From contig JAOAIX010000001.1 of the NCBI GenBank assembly GCA_026414485.1, forward strand, positions 151,502 through 215,501: 64,000 nt of DNA. The letters run 5' to 3'. Positions 1 through 64,000 of this stretch are shown in pieces. The translations under genes were made by a program, and so were the position numbers. The notes beneath the pieces were generated by a model. That model was not told where the DNA came from. It saw nothing but the letters and a program-made list of their open reading frames with translations, and ran no database searches. Within the stretch, counting starts at the first letter, position 1. Each line of letters starts with the position of its first letter. This DNA is from Candidatus Bathyarchaeota archaeon. GTDB taxonomy: Archaea; Thermoproteota; Bathyarchaeia; Bathyarchaeales; Bathycorpusculaceae.

Positions 1-1
1 A

Positions 2-388
2 AGATACGAACAAGAAAAGCAAAAACTCAAAGGTTTAAACAACATTTGGGTTCCCCCCAAACCAGTTTTAACAGCACAGTTGCTTCCCTATATTGATTTA
101 ATGGTTGGCAGCGGCGGCACAGCCTGCCGAGAAACCGCCCTCGCCGGCATCCCAACCATAAACTTCCACTTCTGGGATGTCCAAGCACGATACCTATACA
201 AAAAAGGTTTCCCATTGCAAATCATAAGAAACCAAAACCGTATAGTAAAAACCTCTAAAACTATTCTACAAAATCCTAAAAAATACCATATAGACACTAA
301 GAGTGCTCTTGCAAAGCTCGAATCACCCCTATCGTACTGGACAAAATGCATTGAAGTCTGCTTAAATGGTAAAGCTAAATTTTCCTGA
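2..388 (+). CDS. DUF354-type glycosyltransferase-like protein, C-terminal part (5' end outside window)
   Basis: The reading frame is open from the left edge of the window to the TGA at 386-388, so only about 128 C-terminal residues are seen. The stretch MVGSGGTACRETALAGIPTI, followed by a conserved aromatic/basic segment, resembles the C-terminal nucleotide-sugar-binding half of DUF354 proteins, which are MurG/GT-B-like and usually sit in archaeal polysaccharide or glycosylation clusters. The GSGGT loop and the following RE are the recognisable elements. The TTG at position 80 is internal, because homologous-looking sequence runs upstream of it. Its 3' end overlaps the convergent glycosyltransferase gene by 27 bp. 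Function beyond sugar-related is inference. Confidence 0.7.
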   Translation, partial: RYEQEKQKLKGLNNIWVPPKPVLTAQLLPYIDLMVGSGGTACRETALAGIPTINFHFWDVQARYLYKKGFPLQIIRNQNRIVKTSKTILQNPKKYHIDTKSALAKLESPLSYWTKCIEVCLNGKAKFS

Positions 389-1258
389 CTCTAAGTAGCC
401 CTTCATATAGTAGAACTTGATCAGCGGGTGAATGTAAACTATGGTGGGCTCAAGTGTTTTGAAGGCCACAAACAATCCCGTAAACGGAGAGATAACGAAA
501 CGGTACATGATTCCAAACTTTGTTATAGGCGGCTTTTGGTTAGCTTCTTTGGCTATTCTACACCAAATTTCACGTGATTGCGTTCCGTACCAGTACTGAT
601 GGCGTAGTTCATGCATCAAGCTGCCGCGCAGATGAATTGACTGCACATTATAATTAACCATCCAAGCATAACCAGCTTGTCTAAGACGATATGCTAGAGC
701 CGTGTCCACTCCAGCATTCACTTGTATCTTGGGAAAACCCCCCACTTCTCTAATCACAGCTGTCTTGTAGATTGTATTATCTAAAGTGCTACCTAATGTA
801 AATGCAGCCTCTTGTCTCCTCCTCAACCATGATGAAAGATTGGCTTCGCCACGGTACTTTTTTGCCACGTACTGTTGCAGTTTCTGTACGCCACGTGGTT
901 GACTGGCAAAACGCATACCCGACGCCGCCGCAACCTTTGGGTTCTCAAGCAACGGCGGAATCTTCAGCCACCAGTCCCGCGCCAAAAGCAGATCCTGCTC
1001 AAAACTAATGAACTGCTCCGTTTCAACGTGACGGAGCGCGGTGTTGGCGCCGTCGCTTATCCCTGCACCCATGTTGGGAATCACAGCCCAGCCATACTTC
1101 TCGGCAATTTCGCAAGTGTCGTCTGTGCTTTTGTCGTCGACGATTAGCTTTTGATTCACGTTCCCTGCAGGCACCACTTCGTTGATACGTTCCAAAACGT
1201 ACGGTAATGTTGCAGAGCCGTTCTTAGTCCACATCACCAAGTCCACTTTTTCAATCAT
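362..1258 (-). CDS. GT2-family glycosyltransferase
   Basis: This 298-residue protein has a GT-A fold N terminus: a first strand with KVDLVMWTKNG (about 4-14), then LIVDDKSTDDT (38-48), the nucleotide-binding signature of family 2 glycosyltransferases. FEQDLLLARDWW provides the acidic metal/sugar-phosphate site in place of a classical DXD. It probably transfers a sugar from a nucleotide donor to a polysaccharide or lipid-linked acceptor at the cytoplasmic membrane face. No clear transmembrane segment is seen, although the C terminus (GLFVAF, YIHPLIKFYYMKGYLESGK) is hydrophobic/aromatic. The next gene on the same strand also encodes a GT2 domain, 87 bp upstream. Donor and acceptor cannot be read from sequence. 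Confidence 0.85.
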   Translation of the reverse strand: MIEKVDLVMWTKNGSATLPYVLERINEVVPAGNVNQKLIVDDKSTDDTCEIAEKYGWAVIPNMGAGISDGANTALRHVETEQFISFEQDLLLARDWWLKIPPLLENPKVAAASGMRFASQPRGVQKLQQYVAKKYRGEANLSSWLRRRQEAAFTLGSTLDNTIYKTAVIREVGGFPKIQVNAGVDTALAYRLRQAGYAWMVNYNVQSIHLRGSLMHELRHQYWYGTQSREIWCRIAKEANQKPPITKFGIMYRFVISPFTGLFVAFKTLEPTIVYIHPLIKFYYMKGYLESGKFSFTI

Positions 1259-1345
1259 AGACTTACCTGCAATTTAGGTTGGGAGATGAGTTTAAAACGG
1301 TATCGTCCCAAAAATACCTTTGCCCATTTTTTTGTGTAGAATAGT

Positions 1346-2680
1346 TCACATTGTGTTTTCTTTGCACTCAACTGCAGATTTACGTGTGTTGAGTTTTATA
1401 TCTAAAGCTTTGAGAATTTCAGAGGCTTCCCAAACAGACCTGTGAGTTTCGGGGTGGTCCTCACCAAAATATATAGGTTCAAAATTTTTTGGGGTGGTTA
1501 ACACTACTCTTTTTGATACACGCCTTAGTTCATGCAAAAACACAATCCCCTGTTCTTTGGGTAAATGTTCAATCAATTCCACAGCTAATCCAACATCAAA
1601 AGATGCAGACTTGAAAGGCAAAAAAACTATTGACGCAAGAACAACTGTTTCGTGTCTTTTTGCTTGGCTTATGTATGGTCTGTATATATCAACACCCACA
1701 ACATCTTTTCCTTTCTTTTTTAGCAAATACCCCCATCTGCCTGTACCACATCCACAGTCAAGAACACGTAGACCATTTACCTTCTTCAGAATCGAGTTTT
1801 CATTTATCCATACATGCTGGTGCTTTTCAGGTGGCTCAACTATTTTTTGTACACAAAAAATTCTGCAAACTCCTTTGTTCCAAAGCCTGTTGAGGAAAAC
1901 TTTGGGTTTAGTAAAAAATAACGTTATTATGTCAAAAAGGCGGCTTACAAATATATACCCCTTTATAAAAGGGTGTTTTTGGTAAATTTCTCCTTCATTT
2001 GCATGATATGTGACACGCCCTCCTCGGTGAACCCTAGTTTGATGTAAAAGTTCAGGGATGGACTCAATTTTCCAACCTGCCAGAGACGCACGTATTACAA
2101 AATCCCAATCTTCTAATCCATGTAGATCTTCATCATATAAACCTACAGTCTTCGCCTTTTTTAATTGATTTTTTTGAGAAACAGGCAGATAGACTTCCCG
2201 TCTTACCATCATAGCTCCTAGCTGCCCATGAGGATGCCGAAGGACGCTATACTTATGCCTAGGTTTTCTGGGAAATCGCATCTCAGAAGAGCAACCGAAT
2301 TCTTGGGTTCCCGTGTAAACTATTCCTGTCCGAGAGGATTGCTGCATTTTGCGTACACACTTCTCAATATAGCTTGCAGTTAGCTTATCATCGGCACCCA
2401 AACAAACAATATATTCTCCGCGAGAAACGCTGATGCCTTTGTTCATAGCACGTGCAGGCGTGTGATTTCCTTCATGTTCTTGATATATGTACCTAACTTT
2501 GGGGTAAGCGGCTACAACATTATGTGTGTTGTCTTTAGAGCCGTCGTCAACTACGATGATTTCTATGTTGTCGTATGTTTGATTAAGAACGCTTTCTATA
2601 GTTTCATTAATGAGGTGACCATAGTTGTGCGTTGGAATAATAACTGAAACTAAAGGTTTTTCAGCAATCAACTCTTTCAC
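1346..2680 (-). CDS. Fusion: GT2 glycosyltransferase + SAM-dependent methyltransferase
   Basis: The protein has 444 residues and two domains. Residues about 9-235 are a GT-A glycosyltransferase: VSVIIPTHNYG, IIVVDDGSKDNT (43-52), a CLGADD acidic motif (93-98) and EDWDFVIRASLAGW (190-203). Residues about 300-400 are a class I Rossmann methyltransferase: LRVLDCGCGTGRWG (motif I, 304-317), VVGVDIY (motif II, Asp331) and AVELIEHLP (post-I region). A linker with a basic/aromatic segment joins them. The arrangement suggests glycan extension and O-methylation by one polypeptide, perhaps methyl capping of the same sugar; that coupling is inference. GTG is the start codon. The frame is continuous, so it is not two genes joined by an error I can see. 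Confidence 0.85.
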   Translation of the reverse strand: MKELIAEKPLVSVIIPTHNYGHLINETIESVLNQTYDNIEIIVVDDGSKDNTHNVVAAYPKVRYIYQEHEGNHTPARAMNKGISVSRGEYIVCLGADDKLTASYIEKCVRKMQQSSRTGIVYTGTQEFGCSSEMRFPRKPRHKYSVLRHPHGQLGAMMVRREVYLPVSQKNQLKKAKTVGLYDEDLHGLEDWDFVIRASLAGWKIESIPELLHQTRVHRGGRVTYHANEGEIYQKHPFIKGYIFVSRLFDIITLFFTKPKVFLNRLWNKGVCRIFCVQKIVEPPEKHQHVWINENSILKKVNGLRVLDCGCGTGRWGYLLKKKGKDVVGVDIYRPYISQAKRHETVVLASIVFLPFKSASFDVGLAVELIEHLPKEQGIVFLHELRRVSKRVVLTTPKNFEPIYFGEDHPETHRSVWEASEILKALDIKLNTRKSAVECKENTM

Positions 2681-2767
2681 TTCAACTTCGTAGCTCTATT
2701 GTAGAGAGCAATTCAAGAGGTTATTAACCTTGTTATTGGCTTTCTTTTTATGTTTAATTTAAGCCTC

Positions 2768-3394
2768 CTATGAGTAAAACGTTCTAGAATTCCTATTCAG
2801 AACAAATTCAACAGGAAAAATCTGCAATAATTTTTCTCCGATTGAAATTTTCTTTGGTTCCGTGTATCCCTTTTTTTCACGCTTAAGAATTTCCAATTTA
2901 ACGTTTGCTCCTACGCCGTAGCCGCCGAGCTTGAAATTTGATTTTACCACTCTGTGACACGGAACAAGAGGTGGAAACGGATTCGCCGCCATAATGTTCC
3001 CAACAGCACGCGCCCCTCCACCAACAACTTTAGCAACTGCTCCGTACGATGTAATGAAGCCCGGTGGAATGTGTGATACTGTTTGAAGCACCATCCGTGT
3101 GTAAGGTTTTAGTTGCTTATCAACCAAACAAAACCACTCTATCTTAGTGTCTTTCCCAAAGTAAACATCCTCTATTAATGAGATAATTCTGTCGACAAGA
3201 GGTGTACCTTCATACGTAATTTCAAAGGGGACATCAAACGGTAACATTCTCAACAGGTAACGGATAACTCTTTGTTGTGTGTCGGCGAAAGCAGTGGCGA
3301 AAATCTGATGTGCCTCGTTGGCTACGCCAAACCATACTTTACCACTTTCTTTCACATAAACCTCTATCATCTTTGTACCCTTTGCCAAAGACAT
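2768..3394 (-). CDS. ogt: Methylated-DNA--[protein]-cysteine S-methyltransferase
   Basis: Suicide repair protein that moves the alkyl group from O6-alkylguanine to its own cysteine. The C-terminal half shows the family core: SHIPPGFITSYGAVA (helix-turn-helix recognition region), the Asn-hinge region and the active-site PCHRVV, followed by LGGYG. The N-terminal half is the variable RNase-H-like domain. A TTG at 3430 opens a longer frame, but the TATA box at 3438-3447 predicts transcription starting near 3415, downstream of that codon. I therefore prefer the ATG at 3394 (208 residues); the ATG at 3370 is also possible. Divergent from the proteasome gene. Confidence 0.9.
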   Translation of the reverse strand: MSLAKGTKMIEVYVKESGKVWFGVANEAHQIFATAFADTQQRVIRYLLRMLPFDVPFEITYEGTPLVDRIISLIEDVYFGKDTKIEWFCLVDKQLKPYTRMVLQTVSHIPPGFITSYGAVAKVVGGGARAVGNIMAANPFPPLVPCHRVVKSNFKLGGYGVGANVKLEILKREKKGYTEPKKISIGEKLLQIFPVEFVLNRNSRTFYS

Positions 3395-3437
3395 TTTTGA
3401 CTTAATATACCAAAATTGGCGTTGTGTCAAATCTATC

Positions 3438-3447
3438 TTTTTATAAC
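3438..3447 (-). promoter_or_regulatory. TATA box of the alkyltransferase gene
   Basis: On the minus strand the sequence reads TTATAAAAAG. About 27 bases downstream falls near 3415, which is why the in-frame TTG at 3430 is rejected as the start codon. Confidence 0.5.
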
Positions 3448-3512
3448 TCTACGGGGCTAGATTAACCTTAATAGTTTGTCTTGAGTATATCACCCAGAAA
3501 AAGGTGTAAAAC

Positions 3513-4157
3513 ATGGAAGGATCCAGTTCACATTTACAATCTGAATCACAAGCGCCAAACGGCCTAGCTTGGATACCAGGCGCCACCACGGTGGGGGTAG
3601 TTTGCCAAGACGGCGTGATTCTTGCAGCTGAAAAACGTGTTTCATACGGTTACTTTATATCCAGCAAAGGCGGCAAAAAAGTCTTCAAGATCACCGACCG
3701 CATAGGAGCCGCCTGCGCTGGTTTGGTCAGTGATATGCAGGTTCTTGTCCGTGACGTAGAAGCTAACGCGAATCTGTTTAGCATGGATGTTGGCAGGCGA
3801 ATGAGTGTCCGTGCAGCAGCAAAACTCATGTCTAATATTCTCTTCAATAGACGCATGGCTCCATTGATAACACAGACAATAGTTGCTGGTTTGGATGATG
3901 AAGGGCCGTCACTTTGGGTGCTAGATGTTCTTGGCTCAGTTTTACCCGACGATTACGCGGTTGTAGGCTCAGGCGCTGAAGTAGCCATAGGTGTCCTCGA
4001 AGAGGGATACAACAAAAAAATGAAAGTTGCCGAAGCTAAAGAACTTGTAACCCGAGCCATAAAATCAGCCATAAGCCGAGACGCTATGAGCGGGGACGGC
4101 ATTGACTTCCTCATAATAACCAAAGACGGTATAACCGAAGACTCAGTAAAATTTTAA
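3513..4157 (+). CDS. psmB: Proteasome beta subunit, predicted non-catalytic (Thr1 replaced by Ala)
   Basis: A 214-residue 20S proteasome beta-type protein. Seen: GATTVGVVCQDGVILAAEKR, the Lys33 equivalent at Lys56 (SKGGKK), the GSG turn (VVGSGAEVAIGVLEEGY) and the C-terminal RDAMSGDGIDFLIITKDG. Catalytic beta subunits have a nucleophilic Thr at mature position 1 (TTTVG); counting back from Lys33 and Glu17, the residue here is Ala24, giving ATTVG. Crenarchaeal genomes are known to carry a beta subunit with this feature beside a catalytic one, so this is probably the structural or regulatory partner; the catalytic beta and the alpha subunit are not in the window. The ATG follows an AAAGGTG ribosome-binding site. 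Confidence 0.9.
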   Translation: MEGSSSHLQSESQAPNGLAWIPGATTVGVVCQDGVILAAEKRVSYGYFISSKGGKKVFKITDRIGAACAGLVSDMQVLVRDVEANANLFSMDVGRRMSVRAAAKLMSNILFNRRMAPLITQTIVAGLDDEGPSLWVLDVLGSVLPDDYAVVGSGAEVAIGVLEEGYNKKMKVAEAKELVTRAIKSAISRDAMSGDGIDFLIITKDGITEDSVKF

Positions 4158-4229
4158 CTTCTTTTTACCTCCAAAACTAAAATTTAACTTAAACTGGTGA
4201 GGCAACTGTGTTTATGGGAGATGTAGTGT

Positions 4230-4856
4230 TTGTCGTTTGAGCTGAGCGATGAAGAAGGCAAATTTTTAGTGAGATTGGCACGGCAAGCAGTACAAAGGTA
4301 CTTAGAATCAGGTAAAACAGTTGCTCCGCCTAAAGATACTCCAAAAAAGCTTTTCTCTAACTGCGGTGTATTCGTCACTATAAACACTTTCAAGTGTGGC
4401 AAGTCTCAGCTACGCGGCTGCATAGGTTACCCTTACCCCACGAATCCTCTCGTTGAGGCTGTAATTGATGCGGCCATAAACGCCGCCACTCAAGATCCGC
4501 GTTTTTATCCCATTCAACTATCTGAATTGTCCGATGTAGTTTTTGAGGTCAGCGTACTTACACCCCCTGAACCGGTACAGACGGACAACCCGCGTGACTA
4601 CATGAAGAAAATCAAGGTCGGTCAGGATGGATTAATTGTAGAGAAAGGTCCCCATAAAGGACTCCTTCTGCCACAGGTACCTGTGGAATGGGGATGGAAC
4701 GAAGAAGAATTCTTGTGTCAATGCTGCCTAAAAGCAGGTTTGCCACCTGACAGTTGGCTTACAAAAGGCACTAAACTCTACAAGTTCACGGCGCTAGTGT
4801 TTGAGGAGACGACGCCAAACGGTGAGGTAACGCGTAAAAGCCTCAGCGAAAAATAA
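4230..4856 (+). CDS. AMMECR1 domain protein
   Basis: A 208-residue protein covering the whole AMMECR1 domain. The family signature LRGCIGYP (about residues 68-75) is intact, along with AAINAATQDPRF and the VPVEWGW / CLKAG region near the C terminus. The family is conserved in archaea and eukaryotes; its biochemical role is not established (in many archaea it sits near MEMO/AmmeMemoRadiSam genes, which are absent here). The start is TTG with GGGAGATG about 7 bases upstream. It lies 72 bp after psmB on the same strand, so co-transcription is possible. Confidence 0.88.
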   Translation: MSFELSDEEGKFLVRLARQAVQRYLESGKTVAPPKDTPKKLFSNCGVFVTINTFKCGKSQLRGCIGYPYPTNPLVEAVIDAAINAATQDPRFYPIQLSELSDVVFEVSVLTPPEPVQTDNPRDYMKKIKVGQDGLIVEKGPHKGLLLPQVPVEWGWNEEEFLCQCCLKAGLPPDSWLTKGTKLYKFTALVFEETTPNGEVTRKSLSEK

Positions 4857-4861
4857 ACCCG

Positions 4862-6001
4862 TTAATTTTTTGTTTCTTCAATTATTTCCACAGCACGTTT
4901 TAATCCGTTATACTTGTTTGAAATGCTGTTTAAAGTTTCAATTCTATTTTTGTACATATCATATTTTTCTTCTATTCTTTGAATCGCCAGCTTCAACTGA
5001 GTTTTTCTTGTTGCGATTAACGAGCAGCCCATGTTTTGTAGCTTTATAGCGTTAGCCGTCTGCTCAGGCTGTGTAGGGATTAGAACACTTGGTTTAGCAT
5101 ATTTGACGGTTTCAAAGCATGTTATGTGTCCGCCACTAAAAACGACGATAGACGCATTGCGCATAAATTCCTCGCGTTGTTGTGGTGAAAGCCAAGTGTA
5201 AATTTTGCAATTGCTAACTCTGCCCGTTTTTCTTTCGTTTGGTACGCCTAAACTTACTACGCTTTCACCTTTAATTTCTTGGAGTGTCGGAATCAACATT
5301 TGCAGCAGTTTAGATCTTGTACCCAAAGGTCCACTTACTGGCGCAAACACATATTTTTTATTGCCACATGTCGGTTTTACGTCAAAAAAAGTACCCACGT
5401 ACTCGGTTTTATCTAAAACTCCGACGTTTCGTAGGTCACCTATGTTGTATTCGCATATGGTGTTCGGCGGGGGATTGTCGGGAATTATGATTTTCTTGCA
5501 ACCTCTTACATAAAGTTCGGTTAACCTTTCACCTGGATTCAGAAATAATGAGAAATTTTGGGTAGGTCTCACGACATTTGTGATGTAAACTGCTGGGATT
5601 TTCCATCTGTGCGCAAGTCTTAATGCGTGGATGTCGCCGTCTGCTATAATTATGTCGGGTTTTATTTTGTAGATGGGCTGTCGTAGGTCATAGTAGCGAT
5701 GGATAGTTTCTATGGCGCTAGGGTTTTTTGTTTCAAACTTTCCTGTGTCACTGTTGAAGTAGGGTAGAGGGAAAAATATGTTGATAAGAGACGCTGAGAT
5801 GATTATGCCACTGCTGTTTTCGTACCAACCGACAGGGGTTGTGGGATAAACACTTTTGAACTCTTTCTTAAGCAGTTGGTAAGCTTTTCCGCCTGAGAAA
5901 AAAAATATTTCATGTCCTCGTTGCTCTAACTTTTTCCCTAGAGCAATAGTTCTTGAAGCATGACCCAACCCCAGTTCGGAGCAAGCATACATCAGTCGCA
6001 T
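4862..6001 (-). CDS. MJ1255-type glycosyltransferase (GT28/MurG-like)
   Basis: About 379 residues with a GT-B arrangement: an N-terminal GLGHASR nucleotide-phosphate loop (the acceptor-side glycine-rich motif of MurG-like enzymes), a central IKPDIIIADGD strand, and a C-terminal donor-binding half with VVFSGGHITCFE and PTQPEQTANA. It matches the archaeal MJ1255 family of putative undecaprenyl/dolichyl-linked or soluble sugar transferases; substrate unknown. A TTG at 6061 opens a longer frame, but a TATA-like element around 6070-6078 would place the transcript start downstream of it. I therefore choose the ATG at 6001, directly before the conserved N terminus. Divergent from nadC. Confidence 0.8.
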   Translation of the reverse strand: MRLMYACSELGLGHASRTIALGKKLEQRGHEIFFFSGGKAYQLLKKEFKSVYPTTPVGWYENSSGIIISASLINIFFPLPYFNSDTGKFETKNPSAIETIHRYYDLRQPIYKIKPDIIIADGDIHALRLAHRWKIPAVYITNVVRPTQNFSLFLNPGERLTELYVRGCKKIIIPDNPPPNTICEYNIGDLRNVGVLDKTEYVGTFFDVKPTCGNKKYVFAPVSGPLGTRSKLLQMLIPTLQEIKGESVVSLGVPNERKTGRVSNCKIYTWLSPQQREEFMRNASIVVFSGGHITCFETVKYAKPSVLIPTQPEQTANAIKLQNMGCSLIATRKTQLKLAIQRIEEKYDMYKNRIETLNSISNKYNGLKRAVEIIEETKN

Positions 6002-6096
6002 GTTCAAACATTGTGTATATGGATTTATTTTACTTATCCTTTCACGTAAAAAGTGGCTCAACCTTCAGTTTTAAAAGATAAGCGTTTTAAGCATAA

Positions 6097-6975
6097 ATGC
6101 AAAGAATAAGTGCTATGTTCGTTCCACGTAAAGTTCTGGAAGAGAAGCTTCTCAGGCTGCTTACCGAAGATATAGGTCAGGGTGATGCAACAACTTATGC
6201 ATTGGTGCCATCAGGTTTGGAGGTTACAGCTGAAATTATTGCCAAAGATAGCGGTGTTGTTGCAGGAGTCGAAGAAGCGACTGTTTTAGCAGAGGCTTTA
6301 GGTCTAAAAGTCGTCGCTACAGTGGTGGATGGATCATTAGTTAAAAATGGTCAAGTGTTCATGCGAATTCAAGGCGATGCAAAAACAATCCTTGCAGTGG
6401 AACGTACCCTGCTTAATTTAGTATCTCGCATGAGTGGTATAGCCACTGCCACAAGAAACTTAACAGAGAAACTCAAGAAGGCTAAACTAAACTCAAAAAT
6501 TGCAGCAACACGCAAAACCGCGCCTGGTTTACTCTTTTTCGACAAAAAAGCAGTTGTAATAGGCGGCGGTGACACCCACAGATTACATTTAGACGACATG
6601 GTTCTGATAAAAGACAACCATCTTGCATTAACTGGGAGTTTAGAGAGAGCTGTCAAAAATGCAAAACAAAATGTTTCATTTAGCAAGAAAATCGAGGTAG
6701 AGGTGGAAAATCCGCAGGACGCATTGAAAGCAGCAGAATTAGGCGCTGACATCGTTATGCTGGACAACTTTTCTCCCCAGCAAATCAAAGAGGCAGTATC
6801 TTTACTAAAAAAAGGCGGATTCTTTGGTCGTGTTATGTTGGAGGCAAGCGGTGGAATTACACCTGAGAACCTTCTAGATTTTGCCTCGGCTGGCGTTGAC
6901 GTGATAAGTTTAGGTGAACTGACTCACAGTGTGAAAGCGTTGGATCTCAGCTTAGAAATTATAAAAGCACGATAG
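6097..6975 (+). CDS. nadC: Nicotinate-nucleotide pyrophosphorylase (carboxylating)
   Basis: Converts quinolinate and PRPP to nicotinate mononucleotide, CO2 and PPi in de novo NAD synthesis. Motifs in order: LTEDIGQGDAT near the N terminus, ERTLLNL (dimer/active site), ATRKTAPG, GGGDTHR (quinolinate-binding basic loop), IKDNH, EVEVENP, MLDNFSP and EASGGI. At 292 residues it is standard for the family. An ATG at 6115 fits the conserved N terminus better if the TATA-like TTTTAAAAGA at 6069-6078 is the promoter, so residues 1-6 may not be real. nadA and nadB are not in the window. Confidence 0.95.
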   Translation: MQRISAMFVPRKVLEEKLLRLLTEDIGQGDATTYALVPSGLEVTAEIIAKDSGVVAGVEEATVLAEALGLKVVATVVDGSLVKNGQVFMRIQGDAKTILAVERTLLNLVSRMSGIATATRNLTEKLKKAKLNSKIAATRKTAPGLLFFDKKAVVIGGGDTHRLHLDDMVLIKDNHLALTGSLERAVKNAKQNVSFSKKIEVEVENPQDALKAAELGADIVMLDNFSPQQIKEAVSLLKKGGFFGRVMLEASGGITPENLLDFASAGVDVISLGELTHSVKALDLSLEIIKAR

Positions 6976-6993
6976 CCGATTCCTTTTTGCTGT

Positions 6994-7686
6994 TTATAGG
7001 TTCATGACAAGAATCAATAATACTATGAGGTTCATTGTGGAATGTGCAGTGGCAGCAGCTACATAATTCCATCTTTGATTAATGTAACCCAGCACTAAGC
7101 CGCTTGTCATTGCGGCGAGGATGTAGACTATTTGCGGGTCAAAATGGAATAGCCCAAAAACTATAGCTGACAAAACTAGGGCTGGAACAAATGAGTATTT
7201 ACGGGATAGGGCATTTTGTAGGAAACCCCTGAAGGCGAATTCTTCACAGAAACCCGCCAGAAGCAATGATGACGCAACTGCTATAAACCCCACGGTGGAA
7301 GTGCTGAGGTTAGCGAGTAAAGCGTTTGATTCTTCTATGGCTTGGCTTACGCCGAAGATTATTGTCAAGGCTTCAGAAACGACAATGTTGAGAAGCAGCA
7401 AGATAACTCCAAAGGCAAGTCCAACTGCTACGCTTCTTGGATGTGGGTGTATACCTATGTAGCTTTTTATGTTCACACGCTTAGTTAGAAGGTAACCTAA
7501 CGGAACAAGCAGAATGATGAGTTCACCAAAGATAAGGGCGGTAGCTGTTCCAAGTGTTAAAAGAACAACTGCACCTAAAACTATAGTAAGCAAGAACGTC
7601 GCAGTTATGACCAAGGCTACCTCTAGTATTGGGACTTCGCTGTCTTTTTGAGGTAACGGAGCCTTTTCAGACGGAGGGTTTTCCAT
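6994..7686 (-). CDS. CPBP (Rce1/Abi-type) intramembrane metalloprotease
   Basis: A 230-residue polytopic membrane protein. A hydrophilic N terminus of about 20 residues is followed by several hydrophobic helices. The catalytic signatures are complete: GFCEEFAFRG (EExxxR, Glu148, Glu149, Arg153), FGLFHF (His181) and a late AHSTMN. These define the CPBP/Abi family of membrane-embedded glutamate proteases related to eukaryotic Rce1 CAAX proteases. Substrates are unknown. It is a single gene, convergent with nadC 18 bp away. Confidence 0.88.
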   Translation of the reverse strand: MENPPSEKAPLPQKDSEVPILEVALVITATFLLTIVLGAVVLLTLGTATALIFGELIILLVPLGYLLTKRVNIKSYIGIHPHPRSVAVGLAFGVILLLLNIVVSEALTIIFGVSQAIEESNALLANLSTSTVGFIAVASSLLLAGFCEEFAFRGFLQNALSRKYSFVPALVLSAIVFGLFHFDPQIVYILAAMTSGLVLGYINQRWNYVAAATAHSTMNLIVLLILVMNL

Positions 7687-7910
7687 GTTTTCTCCACACA
7701 GAACCTGTTCAAACTTGTTTGTTCACCTCTAAAAGATTTATGCAAATTTTTGGTTGATTACATTTTTTGTAATGAAAAACAATTATCTTTTTATTAAAAA
7801 AGGGTGAAGCATGAACTAATCCGATTTACTGAATAGAGAAGAGTTTCTGTCTAATTCTCGATCTCTGACAGTTTATGCTAATGTTAAATAAGAAAATGGT
7901 TTGTGTTAAG

Positions 7911-9458
7911 CTATTTTTTCTCTTCAGCGTTACCGTTAAGAGCAGTGAGCACATTCATGCCGCCTATAACCGCGTCCATGCTAGCCATTACGATGTCTTC
8001 CCGTACACCTGTAGCAGTGGCTGTTTTGTTACCTTTACGCATGCGTACAACAACTTCAACCATGGCGTCTGTTCCGCCAGTAATGGACTTTACATGGTAC
8101 TGCTCCAGCACGATGGGTTCAACTTCAAGCACTGCACTTTTCACTGCATTTATTGCTGCATCTACAGGTCCCACCCCAACAGCGGCACCCCTGACTTCTT
8201 TATCTTTCAACTTAAGTTTCACCGAAGCTGTAGGTGTAACGTTATTTCCTGAAACAACAGTGACCTCTTGCAACTGTATTGCTTTCGGTTTTCCTACTCC
8301 TGTGACTGCCTCAGCTATAGCTAATAAATCTGCATCGCTGACGGTTTTGCCTTTGTCGCCTACACTTTTGACACGGAGCCAAATTTCTTTCAGTTGGTCG
8401 TCAGTAGGCTGCAATCCCATGGCTTCTACGGCTGCTTTGATGGCGTGGGAGCCTGAATGTTTACCAGGCGCTATGCGCCTAGATAGGCCAACCATGCTTG
8501 GGTCGTATGGCTCATAGGTTATAGGGTTCTCTAGCAAGCCCTGTGTGTGAATACCTGATTCATGTGTAAACGCGTTTTCACCAACAATTGCCTTATTTGG
8601 TTGGACCGGTACACCTGTAAGTCTAGAAACCAACTGAGACGTACTGTACAACAATTCTGTTTTGATTGCAGTGTCAACATTATAGAGTGCTTTAAGAGAA
8701 ACCACAATTTCCTCTAACGAAGCGTTCCCTGCTCGTTCACCTAAACCGTTAATTGTACAGTGTACTTCGCTGCATCCTGCTCGTAACGCTGAGATAGAGT
8801 TGGCAACTGCCATGCCAAAATCATTGTGGCAATGTACGCTCACGGGAACCGTCAAGCTAGAAACAAGATCTTGATAGAACTCGTAAGACTTCTCAGGAGT
8901 CAAAACCCCAACCGTATCGCATGCAACAACACGATCCGCTCCCGCCTCTATTCCCGTTGTGAAAACCTTTTTTAGGTAACTTCTGTCGCTTCGGCTGGCA
9001 TCTTCAGCTGAAAGCTCAACTATCAGACCATAGTTCTTGGCGTGTCTAACGCATTCCTCAGTTATTTTAAGCACTTGCTCACGGGTCTTTTTCAACTTCC
9101 AATCTATATGAATGTCACTTGTAGGAATAACCAAGTGAATACTGTCAGCGCCAGACTTAGCTACCGCATCTATATCGCCTTTAGTGCCTCGAGAGCAACT
9201 GCAAATTTCCGCCTTTAAACCTGATTCAGCAATAAGCTTGACAGATTTCATTTCTCCTTCAGAAACAGCTGCGAACCCTGCTTCAATTATGTCTACCCCA
9301 AGTTCATCGAGGCGTTGAGCAATTCTCAGCTTGTTTTCAGGAGTCAAAGAGACTCCGGGAGTTTGTTCACCATCACGAAGGGTGGTGTCTAAAATTTTTA
9401 TTTTCTTTTGGAAACAATTAGGGTTGGATAAAGCGATACCCCATTTTGCATCTCTCAC
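7911..9458 (-). CDS. 2-isopropylmalate synthase / (R)-citramalate synthase family protein (copy 1)
   Basis: A 515-residue DRE-TIM enzyme that condenses acetyl-CoA with a 2-oxo acid. Catalytic barrel: ILDTTLRDGEQTPG (residues 22-35), SAEDASRSD, the metal-binding HCHNDFG, NGLGERAGNAS and ENAFTHESGIH. The C-terminal region from about 395 is the LeuA allosteric dimer domain, with GPVDAAINAVKSA and REDIVMAS, which normally binds leucine or isoleucine. A second copy lies at 26272-27813. One probably makes isopropylmalate (leucine), the other citramalate (isoleucine). This copy is separate from the leu genes and divergent from ilvD, so citramalate synthase is a reasonable guess but not proven. The start is GTG, a few bases after the predicted transcription start. 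Confidence 0.88.
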   Translation of the reverse strand: MRDAKWGIALSNPNCFQKKIKILDTTLRDGEQTPGVSLTPENKLRIAQRLDELGVDIIEAGFAAVSEGEMKSVKLIAESGLKAEICSCSRGTKGDIDAVAKSGADSIHLVIPTSDIHIDWKLKKTREQVLKITEECVRHAKNYGLIVELSAEDASRSDRSYLKKVFTTGIEAGADRVVACDTVGVLTPEKSYEFYQDLVSSLTVPVSVHCHNDFGMAVANSISALRAGCSEVHCTINGLGERAGNASLEEIVVSLKALYNVDTAIKTELLYSTSQLVSRLTGVPVQPNKAIVGENAFTHESGIHTQGLLENPITYEPYDPSMVGLSRRIAPGKHSGSHAIKAAVEAMGLQPTDDQLKEIWLRVKSVGDKGKTVSDADLLAIAEAVTGVGKPKAIQLQEVTVVSGNNVTPTASVKLKLKDKEVRGAAVGVGPVDAAINAVKSAVLEVEPIVLEQYHVKSITGGTDAMVEVVVRMRKGNKTATATGVREDIVMASMDAVIGGMNVLTALNGNAEEKK

Positions 9459-9881
9459 GTTGTTCTTTCCAAAGCATCACGCCCAGATATATAATTTATG
9501 GTTCACTGATTATCTCACAACTCACCCAAAAGAAAAATAAAAATACCAAAAACTGGCCTTTATTACTATAAATTAACTCGATGTTATTTTCATAAAAAGC
9601 CAACAACCTCCAAAAGGTGATAGTGGTCAAAAACTCCAAATGAAATTCCTTTCCATTTTTGAGTTTTAACATTTGGATTCTCTGATCTATCTTTTGCTTT
9701 ACTTTAGCAAAAATACCAGAACAGCTCTGCAAGTCATTTAGAATTAGAGGTCGAAGAAAATCTTTTCTTCCTATTCATTGTTTTAAAGTCAATTGAAGAA
9801 AAGGCGAATTTCACAAAAGACTTAACAGTTGCATATTTCAATAGTTTGCCACATACGATGTCCAAATCAGAGGTCTGAAAA
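9459..9881. other. Divergent regulatory region between a LeuA-like gene and ilvD
   Basis: 423 bases of AT-rich sequence without a convincing gene. On the minus strand AAATTATATA (9487-9497) is a good TATA box for the synthase, placing the transcript start close to its GTG at 9458. On the plus strand TTGCATATTTCAA (about 9829-9841) is a possible TATA for ilvD. A minus-strand open frame of 78 codons at 9496-9732 starts with TTG, overlaps the promoter and has no recognisable motif, so I do not annotate it. Confidence 0.6.
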
Positions 9882-11510
9882 TTGAGAAGTGATGAAGTTA
9901 AATGCGGAGTTGAACGAGCAGCTCACCGGTCCCTGTTAAAAGCTTTAGGACTAACTGACAAAGACTTGTCTAAACCTTTCATAGGCGTTGTCAACAGTTA
10001 CACCAACATAGTTCCAGGTCACATTCACCTACGCAACATAGGCGAAGCGGTCAAGGAAGGCGTTATAGCCGCAGGCGGAACCCCCTTCGAATTTAACACA
10101 ATAGCTGTCTGCGATGGCATAGCAATGGGACATGAAGGTATGCGCTACTCACTACCTTCTCGCGAATTGATCGCCGACTCTGTTGAAATTATGATGCAAG
10201 CCCACCGCCTAGACGGTATGGTGCTCATTTCCAACTGTGATAAAATCACCCCCGGCATGCTCATAGCTGCTGCTCGCCTTGATGTACCTGCCATCTGCGT
10301 AACAGGCGGTCCTATGGCTTCTGGAAGACTCAACGGCAAAAAAGTAGGTGTAAACAACGTCTTTGAAGCTGTAGGTCAAGCTTTTTCAGGCAAAATCGAT
10401 AGCGAGCAACTATCAACCCTTGAGAGTGCAGCTTGCCCGGGCTGTGGTTCTTGTAACGGCTTGTTTACAGCTAACACCATGGCTTGCATGACTGAAGCGT
10501 TAGGCATGTCTTTACCGTATTGTGCTACTGCTTTGGCTACGAGTGCCCTCAAGCTTCGCTTAGCTAAAGAAACCGGAGAAAAAATTGTTGAACTAGTGCA
10601 GAAAAACGTGAAGCCCTCAAAAATATTGACTAAGGCCGCTTTTGAAAACGCAGTTGTTGTGGATACTGCACTTGGTGGTTCTACCAATGCGGTGCTACAT
10701 CTTTCAGCCATCGCCAGAGAAGCCGGAATATCCATTCCAATCGATTTGTTTGACGAAACTAGCAGACGTGTGCCTCACTTAAGCAGTATGGTTCCCAGCG
10801 GTCCACATGACATGGAAGAGTTAGGAAACGCCGGTGGTTTGCCAGCTCTTATGAAAGAGCTCCAGCCATTCTTGCATGTAGATGCACTCACAGTCACAGG
10901 CAAACCGGTTGCTGAGAACATAAAAACCGCCAAAGTCACCGACGCTGAAGTCATTCGTCCTTTAACGAATCCCGTGCATAAAGAAGGGGGTATCGCAATA
11001 CTCAAAGGAAACCTTGCGCCAAAAGGCGCGGTAGTGAAGGCAGTGGCGGTTTCTCCAAAGATGCTCAAGCACAGTGGACCAGCAAAAGTTTACGACTCTG
11101 AGAAAGAAGCAGAGGAAGCCATGAAGCGCCAAGAAGTCAAAGCAGGCGACGTGGTGGTTATACGTTACGAGGGACCAAAAGGTGGACCAGGCATGCCTGA
11201 GATGCTCATACCAACAGCTACAATATCGGGCATGGGGTTGAGTGAAAGTGTTGCGTTGATTACGGACGGGCGCTTTTCAGGCGCAACGCGTGGACCTTGC
11301 ATAGGACATGTGTCTCCTGAGGCTTTTGAAGGTGGACCCATAGCCGTTATCGAGAATGGGGACATAATCAGCATAGATATCCCTAACCGTATTTTGAAAG
11401 TGGAACTGTCAGATCAGGAGCTTCAAAAGCGCTTAAAAGCTTGGACGCCCAAACCAAAGAAGATAACCAAAGGTTACCTTTCTCGGTATGTGCCCACCCC
11501 CACTGAATAA
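9882..11510 (+). CDS. ilvD: Dihydroxy-acid dehydratase
   Basis: Dehydrates 2,3-dihydroxy-isovalerate and 2,3-dihydroxy-3-methylvalerate to the 2-oxo acid precursors of valine, leucine and isoleucine. The 542-residue protein has the IlvD/Edd core: [22 protein letters not shown] and [17 protein letters not shown], whose three cysteines (one per motif region) bind the Fe-S cluster. The C-terminal part has [12 protein letters not shown] and [21 protein letters not shown]. The start is TTG with GAGGT about 8 bases upstream. A T-rich tract follows the stop. Functions with ilvB, ilvN and ilvE elsewhere in the window. Confidence 0.96.
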
Positions 11511-11516
11511 TCCACT

Positions 11517-11538
11517 TTCTATTTTTTTTGTTTTTCTT
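11517..11538 (+). terminator. T-rich terminator after ilvD
   Basis: Immediately after the ilvD stop the plus strand carries two long T runs (eight and five T) interrupted by single bases. Oligo-T tracts like this terminate archaeal transcription without a hairpin. Confidence 0.5.
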
Positions 11539-11827
11539 GAATTCTAATCAGCACAAAAGTAATTACGGTACGTATGGGCAACGCTGAAAGCACCAAAAGA
11601 ATAAGTACGAAGTTGGCCCGTAGCTAAGTCGCCATGTCATGGGGTGATTAGCGGCAGCAGCCGTAGTCTTTATGAAAACCGGTAAACATAAACTTGCTGC
11701 TGTTAAGAGAGTAGTTGAAATAGCTATTTTCATGCAGCCTTTACTCGATTAGCATTGCAACGTAAAGAGAAGCAAAAACTTAAGTGGATCCGAAACTCTT
11801 CAAGCTTGATGAAGGAGATACATTATA
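11539..11827. other. Non-coding stretch between ilvD and the haem membrane protein gene
   Basis: No ORF of convincing length. Two short ATG frames (17 codons from 11573 and 27 codons from 11670) are basic but match nothing I know and are too short to support. The last 20 bases contain AAGGAGATAC, a strong ribosome-binding site for the GTG at 11828. I see no RNA gene here. Confidence 0.4.
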
Positions 11828-12475
11828 GTGAAAATTAAGAGGGAAGGTATAGTCTTTCTATTTTTGGTTATATTACTATCCGTCATAGTTTCAGCTATTT
11901 CTTTCACAATAGATGACCAAGATCTATTTCGCTTAGCTGTTAGGCTCTTTGCTTTAAACGGTTTTATGGCCCTCAGCTTAGCCACAATACTGACACCGTT
12001 TCTCAAGGAAATTAAGGCCATTTTTGGTCAACCCTTCATTAAGGTTCACCATTCTTTTGCCGCCTTCGGACTTGTCTTTGTGACTCTGCACCCTCTTTTA
12101 CTTGCAATCAGCGCCTCGAATTTTGGGGTTTTCTTGCCCAATTTTAGTTCATGGTATACATTCTGGGCGCTCGGTGGTAGGCAAGCCTTCATCATTTTCT
12201 TGGTTGCTTTATCGGCTGTTTTGGTGCGCCGAAAGCTTATTCGTTACTGGCGGATGTTCCATGTTTTGATGTATCTAGTTTTGTTTTTCGCTATTGTTCA
12301 CGGTAATCTTATCGGTACAGATTTTGAAAACCCCTTAATCAGCTTAACTTTCAATGCTCTTTTTGCAGTCTCCATAGGCGCTTTCATTCTAAAGCGATTT
12401 CGAAATATGCAAATTAAAAAGACAATGAGTCCTTCTAAAAATTCAAAGGTGATACAGTCCAGCAAAAGCGGGTAA
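11828..12475 (+). CDS. Ferric-reductase-like transmembrane haem protein
   Basis: A 215-residue protein with about six hydrophobic segments. Two pairs of histidines lie exactly 13 residues apart: His75/His88 (KVHHSFAAFG and LHPLLL) and His145/His158 (MFHVLMYLV and VHGNLIG). This is the bis-haem-b ligand pattern of the ferric reductase (FRD)/MsrQ-like membrane domain. No flavin or NAD domain is attached, so an electron donor must be separate. Start GTG, preceded by AAGGAGAT. The gene for a membrane-anchored cyclophilin follows 32 bp later; whether the two cooperate outside the membrane is speculative. Confidence 0.65.
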   Translation: MKIKREGIVFLFLVILLSVIVSAISFTIDDQDLFRLAVRLFALNGFMALSLATILTPFLKEIKAIFGQPFIKVHHSFAAFGLVFVTLHPLLLAISASNFGVFLPNFSSWYTFWALGGRQAFIIFLVALSAVLVRRKLIRYWRMFHVLMYLVLFFAIVHGNLIGTDFENPLISLTFNALFAVSIGAFILKRFRNMQIKKTMSPSKNSKVIQSSKSG

Positions 12476-12486
12476 ATTTAAATAAA
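12474..12486 (+). promoter_or_regulatory. TATA box for a leaderless cyclophilin transcript
   Basis: AAATTTAAATAAA overlaps the end of the upstream gene. Its centre is about 28 bases before the ATG at 12508, so the message probably begins at or next to the start codon. Confidence 0.5.
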
Positions 12487-12507
12487 AAAATCGCGATATT
12501 TTTGGAC

Positions 12508-13188
12508 ATGACTCCAAAAGCACACAGAGTCAAGCCTTCCAATGTTAAAGCTCGAAGCCGTAAAATCAAGCTCTCTGCGATAGTTATTTTGGCAGTAATT
12601 GCTATAGTGATCGGGGCTTGGGCCATGTTCAGCCAAAGTAATATTAATAATTCGTCTGCCAGTTCTTCTCCAACAAGCGCAGACACTTTTCCATCCCTAA
12701 GCCCTTCTCAGGCTTCAAATGTTTCAACCTACAATAAAGTTTTGTTAGTAACTACAATGGGTAACATAACAATTCAATTGCGAAATGATATGCCAATTAC
12801 TACTACTAACTTCAAAAATTTGGTTCAACAGGGAGTCTACGACGGCACCATATTCCATCGTGTCATCGCCAATTTTATGATTCAAGGCGGTGACCCAACG
12901 GGTACAGGCTATGGAGACCCTTCAATACCAAGTATCCCAGATGAATTTACCAACTTTAACCAAAACAACCGTGGTACTATAGCGATGGCAAACGCTGGTC
13001 CAAACACGGGGAGTAGCCAATTTTTCATAAATGTCGTCAACAACAACTACCTTGACAGCAAGCATCCTGTTTTTGGCACAGTGATTTCAGGCATGGATGT
13101 AGTGGATGCCATCTCTAGAGTTGCTACAGACGGCAATGACCGACCACTACAGGCCATCACTATAATTAAAGCTGAACTTATCCCTTAA
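12508..13188 (+). CDS. Membrane-anchored cyclophilin-type peptidyl-prolyl isomerase
   Basis: 226 residues. A basic N terminus (about 1-22) leads into one transmembrane helix (LSAIVILAVIAIVIGAWAMF), then a Ser/Thr/Asn-rich linker and a cyclophilin domain from about residue 75. Catalytic-site motifs are intact: FHRVIANFMIQGGD, GTIAMANAGPNTGSSQFFIN and HPVFGTVISGMDVVD. The topology puts the isomerase outside the cell, where it would help fold secreted or surface proteins. A TTG at 12502 gives two more residues, but the TATA spacing favours this ATG. Cyclophilins are uncommon in Thermoproteota, so the gene may have been acquired; that is inference. Confidence 0.9.
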   Translation: MTPKAHRVKPSNVKARSRKIKLSAIVILAVIAIVIGAWAMFSQSNINNSSASSSPTSADTFPSLSPSQASNVSTYNKVLLVTTMGNITIQLRNDMPITTTNFKNLVQQGVYDGTIFHRVIANFMIQGGDPTGTGYGDPSIPSIPDEFTNFNQNNRGTIAMANAGPNTGSSQFFINVVNNNYLDSKHPVFGTVISGMDVVDAISRVATDGNDRPLQAITIIKAELIP

Positions 13189-13243
13189 ATTCAACACTTT
13201 TTAACCAAAAAATAAGTTGTGTTAATTCAAAAAGAAGAAGCGT

Positions 13244-13429
13244 TTACTTCTCTTTTGGTTTGGAGCCAATTTCTACAACAAGGATGTTAACTTGGAAGCG
13301 CTTGCCGTTTGCCTCCATTTTTCCCTGTGCATAATATCCCTTGCTCCCTGTCTTGAAGTCTTTTTTGCTGAGAATAAAATTTTGTTTTTCTCCACCTAAC
13401 TGGACTGTTGCCATATCTATATCGTTCAT
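13244..13429 (-). CDS. Small conserved-looking hypothetical protein (61 residues)
   Basis: A 61-residue basic protein, predicted to be mostly beta strands (FILSKKDF, GYYAQGKMEA, KRFQVNILVVEIG), ending in a Lys-rich tail. The ATG has GGTGAT about 7 bases upstream, which is a convincing ribosome-binding site. No metal motif, signal or transmembrane segment. The composition looks protein-like rather than random, and the pattern recalls small archaeal single-stranded/OB-like proteins, but I cannot assign a family. Flanked by a 266-base gap upstream. Confidence 0.6.
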   Translation of the reverse strand: MNDIDMATVQLGGEKQNFILSKKDFKTGSKGYYAQGKMEANGKRFQVNILVVEIGSKPKEK

Positions 13430-13695
13430 CGTGACATCACCACTTCCTTAATAAAGAGTAACATGATCGGTTTATCCTTTTTCACCTTTTCGTTTGCAAA
13501 CGCTACTGCGACCCTTTAACAGAACATAAAATATGACAAGCTAAAGTTCAGTAAATTTTATAAAAAGTGTTTTTCCAATTCTGCCTTTCTTCGGTCAGAC
13601 TTTTTTAAGAACTTGCCTCCAACGCTTATTTTTTATGTTTAACCGTAACTGAATTATACATCATCCATCAGAGTAACAGTATTGAGGGAAATCTG

Positions 13696-14178
13696 TTGGC
13701 TGGAGAAGAATTCTTTACCTCTTTAGGTCTCTGGTTTCTACGTGCCCTTGTTTCAAGTTTGATTTGCCTTCTTATTGGCTACATTGGAATTAAAGCTCTA
13801 ACTCACATAACCACCAAAATCAACGAGTTCGAAACAATCAAAGGCAATGCTTTAGCAACCAGCCTGTTTGTAGGCGGTTTTTTGGTCTACGCCGGACTAG
13901 TAGTTTATGGTTCCATGGTTAACCCATTCTTTCTGTCCCAAGCCGTCATGCTTGGCTCTTACTTCAATCTGCAGCGACTGATAGTTGTGATCCTTAGCTT
14001 TTTTGTTAGTCTCCTCTTCGGATGGTTATTCTATCTGGTTTTCGCCAAAGCAACTCCTTTCGATGTGGATTTAGATGACATAAACAAAAACCCCACTGCT
14101 GTAGGTGTTTTCCTTTTCTGCTACGAAGTTTTCTTGGGGTTAATTGTTTTCGCAAGCCTAACTCTACCTATAGGCTAA
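13696..14178 (+). CDS. DUF350-like membrane protein
   Basis: 160 residues with about four hydrophobic segments. The segment EFETIKGNALATSLFVGGFLVYAG (conserved Glu, GN and GG) resembles DUF350 membrane proteins, whose function is unknown. A charged loop, FDVDLDDINKNPTAVG, precedes the last helix. Start TTG with GAGGGA upstream. The transglutaminase-like gene begins 15 bp downstream on the same strand, so the two are probably one transcript and may act together at the membrane. Confidence 0.65.
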   Translation: MAGEEFFTSLGLWFLRALVSSLICLLIGYIGIKALTHITTKINEFETIKGNALATSLFVGGFLVYAGLVVYGSMVNPFFLSQAVMLGSYFNLQRLIVVILSFFVSLLFGWLFYLVFAKATPFDVDLDDINKNPTAVGVFLFCYEVFLGLIVFASLTLPIG

Positions 14179-14193
14179 GCCGAGGAAAATCCG

Positions 14194-15039
14194 ATGGTTT
14201 ACATGAGGCGTTTACTCCTCATCTTTTTGCTTCTCAACTTTTTACTTTTGCACTTATTTGGCGTTTTTGCGTTCCCTAGTTCCAGCTTCACCAAGTCAAA
14301 CGGCTACTGGTTCGACGACTGGAACATAAACCGCAACTACTATGCAGGGCGCAATGGCTACTTGCCCAACATGGCGTATGAAACAATAGATGAAAACAAA
14401 GAGTTAGCCTTCAGCATCGGCGAAGCCTTCAAAGAAAACTACCAAACAAAAACCACTAGGGCTATTGCCATCTTGAAGTACGTTCAAAAGTGGACGGAAT
14501 ATGGTTACGACGAAGAAAACGTTTTCCGAGAAGGAGTTGCCCAAGATGAATGGGCATGGAACGCCGACGAAATGGCACATGCCTTCAACGAAACCACAGG
14601 CATAGTGGCAACAGGCGACTGCGAAGATCTAGCTTTTCTCTGTGCCGCTATCTATAAGGGTGCAGGTTTCGACGTTGCCATCGTAGACGCACCGGGACAT
14701 GTTGCATTACTAATTTGGTTGCCTGAATTCGCCAATGCCGATAACTACTGGGACATACCTAACGATGGCCGTGGTGGAGGGTGGATATGGGTCGAGGCCA
14801 CAGGAGACACCAACCCGCTAGGTTGGACGCCTCCTGACTACGAAAACGGGGAATGGATAGCCTACCCAGTAGGCTACATTGAACCTATTCCAGAAACTAA
14901 ACAACTGCCTTTAAATGAGATAATAATCGTTAGTGCAATGATAGTCGCAATCATACTTACTCTGTTGGTCGTATCAAAATCACGTCGCACAAGTACTGCA
15001 CAAACGTACTGGTCGCTTCCACCTCCGCCGCCTCCCTGA
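14194..15039 (+). CDS. Secreted/membrane transglutaminase-like cysteine protein
   Basis: 281 residues. The N terminus has a strongly hydrophobic signal/anchor (about 5-27). The middle contains a transglutaminase-like catalytic triad: GDCEDLAFLCAAIY (Cys143), GHVALLIW (His169) and WIWVEATGD (acidic residue 201 or 205). A second transmembrane helix (about 245-263) is followed by a short basic tail ending in a run of prolines. The catalytic domain would face outward. Such domains act as peptidases or amide-bond-forming enzymes; which applies is unknown. Probably co-transcribed with the DUF350-like gene. Confidence 0.75.
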   Translation: MVYMRRLLLIFLLLNFLLLHLFGVFAFPSSSFTKSNGYWFDDWNINRNYYAGRNGYLPNMAYETIDENKELAFSIGEAFKENYQTKTTRAIAILKYVQKWTEYGYDEENVFREGVAQDEWAWNADEMAHAFNETTGIVATGDCEDLAFLCAAIYKGAGFDVAIVDAPGHVALLIWLPEFANADNYWDIPNDGRGGGWIWVEATGDTNPLGWTPPDYENGEWIAYPVGYIEPIPETKQLPLNEIIIVSAMIVAIILTLLVVSKSRRTSTAQTYWSLPPPPPP

Positions 15040-15247
15040 AATCCCAAACAGACTGCAATAACGTTTACCGAAACCAACTTTTTTGCAAAGAGTCAAAAAA
15101 CTTGCCGCCGAAACACTTTTATCCACGGAACTAATGTCTTTTTGAACAGATTCGGGGCTATACACATGAACACAGGACTCCAAACAAAACCTATTTTTAC
15201 ACGAATGTATAGCTTCGAGTACAGCTTTTATTATTACTTTAACTAAA

Positions 15248-15280
15248 GCCCAGAGCAAAAAATTTTGAGGAGTTCTGGGC
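15248..15280 (+). promoter_or_regulatory. Inverted repeat in front of aspartokinase
   Basis: GCCCAGA (15248-15254) and TCTGGGC (15274-15280) are perfect 7-base inverted arms, 19 bases apart, ending 16 bases before the aspartokinase ATG. A TATA-like TTTTATTATTA lies just upstream (about 15225-15236), so the dyad straddles the predicted transcript start. It could be an operator, or a leader hairpin if transcription starts earlier. Confidence 0.35.
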
Positions 15281-15296
15281 GCAGGATGGTTGTAAA

Positions 15297-16541
15297 ATGA
15301 AAAGCAAAAACTCTTGCAAAAAAATCGTGGTTAAATACGGTGGTTCTAGCCTTTCCGACCCCGAGCGATTGTGTAGAGCTGTCTCAGCAGTTACGAATGA
15401 AGCGAAAAAAGGTACACAGGTAGCCGTTGTTGTTTCAGCTATGGGTAAAACAACCGACGTATTACTAAACACCGCCAAAGGTACATCTAACGGTAAAATG
15501 GCGAAACACGACTTAGATGACATACTTTCGATGGGTGAGCGGACAAGTGTACGAATCTTCTCTGCTGCTCTTAAAACTAACGGGGTAGATTCACGTTACT
15601 TCGACCCCATAGATAACGACTGGCCAATTATAACAGATGCTTCTTTCTCTAACGCAAACCCGCTGCGCGAAGAATGCGAAAAAAGAATTCGTCAACATGT
15701 TCTACCCCTCATTGAGAAGGGTGTAGTCCCAGTTATTGCTGGTTTCGTGGGAAAGACTCTCACAGGCAAAATCACTACGTTGGGGCGCGGCGGCAGCGAC
15801 ACAACCGCTTTCATTATAGCTGATGCTCTAAACGCAGATGAAGTGGTGCTAGTAACAGACGCCGACGGTATCATGTCAGCAGACCCGAAAATGGTCAACA
15901 ACGTCAAAAGATTATCTCAAATTGACGTTAACATCTTAGTCGGGTTGGCAGATTCAGGTGCAAAATTTATCCACAGTAAAGCTCTAAAATACAAGCCAAA
16001 AACAGTCGATGTGCGTGTAATTAACAGTTCACATGGCGACTTAACCAAAGAAGGCACTGTAATCACAGGCTCATTAGCAACAGAGTTAGATGTTGAAGTT
16101 GCTCACCCGGCAGCTGTAGCCGAAATAACAATCGTTGGAGAAAAACTCTCAGAGAACCCCAAACTTATAGAGGAAATTGTTGCGAAAGCTAGAGCACACA
16201 CAGACTTATTAGGTATGTCTATGAACACTAATTCAGGTATACTTTATGTTTCTGCCGAAAAACCATTAGACCAACTTTTCAACGATATACACCAAACTGT
16301 AGTCCAAAACCAAGAAACTAAAGCAATGGCGGTCAAAAAAGACCTTGTGTTTCTGAAAATTCGTGGTGTAGGCTTAGAGGAGACACACGGCATAATCGGA
16401 AAAATCTCTGAAACTCTCCGCTTAAATGGCATAAACATAGCCGGTATCCTGACAATCACTTCAAGCATCCTTCTCTTTGTAGATTGGAGTGAACGTGAAA
16501 AAGCATTAGAATTAATCAAAACTGCGTTAAGGAGCCATTAA
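15297..16541 (+). CDS. lysC: Aspartokinase with C-terminal ACT domains
   Basis: Phosphorylates aspartate, the first step toward aspartate semialdehyde, lysine, threonine and methionine. The 414-residue protein has the amino-acid-kinase N terminus (IVVKYGGSSLSDPERL, Lys13), VVSAMGKTTD, a GRGGSDTTAF substrate loop and DADGIMSADP, then two ACT regulatory regions (about 265-410), which usually bind a feedback amino acid. It heads an operon of aromatic genes, with ADH synthase starting 38 bp downstream. In archaea aspartate semialdehyde feeds aromatic synthesis through ADH, so feedback here could control both routes. No aspartate-semialdehyde dehydrogenase gene is in the window. Confidence 0.95.
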   Translation: MKSKNSCKKIVVKYGGSSLSDPERLCRAVSAVTNEAKKGTQVAVVVSAMGKTTDVLLNTAKGTSNGKMAKHDLDDILSMGERTSVRIFSAALKTNGVDSRYFDPIDNDWPIITDASFSNANPLREECEKRIRQHVLPLIEKGVVPVIAGFVGKTLTGKITTLGRGGSDTTAFIIADALNADEVVLVTDADGIMSADPKMVNNVKRLSQIDVNILVGLADSGAKFIHSKALKYKPKTVDVRVINSSHGDLTKEGTVITGSLATELDVEVAHPAAVAEITIVGEKLSENPKLIEEIVAKARAHTDLLGMSMNTNSGILYVSAEKPLDQLFNDIHQTVVQNQETKAMAVKKDLVFLKIRGVGLEETHGIIGKISETLRLNGINIAGILTITSSILLFVDWSEREKALELIKTALRSH

Positions 16542-16579
16542 AATGACCAACAAACATTCAAAAAGGAGATTTAACCCCA

Positions 16580-17371
16580 ATGGACCAAGGTAAAAAACGT
16601 CGATTATCCCGCATCTTCCAAAAAGACAACCGTACAGTTGTTGTCCCCATGGACCACGGCGTAACTATAGGACCAGTTCAAGGCATAGAAAACATGCAAA
16701 GTACTGTCAACAAACTTCTCAAGGGTGGTGCCGACGCTGTTTTGGTTCACAAGGGTATAGCCAAACATGTCGATGTGGATGGTGCAGCATTAATTGTGAT
16801 GCTTTCAGGCGCCTCTAACCTTAGCCCCAACTTTAATAACAAAGTGCAGGTTTGCAGCGTCCACGAAGCCATAAGACTAGGCGCAGACGCCGTTTCCGTT
16901 CACATAAACGTGGGCGCCCAAGACGAAGCTCAGATGCTCACAAAACTGGGCAAGGTTGCAGATGAATGCGACACCTACGGTCTCCCCCTTCTTGCAATGA
17001 TGTACCCACGTGGGCCAAAAATTCAAAACGAACATGCCATAGACGTGGTAGCACACGCGGCAAGATTAGGCGCAGAGTTAGGCGCAGACATAATTAAAAC
17101 TAACTACACAGGCACAGTAGAGTCCTTCAAAGTAGTTGTTGAAAGCTGTCCCGTTCCAGTGGTCATAGCAGGAGGCGCCAAAGCCAAAACTGCAACTGAC
17201 ATACTACAGATAACAAACGAATCAATGCAGGCTGGTGGAGCCGGCATTTCCATTGGGCGCAACATATTCCAGCATGACAACCCAACGTTGATGGTTAAAG
17301 CACTTTCCGCCATAGTTCATGGCGGCGCCTCAGTTGAGTCAGCAGCAAAAATCTTAGGTGTCTTACATTGA
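16580..17371 (+). CDS. aroA': 2-amino-3,7-dideoxy-D-threo-hept-6-ulosonate synthase (ADH synthase)
   Basis: Transaldolase-like, class I aldolase-family enzyme that condenses 6-deoxy-5-ketofructose-1-phosphate with aspartate semialdehyde to start the archaeal shikimate pathway. 263 residues: VVPMDHGVTIGP (Asp25), the LAMMYPRGP loop (Tyr142, Arg144) and IIKTNYTG with the Schiff-base Lys173. The spacing of Tyr142 and Lys173 matches the catalytic Tyr/Lys pair of the characterised methanogen enzyme. ATG preceded by AAAAGGAGAT. The context (DHQ synthase II overlapping by 4 bp) separates it from plain fructose-bisphosphate aldolase. Confidence 0.93.
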   Translation: MDQGKKRRLSRIFQKDNRTVVVPMDHGVTIGPVQGIENMQSTVNKLLKGGADAVLVHKGIAKHVDVDGAALIVMLSGASNLSPNFNNKVQVCSVHEAIRLGADAVSVHINVGAQDEAQMLTKLGKVADECDTYGLPLLAMMYPRGPKIQNEHAIDVVAHAARLGAELGADIIKTNYTGTVESFKVVVESCPVPVVIAGGAKAKTATDILQITNESMQAGGAGISIGRNIFQHDNPTLMVKALSAIVHGGASVESAAKILGVLH

Positions 17372-18408
17372 AAGAACTCTGGCTCGAAATTGACGCAAAA
17401 AATCCAGAAAAAACCCAACTTTTGAAGCAAGCTTCCGAAATATGCGATGTTGTTTTGGAAGAATCAAAAGATGGCATCTCAGCCAACAAAAGCGACCTCA
17501 CCGTTCTAACACATCTTGACATTGATGAAATTGCCAAGTTAAAGAAGAATAGAAAAATAGTTGCTCTGAAAGTTATCGTAAAAAGTAAAGAAGACGAAAA
17601 TACCGCTGTTAAAGTTGCTGCAGAAAAAGCTGTAGACTACATAGTTATTAGCTGTGTTGACTGGCGAGTTATTCCACTAGAAAACATAATCGCCCAAAGC
17701 AGGGGTAAAAGCAAAATTCTCGCTGAAGTTTCCAACGCTGAAGACGCCCGCTTAGTTTTAGGGACGCTAGAGTTGGGAACAGACGGCGTAGTTCTCAAAA
17801 CCTCTAGCCTTACTGAACTCACAAAAACTGCAGTCATAGTCAAGCAGCAATCTCTAAAATTGGATTTAACAACTGCAAAAATTGTTACTACAAAAGCAAT
17901 TGGAACGGGCGCTCGCGTCTGTGTAGACACCTGTGACATAATGACTCGAGGCGAGGGTATACTTGTGGGGTCACAATCAGCAGGGTTATTTCTGGTGGAA
18001 GCTGAAGTACACGAGAATCCCTATGTCGCTTCGCGTCCATTTCGGGTTAACGCAGGCTCCATTTCAATGTACACTCTTGGTTCACTGCAAAACACGCGGT
18101 ACCTTTCTGAACTTAAAGCAGGAGAAGAAGTGATAATCGTTAACCGTGAAGGAAAAATTAGAAAAGCAAATGTAGGTAGAATAAAAATCGAATTTCGTCC
18201 TCTTATCCTCATAGAGGCAGAGGTGGACGGTAAAAAAATCAAAACAATTCTCCAAAATGCTGAAACTATCCGTCTAGTTACACCAAACGGCTCCAAACCC
18301 GTAACTGAACTCAAAATGGATGACGAATTGTTGGTTTACGTAGAAGCGAAGGGCGGTGGGCGACACTTCGGTGTATCTGTGCCGGATGAAACTGTGATTG
18401 AACAATGA
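17368..18408 (+). CDS. aroB': 3-dehydroquinate synthase II
   Basis: Oxidatively deaminates and cyclises ADH to 3-dehydroquinate with NAD+; the archaeal replacement of AroB. 346 residues, normal for the family. The C-terminal half carries the conserved GTGARVCVDTCDIMTRGEG and SRPFRVNAG segments followed by YLSELKAGEEV. The TTG start overlaps the ADH synthase stop (TTGA), and its own stop overlaps aroD (ATGA). These two adjacent genes show that the lineage uses the ADH route rather than DAHP synthase. Confidence 0.95.
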   Translation: MKELWLEIDAKNPEKTQLLKQASEICDVVLEESKDGISANKSDLTVLTHLDIDEIAKLKKNRKIVALKVIVKSKEDENTAVKVAAEKAVDYIVISCVDWRVIPLENIIAQSRGKSKILAEVSNAEDARLVLGTLELGTDGVVLKTSSLTELTKTAVIVKQQSLKLDLTTAKIVTTKAIGTGARVCVDTCDIMTRGEGILVGSQSAGLFLVEAEVHENPYVASRPFRVNAGSISMYTLGSLQNTRYLSELKAGEEVIIVNREGKIRKANVGRIKIEFRPLILIEAEVDGKKIKTILQNAETIRLVTPNGSKPVTELKMDDELLVYVEAKGGGRHFGVSVPDETVIEQ

Positions 18409-19067
18409 CTCCAAACATCTGCGTGTCGATTCTACCCAAAACCTTAGTTGAGGCAATGAAGCTTGCAGCTAAGGCAGAATCATCAAACGCAGCCTTCATA
18501 GAAGTCAGATTGGATATGCTCGATTCACACGTTGACCTCTCAGCTTTGAGGGCAAAAACAACTTTGCCTCTTATTGCTACAGACAAAGCTGTCCGAACGG
18601 AAACGGAACATCAAAACATCTTGCAGAATGCTGCGCGAAGCGGTTTTGAATACGTTGATTTTGACCTTTTAAAACTAAAAGCACCTACCGTAACCAAAGC
18701 CGTTAAGGCAATAGGCGCGAAATGCATAGTTTCTTTCCACGACAACGTCAACACACCGACAACTAAAAAGTTGGAAACTGTATTAAAAAAAGAACTTGCA
18801 TACGGGGCAGATGTATGTAAAATAGTGACAACTGCAACTAACAACGAAGATAACCTGAAGGTGCTCAATTTTGTTGCTGCTGCTTCTGTCAAGGTAAAAC
18901 TTGTATGCTTTGCGATGGGTGAATTGGGAAAACCAAGCCGGATCCTTTCACCTCTCTTTGGCGGCTTTTTCACTTTTGCTTCACTGGGGCGCGGAAACAA
19001 GACTGCGCCGGGACAAATGACTATTTCAGAGATGAAAACAATCTACAAACTCTTGGGGTTCACATAA
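18405..19067 (+). CDS. aroD: 3-dehydroquinate dehydratase, type I
   Basis: Dehydrates 3-dehydroquinate to 3-dehydroshikimate through a Schiff base. 220 residues. Seen: EVRLDML (Glu33, Arg35 substrate binding), IVSFHDN (catalytic His112), VCKIVTTA (Schiff-base Lys139) and FTFASLGRGNKTAPGQMT, which holds the C-terminal substrate-binding residues. Starts with ATG inside the ATGA overlap with the preceding gene; aroE begins 2 bp after its stop. Confidence 0.96.
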   Translation: MTPNICVSILPKTLVEAMKLAAKAESSNAAFIEVRLDMLDSHVDLSALRAKTTLPLIATDKAVRTETEHQNILQNAARSGFEYVDFDLLKLKAPTVTKAVKAIGAKCIVSFHDNVNTPTTKKLETVLKKELAYGADVCKIVTTATNNEDNLKVLNFVAAASVKVKLVCFAMGELGKPSRILSPLFGGFFTFASLGRGNKTAPGQMTISEMKTIYKLLGFT

Positions 19068-19069
19068 TA

Positions 19070-19933
19070 ATGAAGCCGTCAGGAAAAACTAAAGTCTATG
19101 GTGTCATCGGCGACCCAGTAGCGCATAGTCTCAGTCCAACTTTGCATAACGCTGCTTTTGCCGCATTAAAAATGGACTGCATATATTTAGCTTTCCAGGT
19201 TAAGTCGGACGAATTAGAAAATGCTCTTCGTGGTATGAGAAGTTTAGGCATCGCAGGCTTAAACGTTACTATGCCTCACAAAAGCGCTGTTATCCCTTTC
19301 CTCGACGAAGTAGAACCGACAGCGGGTTTTCTCGAATCCGTCAACACAATCAGTAACAATGGCGGCAAACTTTTAGGTTTCAGCACCGACGGCATAGGTG
19401 CCTTAAATGCCCTCAAGGGGAACGGCGTAAAACTCAGCGACAAAAAAATACTTTTACTCGGAGGAGGAGGAACCGCAAAAGCGATAGCCTACGCCCTTGC
19501 AGCAGAAGTAACCAAATTAGTGATTCTCAACAGATCGCCTCAAAAAATACCCTATTTAACTGAAAGTCTCAACCGCCAATTCAGTGGTCGCGTAACAGGT
19601 GGGTTGCTTGAACCAAGTGCTCTTCTAAAAAACCTCAAAGATGCGGATGTTCTTATAAACGCCACCTCTGTGGGTATGCACCCAGACGACGCGCACAGTC
19701 TTGTCGAACCCAACTTATTAAAATCCAGCTTAACTGTGATGGATGTTGTTTACAACCCTTTAGAAACCAGGTTAGTAAAAGACGCAAAAAAAGCAGGCGC
19801 ACAAGTTATTAGCGGCGTCGAAATGCTAATACATCAAGGCGCGGCCTCCTTCGAAATCTGGACAGGCAAACCCGCACCTATAGAAGTTATGAGAAAAGCG
19901 GCATTAAACAAGCTGGTAGGTGCACAAACTTGA
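19070..19933 (+). CDS. aroE: Shikimate dehydrogenase
   Basis: NADPH-dependent reduction of 3-dehydroshikimate to shikimate. 287 residues: GVIGDPVAHSLSPTLHN at the N terminus (shikimate binding), NVTMPHK with catalytic Lys71, VNTI (Asn92 region), STDGIG (Asp107) and a Rossmann GGGGTAKAIAYAL motif. Later VINATSVGM and the C-terminal MLIHQGAASFEIW are intact. The stop overlaps the shikimate kinase TTG start by 4 bp. Confidence 0.96.
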   Translation: MKPSGKTKVYGVIGDPVAHSLSPTLHNAAFAALKMDCIYLAFQVKSDELENALRGMRSLGIAGLNVTMPHKSAVIPFLDEVEPTAGFLESVNTISNNGGKLLGFSTDGIGALNALKGNGVKLSDKKILLLGGGGTAKAIAYALAAEVTKLVILNRSPQKIPYLTESLNRQFSGRVTGGLLEPSALLKNLKDADVLINATSVGMHPDDAHSLVEPNLLKSSLTVMDVVYNPLETRLVKDAKKAGAQVISGVEMLIHQGAASFEIWTGKPAPIEVMRKAALNKLVGAQT

Positions 19934-20808
19934 ATGGACAGGCTTCAGTTGTAGTTCACGGTGCAGCCACCATCGTTAACGCCCTAGCTCTAGGTAAAGG
20001 CGCAGCTTTCGGTGTAGATCTGTGGACGAAAGCCCAAGTCAAATTAACAACAGAACCCATGGTTATTAAGGGAGAAATCGTCTCAGACCCAAACGAAAAC
20101 ACTCTTCTTATAGAAAAAGCAGCAGCACGGGTCTTTCGACACTTCAAAGTGGAAAACCAATTCGGCGCTATAGTTAAAACCACATCAGTCATCCCCATAG
20201 CCCGAGGCTTAAAAAGCAGCAGTGCCGCCGCAAACGCTACCGTGCTAGCAACTGCGGCGGCGTTAAACAAAAAGCTCGACGACATGACCGCGATCAACCT
20301 TGCAGTTGATGCTGCTTTCGACGCTAAAGTCACCGTGACAGGCGCCTTTGATGATGCATGTGCCTCTTACTTCGGTGGCGTAGTAGTTACAGATAACCTA
20401 AATCGCAAACTGGTTAAGCGCTTCCCCTTCACGGGGGATCTACTGGTTTTGTTTCATGTTCCTCACAAAAAATCCTACACTATAGATTCCAACGTGGAGC
20501 GTCTCAAAACTGTTACTTCTCTAGTCCAACTTGCTTACAGAGAAGCCTTCAAGGGCAACTTCTGGACAGCCTTATCACTCAACGGCATCATATACTCTGC
20601 AGCGCTAGGGTTTGATCCTTCTCCCGCGTTGGATGCTCTAAACGCAGGTTCAGTGGCCGCTGGTTTATGCGGAAAAGGTCCAGCTATAACCGCTGTGGTT
20701 CCTAAAACTAGGGTTGACCAAGTGAAAGATGCTTTGCAGAAATACAGAGGCGATATTTTACAGGCACGCTTAAACGAAAAGAAACCCAGGGTTGAACTTG
20801 AACAATGA
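19930..20808 (+). CDS. aroK: Archaeal shikimate kinase (GHMP family)
   Basis: Phosphorylates shikimate at the 3-hydroxyl. It belongs to the GHMP kinase superfamily, unrelated to bacterial P-loop AroK. 292 residues: an N-terminal GAATIVNALALGKGAAFGVDL strand region, the ATP-binding motif ARGLKSSSAAANA (about 91-103), FDDACASYFGG and the C-terminal GLCGKGPAITAVV glycine loop. TTG start overlapping aroE; its stop overlaps aroA (ATGA). Context confirms shikimate rather than homoserine or mevalonate as substrate. Confidence 0.94.
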   Translation: MNGQASVVVHGAATIVNALALGKGAAFGVDLWTKAQVKLTTEPMVIKGEIVSDPNENTLLIEKAAARVFRHFKVENQFGAIVKTTSVIPIARGLKSSSAAANATVLATAAALNKKLDDMTAINLAVDAAFDAKVTVTGAFDDACASYFGGVVVTDNLNRKLVKRFPFTGDLLVLFHVPHKKSYTIDSNVERLKTVTSLVQLAYREAFKGNFWTALSLNGIIYSAALGFDPSPALDALNAGSVAAGLCGKGPAITAVVPKTRVDQVKDALQKYRGDILQARLNEKKPRVELEQ

Positions 20809-22109
20809 CAGATGTGATTATACGAAGAACATTGGAGTTAAAAGGAGAAATCTGTGCACCGCCCTCTAAAGCTTACACTCAGCGGCTGCTTATAGCCGCC
20901 GCGCTTTCGTCTGGAACCTCTAAAGTTGTAAATCCTCTGTTGTCCCAAGACACAGAAGCTACGTTACGTGTAGTTAGAGCTATGGGCGCAAAAATTACTT
21001 TTGAATACGACTGTTGGACAGTTGAGGGAGTAGATTCAATTCAAGGTTCAAAACAACCAGTTGACTGCGGTGAATCAGGGGCTACTCTGCGTTTCGCTGT
21101 TCCGATAGCTGCTCTTGCAGCGCGACCAACAATCTTTGTGATGCGCGAATCTCTGGCTAAACGTCCAATAGCACCCTTGCTACAAAGTCTAGAAAAACTC
21201 GGCGTAAAAGCCCGCCTGCAAAGCGTAGATGGCAACCCTGCAGTACGTGTAGAAGGCGGTGGAATACAAGGCGGCGCAACGGACATGCCAGGCGATGTAA
21301 GTAGTCAATTTGTGTCGGGGTTGATGTTTGCTTGTCCCCTTGCAAAAAAAGACACAACGTTGGATCTTACCACGCCTCTGGAATCCAAAACTTACGTACA
21401 AATGACCCAAGCGGTACTAGCCCAACATGGCATAAAAGTTGAAATTTCTCCAGACTTCATGCATTTCAAAATACCTGCGAACCAGAAATATTATCCCAAT
21501 GACAGCCAAGTCCCTGGAGACTTCTCTTCTGCGGCTTTTATTTTAGCCGCTGCGGCTATAACTAAATCAGACGTTACATTAAAAAATCTTAATTTGGAAG
21601 CAGTTCAAGGTGACAAATTAATCCTCGAAATTCTCAGGCAGATGGGTGTAGAGAGCAAAATTTGCAGCGACCAAGTAAAAATAACAGGCAATGGCAACTT
21701 ACTTAAAGCTATTGATATCGATGCCCGCGATATACCTGATTTAATACCCGTCTGTTCAGTGCTTGGCTGCTTTGCAAAAGGTGCTTCTAAAATCTACAAC
21801 GCCAAGCGTTTAAGGTTCAAAGAATCTGACCGTTTGGAGTCGATTTACGTGGAGTTGAAGAATATGGGAGCACATATAGATATTGATCAGAATAGCTTAA
21901 CTATAAAAGGTCCAAGCTCGCTCTACGGCGTGTCTATTGACCCTTTCAATGACCACCGTATCGCAATGTCGTGTGCAGTAGCAGCTTTAAGAGCTGAAGG
22001 CGAAACTGTAATTCAGAATGCGGAGTGCGTTAGAAAGTCTTACCCACATTTTTTTGGTGACTTACACAAGTTAGGAGCTGATATTGTTGGCTGGGAATTC
22101 GATAGGTAA
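20805..22109 (+). CDS. aroA: 3-phosphoshikimate 1-carboxyvinyltransferase (EPSP synthase)
   Basis: Transfers enolpyruvyl from PEP to shikimate-3-phosphate. 434 residues with two inside-out barrel domains: PPSKAYTQRLLI (Lys22, substrate binding), CGESGATLRF, ALAARPTIF, DMPGDVSSQFVSGL, QVPGDFSSAAF, RLRFKESDRL, and DPFNDHRIAMS near the C terminus. ATG start overlapping the kinase stop; its 3' end overlaps aroC by 26 bp. Confidence 0.96.
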   Translation: MTDVIIRRTLELKGEICAPPSKAYTQRLLIAAALSSGTSKVVNPLLSQDTEATLRVVRAMGAKITFEYDCWTVEGVDSIQGSKQPVDCGESGATLRFAVPIAALAARPTIFVMRESLAKRPIAPLLQSLEKLGVKARLQSVDGNPAVRVEGGGIQGGATDMPGDVSSQFVSGLMFACPLAKKDTTLDLTTPLESKTYVQMTQAVLAQHGIKVEISPDFMHFKIPANQKYYPNDSQVPGDFSSAAFILAAAAITKSDVTLKNLNLEAVQGDKLILEILRQMGVESKICSDQVKITGNGNLLKAIDIDARDIPDLIPVCSVLGCFAKGASKIYNAKRLRFKESDRLESIYVELKNMGAHIDIDQNSLTIKGPSSLYGVSIDPFNDHRIAMSCAVAALRAEGETVIQNAECVRKSYPHFFGDLHKLGADIVGWEFDR

Positions 22110-23199
22110 AGAATTTGTGGTTACCTCCTTTGGAGAGAGCCACGGCAAACTTGTCGGCGTAATCGTTGATGGGTGCCCCTCGGGGCTGCCGTTTTCCGAA
22201 TCTGATGTGCAAGCCGAACTAGACCAAAGAATTCCACTACAAAGGCCTGATATTGTTTCGGCTAGACTCGAAAAAGACATAGTGGAAATTTCAGCTGGCC
22301 TTTTCAACGGTTTTACTACAGGCGCACCCATATGTATGACGGTGAAGAATAAGGAAACAAAATCCAGCGACTACGATGCCATCAAAGACTCGCCAAGACC
22401 CGCACACGCAGACTATACTGCCCGCATCAAATACGGAGGTTTCAATGATTACCGCGGCGGAGGTCGCTTTTCAGGTAGAGTCACTGTGGCTCTTGTTATG
22501 GCAGGCGCACTTGCCAAAAAACTTCTTCGTACCTGCGGAGTTGATGTTTTAGCATATACAACTGCTATTGGCAAAGTGAAAATGGGGGACAACAACCTCA
22601 GTTTTACTGAGATCCAAAAACGTAAATTTGAATCTGCAGTGAGATGTCCAGATTTATCTTGCGGAGAAAGAATGATTGATGCCATTGTTGAAGCCAAAAA
22701 AGAGGGTGAAAGCTTGGGTGGAATCATCGAATGCGTCGCTTTAAACGTGCCAGCAGGAGTCGGCGAACCTTTGTTTGACGCATTAGATGCAGATTTGGCG
22801 AAAGCCCTTTTTTCAGTTCCTGCTGTGAAAGCCGTAGAGTTTGGCGCCGGTTTCGCTTCGGCAGAGTTGAAAGGCTCTGAAAACAATGACGCTTTTTGCA
22901 TCAAAGAAGGCAAAGTGGTCTTGAGCACTAATCTGGCGGGCGGCATCTTGGGCGGAATATCTTCAGGTATGCCCATTCTGGTGAGGGTTGCAGTAAAACC
23001 AACGCCCTCGATTTCTAAAGAGCAGAAAACCGTAAATTTAGCTAAAATAGAAGAAACTACGCTGAGAGTAAGCGGTAGACATGACCCTTGTGTAGTTCCC
23101 AAAGCTGTACCAGTTGTAGAAGCTGCTGTCGCTGTTACATTAGCCGATCACATGTTGCGTAGTGGTTTAGTGCCGAGAATTTTGAAGGAGCAAAAATGA
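22084..23199 (+). CDS. aroC: Chorismate synthase
   Basis: FMN-dependent elimination of phosphate from EPSP to form chorismate. 371 residues: TSFGESHGKLVGVIVDGCP near the N terminus, DSPRPAHADYT, YRGGGRFSGR (phosphate/flavin region), GGIIECVA, and a C-terminal GRHDPCVVPKAVPVVEA. The start is TTG (two tandem TTG codons are possible) inside the aroA coding region, typical of the tight coupling in this operon. Confidence 0.95.
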   Translation: MLAGNSIGKEFVVTSFGESHGKLVGVIVDGCPSGLPFSESDVQAELDQRIPLQRPDIVSARLEKDIVEISAGLFNGFTTGAPICMTVKNKETKSSDYDAIKDSPRPAHADYTARIKYGGFNDYRGGGRFSGRVTVALVMAGALAKKLLRTCGVDVLAYTTAIGKVKMGDNNLSFTEIQKRKFESAVRCPDLSCGERMIDAIVEAKKEGESLGGIIECVALNVPAGVGEPLFDALDADLAKALFSVPAVKAVEFGAGFASAELKGSENNDAFCIKEGKVVLSTNLAGGILGGISSGMPILVRVAVKPTPSISKEQKTVNLAKIEETTLRVSGRHDPCVVPKAVPVVEAAVAVTLADHMLRSGLVPRILKEQK

Positions 23200-23471
23200 T
23201 GACTGATCTCAACCACCTGCGGCGTCAAGTGGATGAAATAGATGAGCAAATTTTGCTAGCGCTGAGCAAACGTGTTCAAATCTGCAAAGCTATCGGTGCG
23301 GCAAAGAAGGCTCAACAAAAACCCATAAAAGATGCTGACCGCGAAAACGAAGTTTATATGCATGTCAGAGAAAACGCCAAAAAGTTATCTCTAGACCCAG
23401 ACCAAGTTGAGGCAGTGTACCGCGAAATAGTTAATATGTGCAGTGTTGTTCAATTAGAAGAACAACCATAA
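23196..23471 (+). CDS. aroQ: Chorismate mutase (AroQ class)
   Basis: A stand-alone 91-residue all-helical protein that rearranges chorismate to prephenate. Seen: LRRQVDEIDEQILLALSKRVQICKAI (Arg near the N terminus, Lys of the KRV helix), KPIKDADRENEV (Asp/Arg active-site helix) and QVEAVYREIVNM. ATG overlaps the aroC stop. It serves both the convergent pheA and the downstream tyrA. Confidence 0.93.
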   Translation: MMTDLNHLRRQVDEIDEQILLALSKRVQICKAIGAAKKAQQKPIKDADRENEVYMHVRENAKKLSLDPDQVEAVYREIVNMCSVVQLEEQP

Positions 23472-23473
23472 AC

Positions 23474-24583
23474 ATGGTAACTCTTTACGGAGAGTTAGAA
23501 AATATGTTGTATGAAATAAACGAGAAAGCACTCAAACTTGAAAGCGAAGGCAAAAAAATAATTCGACTAAATCTTGGCGACCCAGATATGGATACACCGC
23601 CTGAAATTGTGGAAGCCGCATACGCTTCCATGAAGGCAGGAAAAACAAAGTATTCATCCTCATATGGGGAGAAGAAACTTAGAGAAAAAATTGCTGAGGT
23701 TCACGGTGTAAAAGCGGAGAATGTTGTCATTACGCCTGGTTCAAAGTTTGCAGTGTTCGCAACAATGTTCTTGACACTTAAAAATGGGGGAAACGTTATC
23801 ATCCCTACGCCTTACTGGACTGCTTATGATTTAATTGCTAAAAGTGTTGGTGCCAAAACCAAGTTGTTGCGTACTGAAATGGAAGACGACTGGGAAATAA
23901 ACATAGACCAACTTGAAAAATTAGTTGATGAAAACACAAAAATGATCATACTAAATAACCCAAATAATCCTACAAGCAAAGCCATGGATACCGAAACTCT
24001 TGAATACATTGTTGAATTAGCTGACAGAAAAAAAATTACCATTCTATCAGATGAGGTTTACGCTGCAATAAGCTTCAACAAAACGAAGAGCATACTTGAC
24101 TACGACAGCGAGCATAAACACATAGTATCAAACGGCTTCTCTAAAACCTTCACCATGACAGGTTGGCGCATTGGCTATTTGATAGGCAACAAGATGTTTA
24201 TTGACAACATAACTAAACTGAACCAAATCACTTTCAATAACGTCCCTGTTTTCATCCAAGATGCAGCGCTGAAAGGTCTAGAGTTACACCAGAAAATTGC
24301 TTCTGCAATAAAAGCCAAATATAAAGAACGCGCAGATATGGCAACCACAAAGTTGTCCGCCGCAGGTTTCAAGTTCACCAAACCCGACGCTCCATTCTAT
24401 GTGTTCCCAAAACTTGACGATTTAGACTCTGAAAGGTTCACTTTAGACTTGCTCGATAAAGGCGTAGCCGTAGCGCCAGGCACATCTTTCGGCGATTACC
24501 GTGAGCACTTCCGTATATCTTTAACTGCACCCAACGACCAAATAGAGGTTGGACTAGATAAAATCTGTGAGGCAGCAACTTGA
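23474..24583 (+). CDS. Class I/II aminotransferase, probably aromatic/aspartate-type
   Basis: 369-residue PLP enzyme. Motifs: RLNLGDPDMDTPPEIV, KYSSSYGEKKLR, NNPNNPTSKAM, DEVYAAISF and the PLP lysine in NGFSKTFTMTGWRIGYL, with the carboxylate-binding FRIS near the end. Upstream in-frame codons exist from 23438, but they overlap aroQ, and the ATG 2 bp after its stop fits the operon. Its place between chorismate mutase and prephenate dehydrogenase suggests transamination of aromatic oxo acids (or prephenate); aspartate aminotransferase activity is also possible. Confidence 0.9.
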   Translation: MVTLYGELENMLYEINEKALKLESEGKKIIRLNLGDPDMDTPPEIVEAAYASMKAGKTKYSSSYGEKKLREKIAEVHGVKAENVVITPGSKFAVFATMFLTLKNGGNVIIPTPYWTAYDLIAKSVGAKTKLLRTEMEDDWEINIDQLEKLVDENTKMIILNNPNNPTSKAMDTETLEYIVELADRKKITILSDEVYAAISFNKTKSILDYDSEHKHIVSNGFSKTFTMTGWRIGYLIGNKMFIDNITKLNQITFNNVPVFIQDAALKGLELHQKIASAIKAKYKERADMATTKLSAAGFKFTKPDAPFYVFPKLDDLDSERFTLDLLDKGVAVAPGTSFGDYREHFRISLTAPNDQIEVGLDKICEAAT

Positions 24584-25446
24584 ACATTGCCATTCTCGGC
24601 GCAGGAAAAATGGGCATTTGGTTCGCTAAATTCTACAAAGAAAAAGGTGAGACTGTTATACTCGCCGATAGAAACGTCGAGAAACTGGCAAAACTTAAAA
24701 AAGAACTAAACGTTGAAACAGCCGACTTTGTTGATGCTGTAAAAGAGGCCGACCGTGTTCTCATATGCGTCTCTATAAACTCTTTTGAGGAAATTGTAAA
24801 AAAAATCAGCCCCGCTGTTCGGAAAGGTCAAGTCGTCATGGACATATGCTCCATCAAAGCTTCACCAGTCAAAATAATGCATAAACATCTTAAAAACGCC
24901 CTAATTTTAGGTACTCACCCAGCTTTTGGTCCAGGAAGCAGTACCTTAAAACGCAAAGCTTTCATTTTGACCCCCACCAACACAAAGGAGCAAAAGTTAG
25001 CCGAAGCCTTCAAAGATTGGCTTGAAAAGGAAGGGGCTCATGTTTTTATTATGACCCCTCAACACCATGATGAACTAATGTCTATAGTGCTTGGGTTTCC
25101 ACATTTTCTAGGCGTAGTTGCATGTGATACTCTCCTTGAACAAGTAAATTACTCTGAGACAAAAAAGGTTGCAGGTACAACCTACCGTATGCTATTCACT
25201 TTAGCTGAAGCGGCAGCGTTAGAAACCCCTGAACTGTTCGCTACCCTACAGACCATTTTACCTTCCGTCAAAAATATTGAAAAATGTTACATCAAAAAGG
25301 CACAAGAGTGGCTTCAACTGATACAGCAAAAAGATCAAGCGGCTCTTATAAAAAAAATTGAGGCTCTTAAAGAGAAACTAATGAAGATAAGTTGTGACTA
25401 TTCGCAGTCATACGATGTTATGTATAAAATGCTGGAGTCTGCCTGA
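24580..25446 (+). CDS. tyrA: Prephenate dehydrogenase
   Basis: NAD(P)-dependent oxidative decarboxylation of prephenate to 4-hydroxyphenylpyruvate. 288 residues: an N-terminal Rossmann AILGAGKMGIWFAKFY, ILADRNVEKL, VLICVSINSFEE, MDICSIKASP, and the catalytic-region GTHPAFGPG followed by HHDELMSIVLGFPHF. The last third is helical, as in the TyrA dimerisation domain; no ACT domain is attached. TTG start overlaps the aminotransferase stop (TTGA). End of the aromatic operon; pheA converges 13 bp away. Confidence 0.93.
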   Translation: MNIAILGAGKMGIWFAKFYKEKGETVILADRNVEKLAKLKKELNVETADFVDAVKEADRVLICVSINSFEEIVKKISPAVRKGQVVMDICSIKASPVKIMHKHLKNALILGTHPAFGPGSSTLKRKAFILTPTNTKEQKLAEAFKDWLEKEGAHVFIMTPQHHDELMSIVLGFPHFLGVVACDTLLEQVNYSETKKVAGTTYRMLFTLAEAAALETPELFATLQTILPSVKNIEKCYIKKAQEWLQLIQQKDQAALIKKIEALKEKLMKISCDYSQSYDVMYKMLESA

Positions 25447-25459
25447 GCTAATGACAGAG

Positions 25460-26275
25460 CTACGCAGCCTTCGGGTAAGAACCTAAAATTTTAATAAACG
25501 CTGCGTATCTCCCAAGGGCTTGCAATGCTTCACTGCAATGTGCTTCGCTTCGATGTCCCTCAAAATCTAGATAAAAATTGTATTCCCAAGGTGTACGCTT
25601 AGTGGGTCTAGATTCAATCTTTGTTAAGTTAATGTTTCTTTTAGCAAATTCGCCCAACGCATGATATAGCGAACCTGGTTCGTGAACAGCAGCAAAAATT
25701 ATGGACGTCTTGTCTTTACCGGTCAGTGGCGAGTCCTCTTTAGCTAAAACAAAGAACCTTGTGTAGTTCTCTTTGTTATCGGCGATGTCCCGGGCAAGAA
25801 TTTTCATATCGTAAATTTCTGCTGCTCGCTCACTGGCAACTGCAGCAGCGGTTTTTAACCCCTTCTCTTTAAGCATCTTTACACTGCCGGCGGTGTCATA
25901 TGTAGGAATCATTTCACGCCCAAATTTTTCCAGAAAATTCCTACACTGCGCCAGTGCTTGTGGATGCGAATAAACCGCTTTTACTTCTTCCAATTTAGTA
26001 CTGGGATTAGCTATGAGGCAGTGCTCAATTTTCACGATTACTTCTCCACAAACTTTTAAATCATACTCCAGAAAAAGGTCATAGTTCTGATTAACGCTAC
26101 CTTCCAATGAATTCTCCACAGGCACTACCCCGTAAGGAACCTCATTTTTGACCACGCTTTCAAAAACGCTTCTAAAATCCTTGCAAGGTTTCACTGTAGT
26201 CTGTGCACCGAAGAATTTGTAGACTGCGCTTTCGCTGTATGCCCCACGTTCTCCTTGGAAAGCTACCATTTTCAA
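25460..26275 (-). CDS. pheA: Prephenate dehydratase with ACT domain
   Basis: Converts prephenate to phenylpyruvate. 271 residues: FQGERGAYSESA at the N terminus, GVVPVENSLEGSV, HPQALAQCRNF, the catalytic NYTRFFVL, then a C-terminal ACT domain with the phenylalanine-binding ESRP motif (KIESRPTKRTPWEYNFY), so feedback inhibition by phenylalanine is expected. It is the last gene of the leuC-leuD-leuB-leuA operon and overlaps leuA by 4 bp, rather than sitting in the aromatic operon. Confidence 0.95.
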   Translation of the reverse strand: MKMVAFQGERGAYSESAVYKFFGAQTTVKPCKDFRSVFESVVKNEVPYGVVPVENSLEGSVNQNYDLFLEYDLKVCGEVIVKIEHCLIANPSTKLEEVKAVYSHPQALAQCRNFLEKFGREMIPTYDTAGSVKMLKEKGLKTAAAVASERAAEIYDMKILARDIADNKENYTRFFVLAKEDSPLTGKDKTSIIFAAVHEPGSLYHALGEFAKRNINLTKIESRPTKRTPWEYNFYLDFEGHRSEAHCSEALQALGRYAAFIKILGSYPKAA

Positions 26276-27813
26276 TTTTTATTTACCTGCTTTCGGTTTT
26301 TAAGTAGGCACTTGTTTATGCCATTTATCATAGCCTCTACGCTGGCCATGACAATGTCCTCTCTGGCTGCACGGGCTGACACAATGTGCCCTTTTTCATC
26401 TTCTACTTTAATCACAACTTCAGCAACAGCGTTCGAACCGCCTGTTATGGCTTCTAAACGATATTCATTTAGTCTGACCTTCTCTAAACTGTGAGTCAGC
26501 TTAGTTATCGCTTTAAGTACAGCATCTACAGGTCCAACTCCTGTTTCTGCTGCTATGTACTCTTTTCCATCTAAAATTAAGCGAACAGAGGCTGTTGGAA
26601 TAACTTTGACGCCTGTCATAACGGCTAAATCACAAAGTTCCACAATTTTTTCTTCCTTAATCACTTCACCCATAACTGCTGACGCCAGCGCAATTAAATC
26701 AGCGTCGGTGACCATTTTGCCTTTGTCACCTAAGTCTTTTATTCGTTTTACAATTTCTTTCAACTGTTCTTCGGTTGGGTATATTCCGATTTCTTCAAGT
26801 TCAGCTTTAATGCCTCGCGTTCCGGCTAGTTTCCCCGCCACCAACTTTCGTGTGCGTCCAACTAGCTCTGGATCTATAGGTTCAAACGTGAGAGGTTTAA
26901 CTGTGACTCCCCTTGTGTGAATACCTGACTCATGGGCGAAGGCGTTTTCACCTACAATAGCTTTGTTGGCTTGAACCGGAATTCCTGTTAATGTTGACAC
27001 CATACGAGAGGTACTGTAGAGTAGCCGTGTGTTTACTTTTGTTTTCATCTTGTAAATTACGTGTAAAGCCATCACGGTCTCTTCCAGCGAGGCATTTCCC
27101 GCTCTTTCACCTAAACCGTTAATAGTGCAGTGCACCTGAGTTGCCCCTGCCTCAACAGCTGCTAACGAGTTGGCAACTGCCATGCCAAAATCGTCATGGC
27201 AGTGAACGCTGATAGGTACTTTGACGACGTTTTTGAGCTCTTCTACAAGTGTACCCATGGTTTTAGGAATCATGATACCCACGGTGTCAGGCACGTTTAA
27301 GCGATCCATGCCTGCATCTTCTGCGGCTTTGCAAACTTTTTTCAAGAAAGGCACTTCAGACCTTGTTGCATCCATAGGTGAGAATTCGCATGTCATCCCA
27401 TGTTTTTTAATATATTCTATTGAATCCATCGCCGCGGAGATAACTTCATCCGGTGTCATGTCGACTGCATACTTCATCTGCACAGGTGATGTGGGTATAA
27501 AGACGTGAACAGTATCCACGTCACATTCTATAGCTGCGTCTATGTCTTTGCGGTTAGCGCGAGAAAGACCACAAATCTCTGGCTCCAAACCCGCTTTGAC
27601 GATTTCTTTGATGACCTTTTTTTCTCCTTCTGAAGAACTTGGAAAACCCGCTTCGATTGCGTCAACACCTAAACGACTCAACTGGCGCGCTATCTCAATT
27701 TTATCTTCAATAGTAAGAGAAACGCCGGGTGTTTGCTCGCCATCTCGAAGGGTTGTGTCAAAAATACGGATGTAGCCCGAGTTGGCGTTTTTAGTTTTCA
27801 TCCTTTTCATCAA
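26272..27813 (-). CDS. leuA: 2-isopropylmalate synthase (copy 2, in leu operon)
   Basis: 513 residues, same architecture as the copy at 7911-9458: IFDTTLRDGEQTPG, the metal-binding HCHDDFG, NGLGERAGNAS, ENAFAHESGIH, and a C-terminal LeuA dimer/allosteric domain (GPVDAVLKAI, REDIVMAS). In place of the first copy's LIVELSAEDASRSD this one has MTCEFSPMDATRSE, so the two differ at the active-site entrance. Being inside leuCDB makes isopropylmalate synthase the likely role, although citramalate or homocitrate synthase cannot be excluded. Four-base overlaps with leuB and pheA. Confidence 0.88.
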   Translation of the reverse strand: MMKRMKTKNANSGYIRIFDTTLRDGEQTPGVSLTIEDKIEIARQLSRLGVDAIEAGFPSSSEGEKKVIKEIVKAGLEPEICGLSRANRKDIDAAIECDVDTVHVFIPTSPVQMKYAVDMTPDEVISAAMDSIEYIKKHGMTCEFSPMDATRSEVPFLKKVCKAAEDAGMDRLNVPDTVGIMIPKTMGTLVEELKNVVKVPISVHCHDDFGMAVANSLAAVEAGATQVHCTINGLGERAGNASLEETVMALHVIYKMKTKVNTRLLYSTSRMVSTLTGIPVQANKAIVGENAFAHESGIHTRGVTVKPLTFEPIDPELVGRTRKLVAGKLAGTRGIKAELEEIGIYPTEEQLKEIVKRIKDLGDKGKMVTDADLIALASAVMGEVIKEEKIVELCDLAVMTGVKVIPTASVRLILDGKEYIAAETGVGPVDAVLKAITKLTHSLEKVRLNEYRLEAITGGSNAVAEVVIKVEDEKGHIVSARAAREDIVMASVEAMINGINKCLLKNRKQVNKN

Positions 27814-28844
27814 CCAGTATTTTCCGCCAGAACTGTGGCGATGGCTTCAGCCATGCCTAACGTTGTTTTGTTTCCACCCAAGTCGGGAACCGTGTTGCGA
27901 CTAAGTAACGTTTGAACCACTGCGTTTTCTACAGCTGCTGCTGCTTTTGTACATTTTTCGTCACTATATCTTTCGCCAAGCCAATTCAGCATCATCTTAG
28001 CCGCAAGAATCATGGACAGAGGATTTGCAGTTTGTTTTCCTGCTCTGTTTGGCGCTGAACCGTGAATTGGTTCAAATAGCGCAAAGTTGTCTCCTATGTT
28101 TGCGCCAGGTGCCATACCTAAACCTCCTACGAGTTGTGCTGCTTCATCACTAAGTATGTCCCCAAACATGTTACAGGTACAAAGTACATCAAAATCTTGG
28201 GGTTCTTTTATGAGTCGCATAGAGGCTGCATCTACGTATAATTCATTGAAAACTATGTCTGGGTATTGTTTGGAAACTTCGCGACATACACTAGCAAATA
28301 AGCCATCGGTTATGCGCATAACATTTGCTTTGTGTATAGCAGTAACTTTCTTTTTACCATTGCGTAGCCGTGCAATTTCAAAAGCTTTCTTGGCTATGCG
28401 TTCACAGGCTCTGCGGCTAATAACTCTTATGCATATGGTTGTGTCACCTAATGAATGCTCAAGACCCTTGTAGACATCTTCAGTGTTTTCACGAACAAAA
28501 ATCATATCAATGTCAGGTCTTGCTGCAGTTGTAGCAGGATAAGTTTTTATGGGGCGCAAGTTAGCATAGAGGTCAAACATCAACCTAAGTTTAACTATCA
28601 CGTCAGCCGCGCTTTCTCCAACGGGACCTTTTAGGCAAGCGTGAGATTCTCTGATCTTTTGTACACTGTCCTCTGGTAGGGCAATCCCTCTTTTCTCTAG
28701 ACACGTGTCCCCTGCCTCGGCGTAGAGTATGTTGAATTTTAAGCCGAATTTATGTTGAGTTGCATCTAATATTTTTAGGGTAGCTTCGGTTAATTCAGGG
28801 CCGATACCGTCACCTGGGATTAAAGATATTTTATATTCGTTCAT
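27810..28844 (-). CDS. leuB: 3-isopropylmalate dehydrogenase (isocitrate/isopropylmalate DH family)
   Basis: NAD-dependent oxidative decarboxylation of 3-isopropylmalate. 344 residues: LIPGDGIGPELTEA, LRPIKTYP, FVRENTEDVYKGLEH, the IHKANVMRITDGLF catalytic lysine region, and GDILSDEAAQLVGGLGMAPGANIGD followed by EPIHGSAPNRAGK. The family also contains homoisocitrate and methylmalate dehydrogenases; the neighbours leuC, leuD and leuA decide the call. It may also serve the citramalate route to isoleucine. Confidence 0.92.
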   Translation of the reverse strand: MNEYKISLIPGDGIGPELTEATLKILDATQHKFGLKFNILYAEAGDTCLEKRGIALPEDSVQKIRESHACLKGPVGESAADVIVKLRLMFDLYANLRPIKTYPATTAARPDIDMIFVRENTEDVYKGLEHSLGDTTICIRVISRRACERIAKKAFEIARLRNGKKKVTAIHKANVMRITDGLFASVCREVSKQYPDIVFNELYVDAASMRLIKEPQDFDVLCTCNMFGDILSDEAAQLVGGLGMAPGANIGDNFALFEPIHGSAPNRAGKQTANPLSMILAAKMMLNWLGERYSDEKCTKAAAAVENAVVQTLLSRNTVPDLGGNKTTLGMAEAIATVLAENTG

Positions 28845-29338
28845 TTTTTGTTCATCCTCTTTCGCAAGTTTTCAATTAATCCTCCATCTGTCAGTATCTC
28901 CATAATGAATGGAGGAAGTTTTGTTCCTTGGAGACTCTGATTTGTTGTTCTATTGGTTATCTTTCCCGTTTCTAGATCAACTGTTAATTCATCCCAGTCT
29001 TTTACTATGGCTGTTATGCCTCTGCATTCGATGACGGGTAACCCGATGTTTATACTGTTGCGGAAAAAGATACGCGCAAACGACTCTGCTACAATACATT
29101 GGACACCCGCGTATTTTAACGCCAACGGTGCCTGTTCTCTGCTGGAGCCGCATCCAAAATTTCTATCGCCTACAACTATTATGCCTTTTTTGGCTTTTTG
29201 CGGGAAGTCAGGGTCTAAACCTTCCATGGCGTGCTTAGCTAAATCTTTCGGGTCGATAAGCGACAGCCATTTCCCTGGCAAAATAACGTCTGTATCAATG
29301 TTCTTTCCGAATTTAATGACTTCTCCTTCAACCTTCAT
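28841..29338 (-). CDS. leuD: 3-isopropylmalate dehydratase small subunit
   Basis: 165-residue swivelling domain that pairs with LeuC. Seen: GKNIDTDVILPGKWL (substrate-specificity loop, here WLSL where characterised enzymes often have YLVY/YLRT-like residues) and DRNFGCGSSREQAPLAL, the conserved GSSR segment. ATG start 3 bp after the leuC stop; 4-bp overlap with leuB. Confidence 0.93.
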   Translation of the reverse strand: MKVEGEVIKFGKNIDTDVILPGKWLSLIDPKDLAKHAMEGLDPDFPQKAKKGIIVVGDRNFGCGSSREQAPLALKYAGVQCIVAESFARIFFRNSINIGLPVIECRGITAIVKDWDELTVDLETGKITNRTTNQSLQGTKLPPFIMEILTDGGLIENLRKRMNKK

Positions 29339-29341
29339 TGG

Positions 29342-30604
29342 TTAAGCCTCCACTTCTCTTGGATCTGTTAAACTTCCCTTTAACGCTGAGGCTGCTACAG
29401 TTGCCGGCGACGCCAAGTAAACATTTGCTTCTGGGCTACCCATTCTCCCGATGAAGTTTCTGTTGGATGTACTAACACAGACTTCGCCTGAAGCTAATAG
29501 CCCAATGTGTCCACCTAGGCATGGACCGCAAGTTGCGCCGCAAACGAGAGCTCCTGCATCCGTGAAAACTTCAATTAACCCTTCTTTTATTGCTTGCGCG
29601 TATACTTCTTGGGATGCAGGGATTACCAATGTTCTGACGCCCTGCTTGACTTTTTTGCCTTTCAGAATTTGAGCAGCGATACGTAGATCTTCTATGCGGC
29701 CGTTGGTGCATGAACCTATAAAGGCTTGGTTGATTTCTACATTTCCCACTTTAGAAATCGATTTCACATTGTCCACTGAACTCGGGCAAGCAACCTGGGG
29801 CTCTAAATCGTCCACGTTTATTTCTATTGTCTTCTCGTATTTTGAGTTCACATCGCTCTTAAGCCATCTATAATCAGAAGTTTTGGCTATTCGGCTACTC
29901 AGAAACTTGATAGTTGTTTCGTCAGGTTCCACTATGCCATTCTTGGCTCCCATCTCAACAGCCATATTGCAAAGCGTCATTCTCCCTGCTATGCTCATAT
30001 TTCGAACGGTGGACCCTGTGAACTCTGTGCTCTTATAAGTTGCCCCATCAACACCAACTTTGCCAATTATGTATAGAATCAGATCCTTTGGCGTAACATA
30101 TCTTTGGAATTGCCCCTCCACGTTGAATTTTATAGTCTCAGGTACCTTGAGCCAAATTTTTCCTGTAGCAAATACAGCCGCCGCCTCAGTTGAACCTATG
30201 CCTGTAGCAAAAGCGCCAAACGCGCCGTAGGTGCATGTGTGGGAATCTGCGCCAACAATCACCATGCCCGGTTCAACGTAACCTTTCTCGGGCATAACTT
30301 GGTGACATATGCCGCCTTCCCCTACGTCGTATAAGCGTATGTTTTGTTCTTTTGCAAATTTTCGGAGCATCTTGTGCAGTTCAGCCATTTTTACGGATTC
30401 AGCTGGAATTTGATGATCCAGAATTATCACTACTTTTTTGCTGTCCCAAACCTTGTTTATGCCTATTTTTTTGAAGGCTTCTATAGCTAAAGGACCTGTT
30501 AGGTCGTGAACCATTACTACGTTCACGTTTGCATCCACAATTTCGCCAGCTTGGACTGTGGATCTCCCTGAAGCTTTAGCTAAGATTTTTTCTGTAATAT
30601 TCAT
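29342..30604 (-). CDS. leuC: 3-isopropylmalate dehydratase large subunit
   Basis: Aconitase-family enzyme that isomerises 2- to 3-isopropylmalate. 420 residues, the archaeal stand-alone length. The three [4Fe-4S] cysteines are visible in GSCTNGR (one) and GATCGPCLGGH (two); other motifs are VVMVHDLTGP, ILDHQIPAES, GADSHTCTYGAFG and STSNRNFIGRMGS. ATG preceded by GAGGA. First gene of the leuCDBA-pheA operon, with its own promoter and a dyad just upstream. Confidence 0.94.
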   Translation of the reverse strand: MNITEKILAKASGRSTVQAGEIVDANVNVVMVHDLTGPLAIEAFKKIGINKVWDSKKVVIILDHQIPAESVKMAELHKMLRKFAKEQNIRLYDVGEGGICHQVMPEKGYVEPGMVIVGADSHTCTYGAFGAFATGIGSTEAAAVFATGKIWLKVPETIKFNVEGQFQRYVTPKDLILYIIGKVGVDGATYKSTEFTGSTVRNMSIAGRMTLCNMAVEMGAKNGIVEPDETTIKFLSSRIAKTSDYRWLKSDVNSKYEKTIEINVDDLEPQVACPSSVDNVKSISKVGNVEINQAFIGSCTNGRIEDLRIAAQILKGKKVKQGVRTLVIPASQEVYAQAIKEGLIEVFTDAGALVCGATCGPCLGGHIGLLASGEVCVSTSNRNFIGRMGSPEANVYLASPATVAASALKGSLTDPREVEA

Positions 30605-30680
30605 TCTTTATTCCTCTAGATTAATTGAAATATGTACATCTTTTTTCTGGTTTCCACTTCTTAAGTCGCGAAGTTAAGGG

Positions 30681-30692
30681 TTTCTATAAGTT
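30681..30692 (-). promoter_or_regulatory. TATA box of the leuCDBA-pheA operon
   Basis: On the minus strand AACTTATAGAAA is the best TATA-like element in the 189-base gap before leuC. It predicts a transcript start around 30660 and a leader of about 55 bases carrying the GAGGA ribosome-binding site. Confidence 0.5.
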
Positions 30693-30693
30693 A

Positions 30694-30719
30694 GCAGTTG
30701 TTTCTAACGTTGCAACTGC
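30694..30719 (-). promoter_or_regulatory. Dyad immediately upstream of the leuC TATA box
   Basis: GCAGTTG (30694-30700) and CAACTGC (30713-30719) form perfect 7-base arms with a 12-base spacer. The element lies directly upstream of the TATA box relative to transcription, where an archaeal activator such as an Lrp/AsnC protein would bind. Binding is inference. Confidence 0.35.
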
Positions 30720-30793
30720 AAATTATGAACTGTTTGTTCTCTTGAAGGTTCACAAGACTGAGTTAATAAAGGATAAAAGCACCCTTCTTATGG

Positions 30794-31306
30794 CTATTCA
30801 TCTACGTTTCCCGCTTGCCCTCCCCGTGAAAGAGCGGTTATGCCTGTTCTAGCGAGTTCTATTATACCAAAGGTTTTCATAAGGTTCAGAAACGCATCAA
30901 TTTTGTCTGAAGTGCCCGTGATCTCCACCATCAAGCTTACAGGAGAGACGTCAACTACTCGTCCTCTGAAAACGTGAACACAACTGATTATGTCTGACCT
31001 TTCTTTTGCAGTTGGTGCATTAATTTTTACAAGTGCCAATTCACGCGTGACAATACTGTCGGGGTCTAACTCCGCTACACCTACCACATCCACCAGTTTA
31101 TCTAGCTGTTTAACAACTTGGTCTAGGGTTTTCTCGTCTGCTGAGACAGTTATAGTTATACGTGCAAGATCCCGCTCTTCTGTGGGTCCAACCGTTATGC
31201 TTTCGATGTTAAAGTTGCGTCTACGGAACAGGTTAGAGACGCTGTGGAGAACGCCCGGTTTGTTTTCAACTATAGCTGAAACTACTCTGGTTTTTCCCGA
31301 CTCCAT
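30794..31306 (-). CDS. ilvN: Acetolactate synthase regulatory (small) subunit
   Basis: 170 residues: an N-terminal ACT domain (VSAIVENKPGVLHSVSNLFRRRNFNIESITVG) that senses valine/branched-chain amino acids, and a C-terminal ferredoxin-like domain with ELALVKINAP and ITGTSDKIDAFLNLMKTFGIIELARTG. It regulates IlvB. The start codon shares one base with the ilvB stop (TAATG), so translation is coupled. Confidence 0.94.
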   Translation of the reverse strand: MESGKTRVVSAIVENKPGVLHSVSNLFRRRNFNIESITVGPTEERDLARITITVSADEKTLDQVVKQLDKLVDVVGVAELDPDSIVTRELALVKINAPTAKERSDIISCVHVFRGRVVDVSPVSLMVEITGTSDKIDAFLNLMKTFGIIELARTGITALSRGGQAGNVDE

Positions 31307-33003
31307 TAATAATCCCCTCTTTGCTGTGGTAAACCGCAGCCTGGAGGTACAAACGGCACCACGTCTTCTTCAGAGCCTATGGGTACATCGATTACTGTTG
31401 TGACTTTGCTTTTAAGCGCTTCTTTTATTGCTTTTTGAAATTCTGATATGGAGCCTACTCTGAAGCCTTGGGCGCCGTATGCCTCGGCAAGTTTAACGAA
31501 GTCAGGCGTTTTACCTAGATGTACTGCCATGTAACGTTTGTTGTAGAGTGTTCTTTGCCATTGGGCTACCATGCCCAGAACTGAATTATTTAGTACAATT
31601 ACTGTTACAGGTATGTTTTCCATGACTGAGCACGCCAGTTCTTGCTCGGTCATTATGAAGCTGCCGTCTCCTGCGATGTCTACGACTGTTCTGCTTGGGA
31701 AGGCAACTTTGGCGCCTAAGGCAGCGGGAAAACCAAAACCCATTGTGCCTAAGCCGCCTGAACTGATGAAAGTTCGCGGTTTGAGAGCTTGGAAGTAAAG
31801 TGCAGACCACATCTGATTTTGTCCTACTTCGGTTGTAACTATTGCATCTTGAGGCAGTAGCTTTCTTAGTTCAAAGAGTAGCGTTTTTGGAACCAAATCT
31901 TTTGGTAAGTCTTTTATCAGAGGGCTCAGTTTTTCTTTTACTTCCTTCACTCTTTTAACCCATGCCGTCTCTTTTCTCTTTGGCAGAGCTCGAGATAATG
32001 TTTCATACAGAATACGTAGAGACTTTTTTGCGTCGCCTACTATGGGTACATCCACGTCAACATTTTTTCCAATTTCAGCGGCGTCAATGTCGATGTGAAT
32101 CTTTTTAGCGTTTGGACAGAATGTGTCCAAATTAGCGGTTGCTCGATCAGAGAATCTGGTTCCCACAGCCAACAGCACATCAGTTTCAGAAATTAACCTG
32201 TTGGCAGCAGGGTTTCCATGCATACCTATACTGCCCACAGATAGAGGGTGCCCTTCGGGGAATGCTCCTTTACCCATAAAAGTAGTTGCGACGGGCGCCA
32301 TCAACAAATCTGATATTTGCATCAACTCGTCAGAGGCGTTAGCTGTTATTACTCCACCTCCCGCTAAGATTATAGGTTGCTCAGCTTTAGTTAGTAGCTC
32401 TACGGCTCTACTAATCTGAGCCAAATCCGGATCTGTTACTAAATTGTAGCCCCTTGCATCAATTCGGTTTGTGAAATCCATCTCAGCATTTTCTGTTTGT
32501 ACATTTTTAGGCAGATCAATCAGCACAGGTCCAGGTCTACCTGTTGTTGCTATGTAAAATGCAGTGTTGACAATTTTTGGTATATCTGCCGCGTTTCTTA
32601 CTTGATAGTTTTGTTTGGTAATGGGTGTCGTGATGCCAATTATGTCTGCTTCTTGGAAGGCATCTCTGCCAATCATGTAGGATGTGTTTACGCCTTTGGA
32701 TGGTACTTGTCCTGTCAAGGCGATAAGTGGCGAGGAGTCCATGTAGGCATTTGCGATTCCGGTAACTAGGTTCGTTGCGCCTGGTCCTGACGTTGCCATG
32801 CATACTCCTGGTCTGCCGCTGGCACGTGCATAGCCTTCAGCTGCGTGCGCTGCGCATTGCTCATGCCGGCTGAGTATATGGCGGATGTTTTTGTTACCGC
32901 ATAAAACGTCATATATTGGAAGTACTGCTCCGCCAAGTATGCCGAATATCACTTCTACTTTTTGGTTTTCAAGGGATTTTATCAGGGCATTTGCTCCGTT
33001 CAT
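31306..33003 (-). CDS. ilvB: Acetolactate synthase catalytic (large) subunit
   Basis: ThDP enzyme that condenses pyruvate with pyruvate or 2-oxobutyrate. About 565 residues: the N-terminal GANALIKSLE...FGILGG (PYR domain), HEQCAAHAAEGYARASG with the catalytic Glu, GPGATNLVTGIANAYMDS, a central FAD-binding domain (TSYMIGRDAFQEAD), and the ThDP/Mg motif GDGSFIMTEQEL...NNS near the C terminus. A GTG at 33021 would extend it, but the TATA box at 33031-33040 predicts the transcript start near 33008, so I choose the ATG at 33003, which also matches the usual MNGA N terminus. Confidence 0.95.
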   Translation of the reverse strand: MNGANALIKSLENQKVEVIFGILGGAVLPIYDVLCGNKNIRHILSRHEQCAAHAAEGYARASGRPGVCMATSGPGATNLVTGIANAYMDSSPLIALTGQVPSKGVNTSYMIGRDAFQEADIIGITTPITKQNYQVRNAADIPKIVNTAFYIATTGRPGPVLIDLPKNVQTENAEMDFTNRIDARGYNLVTDPDLAQISRAVELLTKAEQPIILAGGGVITANASDELMQISDLLMAPVATTFMGKGAFPEGHPLSVGSIGMHGNPAANRLISETDVLLAVGTRFSDRATANLDTFCPNAKKIHIDIDAAEIGKNVDVDVPIVGDAKKSLRILYETLSRALPKRKETAWVKRVKEVKEKLSPLIKDLPKDLVPKTLLFELRKLLPQDAIVTTEVGQNQMWSALYFQALKPRTFISSGGLGTMGFGFPAALGAKVAFPSRTVVDIAGDGSFIMTEQELACSVMENIPVTVIVLNNSVLGMVAQWQRTLYNKRYMAVHLGKTPDFVKLAEAYGAQGFRVGSISEFQKAIKEALKSKVTTVIDVPIGSEEDVVPFVPPGCGLPQQRGDY

Positions 33004-33030
33004 TTTGATCGTTTTTGGCACCTTCTCTAG

Positions 33031-33040
33031 TTTATAGCAT
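33031..33040 (-). promoter_or_regulatory. TATA box of ilvB-ilvN
   Basis: Minus strand ATGCTATAAA. Its spacing to the ATG at 33003 implies an almost leaderless transcript. Confidence 0.5.
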
Positions 33041-33199
33041 ATTTTTTTGCTCTACAGAAAATTGTTGTGGGGAATTAGATGAGTCTTTTTTGTGTCTCTC
33101 AGAGGATAGACTGAACAAAACGGCGAACGAATACTGCATTGAGGTGGCGATCCCTCACGTTCTTTCCCCCAAGTTATAGAGCTTTCCTTAGTGATAGCT

Positions 33200-33255
33200 C
33201 AGAAAACAGATAAAAAGCTTGTGGTACCTACAGAGGTCGCTGTTTTAGTTTTCTG
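33200..33255. repeat. Inverted repeat downstream of rlmE
   Basis: CAGAAAAC (33200-33207) and GTTTTCTG (33248-33255) are perfect 8-base inverted arms 40 bases apart, just past the rlmE stop. It may form a 3' stem in the rlmE message; nothing else is recognised in this 261-base gap. Confidence 0.35.
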
Positions 33256-33264
33256 CACAGTTTA

Positions 33265-33936
33265 CTAATTAGTATGAGTGGCGGTTTTTTGGAAATTAAT
33301 TTCGTTTTCAGGTGCCTTAAAACCTAATGCTAAAATGTACATTTCCGAGCTTTGGGCTCGGCTTGCTTTTGGTTTGATTAATTTTACTTCTTCGAACTGT
33401 TGCTTAAGTTTTTTAACGAAATCGTTCATTAAGTCGCCTTCAAAAACCTTCACGAAGAATGTTCCGTCCGGGCGCAGAATTTTCTGTGCTGTTTCCAAAG
33501 CTTTTGTAGCTAAATCTATTTGTTTAGCGTGGTCAACTTCCCAGACGCCAGATATATTTGGCGACATATCTGAAAGTACAACATCGGCTTTTCGAGGTAG
33601 AAAACTTTGAATTTGATTTATTGTTTCCGTCTCAGTTATGTCTGCAACGATTGTTCTTATGTAAGGTTGTACAAAGGGTTCTATCGGTTTGAGATCCACG
33701 CCTAAAACGAAGCCTTTTTTTCCAGCAACTTTTCTGGCTGCCTGAATCCAACCCCCAGGCGCAGCGCCTAGATCCACGACGACGTCGCCATATTTTATGA
33801 AGTGATACTTGTTTATGGTTTGAGATAATTTGTAGGTTGCCCTAGAACGGTAATTTTCAGCTTTAGCTTTTTTGTAGTAGTATTCGTTTTTTCTCTCTTT
33901 GATCCAAGCTTTGGATTTTGGCACCCAAGTTGTCAC
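33265..33936 (-). CDS. rlmE: RlmE/FtsJ-type rRNA 2'-O-methyltransferase
   Basis: 223 residues. SAM-dependent methylation of the ribose of a 23S rRNA uridine (bacterial RlmE) or an equivalent archaeal target. Seen: YRSRATYKLSQ (catalytic Lys), VVDLGAAPGGW (motif I), VVLSDMSPNISG (catalytic Asp) and FFVKVFEG (catalytic Lys), giving the K-D-K-E tetrad pattern. GTG start 8 bp after the TFE-beta-like gene, so probably one transcript with it. A C-terminal extension is short and lacks a TRAM domain. Confidence 0.9.
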   Translation of the reverse strand: MTTWVPKSKAWIKERKNEYYYKKAKAENYRSRATYKLSQTINKYHFIKYGDVVVDLGAAPGGWIQAARKVAGKKGFVLGVDLKPIEPFVQPYIRTIVADITETETINQIQSFLPRKADVVLSDMSPNISGVWEVDHAKQIDLATKALETAQKILRPDGTFFVKVFEGDLMNDFVKKLKQQFEEVKLIKPKASRAQSSEMYILALGFKAPENEINFQKTATHTN

Positions 33937-33944
33937 CTGTTCAT

Positions 33945-34316
33945 TTAAGAGTCTGGTCTATTTGGTTCCTTGTCTAATGACATAATCCAACTGGTGAGTT
34001 TTTCGCAGCTTTTAGGCGAGATTGCAGTGGTAGGGTCACATTTAGGGTTGTCTTGACACATCAAGCAGGGGCAGTCGACTATTGTTTCTATGCTGGCAGG
34101 CATCCTTTTTGGGTAGAGTCTATATGTCCATCGTCCGCCTTCCAGTTCTTTTTCTCTGCGAATCAAGCCTTTTTCCTCCAATTTGATTGCTACTCGAGAG
34201 CCTTCTCTACTACTGGCGCCTAGTTCTCGCCACAATTCTGATTGGAGTACACCTTTACTGCCTGTATTGACCACAAAATGAAGTGCCCTCTGCTCCAGGT
34301 CATTACGTTTAGGCAT
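33945..34316 (-). CDS. TFE-beta-like (RPC34/RPC39-type) winged-helix Fe-S protein
   Basis: 123 residues. The N-terminal 70 form a winged helix (LQSELWRELGASSREGSRVAIKLEEKGLIRR, then a basic wing GRWTYRLYPKR). The C terminus has a cysteine cluster Cys82, Cys84, Cys87, Cys93 and Cys104 within CPCLMC...CDPTTAISPKSCEKLTSWI. Winged helix plus an ISP-x-x-C Fe-S module is the layout of archaeal TFE-beta and eukaryotic RPC39, which help open the promoter with RNA polymerase. The TATA box at 34340-34349 makes the ATG nearly leaderless. A generic MarR-type regulator is the alternative, but the cysteine module argues against it. Confidence 0.7.
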   Translation of the reverse strand: MPKRNDLEQRALHFVVNTGSKGVLQSELWRELGASSREGSRVAIKLEEKGLIRREKELEGGRWTYRLYPKRMPASIETIVDCPCLMCQDNPKCDPTTAISPKSCEKLTSWIMSLDKEPNRPDS

Positions 34317-34339
34317 GTTGTATCAATTCCACTTTTTGC

Positions 34340-34349
34340 ATTATATATG
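34340..34349 (-). promoter_or_regulatory. TATA box of the TFE-beta-like gene
   Basis: Minus strand CATATATAAT, centred about 28 bases before the ATG at 34316, consistent with a leaderless message. Confidence 0.5.
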
Positions 34350-34417
34350 CGACATGCGCGAGATAAAAATATGTACTCTTTAATGTGATTAATTAGAGGT
34401 GTAGGTAAGACCTCCAA

Positions 34418-35440
34418 ATGTCAACTCAAGAGCCCAAAGAACGTTACTGCCTAGGTATAGAGTCAACAGCCGACGATTTCGGTGTCGGTATTTCCACGTT
34501 CAGTGGGCAAATTCTCGCAAACATTTCTGATTGTTATGTTCCTGCTGAAGGTGGAATTCACCCACGGGAAGCGGCACGACACCATGCTTGTGTGGCTGAA
34601 ATCGTTTTAAAGGAAGCGTTCACCCAATCGGGTATTAAACCTAAAGACTTGTCGTTGATTGCTTTTTCTCAAGGTCCTGGTTTAGGGCCTTGTCTTCGCA
34701 CAGGCGCAACTGTTGCCCGCGCTTTGGCTTCTTATCTTGGTGTTCCGCTTGTAGGTGTAAATCACTCAGTGGGTCACATCGAAATTGGTAAACTTCAAAC
34801 TGGTGCCAAAGATCCATTGACGCTCTATGTTTCAGGCGGGAACACCTTGGTTACGGCTTTTTCGTTTGGGCGGTATCGTGTTTTCGGGGAAACTTTGGAC
34901 ATTGCACTGGGGAACTGTCTAGATGTTTTTGGGCGAGAAGTTGGGCTTAAGCATAAAAAGGGTGTGCCGCTTGGTGCTGCGGTGGAACAGTTAGCTCAAC
35001 GTGGAAAAGAGCTAGTTTTGTTGCCTTACGTCGTTAAAGGCATGGATTTGTCTTTAAGTGGGCTACTCACGGCTGCTGTTACACTTTTTCAAAAGGGTGA
35101 GTGTACATTGGAGGATCTATGTTACAGTTTGCAGGAAACGGCGTTTTCTATGGTCACTGAAATCACTGAGCGTGCGCTGGCTCATACTGAAAAAAAGGAG
35201 CTTCTCTTAACAGGCGGCGTCGCCGCTAACAAGCGGCTTCAAGCTATGCTTAAATCCGTTGCGGATGAACACAACGCCACTTTCAATTCTGTTCCCCTTA
35301 AATTTGCCACAGACAATGGAGCAATGATAGCTTGGACAGGTATCTTAGCTTTTACACATGGATTAGTTACTCCTGTAGAGAGAAGTTTTGTGCGATTACG
35401 TTGGCGGGTGGATAAGGTGGATGTGCCATGGATGAAGTGA
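34418..35440 (+). CDS. kae1: KEOPS subunit Kae1 (tRNA N6-threonylcarbamoyladenosine transferase)
   Basis: Catalytic subunit that transfers threonylcarbamoyl to A37 of ANN-decoding tRNAs. 340 residues of the ASKHA fold: GIESTADDFGVGI, HPREAARHH (metal-binding histidines), FSQGPGLGPCLRTG, VNHSVGHIEIG and VSGGNTLV, with DIALGNCLD and LTGGVAANKRL further on. It is not fused to Bud32, unlike in many Euryarchaeota; bud32 overlaps its 3' end by 13 bp. AGAGGTG about 20 bases upstream may be the ribosome-binding site. Confidence 0.96.
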   Translation: MSTQEPKERYCLGIESTADDFGVGISTFSGQILANISDCYVPAEGGIHPREAARHHACVAEIVLKEAFTQSGIKPKDLSLIAFSQGPGLGPCLRTGATVARALASYLGVPLVGVNHSVGHIEIGKLQTGAKDPLTLYVSGGNTLVTAFSFGRYRVFGETLDIALGNCLDVFGREVGLKHKKGVPLGAAVEQLAQRGKELVLLPYVVKGMDLSLSGLLTAAVTLFQKGECTLEDLCYSLQETAFSMVTEITERALAHTEKKELLLTGGVAANKRLQAMLKSVADEHNATFNSVPLKFATDNGAMIAWTGILAFTHGLVTPVERSFVRLRWRVDKVDVPWMK

Positions 35441-36090
35441 ACTCTGAGGTTTTGTTTAAGAAAGGTGCCGAAGCCAGCCTTTTTCTTGGTAACTGGCATG
35501 GTAAACGTGTGGTAATTAAGAGGCGTTTATCTAAAAAATATCGTCCTGACAAACTAGATTTAGCAATCAGGACATACCGTACTGTTCATGAACCTCAGTT
35601 AATGCATGAAGCCAAAGTAGCAGGTGTTCCAACACCCGCCGTTTTTATGGTGGATGTGCAGACCTCCACTATAATAATGGAGTTTATTGAAGGTTACCAA
35701 GTAAAGCGGGCTCTGGATGGTTTTTCACAGTCGGAACGACATAAAGTGTGCTTTAAAATTGGGTCGTTAATTGGTAAGCTTCATTTGCATGATTTGATTC
35801 ATGGAGATTTAACTACTTCAAACATGATACTAACCAGTTACAGCAACGTTTTCTTCCTTGATTTTGGCTTAGGTGAAAAATCCTCTGAGCTTGAGGCACG
35901 TGGTGTCGATTTGCACTTGTTGAAGCGTGCATTAGAAAGCACACATTTTAAGGTGGCAGAAGAATGCTTTCAGTCGGTTCTACAAGGTTATCGTGAGGTT
36001 GTAGGGGCAGTTGCTGCAGAAGAGCTTTTAGAAAAAATACGGGAAATTGAGAGGAGAGGCAGGTATGTTACCGAAAGAAAAAATTCGTAA
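35428..36090 (+). CDS. bud32: KEOPS subunit Bud32 (atypical kinase/ATPase)
   Basis: 220-residue minimal RIO-like kinase that activates Kae1. Seen: an N-terminal GAEASLF glycine-poor loop, the ATP-binding lysine in KRVVIKRRLSKKYR, the IIMEFIEGYQVK hinge, the catalytic loop LIHGDLTTSNMIL (Asp) and FLDFGLGEKS (metal-binding DFG). The 3' end overlaps rdgB by 26 bp. Order kae1-bud32-rdgB suggests co-expression. Confidence 0.95.
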   Translation: MDEVNSEVLFKKGAEASLFLGNWHGKRVVIKRRLSKKYRPDKLDLAIRTYRTVHEPQLMHEAKVAGVPTPAVFMVDVQTSTIIMEFIEGYQVKRALDGFSQSERHKVCFKIGSLIGKLHLHDLIHGDLTTSNMILTSYSNVFFLDFGLGEKSSELEARGVDLHLLKRALESTHFKVAEECFQSVLQGYREVVGAVAAEELLEKIREIERRGRYVTERKNS

Positions 36091-36679
36091 GAACCGTTTT
36101 AAGTTAAAGGGGCGGGTTATTTTTTTTGCAACCAACAACATCCACAAATTCAATGAAGTTCGTAACATATTGGCAAAACAGGGTGTTTCGGTGGGTATGC
36201 TAAGGGTTAAGAGTGTTGAAATTCAAAGCGACTCTTTAACTGAGATAGCTCGAGTAAGCGCGAAGGATGCTTTCAAAAGATGTAAGTTACCCATCATAGT
36301 GGAAGATGCAGGACTTTTTGTTGACGCCTTAAATGGTTTCCCAGGTCCCTACACAGCTTACGTTTACAAGACAGTGGGAAACAAGGGTCTGCTGAAGTTA
36401 ATGGAACAACTGAAAAGTAGAACTGCAAAGTTTCGGTCTTCAATAGCTTACTGCGATAACGTGAAAAGTGAACCTCTATGTTTTGAAGGTGAATCGTTAG
36501 GTGAAGTAATCGGCGAGGAACGGGCGAACTCACCTTCAAGTTTTGGATTTGACCCCATATTCCAACCTTGCGGTAGTAACAAAACTTTTGCTGAGATGAA
36601 CATAGAAGAAAAGAACCTTTTTTCACATCGCGCCCAAGCTATAATCAAATTTGCCAGCTGGTACATTTCACATCGATAA
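36065..36679 (+). CDS. rdgB: Non-canonical purine NTP pyrophosphatase (RdgB/HAM1)
   Basis: Hydrolyses ITP, XTP and dITP to monophosphates to keep deaminated purines out of nucleic acids. 204 residues: FATNNIHKFNEVRNIL, VEDAGLFVDALNGFPGPY (catalytic Asp, substrate Phe), ESLGEV, SSFGFDPIF and SHRAQAI. I choose the ATG at 36065, which follows GAGGAGAGGCAGGT; a TTG at 36047 would add six residues. Overlaps bud32. Confidence 0.93.
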   Translation: MLPKEKIRKNRFKLKGRVIFFATNNIHKFNEVRNILAKQGVSVGMLRVKSVEIQSDSLTEIARVSAKDAFKRCKLPIIVEDAGLFVDALNGFPGPYTAYVYKTVGNKGLLKLMEQLKSRTAKFRSSIAYCDNVKSEPLCFEGESLGEVIGEERANSPSSFGFDPIFQPCGSNKTFAEMNIEEKNLFSHRAQAIIKFASWYISHR

Positions 36680-36978
36680 GCGTACCCCGCCAGGGAGATT
36701 CACTTTAAAATGCAAAATGTTATATACAAAATCCACCACAAGGCTATTGCGGAAAATTTAGAGAGAGAAGAATGGATCCATAGGGACAAATCGTTGTTTG
36801 CTACCACTTTTATTTCCTTTTAAAAATTAAAGTAGGGATTGGCATTGACTTTTATTTTTAGATGTGTCCTTTCATTGGTTTCTCCTCAGCTATTTCTACT
36901 TTAAGTTGGATTAGGCAAAAACTTATATGGCGTGATGCGCTGTTGGTTGATTACCGAAAAATCGGAGAGAAAACAAAC
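36680..36978. other. Intergenic region before the surface propeller protein
   Basis: 299 bases. CTTATATGG at 36922-36930 is a likely TATA box, predicting a transcript start near 36953 and a 26-base leader with CGGAGAGA before the ATG at 36979. A 36-codon frame starting at 36711 is not supported by a motif. Confidence 0.45.
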
Positions 36979-39654
36979 ATGAAACCTCATTTAAAACAAG
37001 TGTTAACTCTAATTGGGCTTCTTTTGATTCTGACGCCTCTTTTTGCAGGCTTTTTACAGTTCACTGCGGCTCAGTACGTTGACCGTGGTCAAATCCAAAC
37101 TTTCGCCTACATCAGCGCTATGCCAAACCCTGTTGGAGTTGGTCAGCCGGTAATAGTCACATTCCGTGTTGATCAACCTTTAGCCGGAGCAACTGTGAGG
37201 TCAGGGCTACCTAATGGCACTTCCGTGACAATTACCCGACCAGACGGCACAACAGAAACCAAACAGAACTTGTTCATGGACTCAACCAGCTCAGGCTGGT
37301 TCCTATATACTCCAACCCAAACTGGAACCTACTACTTCCAGATGTTCTTCCCACAGCAAGGGCCATACGTGAGTACAGTTGACGGCGGAGGCTTCGGCTT
37401 GCCCCCAGGCATATATACCTATCTAGCTTCTCAGAGTGCAAAGATTTCCTTAACTGTTCAAGCGGATCCAATTCAGCCCTATGACAGGTCTCCACCGTTG
37501 CCCACCGGCTACTGGACCCGCCCCATTAACGCTGAAAACAAGAATTGGTGGCAAGTTGCAGACAACTGGCTAATGCGCGGCTACGACAAAGTCGGCAGGT
37601 CCTTTGCAGGTACACCCGCGTTTGCACCATACACTTCAGCTCCTGACAGTGCCCACGTACTTTGGGTTAAGCCCATAGTGCCTGGTGGAATGGTCGGTGG
37701 CCGATTCGGCGACACAGTTTACTACCATGGTATATCCTATGAGCAGTTCTTTGAGGCTATGATTCTGCAAGGCACCGTTTTCTTCACGGAGCATGGCTTA
37801 ACAGGGACTGCGCAAACCTATGGTACACGCTTCATGGATCTCTACACAGGAAAAGATTACCCGTTAATGTACATGAATAACACCAATATTCAGTTTGCGA
37901 CGACTCTGAACTATGACTCGCCCAACGAACATGGTGTACTACCTTACCTTGTTGTTTCTAGAAGTGCCGGAGGTCGAACTTATTGGGACTTCTATGAAAT
38001 GCTCCCAGATATGCAGCAGAATCCAAGATTGCAATTCAGCGTTGACATGACAGGTCTAACATCAGGCTACATAACATTTGGCTCCAACGGTGAAATCTTA
38101 ATCTACAACATCGCCGGCTCAGCAAACAACCGATACATGACCCTGTTCAATATGAGTCGCGCCGTCCTTGGTGTGCGCTACGCAGGAATTGACGTCTGGA
38201 GCCCCAGCGGCACCATAAACGCTTCACGCAGACACAACGAGGCACCCAACCCAGCAACCAACGAAGAAGTAGCGTATTGGGAATCTGTCACTAACTCGCC
38301 ATTTGTGGGCATTGAATGGAACGTTTCCCTATCACCAATATCCACTATGCCTAATGGTCTGCTTAGTGTTCGAGAAGTTAACTTCGAAGAGGGTTTGTTG
38401 TTAGCTACTCAAAGAGACTCAAGCAAACTGCCCAACGTCTACATGGATGCTGGCTACGACATCGGGTCAATGAAACGCGGCTTCGACGGAAGATACCCAC
38501 GCACCCTCAGTCACCTGTGGGCTGCAAACCGCACAATGATAAACGATATCCACGACCGTATCAGCAACCACATACGCCACGGCAAATACATCCGCTATGA
38601 CGAAGGTCAAGAAGTTTACTACTGCTTCGATATGCGTACAGGTCAACTCATCTGGAAGACTCAACCACTAAATAACGCATGGGCGTTATTCACCAGAAAC
38701 TACGAAATTGCATACGGAAAACTTGTAACTTCTGGCTTTGATGGCATTGTACGTTGTTACGATATGAATAACGGTAACATACTCTGGACTTACGACAAAG
38801 GAAGCGCAGGCTTTGAAAACGCCTACGGCACATACCCAGAATACGCAGGCTTTACCATCGCGGATGGCGTAGTCTACACAACCGCTGACGAGCACTCTTC
38901 AGACGGTATCCTGTGGCGAGGTGCTCAACTATGGGCAATTGACATAAACACTGGAAAACTACTCTGGAAAGTCAACGGCATGTACCGCCACCCAGTCATC
39001 GCTGACGGAGTCCTGATTGCGCTCAACAGTTACGATGGTCAAGTCTACGCTTTCGGTAAAGGTCCCAGCAAAACCACTGTTTCAGCACCCCAAACCGCAG
39101 TGCCTAAAGGTACCGCTGTGATGATCACAGGCACAGTCACTGACCAAACTCCCGCACTGAAAGACACGCCAGCCATATGTGACGACAACATGAGCGCATG
39201 GATGGAATATATGTTTATGCAGAAAGTCTGCCCGGCCAACATCAAAGGTGTGCCAGTGCACGTAACTGCTATTGACCCCAACGGCAACTTCCAAGACATT
39301 GGCACAGTTACAAGCGACGCAGCAGGCAACTTCGCTATAGCGTGGACCCCACCAGTGGAAGGTACATACCAAGTCACTGCAACCTTTGAAGGCTCCAAAT
39401 CCTACGGTGGCTCATACTCAACAACCTACTTCTTAGTATGTCCAGCTGCCCCAGTTGCTTCGCCTACTGTTGCTCCAACAGTTGCTCCTACTGTGGTTCC
39501 TTCTGTTGCTCCGTCTCCGTCTGTTTCGCCTAGTGTGGTTCCTGAGCCTGAGTCTGCTGCGCCTGGCGTTGACGTGTACGTTGTTGCCGCCGCTGTTGTA
39601 GTGGTTATAGTTGTGGTTGCGGTTGCAGCTGTTTTCCTGCGGAAACGCAAGTAA
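36979..39654 (+). CDS. Large cell-surface protein with PQQ-like propeller repeats and C-terminal membrane anchor
   Basis: 891 residues. Signal peptide (about 1-31, ending FTAAQ), an Ig-like domain (about 40-155, PVGVGQPVIVTFRVD), a long central region rich in Trp, Tyr and Asn, PQQ-like beta-propeller strands with the repeated pattern D..TG.L.W (YCFDMRTGQLIWKT near 549, CYDMNNGNILWTYD near 593, WAIDINTGKLLWKV near 651), a second Ig-like domain (about 700-830), a Val/Ala/Pro/Thr-Ser spacer with VAPT repeats, a transmembrane helix and a KRK stop. The longer frame from 36862 lacks a signal peptide. An abundant surface or S-layer-associated protein is plausible; bound cofactor and activity are unknown. 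Confidence 0.8.
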   Translation: MKPHLKQVLTLIGLLLILTPLFAGFLQFTAAQYVDRGQIQTFAYISAMPNPVGVGQPVIVTFRVDQPLAGATVRSGLPNGTSVTITRPDGTTETKQNLFMDSTSSGWFLYTPTQTGTYYFQMFFPQQGPYVSTVDGGGFGLPPGIYTYLASQSAKISLTVQADPIQPYDRSPPLPTGYWTRPINAENKNWWQVADNWLMRGYDKVGRSFAGTPAFAPYTSAPDSAHVLWVKPIVPGGMVGGRFGDTVYYHGISYEQFFEAMILQGTVFFTEHGLTGTAQTYGTRFMDLYTGKDYPLMYMNNTNIQFATTLNYDSPNEHGVLPYLVVSRSAGGRTYWDFYEMLPDMQQNPRLQFSVDMTGLTSGYITFGSNGEILIYNIAGSANNRYMTLFNMSRAVLGVRYAGIDVWSPSGTINASRRHNEAPNPATNEEVAYWESVTNSPFVGIEWNVSLSPISTMPNGLLSVREVNFEEGLLLATQRDSSKLPNVYMDAGYDIGSMKRGFDGRYPRTLSHLWAANRTMINDIHDRISNHIRHGKYIRYDEGQEVYYCFDMRTGQLIWKTQPLNNAWALFTRNYEIAYGKLVTSGFDGIVRCYDMNNGNILWTYDKGSAGFENAYGTYPEYAGFTIADGVVYTTADEHSSDGILWRGAQLWAIDINTGKLLWKVNGMYRHPVIADGVLIALNSYDGQVYAFGKGPSKTTVSAPQTAVPKGTAVMITGTVTDQTPALKDTPAICDDNMSAWMEYMFMQKVCPANIKGVPVHVTAIDPNGNFQDIGTVTSDAAGNFAIAWTPPVEGTYQVTATFEGSKSYGGSYSTTYFLVCPAAPVASPTVAPTVAPTVVPSVAPSPSVSPSVVPEPESAAPGVDVYVVAAAVVVVIVVVAVAAVFLRKRK

Positions 39655-39663
39655 AACCCCTTC

Positions 39664-39681
39664 CCCCTTTTCTTTTTTAAT
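39664..39681 (+). terminator. T-rich terminator after the surface protein gene
   Basis: Ten bases after the stop, plus-strand runs of four and six T follow a C-rich start, as expected for archaeal oligo-T termination. Confidence 0.45.
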
Positions 39682-39780
39682 TTACTGTTTTAGCTCTCGT
39701 TTTTATTTGTAAATGCCATTTTACTTTAAAAGCGCCAAGTTAAAGCTGGCAGACAGTTTTCCCTCACTTGTAGACGCTAT

Positions 39781-39790
39781 TTTTAAATAT
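39781..39790 (+). promoter_or_regulatory. TATA box of rps15
   Basis: TTTTAAATAT, predicting a transcript start near 39812 and a leader of about 18 bases that carries the AGGTG ribosome-binding site (39821-39825). Confidence 0.55.
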
Positions 39791-39830
39791 TTGTGTACCG
39801 TGGGGATAAATGCATAACTAAGGTGTATCG

Positions 39831-40271
39831 ATGCCAAAAAAAGAAAAAGGAAAATCTCATTCAATCCGCCCAGTTAGCAGGCGCCCTCCAACATGGTGCA
39901 AGTATGAACCTGAAGAAGTTGAAGCTTTCATAATTAAACTCGCTAAAGAAGGGCACTCAATGAGCGCAATCGGGACAATACTCAGAGACCAATACGCTAT
40001 TCCACTAGTAAAACCCATCACTGGAAAAAGTATAAGCTCTACCCTCAAAGCCGCAGGGCTAGCGCCAACAATGCCTGAAGACCTAGCAAATTTGGTGAAG
40101 AAAGCGCAAGGTATGGCTGTTCACTTAGAAAAATACAAGAAAGATCAACATAACAAGCGTAACATGCAAAACCTCGAAGCGAAGATACACAAACTCTCCA
40201 GATACTACAAAAGAAAGGGTGTTCTGCAGAGTAACTGGAAATACGAACCGAAAATTGCTTCCATAACCTAA
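39831..40271 (+). CDS. rps15: 30S ribosomal protein S15
   Basis: 146 residues, the archaeal/eukaryotic S15 (uS15) length with the N-terminal extension (SRRPPTWCKY, EEVEAFIIKLAKEGHSMSAIGTILRDQYAIP) before the core rRNA-binding helices (NLEAKIHKLSRYYKRKGVL). It binds the central domain of 16S rRNA. The order rps15 - GAN/RecJ-like - pcc1 is a familiar archaeal arrangement. Confidence 0.97.
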   Translation: MPKKEKGKSHSIRPVSRRPPTWCKYEPEEVEAFIIKLAKEGHSMSAIGTILRDQYAIPLVKPITGKSISSTLKAAGLAPTMPEDLANLVKKAQGMAVHLEKYKKDQHNKRNMQNLEAKIHKLSRYYKRKGVLQSNWKYEPKIASIT

Positions 40272-40328
40272 CTTCCATAATCTCATCCTCTTTTAAGGCG
40301 TACTCAACACATATTTCAGGCGTCATCA

Positions 40329-40340
40329 TAATTTTTAATT
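40329..40340 (+). promoter_or_regulatory. TATA box of the DHH-family gene
   Basis: TAATTTTTAATT, about 25 bases before the ATG at 40358. It favours that ATG over the GTG at 40349 and suggests a leaderless transcript. Confidence 0.45.
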
Positions 40341-40357
40341 CAAGCAGCGTGGGCGTT

Positions 40358-41824
40358 ATGACATTGGAAAAAAACCAAATCAAAGCTTTTCTAAAATCAG
40401 CGACCAACGCTGCACAAATTATTCGGGAAACAGCTGAAAAAGACGGTTTTATTCATGTTTTCTCCCATTTGGACGCCGACGGAATCTCAGCAGCAGGAAT
40501 AATAGGAAAGGCACTTTTCAGACTTGAGGCAAGATTCCGTATAAGAATAACCCAATGGGTTGACGAAAAAATAGTCACCGAAATCATCACAGACAAACCT
40601 GAACTGGTTATACTTACAGACTTTGGCAGCGGCTATTTAGATTTGCTCAACGAAAAAATCCCCAACGTGAAAATAGTTATACTCGACCACCACCAAGTCA
40701 CAGGAAAAACCCATAACCAAAACCTCATCCAAGTCAACCCGCATATCTACGGCGTCGACGGAGCAACTGACATCAGCGGTTCAGGAGTGACTTATTTCAC
40801 CGCCCGCGCTATCGATCCAAAAAACGTGGATCTATCTCCGATAGCATTAGTTGGGGCGTTAGGCGATATGCAAGACAGATACGACCAACGCAAACTGGGT
40901 GGTTTTAACGATTTAATTGTTGAAGATGCAGTGAACTCAAAACTTGTCACAGTAGAAAAAGACTTGACCTTCTTTGGCAGAGAAACCCGACCAATTCACA
41001 GAACTTTGGCTTCAACAACCACCCCGTTTTTACCTGGTCTGAGCGGTGAAGAAGACAAAAGCCTTGCCTTCCTTTCAAGCTTAGATATACCATTAAAAAA
41101 CGGTGACAGATGGCGTGCTCTACGCGATCTCACAGAAGAAGAAAAAAAACGTCTGTGCTCCGCTTTAGCTGAATACCTCCTCTCAAAGGGACTACACTAC
41201 GAAGTAACTAACCTGATAGGCTACAACTACATCCTAAACAACGAAGAACCAGGGACTTCACTTCGAGACGGTCGCGAATTTGCAGTTGTTTTAAACTCCA
41301 CGGGACGACTAAACCGACCCAGTCTTGGCATAGCTATCTGCATGGGGGAGCGTGGTGCAGCTCTTGAAGAAGCCAACAAAGTTCTCGAAGACTACCGAAA
41401 AGACATTAACAAATACCTAATATGGGTCATGGAGAAACCTGAACGCCTCAGAGAACTGGAAAACATCTACGTTGTAAACGGGGAAAACTTCGTGAACGAA
41501 AAAATCATAGGTACAATCTCTTCTATTCTCGTTTCGAACCTGCCAAAAGTCGATAAACCCCTTATAGCGTACGCCCATGTTACAGGCGAAGGTGTAGCTA
41601 AGTTTTCAGCCCGAACCACCAATATAGGCGTCAGTAAGGGTATAAACTTGGGTGAAATTATGCAAGTCGCCTCAGAAAAAGTTGAAGGCAAAGGCGGAGG
41701 ACACAACATAGCCGCAGGCGCTCAAGCACCACTAGACAAAGTTGAAATTTTTGTACACTGCGTAAACGAGTTGGTCGGTAAACAGTTAAAAGGCGAAAAA
41801 ATTGGAAGCGACAATAATTCTTAA
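40358..41824 (+). CDS. DHH/DHHA1 family phosphoesterase (GAN / RecJ-like)
   Basis: 488 residues. DHH domain motifs: FSHLDADGISAAGI (metal-binding Asp), VILTDFGSG and VILDHHQV; C-terminal DHHA1 motif EGKGGGHNIAAGAQ. This matches archaeal RecJ-like proteins such as GAN, which associate with GINS in the replisome; single-strand exonuclease activity is expected if all metal ligands are used. A GTG at 40349 gives three more residues. Its 3' end overlaps pcc1 by 23 bp. Confidence 0.88.
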   Translation: MTLEKNQIKAFLKSATNAAQIIRETAEKDGFIHVFSHLDADGISAAGIIGKALFRLEARFRIRITQWVDEKIVTEIITDKPELVILTDFGSGYLDLLNEKIPNVKIVILDHHQVTGKTHNQNLIQVNPHIYGVDGATDISGSGVTYFTARAIDPKNVDLSPIALVGALGDMQDRYDQRKLGGFNDLIVEDAVNSKLVTVEKDLTFFGRETRPIHRTLASTTTPFLPGLSGEEDKSLAFLSSLDIPLKNGDRWRALRDLTEEEKKRLCSALAEYLLSKGLHYEVTNLIGYNYILNNEEPGTSLRDGREFAVVLNSTGRLNRPSLGIAICMGERGAALEEANKVLEDYRKDINKYLIWVMEKPERLRELENIYVVNGENFVNEKIIGTISSILVSNLPKVDKPLIAYAHVTGEGVAKFSARTTNIGVSKGINLGEIMQVASEKVEGKGGGHNIAAGAQAPLDKVEIFVHCVNELVGKQLKGEKIGSDNNS

Positions 41825-42047
41825 ATACGACAACGCTAAAACAGCCAGCGCCATAGCCCAAGCAGTTACACCCGATAACGCCACAGCTCCGCCTGGATTA
41901 AAAGTGGAAACATTCATTGACAGATGTAACGTAATAACCACTATAAAATTTGACGGTAAAATCGGCACCTTCTTATCTACAATTGACGACCTTCTTGAAG
42001 GCATATCAACAGCAGAAAAAACTTTGCGCCTTACACGACTAAAATAA
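41802..42047 (+). CDS. pcc1: KEOPS subunit Pcc1
   Basis: 81 residues, the expected Pcc1 size. The alpha/beta pattern (ATIILKYDNAKTASAIAQAVTPDN, then a strand with VETFIDRCNVITTIKFDG, then FLSTIDDLLEGISTAEKTL) fits the Pcc1 fold that dimerises and binds Kae1. TTG start within the DHH gene. kae1 and bud32 lie 6-7 kb upstream, so KEOPS genes are split between two operons. Confidence 0.88.
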   Translation: MEATIILKYDNAKTASAIAQAVTPDNATAPPGLKVETFIDRCNVITTIKFDGKIGTFLSTIDDLLEGISTAEKTLRLTRLK

Positions 42048-42195
42048 ATGTTACGTAATTGTAGAAGTTGACCTCCTGCCGATTTTTAAATTAACCCGAA
42101 ATCATACTTACCCTGTGACTGTTTCAAACATTCTAAAAGTAAATAAACAAGCTCACATTAACACATAAAGAAACCCTAACTTCAGAGGACTCAAA

Positions 42196-43974
42196 ATGAA
42201 GCGAATTACAGTGGTCTTTGCCCTAATACTTCTTCTGTCAGCTGTATCTTTAACTTTAATCTCTAACATCCACCTAACTAAAGCCCAAACAACATACTAC
42301 ACAATAAATCACGTAGACCACAAAGTAGAAGTCCTCTATTCAGGTCACCTAGTTATAACAGACACCCTCCAACTTTCTGGTCAAATACCCAGCACCCTTC
42401 AATTGGGCTTCTCAACAAAATATGCCTCACAAGTCCTCAAAGCTACAGCACACGACAGCAACAATCAAACAATCCCCCTAGTTTTAGGCATGCAAGGACA
42501 AGGCGTAACCACTTTCTACGGTGCAAGCTTAACTATTCCACAAGAAGCAACCCAAACAATAACCACAATTTTCACTTTAACAAACAACCTGCTAACCCCA
42601 ACTGTAAATGGCTTTAGTCTAGATTTTCCAGCCTACCCCACTTTAACCGCAACTGCACCACAAGTAACAACAACACTTGACCTCCCATTTGGCTCAGTTA
42701 ACGTAAAAATCGAAAAACCTGATGGTACAACAAACACAACTAGTTACACCACAAGCAACCTACCCGCCTACACTACAATGTCTGCAACCGCCACTTTTTC
42801 CAGTGTCTATGGCTATATCCAAAAAGTTGCTATACCCAACTTAAACAGGCAACTCAGCATCATGCCCTCAGGAGAGGTATCGTGCATCGATACTTACAAG
42901 ATAGTTAACACTGCAAGTAGCAGTGTAAGCTCCTTCAAACTTAACATCTCTTTTGACGCAAAGAACGTTGTGGGCAAAGACCAACTTGGTAGAACCCTGA
43001 CAGTGGAAATCCAAGACAGCAACGTTGCACGTGCCGCAAACGTTAGCCTTATCTTGCCAGTTAACACAGGCGAATCTGCAGTGATAACACTTGAATACAA
43101 ACTCCCACGCGTTACACAGCAAGCAGGACAATTCATTTTAAATCTGGACTCGTTTCCTTACCTTGACTATTACGTTGAAAAAGCCACCGTAACTGTTATG
43201 CCTCCAGAAGGCGCACAAATAGTAAGCCCCAAACTCACAAATGTTAACTCTTCCACAGATCTCTCTCGCAACGTTTTCCAAGAAAGTTTAACAATCAGCA
43301 GAGAAGGAATCAGCTACGTGGACAGCTTGCTCCCTTCGGAAGACGTTACACAAATAACCTTCACCTACAACCCACTCTGGGTTTCCTTCCGTCCTAGTAT
43401 CTGGATGTGGACCGTTGCAATAGTAGGCAGCATACTAATCGCAATCTACAAACGCCCCCGAAAAGTTTCCGTTAAAACCGCGTCTACCGTAACAACAGCA
43501 CCCAAAACTGTGTCTACTCCTGTTTCTAAACCTACATCTTCAACACCTAAACCCGAAGCTTCAATTAGCCGCGAACAAATCAAAGCATTCACCGATGCCT
43601 ATGAAGAAAAAATCCGTGTAAAAGCTGAAATTGCCACTCTAGACGACAAAGCGCAGCGCGGAAGAATCCCCAGACAAAAATACAAAGCCAAACGCAAAAA
43701 ACTAGAGCTACGCCTCAACAACCTAAACCAAACAATAACTAACATCCGAGCATACATGCGAAATGTAACCGGTAACTACGCCGAAATAAATCACCAACTC
43801 GAAGTTGCAGAACTCGAACTTGCAGAGGTTGAAAAACTAATCAAAGCCCTTCAAACCCGACAAGACATAGGCGAACTCTCATTGGAAGACTACCGAAGAC
43901 AACTTGAGGACCTAGAGCGCAGAAAAACCAAAACCGAAGCTACAATCAACGGGCTTCTGCTGAGACTCCATTGA
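42196..43974 (+). CDS. Single-pass membrane protein resembling ribophorin I (OST1)
   Basis: 592 residues. Signal peptide about 1-30; extracytoplasmic beta-rich region about 31-395; one transmembrane helix about 401-418 (SIWMWTVAIVGSILIAIYKR); a Thr/Ser/Pro/Lys linker 420-455; and a cytosolic helical/coiled-coil tail 458-592. From memory, several stretches align in order with eukaryotic ribophorin I: FPAYPTL, LPAY, NRQLSIMPSGEVSCIDTY, VTVMPPEGAQI and DVTQITFTYN just before the membrane, and a tail ending GELSLEDYRRQL...LRLH. Ribophorin I is a non-catalytic subunit of oligosaccharyltransferase. This assignment is inference; the safe description is a secreted beta-sandwich protein with a cytosolic coiled coil. 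GAGGA precedes the ATG. Confidence 0.55.
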   Translation: MKRITVVFALILLLSAVSLTLISNIHLTKAQTTYYTINHVDHKVEVLYSGHLVITDTLQLSGQIPSTLQLGFSTKYASQVLKATAHDSNNQTIPLVLGMQGQGVTTFYGASLTIPQEATQTITTIFTLTNNLLTPTVNGFSLDFPAYPTLTATAPQVTTTLDLPFGSVNVKIEKPDGTTNTTSYTTSNLPAYTTMSATATFSSVYGYIQKVAIPNLNRQLSIMPSGEVSCIDTYKIVNTASSSVSSFKLNISFDAKNVVGKDQLGRTLTVEIQDSNVARAANVSLILPVNTGESAVITLEYKLPRVTQQAGQFILNLDSFPYLDYYVEKATVTVMPPEGAQIVSPKLTNVNSSTDLSRNVFQESLTISREGISYVDSLLPSEDVTQITFTYNPLWVSFRPSIWMWTVAIVGSILIAIYKRPRKVSVKTASTVTTAPKTVSTPVSKPTSSTPKPEASISREQIKAFTDAYEEKIRVKAEIATLDDKAQRGRIPRQKYKAKRKKLELRLNNLNQTITNIRAYMRNVTGNYAEINHQLEVAELELAEVEKLIKALQTRQDIGELSLEDYRRQLEDLERRKTKTEATINGLLLRLH

Positions 43975-44049
43975 GAAATCAAATAATTAACCTAAACACT
44001 TTTATTTTCCTTTTAGGCTTGTGATAGAAGTCAACAGAGGTATATAAAC

Positions 44050-44229
44050 ATGGTAAAAATTGTAGTTGATGACAAATGCAATGGCTGTGAAACCTGCGTC
44101 AACACATGTCCCGTAGGCGTTTACGAAATGAAAAACGGCAAATCCACACCAGTCAAGGTCGATGAATGCCTAGTGTGCAGAGCCTGCGAATCACAATGTC
44201 CACAAGGCGCTATCCAAGTAATTGAATAA
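44050..44229 (+). CDS. Two-cluster [4Fe-4S] ferredoxin
   Basis: 59 residues. Two full cluster motifs: CNGCETCVNTCP (Cys10, 13, 16, 20) and CLVCRACESQCP, the classic 8-Fe ferredoxin fold with a pseudo-twofold repeat. A soluble low-potential electron carrier, possibly for enzymes such as the aldehyde:ferredoxin oxidoreductase encoded at 60.3-62.2 kb. ATG with AGAGGT about 8 bases upstream. Stands alone between the ribophorin-like gene and the convergent AsnB-like gene. Confidence 0.93.
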   Translation: MVKIVVDDKCNGCETCVNTCPVGVYEMKNGKSTPVKVDECLVCRACESQCPQGAIQVIE

Positions 44230-44312
44230 ACATCTACTAATCTGTGGTCGTTTCCTCCTAACTAACCAACAGCTACAAGCGACGCCCGCTAACCTATCTT
44301 TTTCTTTATTGC

Positions 44313-45740
44313 TTACATCCTCTCTCGGAAGACTCTTTCAATATACTCTGCCAAACTTATTTTCTTTCTTTTCGCAATCCTCTTAAGTGCGCTGCTGACA
44401 CCAGTGCCATATTGTATTGCCTTCTTATGTTTCCAAACTATAGCTTCTGAAAGCCCTATACGCTGAGCTGTTTCACGCAGTACAATTTTCCGAAAAGAAT
44501 CTGCCTTTTTATCAAACTTCAACTCCACAGGCAGACTTAACGCGAAATCTGCAAGTTTATACGAGGCAAAAGGCAAACGTAATTCCACGTCGTGGAAACC
44601 ACAGATTTTCTTATCTCGCTCAATGTTGCTCTCGTGGATGCTGACAACATCACGGTAAATTGTTTTTCTAACGTTTTCTTCTCCCCCCATCATATATTCG
44701 TTAACATAACGTTTATAGCCACCGAAAAGCTCATCTGCCCCTTGACCAGCCAAAAGCACACTAAAACCTGCTTCAGCTACCTTTTCTGCAATCCAGTAAA
44801 ATGGCACCCCAATACTAACTTTCAGTGGGTCGGCATCTTCAATCAACCAAACCACTTCATGGATAACTCTTTCAATATCAGTCTCTTTAAACAACTGAAC
44901 CTCCAATGGTAACCCCAGTTCTTCTGCCGCTTTCAATGCATATGCTGTTTCAGGTTGATTATCCAAGCTTACATGAACAAGTTGAACGTCTGCTCCAAAT
45001 TTCTTAGCCAAAAACGCAACAATGCTGCTGTCTAAACCCCCAGAAAATGCTACTGCCACCTTCTGCACTCCTTTTAAACGTAACTTGACAGACTGTTCCA
45101 AAAGCTTCTTCAGTTTATCAACTGCATCGCCCAGAGTGATGTGGGTTGGGGCAGAGTAATTCAAGACTTTTACAGGTTGAAAAGTAAATCCCCCACGTTT
45201 AACTATTGCTATGTTTCCGGGAGGAAAAGACTTGGGTGAATCAATACCCAAACGCCATAATATTTTCCGATTTGATGCTACAGCCACAATCTGATTGTTT
45301 TCGCCATAATAAAGTGGTTCCACACCCAATGGGTCTCTAGCTACCAATAGCTTGTTTGCTTCAGTTACAATTAAAGAAAAGTCACCTTCAGCAATATGCA
45401 TGCATGACTTCACCGCATCAATCGTTTTCTCTCTTGGATTCTTGGTAATAGCCTCCAAAACTGAATTTGATTCAGACTTATAGATTGACCCGCTAAAAAT
45501 GGCAGTTTTGTCCTCCGTTTTCATCACCACAGGTTTTTTGTTGTGTTTTGTTGTGGCAAAACCCACTGCAATAGGCGAAGATACTTCTTGGGGAAGCAAT
45601 TCTATTGTCTTTGTAGCTACTGCCTCAGAAGCACTGGTAACACCAAAATTTGACGCTTTTATGCAACTTTTCAGTGTTTCGATTACTTTTGGCGTGACAT
45701 TCGCTCCGTTTTTATCCAAAACAGCAACGATTAACCTCAT
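44313..45740 (-). CDS. Asparagine synthetase-like protein lacking the glutaminase cysteine
   Basis: 475 residues. The C-terminal synthetase domain is intact: the PP-loop VAFSGGLDSS (230-239), LAGQGADELFGGYKRY and the RDKKICGFHDVELRLPF region. The N-terminal Ntn-like domain is recognisable (AEGDFSLIV, VARDPLGVEPLYYG), but the residue after Met1 is Arg, not the Cys2 that would attack glutamine, and it starts MRLIVAVLD instead of MCGI. It may therefore use free ammonia, or be another amidotransferase-like ligase. ATG; divergent from purB. Confidence 0.8.
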   Translation of the reverse strand: MRLIVAVLDKNGANVTPKVIETLKSCIKASNFGVTSASEAVATKTIELLPQEVSSPIAVGFATTKHNKKPVVMKTEDKTAIFSGSIYKSESNSVLEAITKNPREKTIDAVKSCMHIAEGDFSLIVTEANKLLVARDPLGVEPLYYGENNQIVAVASNRKILWRLGIDSPKSFPPGNIAIVKRGGFTFQPVKVLNYSAPTHITLGDAVDKLKKLLEQSVKLRLKGVQKVAVAFSGGLDSSIVAFLAKKFGADVQLVHVSLDNQPETAYALKAAEELGLPLEVQLFKETDIERVIHEVVWLIEDADPLKVSIGVPFYWIAEKVAEAGFSVLLAGQGADELFGGYKRYVNEYMMGGEENVRKTIYRDVVSIHESNIERDKKICGFHDVELRLPFASYKLADFALSLPVELKFDKKADSFRKIVLRETAQRIGLSEAIVWKHKKAIQYGTGVSSALKRIAKRKKISLAEYIERVFRERM

Positions 45741-45831
45741 AGATAACTGTACATCCGTTACTTTGTTTAGTTTAAATGCTTTGGTAAAACATTAATGTTT
45801 AAGCAGCATATCATTTAGCGAGGAGAAACAC

Positions 45832-47166
45832 TTGCCTATCTTACCAATAGATACAGGTCGTTATGGTACCCCTGAAATGCTGAAAGTTTTTGAGGAAGAG
45901 CAACGTGTCCAGAAATTGCTGGATGTTGAAGCTGCGTTAGCTTGGGCTCACGCTGAAGTGGGTAACATCCCTCATAAAGATGCCGAAAAGATTGCTGCCA
46001 TGGCTTCTACGAAATACGTTAAAGTGGAGCGCATAAAGGCCATCGAGCGCGAAATAAAACATGATCTTGCAGCCCTTGTCAGAGCTCTCTCAGAGCAGTG
46101 TGGTTCAAGCGGCGCATACGTTCACTTGGGTGCAACCAGCTACGATATAGTAGATACGGCAAATGCTCTGCAACTTAAAGATGCCATAGAGCTAATACTT
46201 AAGCGTCTAAACAATCTAAAAGGTATTCTGCAACATAAAGCATACGAGTATAAAGAAACGGTGCTGATGGGTAGAACTCACGGTCAACACGCCCTCCCCA
46301 TAACCTTGGGTTTCAAGTTTTCTGTGTGGGGGTACGAAATAAGTCGTCACATTCAAAGACTCAACGAGTGTCGTCCACGGGTAGTCGCAGGCAAAATGAG
46401 CGGCGCGGTTGGAACCCAAGCAGGCTTAGGTGATTACGCCCCTAAAATTCAGGAATTAGTCATGAAACGACTGGACATACGCGCTGCTGAGATTTCAACA
46501 CAGATTGTGCAACGTGACCGCTACACTGAACTTATCTGTATTCTGGCTATGGTCGCTACCTCTCTAGAGAACTTCGCCACTGAGATCCGTGAGCTCCAAA
46601 GACCTGAAATCGCCGAGCTCTTTGAGTCTTTTGAAGCTGAAAAACAAGTTGGTAGCTCTACAATGCCACACAAACGCAACCCTGAGATTTGCGAACGCAT
46701 ATGCGGTTTAGCTCGCATTGTTCGAGGTCTCACAATTCCAGCGTTTGAAGACATGGTGACTTGGCATGAACGTGATTTGACTCAATCTTCAACAGAAAGG
46801 TTTGTGCTTCCAGAAGCATGTATCCTCACAGATTATATCCTTTACTTGTTCACGAATGTTCTAGTTAATTTACGAGTTGACGAGCAACGTATGTTTCAGA
46901 ACATCAAGCTGACACAAGGGAGGACAATGTCTGAATCTGTCATGATGGCGCTTACCCGAAAAGGTGTAAACAGACAAGAAGCACACGAGCTCCTAAGAAA
47001 ACTAACTTTAAAAAGTGAAGTGGAAAAGCGACCTTTCAGGGAAATTCTGCTTTCCGACAGGTTTGTAAGCAGCAAACTAACCGAAATAGAAATAGACGAC
47101 GCCTTAAACCCTAAGAATTACTTAGGTACAGCTGTCAAACAAGCAGAAGCCTTCTCGAAAGCCTAG
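45832..47166 (+). CDS. purB: Adenylosuccinate lyase
   Basis: Cleaves SAICAR and adenylosuccinate in purine synthesis. 444 residues of the fumarase/aspartase fold: GRYGTPEM near the N terminus, LGATSYDIVDTA, MGRTHGQHALP (catalytic His) and the signature GSSTMPHKRNPEICE with the catalytic Ser. TTG start. Convergent with the helicase gene, overlapping by 4 bp. Confidence 0.96.
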   Translation: MPILPIDTGRYGTPEMLKVFEEEQRVQKLLDVEAALAWAHAEVGNIPHKDAEKIAAMASTKYVKVERIKAIEREIKHDLAALVRALSEQCGSSGAYVHLGATSYDIVDTANALQLKDAIELILKRLNNLKGILQHKAYEYKETVLMGRTHGQHALPITLGFKFSVWGYEISRHIQRLNECRPRVVAGKMSGAVGTQAGLGDYAPKIQELVMKRLDIRAAEISTQIVQRDRYTELICILAMVATSLENFATEIRELQRPEIAELFESFEAEKQVGSSTMPHKRNPEICERICGLARIVRGLTIPAFEDMVTWHERDLTQSSTERFVLPEACILTDYILYLFTNVLVNLRVDEQRMFQNIKLTQGRTMSESVMMALTRKGVNRQEAHELLRKLTLKSEVEKRPFREILLSDRFVSSKLTEIEIDDALNPKNYLGTAVKQAEAFSKA

Positions 47167-49388
47167 TAATCTCCAAGTGACTTCTGCTTCCACTCTTCAC
47201 CTTTGTTTAACTGTTCCCAGGTTTCTTTCTTTACAAATCCCCCAATCTGTTCTTTCACTTTTCTAGCTAATACAGGACCTAGTAATGCAATTAAATCCTC
47301 TGTTTTCGCCTGTTTCAGATCATCTATAGTTTTGTATCCAGAATTATACAATTTACGCCCCCGCACTCGGCCTATACTTTCCAGCTTTACGATAGGTAAC
47401 AATTCACGTTTTATACCTTTAGACACCCTCTCTACCAATTCAGCAGTTAGATGTAAACACTCTTTTTCACGTAAAAGCGTTGCCAACTCATGCGTCGCAT
47501 GCAGCAACCATTTCCCGTTTTCAATTATCCTGTAGAGATCACCCGGTTGTACACCATATTTTTCAAGCAATTCCTCCTCGCTGCTCTCTTCAATCCATGC
47601 CTTTAAAATTAAAGCAGTTTTAACTTCACCAAGAAATTCTTCAAAACCCAACCGATCTTCCCATTCAGCGGGTGGCAACACAAAAAACTCTTTTCGATGT
47701 TCTTCTAGAAGAACTGACATTTGATCAATTTCTTCTCCGTAAGGTCTCATAACTGGTCCCATATCAGGAGTATGCGCTATTAAATGTAGCATGCTGAACT
47801 CAGTCAAACAATCAGGTTTGCACTTTAGCGCATCACGGATAACAACGCCTGAAACAGGGTCAAGATAAAGTTCGCTTACACGTTTCCCAAAAGGAGTTGC
47901 AAACAGGTTATTTCCGTCTAAGTAGAACATTTGCTCTTCATAGAGATACTTTAAAATTTTTGATATCACCGACTTTATGCCCTTGACATCGTACTGATGA
48001 GCATAGAAAGTTTTACCAAAAAATTCGTATATACCCCCCTCAGTGTTGGCGAACCCAGAAGCAACCGTGGCTAAAACATGCCCCCGAATGATTTTCTCCA
48101 CAGCCAGCCTTGACCATATCCGCTCTGGACGAGCCAAAATAAAATTATCTATAAGATAATCAGCTTCGTCAGCTGTTTTTGCTATAAGAATTGCTTCGCC
48201 TGCTTTGTCGTATTTTGGTCTGCCCGCTCTTCCCGCCATCTGCTTGTATTCCAAAACGCTAATGGGGTAGTAGCCGTAACCTACTTCATAGCGCCGGTAA
48301 TCTTGTATTATGACAACTCGTGCAGGAAGATTCATGCCGAAGGCTAACGTCGGCGTCGCAGTTAACACCTTAATCCTTCCTGTCCTAAATAAATCTTCGA
48401 TTATTCTCCGGTGTGCCCCACCTAAACCCGCATGGTGAAATGCCACGCCACACTGAACAAGCTCAGCTAGGTCATCACTAATTTTTGTTCGCTCATCCGT
48501 ATTTCTAACTTTTTCAGCTTCCTTCTCCAGTGTTTTCTTAGCAACTTTGGAGAGTTCTTTGGCCGTGTGATCAGCAATTTTTTTAGCTAACGCTACTGCA
48601 TTTCTTCGTGTAGACGCAAAAACCAGCGCTTGACCACCTGTTTTAACAGTGTTTAACACTAAATTCACAGAATCGTTACTTGTTTTGCGTACAATTTTTT
48701 TTACTTCCCCATCTTTAAACTGAATTTCATCATGCAACAGTACCCCTTCTTTGAGTGTAACCGGTCGCCACTCAGTTGTAACAAATTGTGCTTCGAGCCA
48801 TCTAGCAACTTCATCTACGTTGCCCATAGTTGCGCTTAACGCTAAAACTTGAATTGAGGGGTTAATCTGCATAAGTCTTGCCAACACAACTTCAAGTGTT
48901 GGGCCACGTTCCGCATCATTAAGTAGATGCACTTCGTCGGCAACAACCAAAGACACGCTGTCCATCCACCTGGCACGGTGTCGCAGAAGCGAATCTGCCT
49001 TTTCATTCGTTGTTATGACTATATCATAATTCTCGAGCCATGGGTCGTTGCTATCATAGTCTCCTGTGCTTATGCCTATTCTAATGTTGTTACCATCGGC
49101 TTTTTTGAGAGCAGCATACTTTTTGAAGTCGTCAAATTTCTCGTTTGCCAACGCCTTCAAAGGCGCAAGATAAACGGCTTTTCCCCCTTTTTCCAGCACA
49201 TGTTTAAGACAGCAAAGCTCTGCCACCAAAGTTTTTCCGGACGCGGTGGGACTTGCCAAAACTAGATTTTTTCCCTGTAATGCCCCTGCCCGTACCGCCT
49301 CTTCTTGTGGAGGATACAGCTCTGTAACCCCACTTTGAATAATCAAATCTTTAACTTGTTGGGGAATAGCAAGTTCTGTTATTTTCAC
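47163..49388 (-). CDS. hel308: Hel308-type DNA helicase
   Basis: 741 residues, Ski2-like SF2 helicase with 3'-5' activity on forked DNA, linked to fork repair. Motifs: LYPPQEEAV (Q-motif), ASPTASGKT (I), PLKALANEKF (Ia), DEVHLL (II), LSATMGN (III), VFASTRRNA (IV), HHAGLG/ATPTLAFGMNLPA (V) and QMAGRAGRPKYD (VI). The ratchet and C-terminal helix-hairpin-helix (RVRGRKLYNSGYKTIDDLKQ) follow. GTG start, divergent from the NifS-like gene. Confidence 0.95.
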   Translation of the reverse strand: MKITELAIPQQVKDLIIQSGVTELYPPQEEAVRAGALQGKNLVLASPTASGKTLVAELCCLKHVLEKGGKAVYLAPLKALANEKFDDFKKYAALKKADGNNIRIGISTGDYDSNDPWLENYDIVITTNEKADSLLRHRARWMDSVSLVVADEVHLLNDAERGPTLEVVLARLMQINPSIQVLALSATMGNVDEVARWLEAQFVTTEWRPVTLKEGVLLHDEIQFKDGEVKKIVRKTSNDSVNLVLNTVKTGGQALVFASTRRNAVALAKKIADHTAKELSKVAKKTLEKEAEKVRNTDERTKISDDLAELVQCGVAFHHAGLGGAHRRIIEDLFRTGRIKVLTATPTLAFGMNLPARVVIIQDYRRYEVGYGYYPISVLEYKQMAGRAGRPKYDKAGEAILIAKTADEADYLIDNFILARPERIWSRLAVEKIIRGHVLATVASGFANTEGGIYEFFGKTFYAHQYDVKGIKSVISKILKYLYEEQMFYLDGNNLFATPFGKRVSELYLDPVSGVVIRDALKCKPDCLTEFSMLHLIAHTPDMGPVMRPYGEEIDQMSVLLEEHRKEFFVLPPAEWEDRLGFEEFLGEVKTALILKAWIEESSEEELLEKYGVQPGDLYRIIENGKWLLHATHELATLLREKECLHLTAELVERVSKGIKRELLPIVKLESIGRVRGRKLYNSGYKTIDDLKQAKTEDLIALLGPVLARKVKEQIGGFVKKETWEQLNKGEEWKQKSLGDY

Positions 49389-49503
49389 TGAATGCTCCCA
49401 GCTGTCACTTTTTCAGAGGAAATATGAGGCGCGCAGATTTATAGTATTAATGCCGTTTTTTTGCTCTTTTAGCTGCTAGGTTTTTTAACTATTTTTCCAT
49501 ATT

Positions 49504-49513
49504 AACATATAAG
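49504..49513 (+). promoter_or_regulatory. TATA box of the Fe-S assembly genes
   Basis: AACATATAAG, predicting a transcript start near 49535; AGGACGT sits about 10 bases before the ATG at 49550. Confidence 0.45.
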
Positions 49514-49549
49514 CCTGTTATTATTTCATTTAACAGGACGTGTGGTTAG

Positions 49550-50776
49550 ATGGTCGAAAACGTCAGGGAACTACTCAAACTACATGAAGGTATAAAACAC
49601 GAAGTTTACTTGGATAACGAAAACTCCAGCGTCGTACCTATCCATGTGCTTAACGCTATGTTACCCTACTATAACAAAAAAGCCTACGGTAATCCTACCC
49701 TCACACATAAACCAGGCTGGGAAGCTTTTACCGCAATAATGGAGTCAAGCCAAAAAATCAGCGCTTTCATTGGGGCACAAGTTCTTGAAGAAGTCACATT
49801 TGTGCCGGGTGAAACTGAAGCAAACAATCTTGCGTTGGTAGGTGCAGCTTTGGCTGCAAGAGACAAAGGAAAAAAAATTGTCATAAGCGAAATTGAACCT
49901 CTCAGTATCATGAACGTTACCACTGATTTAATGAAAAAATACGGCTACACAACAACTAAGGTTCCAGTAAACTCTGAAGGCATACTCGATCTAGAAAAAC
50001 TTAAAGAATCAATAGACAAAGAAACAGTCCTCGTAAGTGTAGCTCTAGTCAACAACGAAATTGGCGTCATTCAGCCTATAAAAGAAATCGTCGAAATAAT
50101 CAAAGACAAGAACCCTTCCACTCTTTTTCACACTGACGCTTCTGACGCCTATGGTCGAGTCCCATTTAATGTGCACAACCTCAGAGTTGACATGGCAACT
50201 ATAAGTAGCTACAAAATCTCAGGTCCTCGTGGCGTTGGTGCCCTATACACTAGAGAAGGCGTAAACGTAGAAAAAATCTTGGAGGGTCAAATTGGCACAC
50301 AAAAACTTTGGCCAGGAATAGAAAATACGCCTCTAATTGTTGGTTTTACAAAGGCATCCGAACTCATGTTTGATAATTTTGAAGCTAACGTTAATCATAT
50401 GCGTACTATGCGTGACAAACTTGTTGACGGTATCTTCGCTAAGGTAGGCGACGTCAAATTTAATGGTCCAAAAGGCGACAAAAGAGCACCAGACAACGCC
50501 AACATAAGTTTTCTGCGGTGTGAAGGTGAGGCATTAACCATTGAGCTAAGTCTATCTGGTGTATACGTTTCCAGTGGCAGTGCCTGTAGTCGAAGACTAC
50601 TCCAACCGAGTCACGTGCTCATCGCCATAGGTCGCAGATACAGTGAAGCCCATGGCAGCATACTTATGAAGGTTACACCTTACCATACAGAAGAAGATAT
50701 TACACACGTCTTAACTGTGCTTCCTACGGCTGTAGAGCGTATAAGAAAAATAGTGGGCTCAACAGGAGTGGATTAG
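49550..50776 (+). CDS. NifS-like class V aminotransferase-fold protein with altered PLP pocket
   Basis: 408 residues with the fold and order of a group I cysteine desulfurase: a YLDN start, GNPTLTHKPG, PGETEANNLAL, FHTDASDA, the PLP lysine Lys222 in SSYKISGPRGVGALY, and a loop cysteine Cys346 in SSGSACSRR. Several normally invariant residues differ: the PLP-stacking His is Pro117 (EIEPLSI), the Gln contacting PLP O3' is Asp199, the residue before Lys222 is Tyr not His, and the substrate-carboxylate Arg near the C terminus is Leu372. It may be a poor desulfurase, use another substrate, or assist SufS. First gene before the IscU-type scaffold and sufS. Confidence 0.85.
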   Translation: MVENVRELLKLHEGIKHEVYLDNENSSVVPIHVLNAMLPYYNKKAYGNPTLTHKPGWEAFTAIMESSQKISAFIGAQVLEEVTFVPGETEANNLALVGAALAARDKGKKIVISEIEPLSIMNVTTDLMKKYGYTTTKVPVNSEGILDLEKLKESIDKETVLVSVALVNNEIGVIQPIKEIVEIIKDKNPSTLFHTDASDAYGRVPFNVHNLRVDMATISSYKISGPRGVGALYTREGVNVEKILEGQIGTQKLWPGIENTPLIVGFTKASELMFDNFEANVNHMRTMRDKLVDGIFAKVGDVKFNGPKGDKRAPDNANISFLRCEGEALTIELSLSGVYVSSGSACSRRLLQPSHVLIAIGRRYSEAHGSILMKVTPYHTEEDITHVLTVLPTAVERIRKIVGSTGVD

Positions 50777-50778
50777 TT

Positions 50779-51282
50779 ATGTCTAGAACACCTCTACCCT
50801 ATAACCCTAAAGTTCTTGACCTCTTTCGAAATCCAAAAAACCTTGGGAAAATGGAAGACGCCACAGTTATGGCTGTAGCTGGAAATCCTGCGTGTGGTGA
50901 CATGGTGACTTTTTTCCTCAAAATTAGTGACCAAGAAATTATAGAAAAGGCAACCTTTGAAAGCTATGGTTGCGCCGCGAACATTGCTACTTCCAGTATC
51001 GTTACTGAAATGATTAAAGGCTTAACTTTAAAGAGCGCTTGGGAAGACATAACGTGGACAAAAGTAACTGCAGAAGTCGGTGGTTTACCCACTATAAAAT
51101 TTCACTGCGGTGTTCTTGCGGTAGGAGCTTTGAAACGTGCTATACGTCTGTTCTATGAAAAGAAAGGCACAGCCCCAACATGGTTGCCAAAAGACCACAC
51201 GTTTGAAGAGAAACAGGCATTGGAAGAGGAAGAGTTGGCAAGACGTCTGTCCAAGCGTTTGAATACGGGGGAAGAAAAATAA
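50779..51282 (+). CDS. iscU: IscU/NifU-type Fe-S cluster scaffold
   Basis: 167 residues. Cluster ligands are all present: GNPACGD (Cys39, Asp41), ESYGCAANIATSS (Cys65) and KFHCGVLAVGAL (His109, Cys110). A Glu/Arg-rich C-terminal extension (about 140-167) is predicted helical. It receives sulfur from the desulfurase and builds [2Fe-2S]/[4Fe-4S] clusters. ATG 2 bp after the NifS-like gene. Could also be called SufU-like; sufBCD genes are not nearby. Confidence 0.92.
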   Translation: MSRTPLPYNPKVLDLFRNPKNLGKMEDATVMAVAGNPACGDMVTFFLKISDQEIIEKATFESYGCAANIATSSIVTEMIKGLTLKSAWEDITWTKVTAEVGGLPTIKFHCGVLAVGALKRAIRLFYEKKGTAPTWLPKDHTFEEKQALEEEELARRLSKRLNTGEEK

Positions 51283-52523
51283 TTCTTGATGTACACAAGA
51301 TTCGTGAAGACTTTCCTATCTTGAAACGGGAAATAAATGGACACAAGCTCATCTACTTCGACAACGCTGCGACCACTCAGAAACCTAGACAAGTAATCGC
51401 CGCTGAACAAACCTTCTATGAGAGCCACAATGGTAACATTCACCGTGCAGTGCATACGCTATCACAAGAAGCCACGGAAATGTATGAAGATGCAAGAGAA
51501 AAAATTGCTCACTTCATCAACGCCCAAGATTCTTCCGAGATAATTTTTGTGAGGGGCGCAACCGAAGCCATCAACTTAGTTGCTTACTCTTGGGGTCTTC
51601 ACAACCTAAAACAAGACGATGAAATGCTTCTTTCATTAATGGAGCACCATAGCAACATTGTGCCCTGGGAGATTGTTTCCAAAATCTCCAGGTTCAAAAT
51701 TAAATATGTTCAAGTCAACAGTGACGGCACATTAGACTACGCAGATTTAGAGAAGAAAATCAATAGTGGAACTAAACTTGTTTCCCTTAGCCACGTTTCA
51801 AACGTTAGTGGAGTCATCAACGATGTCAATTACGTAGCAAAACTTGCTCACGACAATGGCGCTTTGATTTTGGTGGATGGTGCTCAATCCGTTCCTCATA
51901 TGCCTACGGATGTGCAAAAATTAGACGTTGATTTTCTGGTGTTTTCAGGGCACAAAATGCTAGGGCCAACAGGAATAGGTGTTCTCTACGCCAAAAGACA
52001 TTTGCTTGAACGTATGGAGCCTTTTCAGGGCGGAGGCGAAATGATAAAGGACGTCTCTTTTAGCCAAAAAAACGGGCACTGTGCCATTTCTTGGAATGCT
52101 CCGCCGTGGAAGTTTGAGGCAGGGACGCCCAACGTCGCTGGAGGAATAGCTCTAGGCGAAGCCGTCAGATACCTCCAAAACATAGGTATGACTGAAGTTT
52201 TAGAACATGAACTTGCTCTTACTGCTTACGCTTTTAAGCGGTTGCATGAACTTAAAAAACTCACAATTTACGGACCAAAAGACGTTAAAGTCAAATGCGG
52301 TATAATACCCTTCAGCTTAGATGGCCTATCATCCCATGATGTAGCGCTTTTCTGCGACAACTTTGGAATTATGCTCCGTAGTGGTTTCCATTGCGCACAG
52401 CCTCTCCATCAGATTTTCAACCTTCAATCCTCAGCGCGTGCAAGCTTTTACCTTTATAATACCCTTGAAGAGATTGACCGGTTCGTTGAGGTTCTAAAGG
52501 AGTTGGAACAGTTCTGGCGCTAA
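51279..52523 (+). CDS. sufS: SufS-type (group II) cysteine desulfurase with a non-standard start
   Basis: About 414 residues. PLP-dependent removal of sulfur from cysteine. Seen: YFDNAATTQKP, ATEAINLVAYSWG, EHHSNIVPW (stacking His), LILVDGAQSVPH, FSGHKMLGPTGIGVLY with the PLP lysine, and RSGFHCAQPL with the reactive cysteine. The normal N terminus (LDVHKIREDFPILKR) lies upstream of the first standard start codon (TTG 51321). The only candidate starts for it are ATA at 51279 or ATT at 51282, preceded by GGGGGA, overlapping the scaffold stop. Either a rare start codon is used, or a truncated protein is made from 51321. Confidence 0.88.
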   Translation: MILDVHKIREDFPILKREINGHKLIYFDNAATTQKPRQVIAAEQTFYESHNGNIHRAVHTLSQEATEMYEDAREKIAHFINAQDSSEIIFVRGATEAINLVAYSWGLHNLKQDDEMLLSLMEHHSNIVPWEIVSKISRFKIKYVQVNSDGTLDYADLEKKINSGTKLVSLSHVSNVSGVINDVNYVAKLAHDNGALILVDGAQSVPHMPTDVQKLDVDFLVFSGHKMLGPTGIGVLYAKRHLLERMEPFQGGGEMIKDVSFSQKNGHCAISWNAPPWKFEAGTPNVAGGIALGEAVRYLQNIGMTEVLEHELALTAYAFKRLHELKKLTIYGPKDVKVKCGIIPFSLDGLSSHDVALFCDNFGIMLRSGFHCAQPLHQIFNLQSSARASFYLYNTLEEIDRFVEVLKELEQFWR

Positions 52524-52537
52524 CAATTAATGACTTT

Positions 52538-52786
52538 GTGGCAAGAGTTGAAGGAACCTGTGGCGCAGAAAAAGACGTCATAGTTATATTCAAGTATGAA
52601 AAGAAAGAGGAAGCTGTAGCGCGCATCCTCAAAAAAGCCCACGTCAAAAATAGCATTGCAAGCATAATTTACGAGTTAACATATAACGGTACATCATTTA
52701 GGTTATACACTAGTGGAAAAGCCATTTTTAGAGGCATAAAGAACCGCGAAAAACTCAATGAACTTTTGACAACTCTGCTTATTTGA
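52538..52786 (+). CDS. Small TBP-fold-like protein downstream of sufS
   Basis: 82 residues from a GTG start. A strand (DVIVIFKYEKKEEAVARILKKA) is followed by SIIYELTYNGTSFRLYTSGKAIFRG and an amphipathic helix KNREKLNELLTTLL. The FRLYTSGKAIFRG segment, with a strand, turn, strand then helix, resembles the repeat unit of TATA-binding protein (FSSGK...TGAKS..), but only one unit is present. The frame stays open upstream (TINDFVARVEG), so the true start might be earlier. It lies 14 bp after sufS, so co-expression with Fe-S genes is likely. Function unknown. Confidence 0.6.
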   Translation: MARVEGTCGAEKDVIVIFKYEKKEEAVARILKKAHVKNSIASIIYELTYNGTSFRLYTSGKAIFRGIKNREKLNELLTTLLI

Positions 52787-53024
52787 GCTCTTTTCCAATT
52801 CTTAGTCCTGTATTTAATACTACTTTAATGTAGTAAAGACCAATTTGGTTTAGTTCTACGTGTTCAATTGATCGGTGCACGTAGTAGTTTTTATGCTTTG
52901 AGGTAAAGAGTCTAATCGTTAAATCCCCATTTAAGTACTCAGGCGACTTTTTCTTGTTAAAGATTATAGTGACTAAGCCATATTTTGCAGTGTGACAGTT
53001 GAATCCTATAAACCATCTTTTCAA
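52779..53024 (-). CDS. Possible small hypothetical protein (81 residues)
   Basis: An 81-codon frame starting with TTG, convergent with the previous gene and overlapping it by 8 bp. The sequence alternates hydrophobic and charged residues like beta strands (YGLVTIIFNKK, DLTIRLFTS, QIGLYYIKVVLNTGL), which looks protein-like, but I recognise no motif and the upstream ribosome-binding site is weak. It may be a remnant of a larger gene. Confidence 0.3.
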   Translation of the reverse strand: MKRWFIGFNCHTAKYGLVTIIFNKKKSPEYLNGDLTIRLFTSKHKNYYVHRSIEHVELNQIGLYYIKVVLNTGLRIGKELK

Positions 53025-53452
53025 AAACCGACCAAATAAATATGGAGGTCAAGCTAAAAACGTGCCCCCTACTTATAGTTGCCAAAATATTCAACGCTTT
53101 TCTTTGACAGAATAGTATCTCATTATATTATGGCTTCCTAGCTGCTCATGGCATGACTTTACAACTTTTGTTGTTGTACATTTTTCGGCTTTTGGAATAA
53201 TGTTTTATGTCTCTTCGTCGGTTATTGTGCAGCCATTTAAGTTGTTAAGTGAAAATTTTTGTTGTTGTCTTCAATCTTTAACATAGTTTGGGGGGTAGAC
53301 TTAAGCACAACTTATGTTTCACTAAACTTTAAATTGTCTATCAGGCTTCAGTAAGCTTCCATAAACGTTTTTATGTCTAAACAAATGCTTTTTATACTAT
53401 TGTATGCCTGCGTAACTAACAATTTTAGTAAAAGTCCCCTTTCTACGTAATA
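53025..53452. other. 428-base gene-free AT-rich region
   Basis: All frames are broken by stops. It contains two copies of TTTTGTTGTTGT (near 53168 and 53256) and scattered TATA-like strings, but I see no tRNA, CRISPR, transposon end or convincing small RNA. It may be a decayed locus or an undetected non-coding RNA. Confidence 0.4.
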
Positions 53453-54073
53453 CTATCTTTTAAGGTCTCTAGTAGTTTGGAGGAGTATCCTTAAAACCTC
53501 ATAGTAAGGGCCTCTATGGTTTAGCGTGCCGCGCTGAAAAAGCCATTCTGGATGAATGTGTAAAACTTCCCCTTTTTTTATGCTTTTTTTCGCCATCTCA
53601 ACCACTTGGTCTGTTGAGTTACAATAACAGAGAACGTCTAGTCCTAATGTGGGAAACTCATAAAATGATTTAAGAGGAAAACCTTTCGGAATTTGCGCTC
53701 TGGGTTCCCACAGTTTTCTTCTCCACATCAACCGTGCCAGCAACCTGGCTGTGCCGTGAACTGTGTAAAATTTTACTTTTCGCTTGGTTGCTTTTTCCAG
53801 TTTTTCCAGCTCACAGTACGGATCGTTGGCTACGTGAAGTGCTACCTCGTGTCTTTCTGGGTGTAGGAGTTCCAGCAATTCTTTGTCAGGTATGGTTTGG
53901 GGCGTGAAAAACCAGTAAGCCATAACCTCCTTAGGTGACTCATTAACCATTTTTGCAATTATCTTAGCGTTTCTCAAGTAGTTTCTGCTGACTTTAGTGT
54001 TCAACAGTGTAAAAAGGAAGCTTTGTATCCTTGAAGGATACGGATAATCTACGTCTATTCGAAGTTTTATCAT
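53453..54073 (-). CDS. Polysaccharide-deacetylase-like (NodB-fold) protein
   Basis: About 206 residues. An N-terminal strand KLRIDVDYP carries Asp7 and Asp9; HEVALHVANDP supplies two histidines two turns apart; FYTVHGT and LHIHPEW complete the pattern of a metal-binding glycosidase/deacetylase barrel. Such enzymes remove acetyl groups from N-acetyl sugars, which would suit the neighbouring sugar genes. The frame runs to 54106, but the TATA box at 54112-54120 and the GAGG before this ATG favour 54073. Motif spacing is not textbook, so the family call is tentative. Confidence 0.55.
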   Translation of the reverse strand: MIKLRIDVDYPYPSRIQSFLFTLLNTKVSRNYLRNAKIIAKMVNESPKEVMAYWFFTPQTIPDKELLELLHPERHEVALHVANDPYCELEKLEKATKRKVKFYTVHGTARLLARLMWRRKLWEPRAQIPKGFPLKSFYEFPTLGLDVLCYCNSTDQVVEMAKKSIKKGEVLHIHPEWLFQRGTLNHRGPYYEVLRILLQTTRDLKR

Positions 54074-54111
54074 GTCGCCTCGTTGCCATCTCTTAGTGAA
54101 TGACACTGTAA

Positions 54112-54120
54112 GATTATAAT
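54112..54120 (-). promoter_or_regulatory. TATA box of the deacetylase-like gene
   Basis: Minus strand ATTATAATC, predicting a transcript start near 54089, between the two possible start codons. Confidence 0.45.
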
Positions 54121-54151
54121 CCTATACTGCCGATATAGCTTAAAAACTATT

Positions 54152-55078
54152 TTACAATTTTTCTAGAGCTTGCTCGTAAGTTTGACGAATAGCCTTTGCG
54201 GCATCTCTGATTTCTTTTTGCTCTTCAGCGGTTAAAGCATCATAAATTGACGGTTCTATAGTTTTGCCCACAGGTCTTGGCATACCCACAAATGTTGTAT
54301 CTGAACATTCCTTAAAAGGAGCTGCAACTGACAAAATTTGTCTTGTGTCCTCTATTATGGCGCGGATTATGTCTCTAAAGGATGCTGCGGGACCAAATTC
54401 TGTGGCTCCAATATTATCCACTATAAGTTTGGAGACGTCTTTCATGTAAGACGCAATTTCTGTTTTTGAGAAAGGTAACCTGTTCTTTTGGCTGTACTCC
54501 CAGATTGGAACGTTGGCTACTTTAGTCGTGGACCACAACGGAATCGCCAAGTCGCCATGTTCTCCTCCAACCCAACCTTGAACTTGCGAGACAGGTACTT
54601 GGAAGGTTTGGGCGATTTTCGCTCTGAACCTTAGTGACTCCAAATTTGTGCCTGTGCTTATCACATATTCGGCTTTAGTGTATTTTTTGCAGACCATACC
54701 CATAGCGTCAACGGGGTTTGTTATTACAATGTATTTGGCGCCTGGGTTTCTAGATGCAGTGGCTTCAGCGATAGTTTTCACAATTTTTGCGTTTTCAACT
54801 GCTAAGTCACGACGGGTCATTTTAACTCCTGGGGTGCGCGCTTTGCCTGCAGCGATGAGAATTATGTCTGCTCCTGCAACTTGTTCGTCTTTGTCACATG
54901 AATTTATCTCAATATTAGTGCCGATGCTGGCGTTGACGTGTCTGAGTTCTTCGGCAAATGCGGAGGCAAGACCTGGTTTAGTGTCACAAACTGTAATGGT
55001 GTCAACAAGTTTTGTGTTCATTATTGTGTAGGCTGTTGGTCTTCCTACTCGTCCTGTTCCAATTTGAGCAATATGCAC
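54152..55078 (-). CDS. mdh: Malate dehydrogenase (LDH/MDH family)
   Basis: 308 residues. NAD(P)-dependent interconversion of malate and oxaloacetate. Seen: IGTGRVGRPTA (Rossmann), VCDTKPG, an AGKARTPGVKMTRRDL loop whose Arg at the substrate-specificity position (in KARTPG) and conserved RRDL Arg favour malate over lactate, VITNPVD, and GGEHGDLA with the catalytic His. GTG start with AGGAG upstream, 18 bp after rfbD, so it seems to be in the rhamnose operon, which is unusual. Confidence 0.9.
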   Translation of the reverse strand: MHIAQIGTGRVGRPTAYTIMNTKLVDTITVCDTKPGLASAFAEELRHVNASIGTNIEINSCDKDEQVAGADIILIAAGKARTPGVKMTRRDLAVENAKIVKTIAEATASRNPGAKYIVITNPVDAMGMVCKKYTKAEYVISTGTNLESLRFRAKIAQTFQVPVSQVQGWVGGEHGDLAIPLWSTTKVANVPIWEYSQKNRLPFSKTEIASYMKDVSKLIVDNIGATEFGPAASFRDIIRAIIEDTRQILSVAAPFKECSDTTFVGMPRPVGKTIEPSIYDALTAEEQKEIRDAAKAIRQTYEQALEKL

Positions 55079-55096
55079 GGTTGTCTTCTCCTAATC

Positions 55097-55981
55097 TTAA
55101 TTATTGAGTTCTTTTTTTAGTTGTTCTAGTGCCTCTTGAGCTTGTAAAGGCTTATTTTTTAGCGTTTGCTGAGCTTTTGTGATGTCTAGTGATGAGTCTT
55201 TTGGTCGTTTAGCTGGCCAAGAGAACTGTGTCATATTGGTAGGTACTAGCAGTTCTGTTTCTAAGTGAAATGTTTGTGCCAACTCTTTTGCAAACTCATA
55301 TCTGCTTATGCGTGTAGCGCCTGAAATATGATAGATGCCAGTTAATTTGCGTTCAATGATCTCTAGTGTCATGTTTGCCATGTTAGTGTTGAGAGTAGGT
55401 GAGTTCCATTGGTCAACTAGCACTTTTGGTGATTCTTTATTCTCGAGTTTGTTTATAAGCCACAGAGCGAAGTTAATTTTCCCTGCTGCAGGTTGGGCTC
55501 CATAAATTACGCTAGCTCTTACAACACAATGTTCTTCAAGCGTGTTTTCCACAAGTTCTTCTGATTTTAGCTTGGTTAGCCCATAATAGTTCAGTGGTTC
55601 AGGCGGGTCGGTTTCTTTGTAGTTCCCTTTTTCGCCGTTGAAAACATAGTCTGTGGAAACATATACTAAAAAGGCATTATTTTTTTTTGCAGCTTCTACT
55701 ATGTTTTTTGTGCCTTCCACGTTTATTTTCCATGCGAGATCCTTGTTTACTTCACATTTATCCACATCTGTTAGCGTGGCTGCATGTACAACCACTTCGG
55801 GAATTACCTTAGAGAAAACTTTCTCCACCTTGATTTTTTCTGTTATGTCAAAATGCGTCGGTACTCCATAGGTTGGTTTGTCTTTACTGTAGCCTGAATA
55901 AACATCATAGCCCTTTGACGTTGCGATTTCAGCCAATTTGGAACCAAAGAGACCAGATGCACCAGTGATGAGGAGTTTCAA
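55097..55981 (-). CDS. rfbD: dTDP-4-dehydrorhamnose reductase
   Basis: Final step of dTDP-L-rhamnose synthesis. 294 residues of the extended SDR fold: LLITGASGLFGSKLA, VVHAATLTDVDKCE, VYVSTDYVFNGEKG and YYGLTKLKSEE (catalytic Tyr/Lys), RASVIYGAQP. The ATG at 56002 would add seven residues; I choose the TTG at 55981, which overlaps the rfbB stop by 4 bp, as elsewhere in this genome. Confidence 0.93.
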   Translation of the reverse strand: MKLLITGASGLFGSKLAEIATSKGYDVYSGYSKDKPTYGVPTHFDITEKIKVEKVFSKVIPEVVVHAATLTDVDKCEVNKDLAWKINVEGTKNIVEAAKKNNAFLVYVSTDYVFNGEKGNYKETDPPEPLNYYGLTKLKSEELVENTLEEHCVVRASVIYGAQPAAGKINFALWLINKLENKESPKVLVDQWNSPTLNTNMANMTLEIIERKLTGIYHISGATRISRYEFAKELAQTFHLETELLVPTNMTQFSWPAKRPKDSSLDITKAQQTLKNKPLQAQEALEQLKKELNN

Positions 55982-56994
55982 CGGGAACCACTGAGTTTCC
56001 ATGGTGTGGGGTGAAGGATGCTTTCAGTTGCAAAGGGTTTCCACCAATGCTCGTTTTCAACGTACCATTTCACTGTTAACTCCAGCGATTCGTTAAACGA
56101 GAATTTTGGTTTCCATCCTGTCTGAGATTGAATTTTCGTTGAGTCGAGACTGTAGCGTAAGTCGTGGCCAGGGCGATCTTCTACGAATGTTATCAAATTT
56201 TCTGGTTTTCTAAGAAGCTTCAGGATTTTATTTGCAATTTCAATATTTTGTTCTTCATTTCCTGCCGAGATGTTGTAGATCTCGCCTGGGATGCCTTTTT
56301 CCAGAATTGTCGCTATGGCTGCGCAGTGGTCTTGAACATAAATCCAGTCACGGATGTTAGTTCCTTTGCCATAAATGGGGATGGGGAGGTTTTTCAGGGC
56401 GCGTATGATTATTTTGGGTATAAGTTTTTCTGGAAGTTGATAGGGACCAAAGTTATTTGTGCATCGAGTAATTGATGCTTTTATGCCGTAAGTTTTGTAG
56501 TAAGCCAAAACGAACATGTCACCAGCTGCTTTTGAGGCCGAGTAGGGGTTTGAGGGGTTTGGTGGGGCGTTTTCTGTAAAGGATCCCTCTAATGCTTGAC
56601 CATAAACTTCATCTGTTGAAACTTGAACAAGTTTGACTTTGTGGTTGTGTCTCCGTATAGCCTCTAGAAGTGTAAACGTTCCGATTGTGTTGTTTTGTAG
56701 GAAAGTGTTTGGATCGACTATGCTGCGATCCACATGGGTTTCTGCAGCTATGTTCACTATGGCATCAACTTGGTTAACCACCTTGTTTAGGAGAAGTGGA
56801 TTACATATGTCGCCTTTGATGAAGGTATATCGATCATCGTTTTCTAAGTCAAGTAGATTTGCTGGATTAGCCCCTATACCAATTTTGTCTATGTTCGTTA
56901 GCTCACAATTAGGATATTTTGCAAGCATGTATCTGCAGAAATTGCTTCCTATGAAACCTAAGCCGCCTGTAACAAGTAACTTCATGTACATCAC
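55978..56994 (-). CDS. rfbB: dTDP-glucose 4,6-dehydratase
   Basis: Makes dTDP-4-dehydro-6-deoxyglucose. 338 residues: LLVTGGLGFIGSNFCRYML, IAAETHVDRSI, VSTDEVYG, NPYSASKAAGDMF (catalytic Tyr/Lys) and RCTNNFGPYQLPEKLIP, then the nucleotide-sugar-binding RDWIYVQDHC and RPGHDLRYS. ATG; overlaps rfbC by 4 bp. Confidence 0.96.
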   Translation of the reverse strand: MMYMKLLVTGGLGFIGSNFCRYMLAKYPNCELTNIDKIGIGANPANLLDLENDDRYTFIKGDICNPLLLNKVVNQVDAIVNIAAETHVDRSIVDPNTFLQNNTIGTFTLLEAIRRHNHKVKLVQVSTDEVYGQALEGSFTENAPPNPSNPYSASKAAGDMFVLAYYKTYGIKASITRCTNNFGPYQLPEKLIPKIIIRALKNLPIPIYGKGTNIRDWIYVQDHCAAIATILEKGIPGEIYNISAGNEEQNIEIANKILKLLRKPENLITFVEDRPGHDLRYSLDSTKIQSQTGWKPKFSFNESLELTVKWYVENEHWWKPFATESILHPTPWKLSGSR

Positions 56995-57494
56995 TTATGT
57001 GGTGGATGGTTCCAATCCCACGGCTTCCCAACTCTGACGTCGTCTTTTTTGCCGTTTATCAGTTTGGGAACAAAAGTGGGGTCATTCCATGGTTTCCGCT
57101 CTTCATCAGGATCGTCATAATCATAAGTTTTGGTTGTAAAATAGAGCAACATGGCAGGTTCATTTCCAAGCACTTTAAAGCCATGCCAATATTGTCCGGG
57201 CATGCGGACTATCTGGGGAATTTGACTTGCCGAGATTATTTCGTTGAGTTCTTTGGTTTTTTCGTCAAATCCACATATTTTTATGGTGCCTTGCAGAGTA
57301 ATGAAGTAATCTGTTTGACCTTTGAGGTGTCTGTGCCACGCCCGAATAATTCCTGGGTAAGTGTTAGAAACATTAGCTTGGGCTATTTCGCCCTCCACAA
57401 AGAGGTCTTTCCAGTCTTTACGCATGACTTCTGCAAAAAAACCTCTCTCATCAGGCGTACGTTTTATCGGTTTAACTACTATACCTGTTAACAA
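56991..57494 (-). CDS. rfbC: dTDP-4-dehydrorhamnose 3,5-epimerase-like cupin
   Basis: 167 residues of the RmlC cupin fold: DERGFFAEVMRKDW, IRAWHRHLKGQTDYF with the catalytic histidine, MPGQYWHGFKVLG and DPDEERKPWNDPTF near the C terminus. Converts the 4-keto sugar to the L-rhamno configuration. TTG start with GGCGGG upstream. Own promoter likely in the 80-base gap after rfbA. Confidence 0.88.
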   Translation of the reverse strand: MLTGIVVKPIKRTPDERGFFAEVMRKDWKDLFVEGEIAQANVSNTYPGIIRAWHRHLKGQTDYFITLQGTIKICGFDEKTKELNEIISASQIPQIVRMPGQYWHGFKVLGNEPAMLLYFTTKTYDYDDPDEERKPWNDPTFVPKLINGKKDDVRVGKPWDWNHPPHK

Positions 57495-57519
57495 TTGTTT
57501 TTCCCGCCTTTTTATGCTT

Positions 57520-57535
57520 TATACATTATTGTATA
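57520..57535. promoter_or_regulatory. Dyad in the rfbC promoter
   Basis: TATACA (57520-57525) and TGTATA (57530-57535) with a 4-base spacer form a perfect dyad. A TATA-like TTTTATAACA on the minus strand (57554-57563) predicts transcription starting inside it, so it could be a repressor site. It is AT-rich, so chance occurrence is quite possible. Confidence 0.3.
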
Positions 57536-57574
57536 GAACATATTTATTGCCTGTGTTATAAAATCAGGTGTCCT

Positions 57575-58633
57575 TCAAACTTCAACTTCTGAGAAATCTC
57601 CGATGTGAAGTTTAATGGTTCCGCATTTTGAGTTTTTTGTTACCTTTGCGTTTTTGCCTATGAGACTGTCTTCCATGCGTTCCACGTTTTTAACAATTAC
57701 GTTTTCCATGAGAACACAATACTCTAGATTAGAGTTGATAACTTGGGCATTATCGCCGATGCTGGTGTAGGGACCAATAAAGGAATTCTCAACAGAGACG
57801 TTTTTGCCTATTATGCAGGGGCCTCTTATTTTGCTGTTTAACACTTTTGCTGTTGGTTCAACTTGCACTCTGCCTTCTATAGTACTATTTTTTGTTTCAC
57901 CTTGCACATTTGTTTTAATGTATTCATCTAGAATTTTTGCGTTGGCTGAGAGTATGTCGTCTTTTTTGCCTGTATCCAACCACCACGAGTTGAGCACATC
58001 TGCTCTAACATTAAAGCCCATATTGACCATTTCCTGTATAGCATCGGTTATTTCGAGTTCTCCTCTCCAAGACGGCTTGATGCGTTCTATGGCTTGGTGA
58101 ACTTTGTTGGAGAACAGGTAGGTTCCGATTATGGCCATGTTACCCATAGGCACTTTGGGTTTTTCCACCAGCTTGATAATGTTGCCTTTTTTGTCTAGTT
58201 GCGCAATACCAAAGCGTGAGGGATCATCTACTTCTTTAAGTAGAATTAACGAGTCAAGTTTCTCTTTTTCGAACTTTTCAACTAGTTTTTTTACGCCTTG
58301 ACCAGTGACGTTATCGCCAAGGCACATTATGAAAGGATCGTTGCCTAGAAAGTTTTGGGCTGTTTTCACGGCATGCGCTAAACCTAGCGGTTCTTGAGGG
58401 ATGTAAGTGACTTTAATTTTCCATGCTGAGCCATCTTTTACGTATTCTTTGACGTACTCGCCAGTTTCTGGGGCAATTATGATACCTGCTTCTTTTATTT
58501 TTGTTTCGGCTATCTGGTCAAGCACGTAGCCAAGTATAGGTTTGTTTGCTACAGGAATAAGTTGTTTAGCACAGGTAAACGTCAAAGGCCTGAGTCGTGT
58601 TCCTTTTCCTCCGCTTAGGACCAAGGCTTTCAT
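57575..58633 (-). CDS. rfbA: Glucose-1-phosphate thymidylyltransferase, long form with left-handed beta-helix
   Basis: 352 residues. N-terminal nucleotidyltransferase: LSGGKGTRLRPLTFTCAKQL, CLGDNV, FGIAQLD, VEKPKVP and WWLDTGKKDDIL. C-terminal hexapeptide-type repeats (about 245-345: KNSTIEGRVQVEPTAKVLNSKIRG, IIGKNVSVENSFIGPYTSIG). Makes dTDP-glucose from glucose-1-phosphate. The long form with a beta helix is common in archaea and actinobacteria. ATG start, first gene of the rhamnose set, divergent from proS. Confidence 0.92.
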   Translation of the reverse strand: MKALVLSGGKGTRLRPLTFTCAKQLIPVANKPILGYVLDQIAETKIKEAGIIIAPETGEYVKEYVKDGSAWKIKVTYIPQEPLGLAHAVKTAQNFLGNDPFIMCLGDNVTGQGVKKLVEKFEKEKLDSLILLKEVDDPSRFGIAQLDKKGNIIKLVEKPKVPMGNMAIIGTYLFSNKVHQAIERIKPSWRGELEITDAIQEMVNMGFNVRADVLNSWWLDTGKKDDILSANAKILDEYIKTNVQGETKNSTIEGRVQVEPTAKVLNSKIRGPCIIGKNVSVENSFIGPYTSIGDNAQVINSNLEYCVLMENVIVKNVERMEDSLIGKNAKVTKNSKCGTIKLHIGDFSEVEV

Positions 58634-58867
58634 GTGGATACCTTTGTTCCCTAACGGCTCTTACACTATATAAGAATAACGAGTAACAAGTTTAGGCATA
58701 GGCAAAAACGGTTGTTTTTGATGATCAATACCCGATATAGAAATGCGTAGGCATCTGGCTTTGTTGTTAAAAATATTCAGTTAAAGACCATTAAAAGGCA
58801 TCGTCAAGTTTCTTTTGAAAGTGCGCTATGGTTATATTCTTGCATTGCGAAAGCTTGAGAGATAGAA

Positions 58868-60310
58868 ATGTCGGACATTGGAGTAACGGTCAAGAAAAAC
58901 GAGGCCTTCTCTGAGTGGTACACTGAAGTCGTAGTGAAATCTGGGCTGGCAGATTATGCCCCAATTAAGGGTTGTATGATTATTCGTGAACATGCTTATG
59001 CTATATGGGAGAAAATCCAAGGGATCATTAACAAAAAAATACAAGCCACAGGTCACCTAAACGTCTACTTTCCTATGTTTATACCTGAAGGTTTTCTAAA
59101 AAAAGAGGCAGAACACTTTGAAGGCTTTACACCTGAGGTTGCGTGGGTAACTCACGGTGGTGATTCTCCATTAGAAGAAAAACTGGCAGTTCGCCCCACT
59201 TCCGAAACAATAATGTACGCCACCTTTGCCAAGTGGATTCGTAGTTGGCGTGATTTACCCATAAAAATTAACCAATGGTGTAATATTGTTCGCTGGGAAA
59301 CTAAAGCCACCAAACTATTTTTGCGGACTCGTGAATTCCTCTGGCAAGAAGGGCACACTGCCCACGCGACCAGCGAAGAAGCCGAAAAAGAGGTTTTGTA
59401 CATACTCGGTGAGTACCGTGACTTAATGGAAAATTACCTTGCTATCCCAGTTCTGGTGGGTTTGAAAAGTGACAGTGAAAAATTTGCAGGTGCACTCTAC
59501 ACCATGACTCTCGAAGCCATGATGCCTGATGGCAAAGCACTACAGATGGGTACTTCACATAACTTGGGACAAAACTTCGCTAAGGTGTTTGATATAAAAT
59601 TTGTAGGCGAAGACGAAAAAGACCATCAAGTTTGGCAAACTTCATGGGGCGTTACCACACGACTTATAGGCGCCGTTGTTATGGTGCATGGTGACGATAA
59701 AGGCTTGGTTTTGCCACCTAAAGTGGCGCCAATTCAAGTAGTTATAGTGCCGATACCCTATAAAGGCGCTGACGCTGAGGCAATTTCCTCCAAAGCCAAA
59801 GAAGTAGCAGCCAAACTTCAAGCCAGAGGTATATCCGTGGTTTTAGATGAGCGTGCAGAGTACACACCGGGCTGGAAATTTAATCAATGGGAACTTAAAG
59901 GTGTTCCCCTGCGCATCGAAATTGGTCCTCGTGACCTAAAACAGCAGCAAGTTACCATCGCTCGACGTGATACTGGACAAAAAATTGCAGTTAAAGAAGA
60001 AGAAATTTTTGCAACAGTGGAGAAACTCTTCGAAGATATCCAAAACAACCTTTTCGAGAAAGCCAAGGTCGCATTAGCAGAAAAAACTTTCACTGTACAA
60101 AATTATGAAGAATTCAAAAGAATTGTAGCCGAAATCGGTGGTTTCCTAAAAGTGGCGTGGTGTGGTAGCTCAGAATGCGAAACTAAAATAAAAGATGAAA
60201 CAGGCGCCACGATACGTGTTCGCCCCTTAGAAAATGAAAAACCAACTGTTACTTGCATCCGATGTGGACAAAAAGCAAAAGAGATGGTTTTCTTTGCTCG
60301 CTCTTACTGA
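58868..60310 (+). CDS. proS: Prolyl-tRNA synthetase (archaeal/eukaryotic type)
   Basis: 480 residues. Class II synthetase: RPTSETIMYATFAKWI (motif 2 region), VRWETKATKLFLRTREFLWQEGHTAH, GTSHNLGQNFAK and WGVTTRLIGAVVMVHGDDKGLVLPP (motif 3), then an anticodon-binding domain (VVIVPIPYKG) and a C-terminal zinc-binding-like region with WCGSSECE and CIRCG, ending in FARSY as archaeal-type enzymes do. Attaches proline to tRNA(Pro). Confidence 0.96.
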   Translation: MSDIGVTVKKNEAFSEWYTEVVVKSGLADYAPIKGCMIIREHAYAIWEKIQGIINKKIQATGHLNVYFPMFIPEGFLKKEAEHFEGFTPEVAWVTHGGDSPLEEKLAVRPTSETIMYATFAKWIRSWRDLPIKINQWCNIVRWETKATKLFLRTREFLWQEGHTAHATSEEAEKEVLYILGEYRDLMENYLAIPVLVGLKSDSEKFAGALYTMTLEAMMPDGKALQMGTSHNLGQNFAKVFDIKFVGEDEKDHQVWQTSWGVTTRLIGAVVMVHGDDKGLVLPPKVAPIQVVIVPIPYKGADAEAISSKAKEVAAKLQARGISVVLDERAEYTPGWKFNQWELKGVPLRIEIGPRDLKQQQVTIARRDTGQKIAVKEEEIFATVEKLFEDIQNNLFEKAKVALAEKTFTVQNYEEFKRIVAEIGGFLKVAWCGSSECETKIKDETGATIRVRPLENEKPTVTCIRCGQKAKEMVFFARSY

Positions 60311-60323
60311 TGAACCTTCCAGG

Positions 60324-62150
60324 TCAGTGCAGTTCTACATATTTCGCGACTTGAACTGCAACCTCTGCCAATCCTAATTTTTCAAGTGTTACTTTTTTAG
60401 GGATACCTTCCTCATCCCACCCTCGCTTTTTATAGTATACCTGTAACATCTCATCGTATTTTGTTCTGTCCAGTTTGGCACCTTTAATTAGACCTCCAGT
60501 TAAGGGTTCACTGAACCATCGTGTAGGAGGAAAATCCATTTCTCTTGTCCATCTGCCTTGATTTTCCCGAATCCAGAACGCCCGAACCAAATTAAACACA
60601 CGCTCAGCAATTACGCATAAGTCTTCCCAGAAGAACTTTTGCCCTGTTATGGCGTAAAGGTACTTTGGATACCACTCTTTTTCCAAACCTATATTCACGA
60701 AAGGAAAACGACACACCCCTAAACATTCAAAAATTCCTCTAGTATGTTGGTACTCTATGACTTTATCGACCTTTTCTTCCCCGTAACCCTCCACATGATG
60801 CATAACTTCCCACCCCACGACAAAGGCGTCTTTATGATGGGCACCGATGGGGCTAGTACCATACGCTAACGCCATCGCAGGAGCAGCACGACAGTTATAT
60901 GCACTTACCTCTAACCCCTTCACATGCATCGCCCAATCCGTTGAGCCTCCGCCTATCTTGGCAGCTGCAACACGTACACCTTCCGCTAGTACATCACCTA
61001 ATCCCCGTCGGAAAGCTATATCTTCAGTGAGTTTTTTTGCATCTGAAAAGTTGCCCCATTCAATTTTCTGTTTAATCAGCCTTTTTTCTGAAGCTTCCAT
61101 TGCAAAACCAAGTGTACTGCCCAAGGATATAGTGTCCAAGCCAAATTCGTCTGCCATACGGTTTAAAACGGCGACCTGTTTAAGATCTCCTAAACCTATG
61201 TTGCTACCCAACATGGCCACGTTTTCGTAATCTAGTTCAGAGTTTCTGCCTTCCGCGTCTTTGATCACGTTGCCACAGTTCATGTTGCAGTTGGGGCAGC
61301 CTCGGTTGGCGACTTTGACTTCTTCAGCAGTAAATCCGCTGATTTTTTCAGCTTGAGTAAACGTCCCTTCTCGGTAGTTAAATGTGGGGAGAACACCGTT
61401 TTGGTTTGCCCACTCTGTAGTACTCAGGGTTCCTTGTCTTCTCCAAAAAGCATAGTTACGTTTTCCGAGAATTTCTTTGTAACCCTCTGATCCCCACTTC
61501 TTTAGTTTCTGTGGGTCAGCAGCAACAAGAGTTCCTGTGCCTTCGAAAACCGCGGCTTTCAGATTTTTAGAGCCCATAACAGCACCCATGCCAGGTCTGC
61601 CACCTGCCCTCCCCTCTTGTGCGACTACACAAGCAAACTTAACTAGGTTTTCTCCACCTTGGCCTATGCTCACTATCCCTGCATTGCGACCATATATTCT
61701 CCTTAATTGTGCTTCTGTTTCAAAACTACTAGTTCCCCAGTACTCTTTAGCATCAACGAATTCAACCATTCTGTCCTTAACGTGTAGAATTGTTGGTTTC
61801 TCAGCTTTACCTTCAATAATTACGGCGTCGTAGCCTGCTTTACGCAAATGCACCGCAGCGAAGGTTCCCAGGTTTCCGTCGCCATATCCGCCTGTAAGAG
61901 GACTCTTCGAAGAAACTACAAGTTTGCCACTGCTTGGTAATGGAAACCCTGTAAGTGGACCTGTTGCGAATACGAGTTTATTTTCAGGTGAGAAGGGAGC
62001 GGTTCCCGCTGGCAAAGTATCCCACAGAATCTTGGCTGCGAATCCTCTTCCCCCTAAAAAAGTCGAAGCAAAAGTGGCGTCGTATGTTTCTGTGATGAAT
62101 TTTTTTCCCGTAAGGTTAACTTTCAGAAAGCGGCCGTTCCAACCTAACAT
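60324..62150 (-). CDS. aor: Aldehyde:ferredoxin oxidoreductase (tungsten bis-pterin family)
   Basis: 608 residues. Oxidises aldehydes to acids with ferredoxin as acceptor. Seen: LGGRGFAAKILWD and ATGPLTG at the N terminus, RAGGRPGMGAVMGSKNLKA (bis-pterin binding), the [4Fe-4S] ligands in CPNCNMNC and a fourth cysteine in FECLGVCRF, LGSNIGLGD, and YGTSPIGAHHKDAF. Likely substrates are aldehydes from 2-oxo acid decarboxylation during amino-acid fermentation; the exact one is unknown. The ferredoxin at 44.0 kb could be the partner. Single gene, convergent with proS 13 bp away. Confidence 0.93.
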   Translation of the reverse strand: MLGWNGRFLKVNLTGKKFITETYDATFASTFLGGRGFAAKILWDTLPAGTAPFSPENKLVFATGPLTGFPLPSSGKLVVSSKSPLTGGYGDGNLGTFAAVHLRKAGYDAVIIEGKAEKPTILHVKDRMVEFVDAKEYWGTSSFETEAQLRRIYGRNAGIVSIGQGGENLVKFACVVAQEGRAGGRPGMGAVMGSKNLKAAVFEGTGTLVAADPQKLKKWGSEGYKEILGKRNYAFWRRQGTLSTTEWANQNGVLPTFNYREGTFTQAEKISGFTAEEVKVANRGCPNCNMNCGNVIKDAEGRNSELDYENVAMLGSNIGLGDLKQVAVLNRMADEFGLDTISLGSTLGFAMEASEKRLIKQKIEWGNFSDAKKLTEDIAFRRGLGDVLAEGVRVAAAKIGGGSTDWAMHVKGLEVSAYNCRAAPAMALAYGTSPIGAHHKDAFVVGWEVMHHVEGYGEEKVDKVIEYQHTRGIFECLGVCRFPFVNIGLEKEWYPKYLYAITGQKFFWEDLCVIAERVFNLVRAFWIRENQGRWTREMDFPPTRWFSEPLTGGLIKGAKLDRTKYDEMLQVYYKKRGWDEEGIPKKVTLEKLGLAEVAVQVAKYVELH

Positions 62151-62327
62151 TTTTTGATCTCCAAATCAAAGTGATTATGCAGGCAAAAAGCTAATAAAAT
62201 GTTGCTGAAACTTGCAAAGTGAGTATTTTAAAAATTTTGATGATAAATTTAGACGCTTACTTGCTATTGTGTTTAGTAACCTTTATCTTGTGAAAGATGT
62301 AAGTTTGCAGCCTAAGGGGCTCCATAT

Positions 62328-63533
62328 TTGACGCGTGTTAAAGTTACCAACCGTGCGAAGTCAGTTGAATACGCCATACGTGATATAGTAAGCTACACTG
62401 AACAGTTGGTGAAAAGTGGACAAACGCTCTATCCGATGAACATCGGAGACCCCGCAGCTTTCGACTTTCCTACCCCACCACACATCAAGGAAGCACTTTG
62501 TAAGGCAATTCAAAATAATGACAACAGTTACTCGCCTTCTGAAGGTCTACCAGAGCTCAGGGAAGCTATTGCCAAAAAAGAGAAACGTGTAAACGGTGTG
62601 GACATTTCTGCTGAAGACGTTCTGGTCACATCTGGTGTTTCCGAAGGTATAGCAATGTTGTTGGCAGCGCTTGTTGAGAAAGGAGATGAAATTCTCTTTC
62701 CAGGTCCCACCTATCCACCTTATATTTCTTATACCAAGTTTTTTGACGGTACCCCAGTGGCATACAAAACCTCAGAGGAAGACCGTTGGCAGCCTGATGT
62801 AGATGATTTGCGAAATAAAATAACAAAAAAAACACGTGCCATCGTCATAACTAATCCGAATAATCCGACGGGCGCCCTTTACGGAAAGAAAATTGTTAAG
62901 CAAATGCTAGACATAGCAGCTGAACATAACCTCCTAGTGGTGTCAGATGAAATCTACGACCGCTTAGCATATTCAGAAGATTTTGCTAGCACTGCATATC
63001 TAGCCCAGGATATCCCCGTGGTTGGGTTAAACGGTTTCTCTAAGACCTACTCCATGACGGGGTGGAGACTGGGATACATCTACTTCAAGGCCGAAGGATC
63101 CCAACTTGAAGAGGTTAAGCAGTCAATTCTGAAAGAGTGCAGGATACGACTGTGCGCTAATACTCCTGTTCAAAAAGCAGGAATAGCCGCATTGGAAGGT
63201 CCTGAAGACCACATTAAACTTATGGTGGAAAAACTCAAGCAGAGGCGGGATTACGCTTGGAAACGCTTAAACGAAATTAGTGGTCTTAGCTGTACAAAAC
63301 CTGAAGGGGCATTTTATGCTTTCCCAAAAATCCACGAAATCGGTTCACGTTGGAAAACGGATCTGGACTTTGTGGTGAAACTGCTTAAGTCCACAGGTGT
63401 GCTCTTGGTTCAAGGTTCAGGATTCGATCCTGTGTACGGTAATGGTCATGCAAGATTGGTTTTCCTTCCCTCCGTTAGCGAGCTAGAAATCGCTTTCAAC
63501 CTGATAGATCAGTTTATGAAAAAAAAGAAATAA
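62328..63533 (+). CDS. Class I/II aminotransferase (alanine/aspartate-type)
   Basis: 401-residue PLP enzyme: YPMNIGDPAAFDFPTPPHI, NSYSPSEGLPELR, NPNNPTGALYG, SDEIYDRLAY, and the PLP lysine in NGFSKTYSMTGWRLGYIY; ARLVF holds the terminal carboxylate Arg. TTG start. Only about 30 percent of positions look shared with the aminotransferase at 23.5 kb by eye. Next to an ilvE fragment on the opposite strand; alanine or glutamate:pyruvate-type exchange is a plausible role. Confidence 0.9.
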   Translation: MTRVKVTNRAKSVEYAIRDIVSYTEQLVKSGQTLYPMNIGDPAAFDFPTPPHIKEALCKAIQNNDNSYSPSEGLPELREAIAKKEKRVNGVDISAEDVLVTSGVSEGIAMLLAALVEKGDEILFPGPTYPPYISYTKFFDGTPVAYKTSEEDRWQPDVDDLRNKITKKTRAIVITNPNNPTGALYGKKIVKQMLDIAAEHNLLVVSDEIYDRLAYSEDFASTAYLAQDIPVVGLNGFSKTYSMTGWRLGYIYFKAEGSQLEEVKQSILKECRIRLCANTPVQKAGIAALEGPEDHIKLMVEKLKQRRDYAWKRLNEISGLSCTKPEGAFYAFPKIHEIGSRWKTDLDFVVKLLKSTGVLLVQGSGFDPVYGNGHARLVFLPSVSELEIAFNLIDQFMKKKK

Positions 63534-63551
63534 AGACCTTACTTTAAGCCT

Positions 63552-64000
63552 TTAAATAGGTACCCCTTCGTTGGGGTCATTAACTATTTTTTTGAATTCC
63601 TCCATCAGTTTTTTGGTTACTGGACCTGCAGTTCCGCTGCCAATTTGTCGCCAATTAACCTGTCTGATGGGGACGATTTCTGCGGCTGTTCCTGTAAAAA
63701 ACAACTCGTCTGCATTGAACAGCTGAAAAGGTGTAACATTAGCCACAGTTATTTCATAGCCAAGTTTTTCTGCCAATTTTACTACAGCTTTGGCCGTGAT
63801 ACCTTCAAGTGCGCCTGTAGAAGTTGGTGGTGTAGTAATTTTCCCATTTTTTACTACGAAAATGTTTTCGCCTACACCTTCGGCTACGCAACCGTTTTTG
63901 TCGAGGCATATAGCTTCGTCAGCGCCGCTCATGTTTGCTTCGATTTTTGCCATTACACTGTTAAGGTAGTTGAGCGACTTTATTTCATGGGAAGTTCCAT
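63552..64000 (-). CDS. ilvE: Branched-chain amino acid aminotransferase, C-terminal part (5' end outside window)
   Basis: Fold-type IV PLP aminotransferase. The frame is open to the right edge of the window; the visible N-proximal sequence GTSHEIKSLNYLNSVMAKIEA contains the family KSLNYLN motif, so the ATG at 63953 is internal. Further motifs: DEAICLDKNGCVAEGVGENIFVV, LEGITAKAVVKLAEKLGYEI, LFNADELFFTGTAAEIVPI. Catalyses the last step to valine, leucine and isoleucine, completing the pathway with ilvBN, ilvD and leuABCD here. Confidence 0.95.
   Translation of the reverse strand, partial: GTSHEIKSLNYLNSVMAKIEANMSGADEAICLDKNGCVAEGVGENIFVVKNGKITTPPTSTGALEGITAKAVVKLAEKLGYEITVANVTPFQLFNADELFFTGTAAEIVPIRQVNWRQIGSGTAGPVTKKLMEEFKKIVNDPNEGVPI

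Follow-up and report, generated by a model that had tools for sequence, protein, structure and literature searches.

A homologue of the oligosaccharyltransferase subunit OST1 (ribophorin I) in an archaeon outside the Asgard group

OST1 (ribophorin I) is a non-catalytic helper subunit of the eukaryotic oligosaccharyltransferase (OST), the enzyme attaching sugars to proteins; in eukaryotes its ectodomain is part of the OST complex and is not what contacts the ribosome. A second subunit, OSTC, docks to Sec61 and supplies the Sec contact in human OST-A. The accessory subunits of OST usually count among the eukaryotic signature proteins that have homologues in Asgards. Archaeal candidates were not found by Lombard in 2016 (PMC4973528), and the Asgard survey of Eme et al. 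2023 mentions prokaryotic Ost1 from Asgards only (PMC10307638). OST1 and OST3/6 have since been listed for eukaryotes, TACK and Asgard archaea by Carilo et al. 2024 (PMC11417166), in whose account the OST1 tails of human and of the Asgard archaeon MK-D1 bind ribosomes. The protein described here, encoded in a 64,000-nucleotide stretch of genomic DNA from a Candidatus Bathyarchaeota archaeon (the window), extends a distribution of OST1 that is already known, from one sentence of the latter paper, but barely described.

Anatomy of the gene product

The gene lies on the forward strand of the window, from an ATG at position 42196 to a stop codon ending at 43974, and codes for 592 amino acids. In the hydropathy plot the top peak covers residues 4–22 and the next independent one residues 400–419. 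The former coincides with helix 2–23 of the AlphaFold model, which is followed by a low-confidence break at residues 24–32, so that residues 1–30 (42196–42285) are predicted to form a signal peptide, likely cleaved after TKA30. Two beta-sandwich domains make up the ectodomain. Domain 1 (residues 35–205; 42298–42810) was delimited by secondary structure of the model and by structural matching to OST1 chains, while domain 2 (residues 211–392; 42826–43371) gives the strongest sequence match to human OST1 and carries the RQLSIMPSGEV and PEGA motifs common to the human and yeast proteins. A transmembrane helix, supported by both model and hydropathy, spans residues 393–419 (43372–43452). Behind it come a linker predicted to be disordered (residues 420–458; 43453–43569; pLDDT below 50 at 425–453) and a bundle of four helices (residues 459–591; 43570–43968), modelled at 459–487, 493–523, 527–558 and 563–591, the second of which has a net charge of +9. 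Basic residues just after the membrane helix probably mark its cytosolic side, and because of them and of the signal peptide the C terminus is placed in the cytosol. Hydropathy and the model thus agree on a type I topology with a signal peptide, a single transmembrane segment near residue 400 and a cytosolic C terminus, and they return the same parts (signal peptide, beta-rich ectodomain, one membrane helix, helical cytosolic tail) that the sequence-only reading of this DNA had recognised.

That reading had also quoted seven local motifs as falling in the order seen in ribophorin I. All of them are present, at the positions given for them wherever such were given: FPAYPTL at residues 144–150, LPAY at 189–192, NRQLSIMPSGEVSCIDTY at 217–234, VTVMPPEGAQI at 332–342, DVTQITFTYN at 383–392, GELSLEDY at 559–566 and INGLLLRL at 584–591. 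Three similarities also held in computed comparison, namely the PEGA motif (VTVMPPEGA in the window, VKIILPEGA in human, LSVFLPEGA in yeast), NRQLSIMPSGEV with its human counterpart TRVIEVSHWGNI, and the tail motif GELSLEDY, which corresponds to AGKLKKDTY in human and to GKLPSKAAY in MK-D1.

Sequence and fold similarity to OST1

Taken by itself the window sequence made a poor case. It had no Ribophorin_I match in Pfam, single-sequence scans with Pfam and NCBIfam gave coiled-coil noise only, and phmmer detected no more than a weak match (E = 0.0058) to 8whn, the Asgard OST1 tail. For this reason relatives were collected at the level of the class by single-sequence search, and a profile was built from 51 aligned sequences. 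Against the PDB it found human OST1 first (E = 7e-21) and the crystallised tail of Asgard (MK-D1) OST1, 8whn, second (1.9e-15); next came an unrelated chain at 0.16, with nothing lower. Since a helical tail can mislead, the profile was then split into ectodomain and tail parts. With the ectodomain part human OST1 was the sole match at E up to 10 (2.9e-15). With the tail part 8whn scored 2.5e-17 versus 1e-4 for the best generic coiled coil (tropomyosin), a gap of 41 bits, and this specificity rules out the generic coiled coil that had earlier been thought a possible source of the tail match. These highly significant matches of the whole protein and of either part alone bear out the original suggestion that the resemblance to ribophorin I extends over the whole length.

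In the opposite direction, Pfam Ribophorin_I matched the ectodomains of 36 of the 51 relatives at E up to 1 (best 4.3e-15). The curated gathering threshold of this family (PF04597) was exceeded in 89 of the 257 genomes of the class and in none of 14 controls. This, together with the report of OST1 in TACK archaea (PMC11417166), makes outdated the earlier statement that no homologue was known outside Asgard archaea. No member of the window's own genus exceeded the threshold, which was passed by just one of three genomes of the Asgard Prometheoarchaeum, so that the Pfam model is evidently insensitive for archaea.

Asgard sequences were used as a bridge. The OST1 profile (A1) matched 113 of 119 genomes of the Asgard phylum, reaching 2e-79 and covering almost the whole length, including Prometheoarchaeum OST1 at 1e-49 to 1e-55. 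The alignment of these Asgard proteins may be regarded as authentic OST1 because its PDB matches are 8whn (1.2e-59), human OST1 (7.9e-41) and yeast OST1 (1e-19). Aligned by hhalign with the Asgard OST1 profile, the profile of the window group gave E = 1.4e-76 over 540 columns, and even the window sequence alone reached 1.6e-34.

The structure predicted by AlphaFold2 from the alignment of relatives (mean pLDDT 88, pTM 0.64) shows a pair of beta-sandwich domains, a single membrane helix and a tail of four helices. When it was compared with the PDB by Foldseek, human and yeast OST1 came ahead of all other entries, occupying the eight best places (3.2e-24 to 8.8e-16), with inter-alpha-inhibitor ninth (9.6e-8). 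Neither of the outcomes that the sequence-only reading had named as refuting it, lack of a significant profile match and an ectodomain fold unlike that of OST1, came about. Structural identity to the OST1 chains is low (12–13%). The target-normalised TM-score was 0.59–0.64 for four yeast chains and the human OST-B chain 6s7t_E. Over the five chains that lack the tail the rmsd was 5.4–6.5 Å. It exceeded 30 Å over the three human chains of greatest length, presumably owing to another placement of the tail with respect to the ectodomain or to a tail position that the model fixes poorly.

One may ask whether a generic archaeal surface protein, combining beta-sandwich domains with a coiled coil, could resemble OST1 superficially. 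The coiled-coil noise of the single-sequence searches speaks for it, as do the beta domains of M1 peptidases returned by the fold search at about 1e-6. Yet ectodomain and tail match OST1 independently and best, in the fold search OST1 chains lead the family that follows them by 8 to 16 orders of magnitude, and the profile–profile match to Asgard OST1 adds to this, so that we consider such an explanation refuted. Membership of the window protein in the OST1 family is secure.

Distribution, partner subunits and gene context

By single-sequence search an OST1 relative was found in 199 of the 257 genomes of the class. Matches in the wider phylum came from 122 of 299 genomes, patchily distributed and some of them through the tail only; weak matches of 200–290 amino acids confined to the tail should not be taken for OST1, and CdvA-type coiled coils also give weak scores with the tail profile. 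The patchiness might be taken as a sign that OST1 was recently acquired from an Asgard archaeon by horizontal transfer. Against it stand the presence of OST1 in most genomes of the class and the tree, a quick search with SH-aLRT supports only, where a branch has the window group on one side and Asgard sequences on the other (supports 89 and 95), and a recent transfer appears very improbable. Other class members adjoin the window group. Because support is weak for the deeper branches and several members of the phylum are long, no conclusion was drawn on the root.

Variant forms of the gene were encountered as well. Several Asgard genomes contain extra short ORFs (about 340–375 aa), several per genome, which match OST1 domain 2 only (for instance, G565:C82:86295-86690 and 88908-89381; G587:C2), and the Asgard OST1 genes L137, L139 and L147, at about 980–990 aa, carry some 400 additional residues. 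The homologue L121:5893-7179 (+), which belongs to another family of the phylum, stops soon after the transmembrane segment, ending like yeast Ost1 without a four-helix tail, in a basic low-complexity stretch. A 421-residue open frame (L190, G162:C11) matches profile positions 217–578 only; it seems to miss ectodomain domain 1 and may be a truncated or broken gene. Within the same order as the window, contig C1 of genome G181 carries three OST1-like genes, L050, L067 and L068 (574, 695 and 643 aa).

The genome encodes AglB, as a check on the first reading confirmed: there is one STT3/AglB (4e-44), in which both WWDYG and the NNT-x-NAT double sequon are present; a double sequon is described in the Agl24 paper as common to TACK, Asgard and most eukaryotic STT3 (PMC8993221). 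It is adjoined by a glycosyltransferase-4 family gene, probably of the GlcNAc-1-phosphate-transferase type. About 3.4 kb from STT3/AglB a 140-aa OSTC-like membrane protein is encoded (contig C2 of this genome, G000; L103:11986-12405, + strand). The only PDB matches of its family profile are OSTC chains (8e-9 for human OSTC and 7.5e-8), and the four best hits of its fold search are OSTC-type chains of OST/translocon complexes, at a weak E of 0.02–0.06 and with a model pLDDT of 68; as a single sequence it scores 20.8 bits, under the 27-bit cut-off of Pfam OST3_OST6. The family occurs in 229 and STT3 in 226 of the 257 class genomes, and the two genes lie within 10 kb of each other in 59 of the 87 genomes with both positions listed, a linkage that may reflect inherited gene order and is no proof of interaction. 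No description of an OSTC-like partner near AglB was found in the literature search. Co-occurrence at the level of the class says little on function, since OST1, STT3 and the OSTC-like protein are all near-universal there. DAD1/Ost2 was not detected in the genome, and an OST3/6 thioredoxin-like match on contig C22 proved to be an ordinary 107-aa thioredoxin.

The OST1 gene forms no operon with AglB and is surrounded by housekeeping genes. On its own strand it is preceded by uS15 and by a DHH-family and a Pcc1-like gene; downstream, asparagine synthase is encoded convergently. At OST1 loci asparagine synthase, purB, Hel308, a nucleotidyltransferase-like protein and an uncharacterised protein of about 120 aa recur (names partly inferred), as does, in 12 loci and without specificity, a glycosyltransferase-4-like gene. 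Gene neighbourhood was rejected as a clue to OST1 function. Elsewhere in the window, positions 36862–39654 (+) code for a predicted surface protein of 930 aa that has a hydrophobic helix at the C terminus and matches of the PQQ-type beta-propeller and Ig-like kinds.

Proposed role and comparison with known OST subunits

Whole-length homology, the order of parts shared with Asgard and human OST1, and the presence of STT3/AglB and an OSTC-like protein in the genome make it highly probable that the gene is an archaeal OST1 orthologue coding for a non-catalytic OST subunit, with a ribosome- and Sec-linked role suggested by its counterparts. The protein would reside in the cytoplasmic membrane and expose its ectodomain on the outer side, where the latter could pack against STT3/AglB, while the basic cytosolic bundle might dock the translating ribosome. 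N-glycosylation would then take place near the Sec translocon as secreted proteins emerge, and contact with Sec may come from the OSTC-like protein, in the manner of OSTC in human OST-A. A ribosome-coupling function is likely by analogy with the human and MK-D1 proteins; the literature search yielded no biochemical data for a TACK OST1. In genus g4 and part of g5 (including G074–G077) STT3 and the OSTC-like protein are kept and OST1 is not detectable, also by profile search where it was applied, so AglB can do without OST1, which suggests that the latter is an accessory. Genomes of this kind, together with the missing operon, could also be read in favour of an OST1-fold protein that kept its ancestry and works apart from glycosylation, for instance as a ribosome tether for Sec or a surface-protein chaperone. 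AglB and the OSTC-like subunit in the same genome argue against this, as does the conservation of the ectodomain, which is the OST-complex part in eukaryotes, and we consider it unlikely.

The occurrence of OST1 in a non-Asgard archaeon implies that this part of the machinery probably predates the Asgard–eukaryote lineage. With OST1 across the class and an OSTC-like protein linked to AglB, a TACK-like lineage would date at least part of the eukaryotic OST, possibly along with its coupling to the ribosome, to before the Asgard split, and relatives having AglB without OST1 offer natural comparisons. More tentatively, at somewhat less than even chances, one can imagine a three-subunit archaeal OST outside Asgard, composed of STT3/AglB, OST1 for the ribosome contact and the OSTC-like protein for the Sec contact, and ribosome- and translocon-coupled N-glycosylation older than the Asgard–eukaryote lineage.

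Compared with Asgard OST1 (Prometheoarchaeum MK-D1 WP_147663064.1; tail PDB 8WHN) the window protein is alike over the whole length, in the order of its parts, in the four-helix tail and in a size of about 600 aa, but identity is about 19% and it occupies a separate branch of the tree. MK-D1 in addition has TRAP subunits, reported by Carilo et al. from Asgards and eukaryotes only (PMC11417166). With human RPN1 (PDB 6s7o chain E) it shares two beta-sandwich domains, the PEGA motif, the transmembrane helix and the four-helix tail, ribosome-binding in human, at 12–13% identity in the structure alignment, whereas its expected location is the cytoplasmic membrane and not the ER, and its partner subunits are fewer, with no DAD1 detected. 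Yeast Ost1 (PDB 6c26 chain 1) is alike in ectodomain fold and transmembrane helix; its 476-aa chain matches up to the latter only and therefore has no counterpart of the tail. The OSTC-like protein resembles human OSTC/DC2 (PDB 6s7o chain H) in size, in having no thioredoxin domain and in its profile match, although its single sequence stays under the Pfam cut-off and its model is of moderate confidence.
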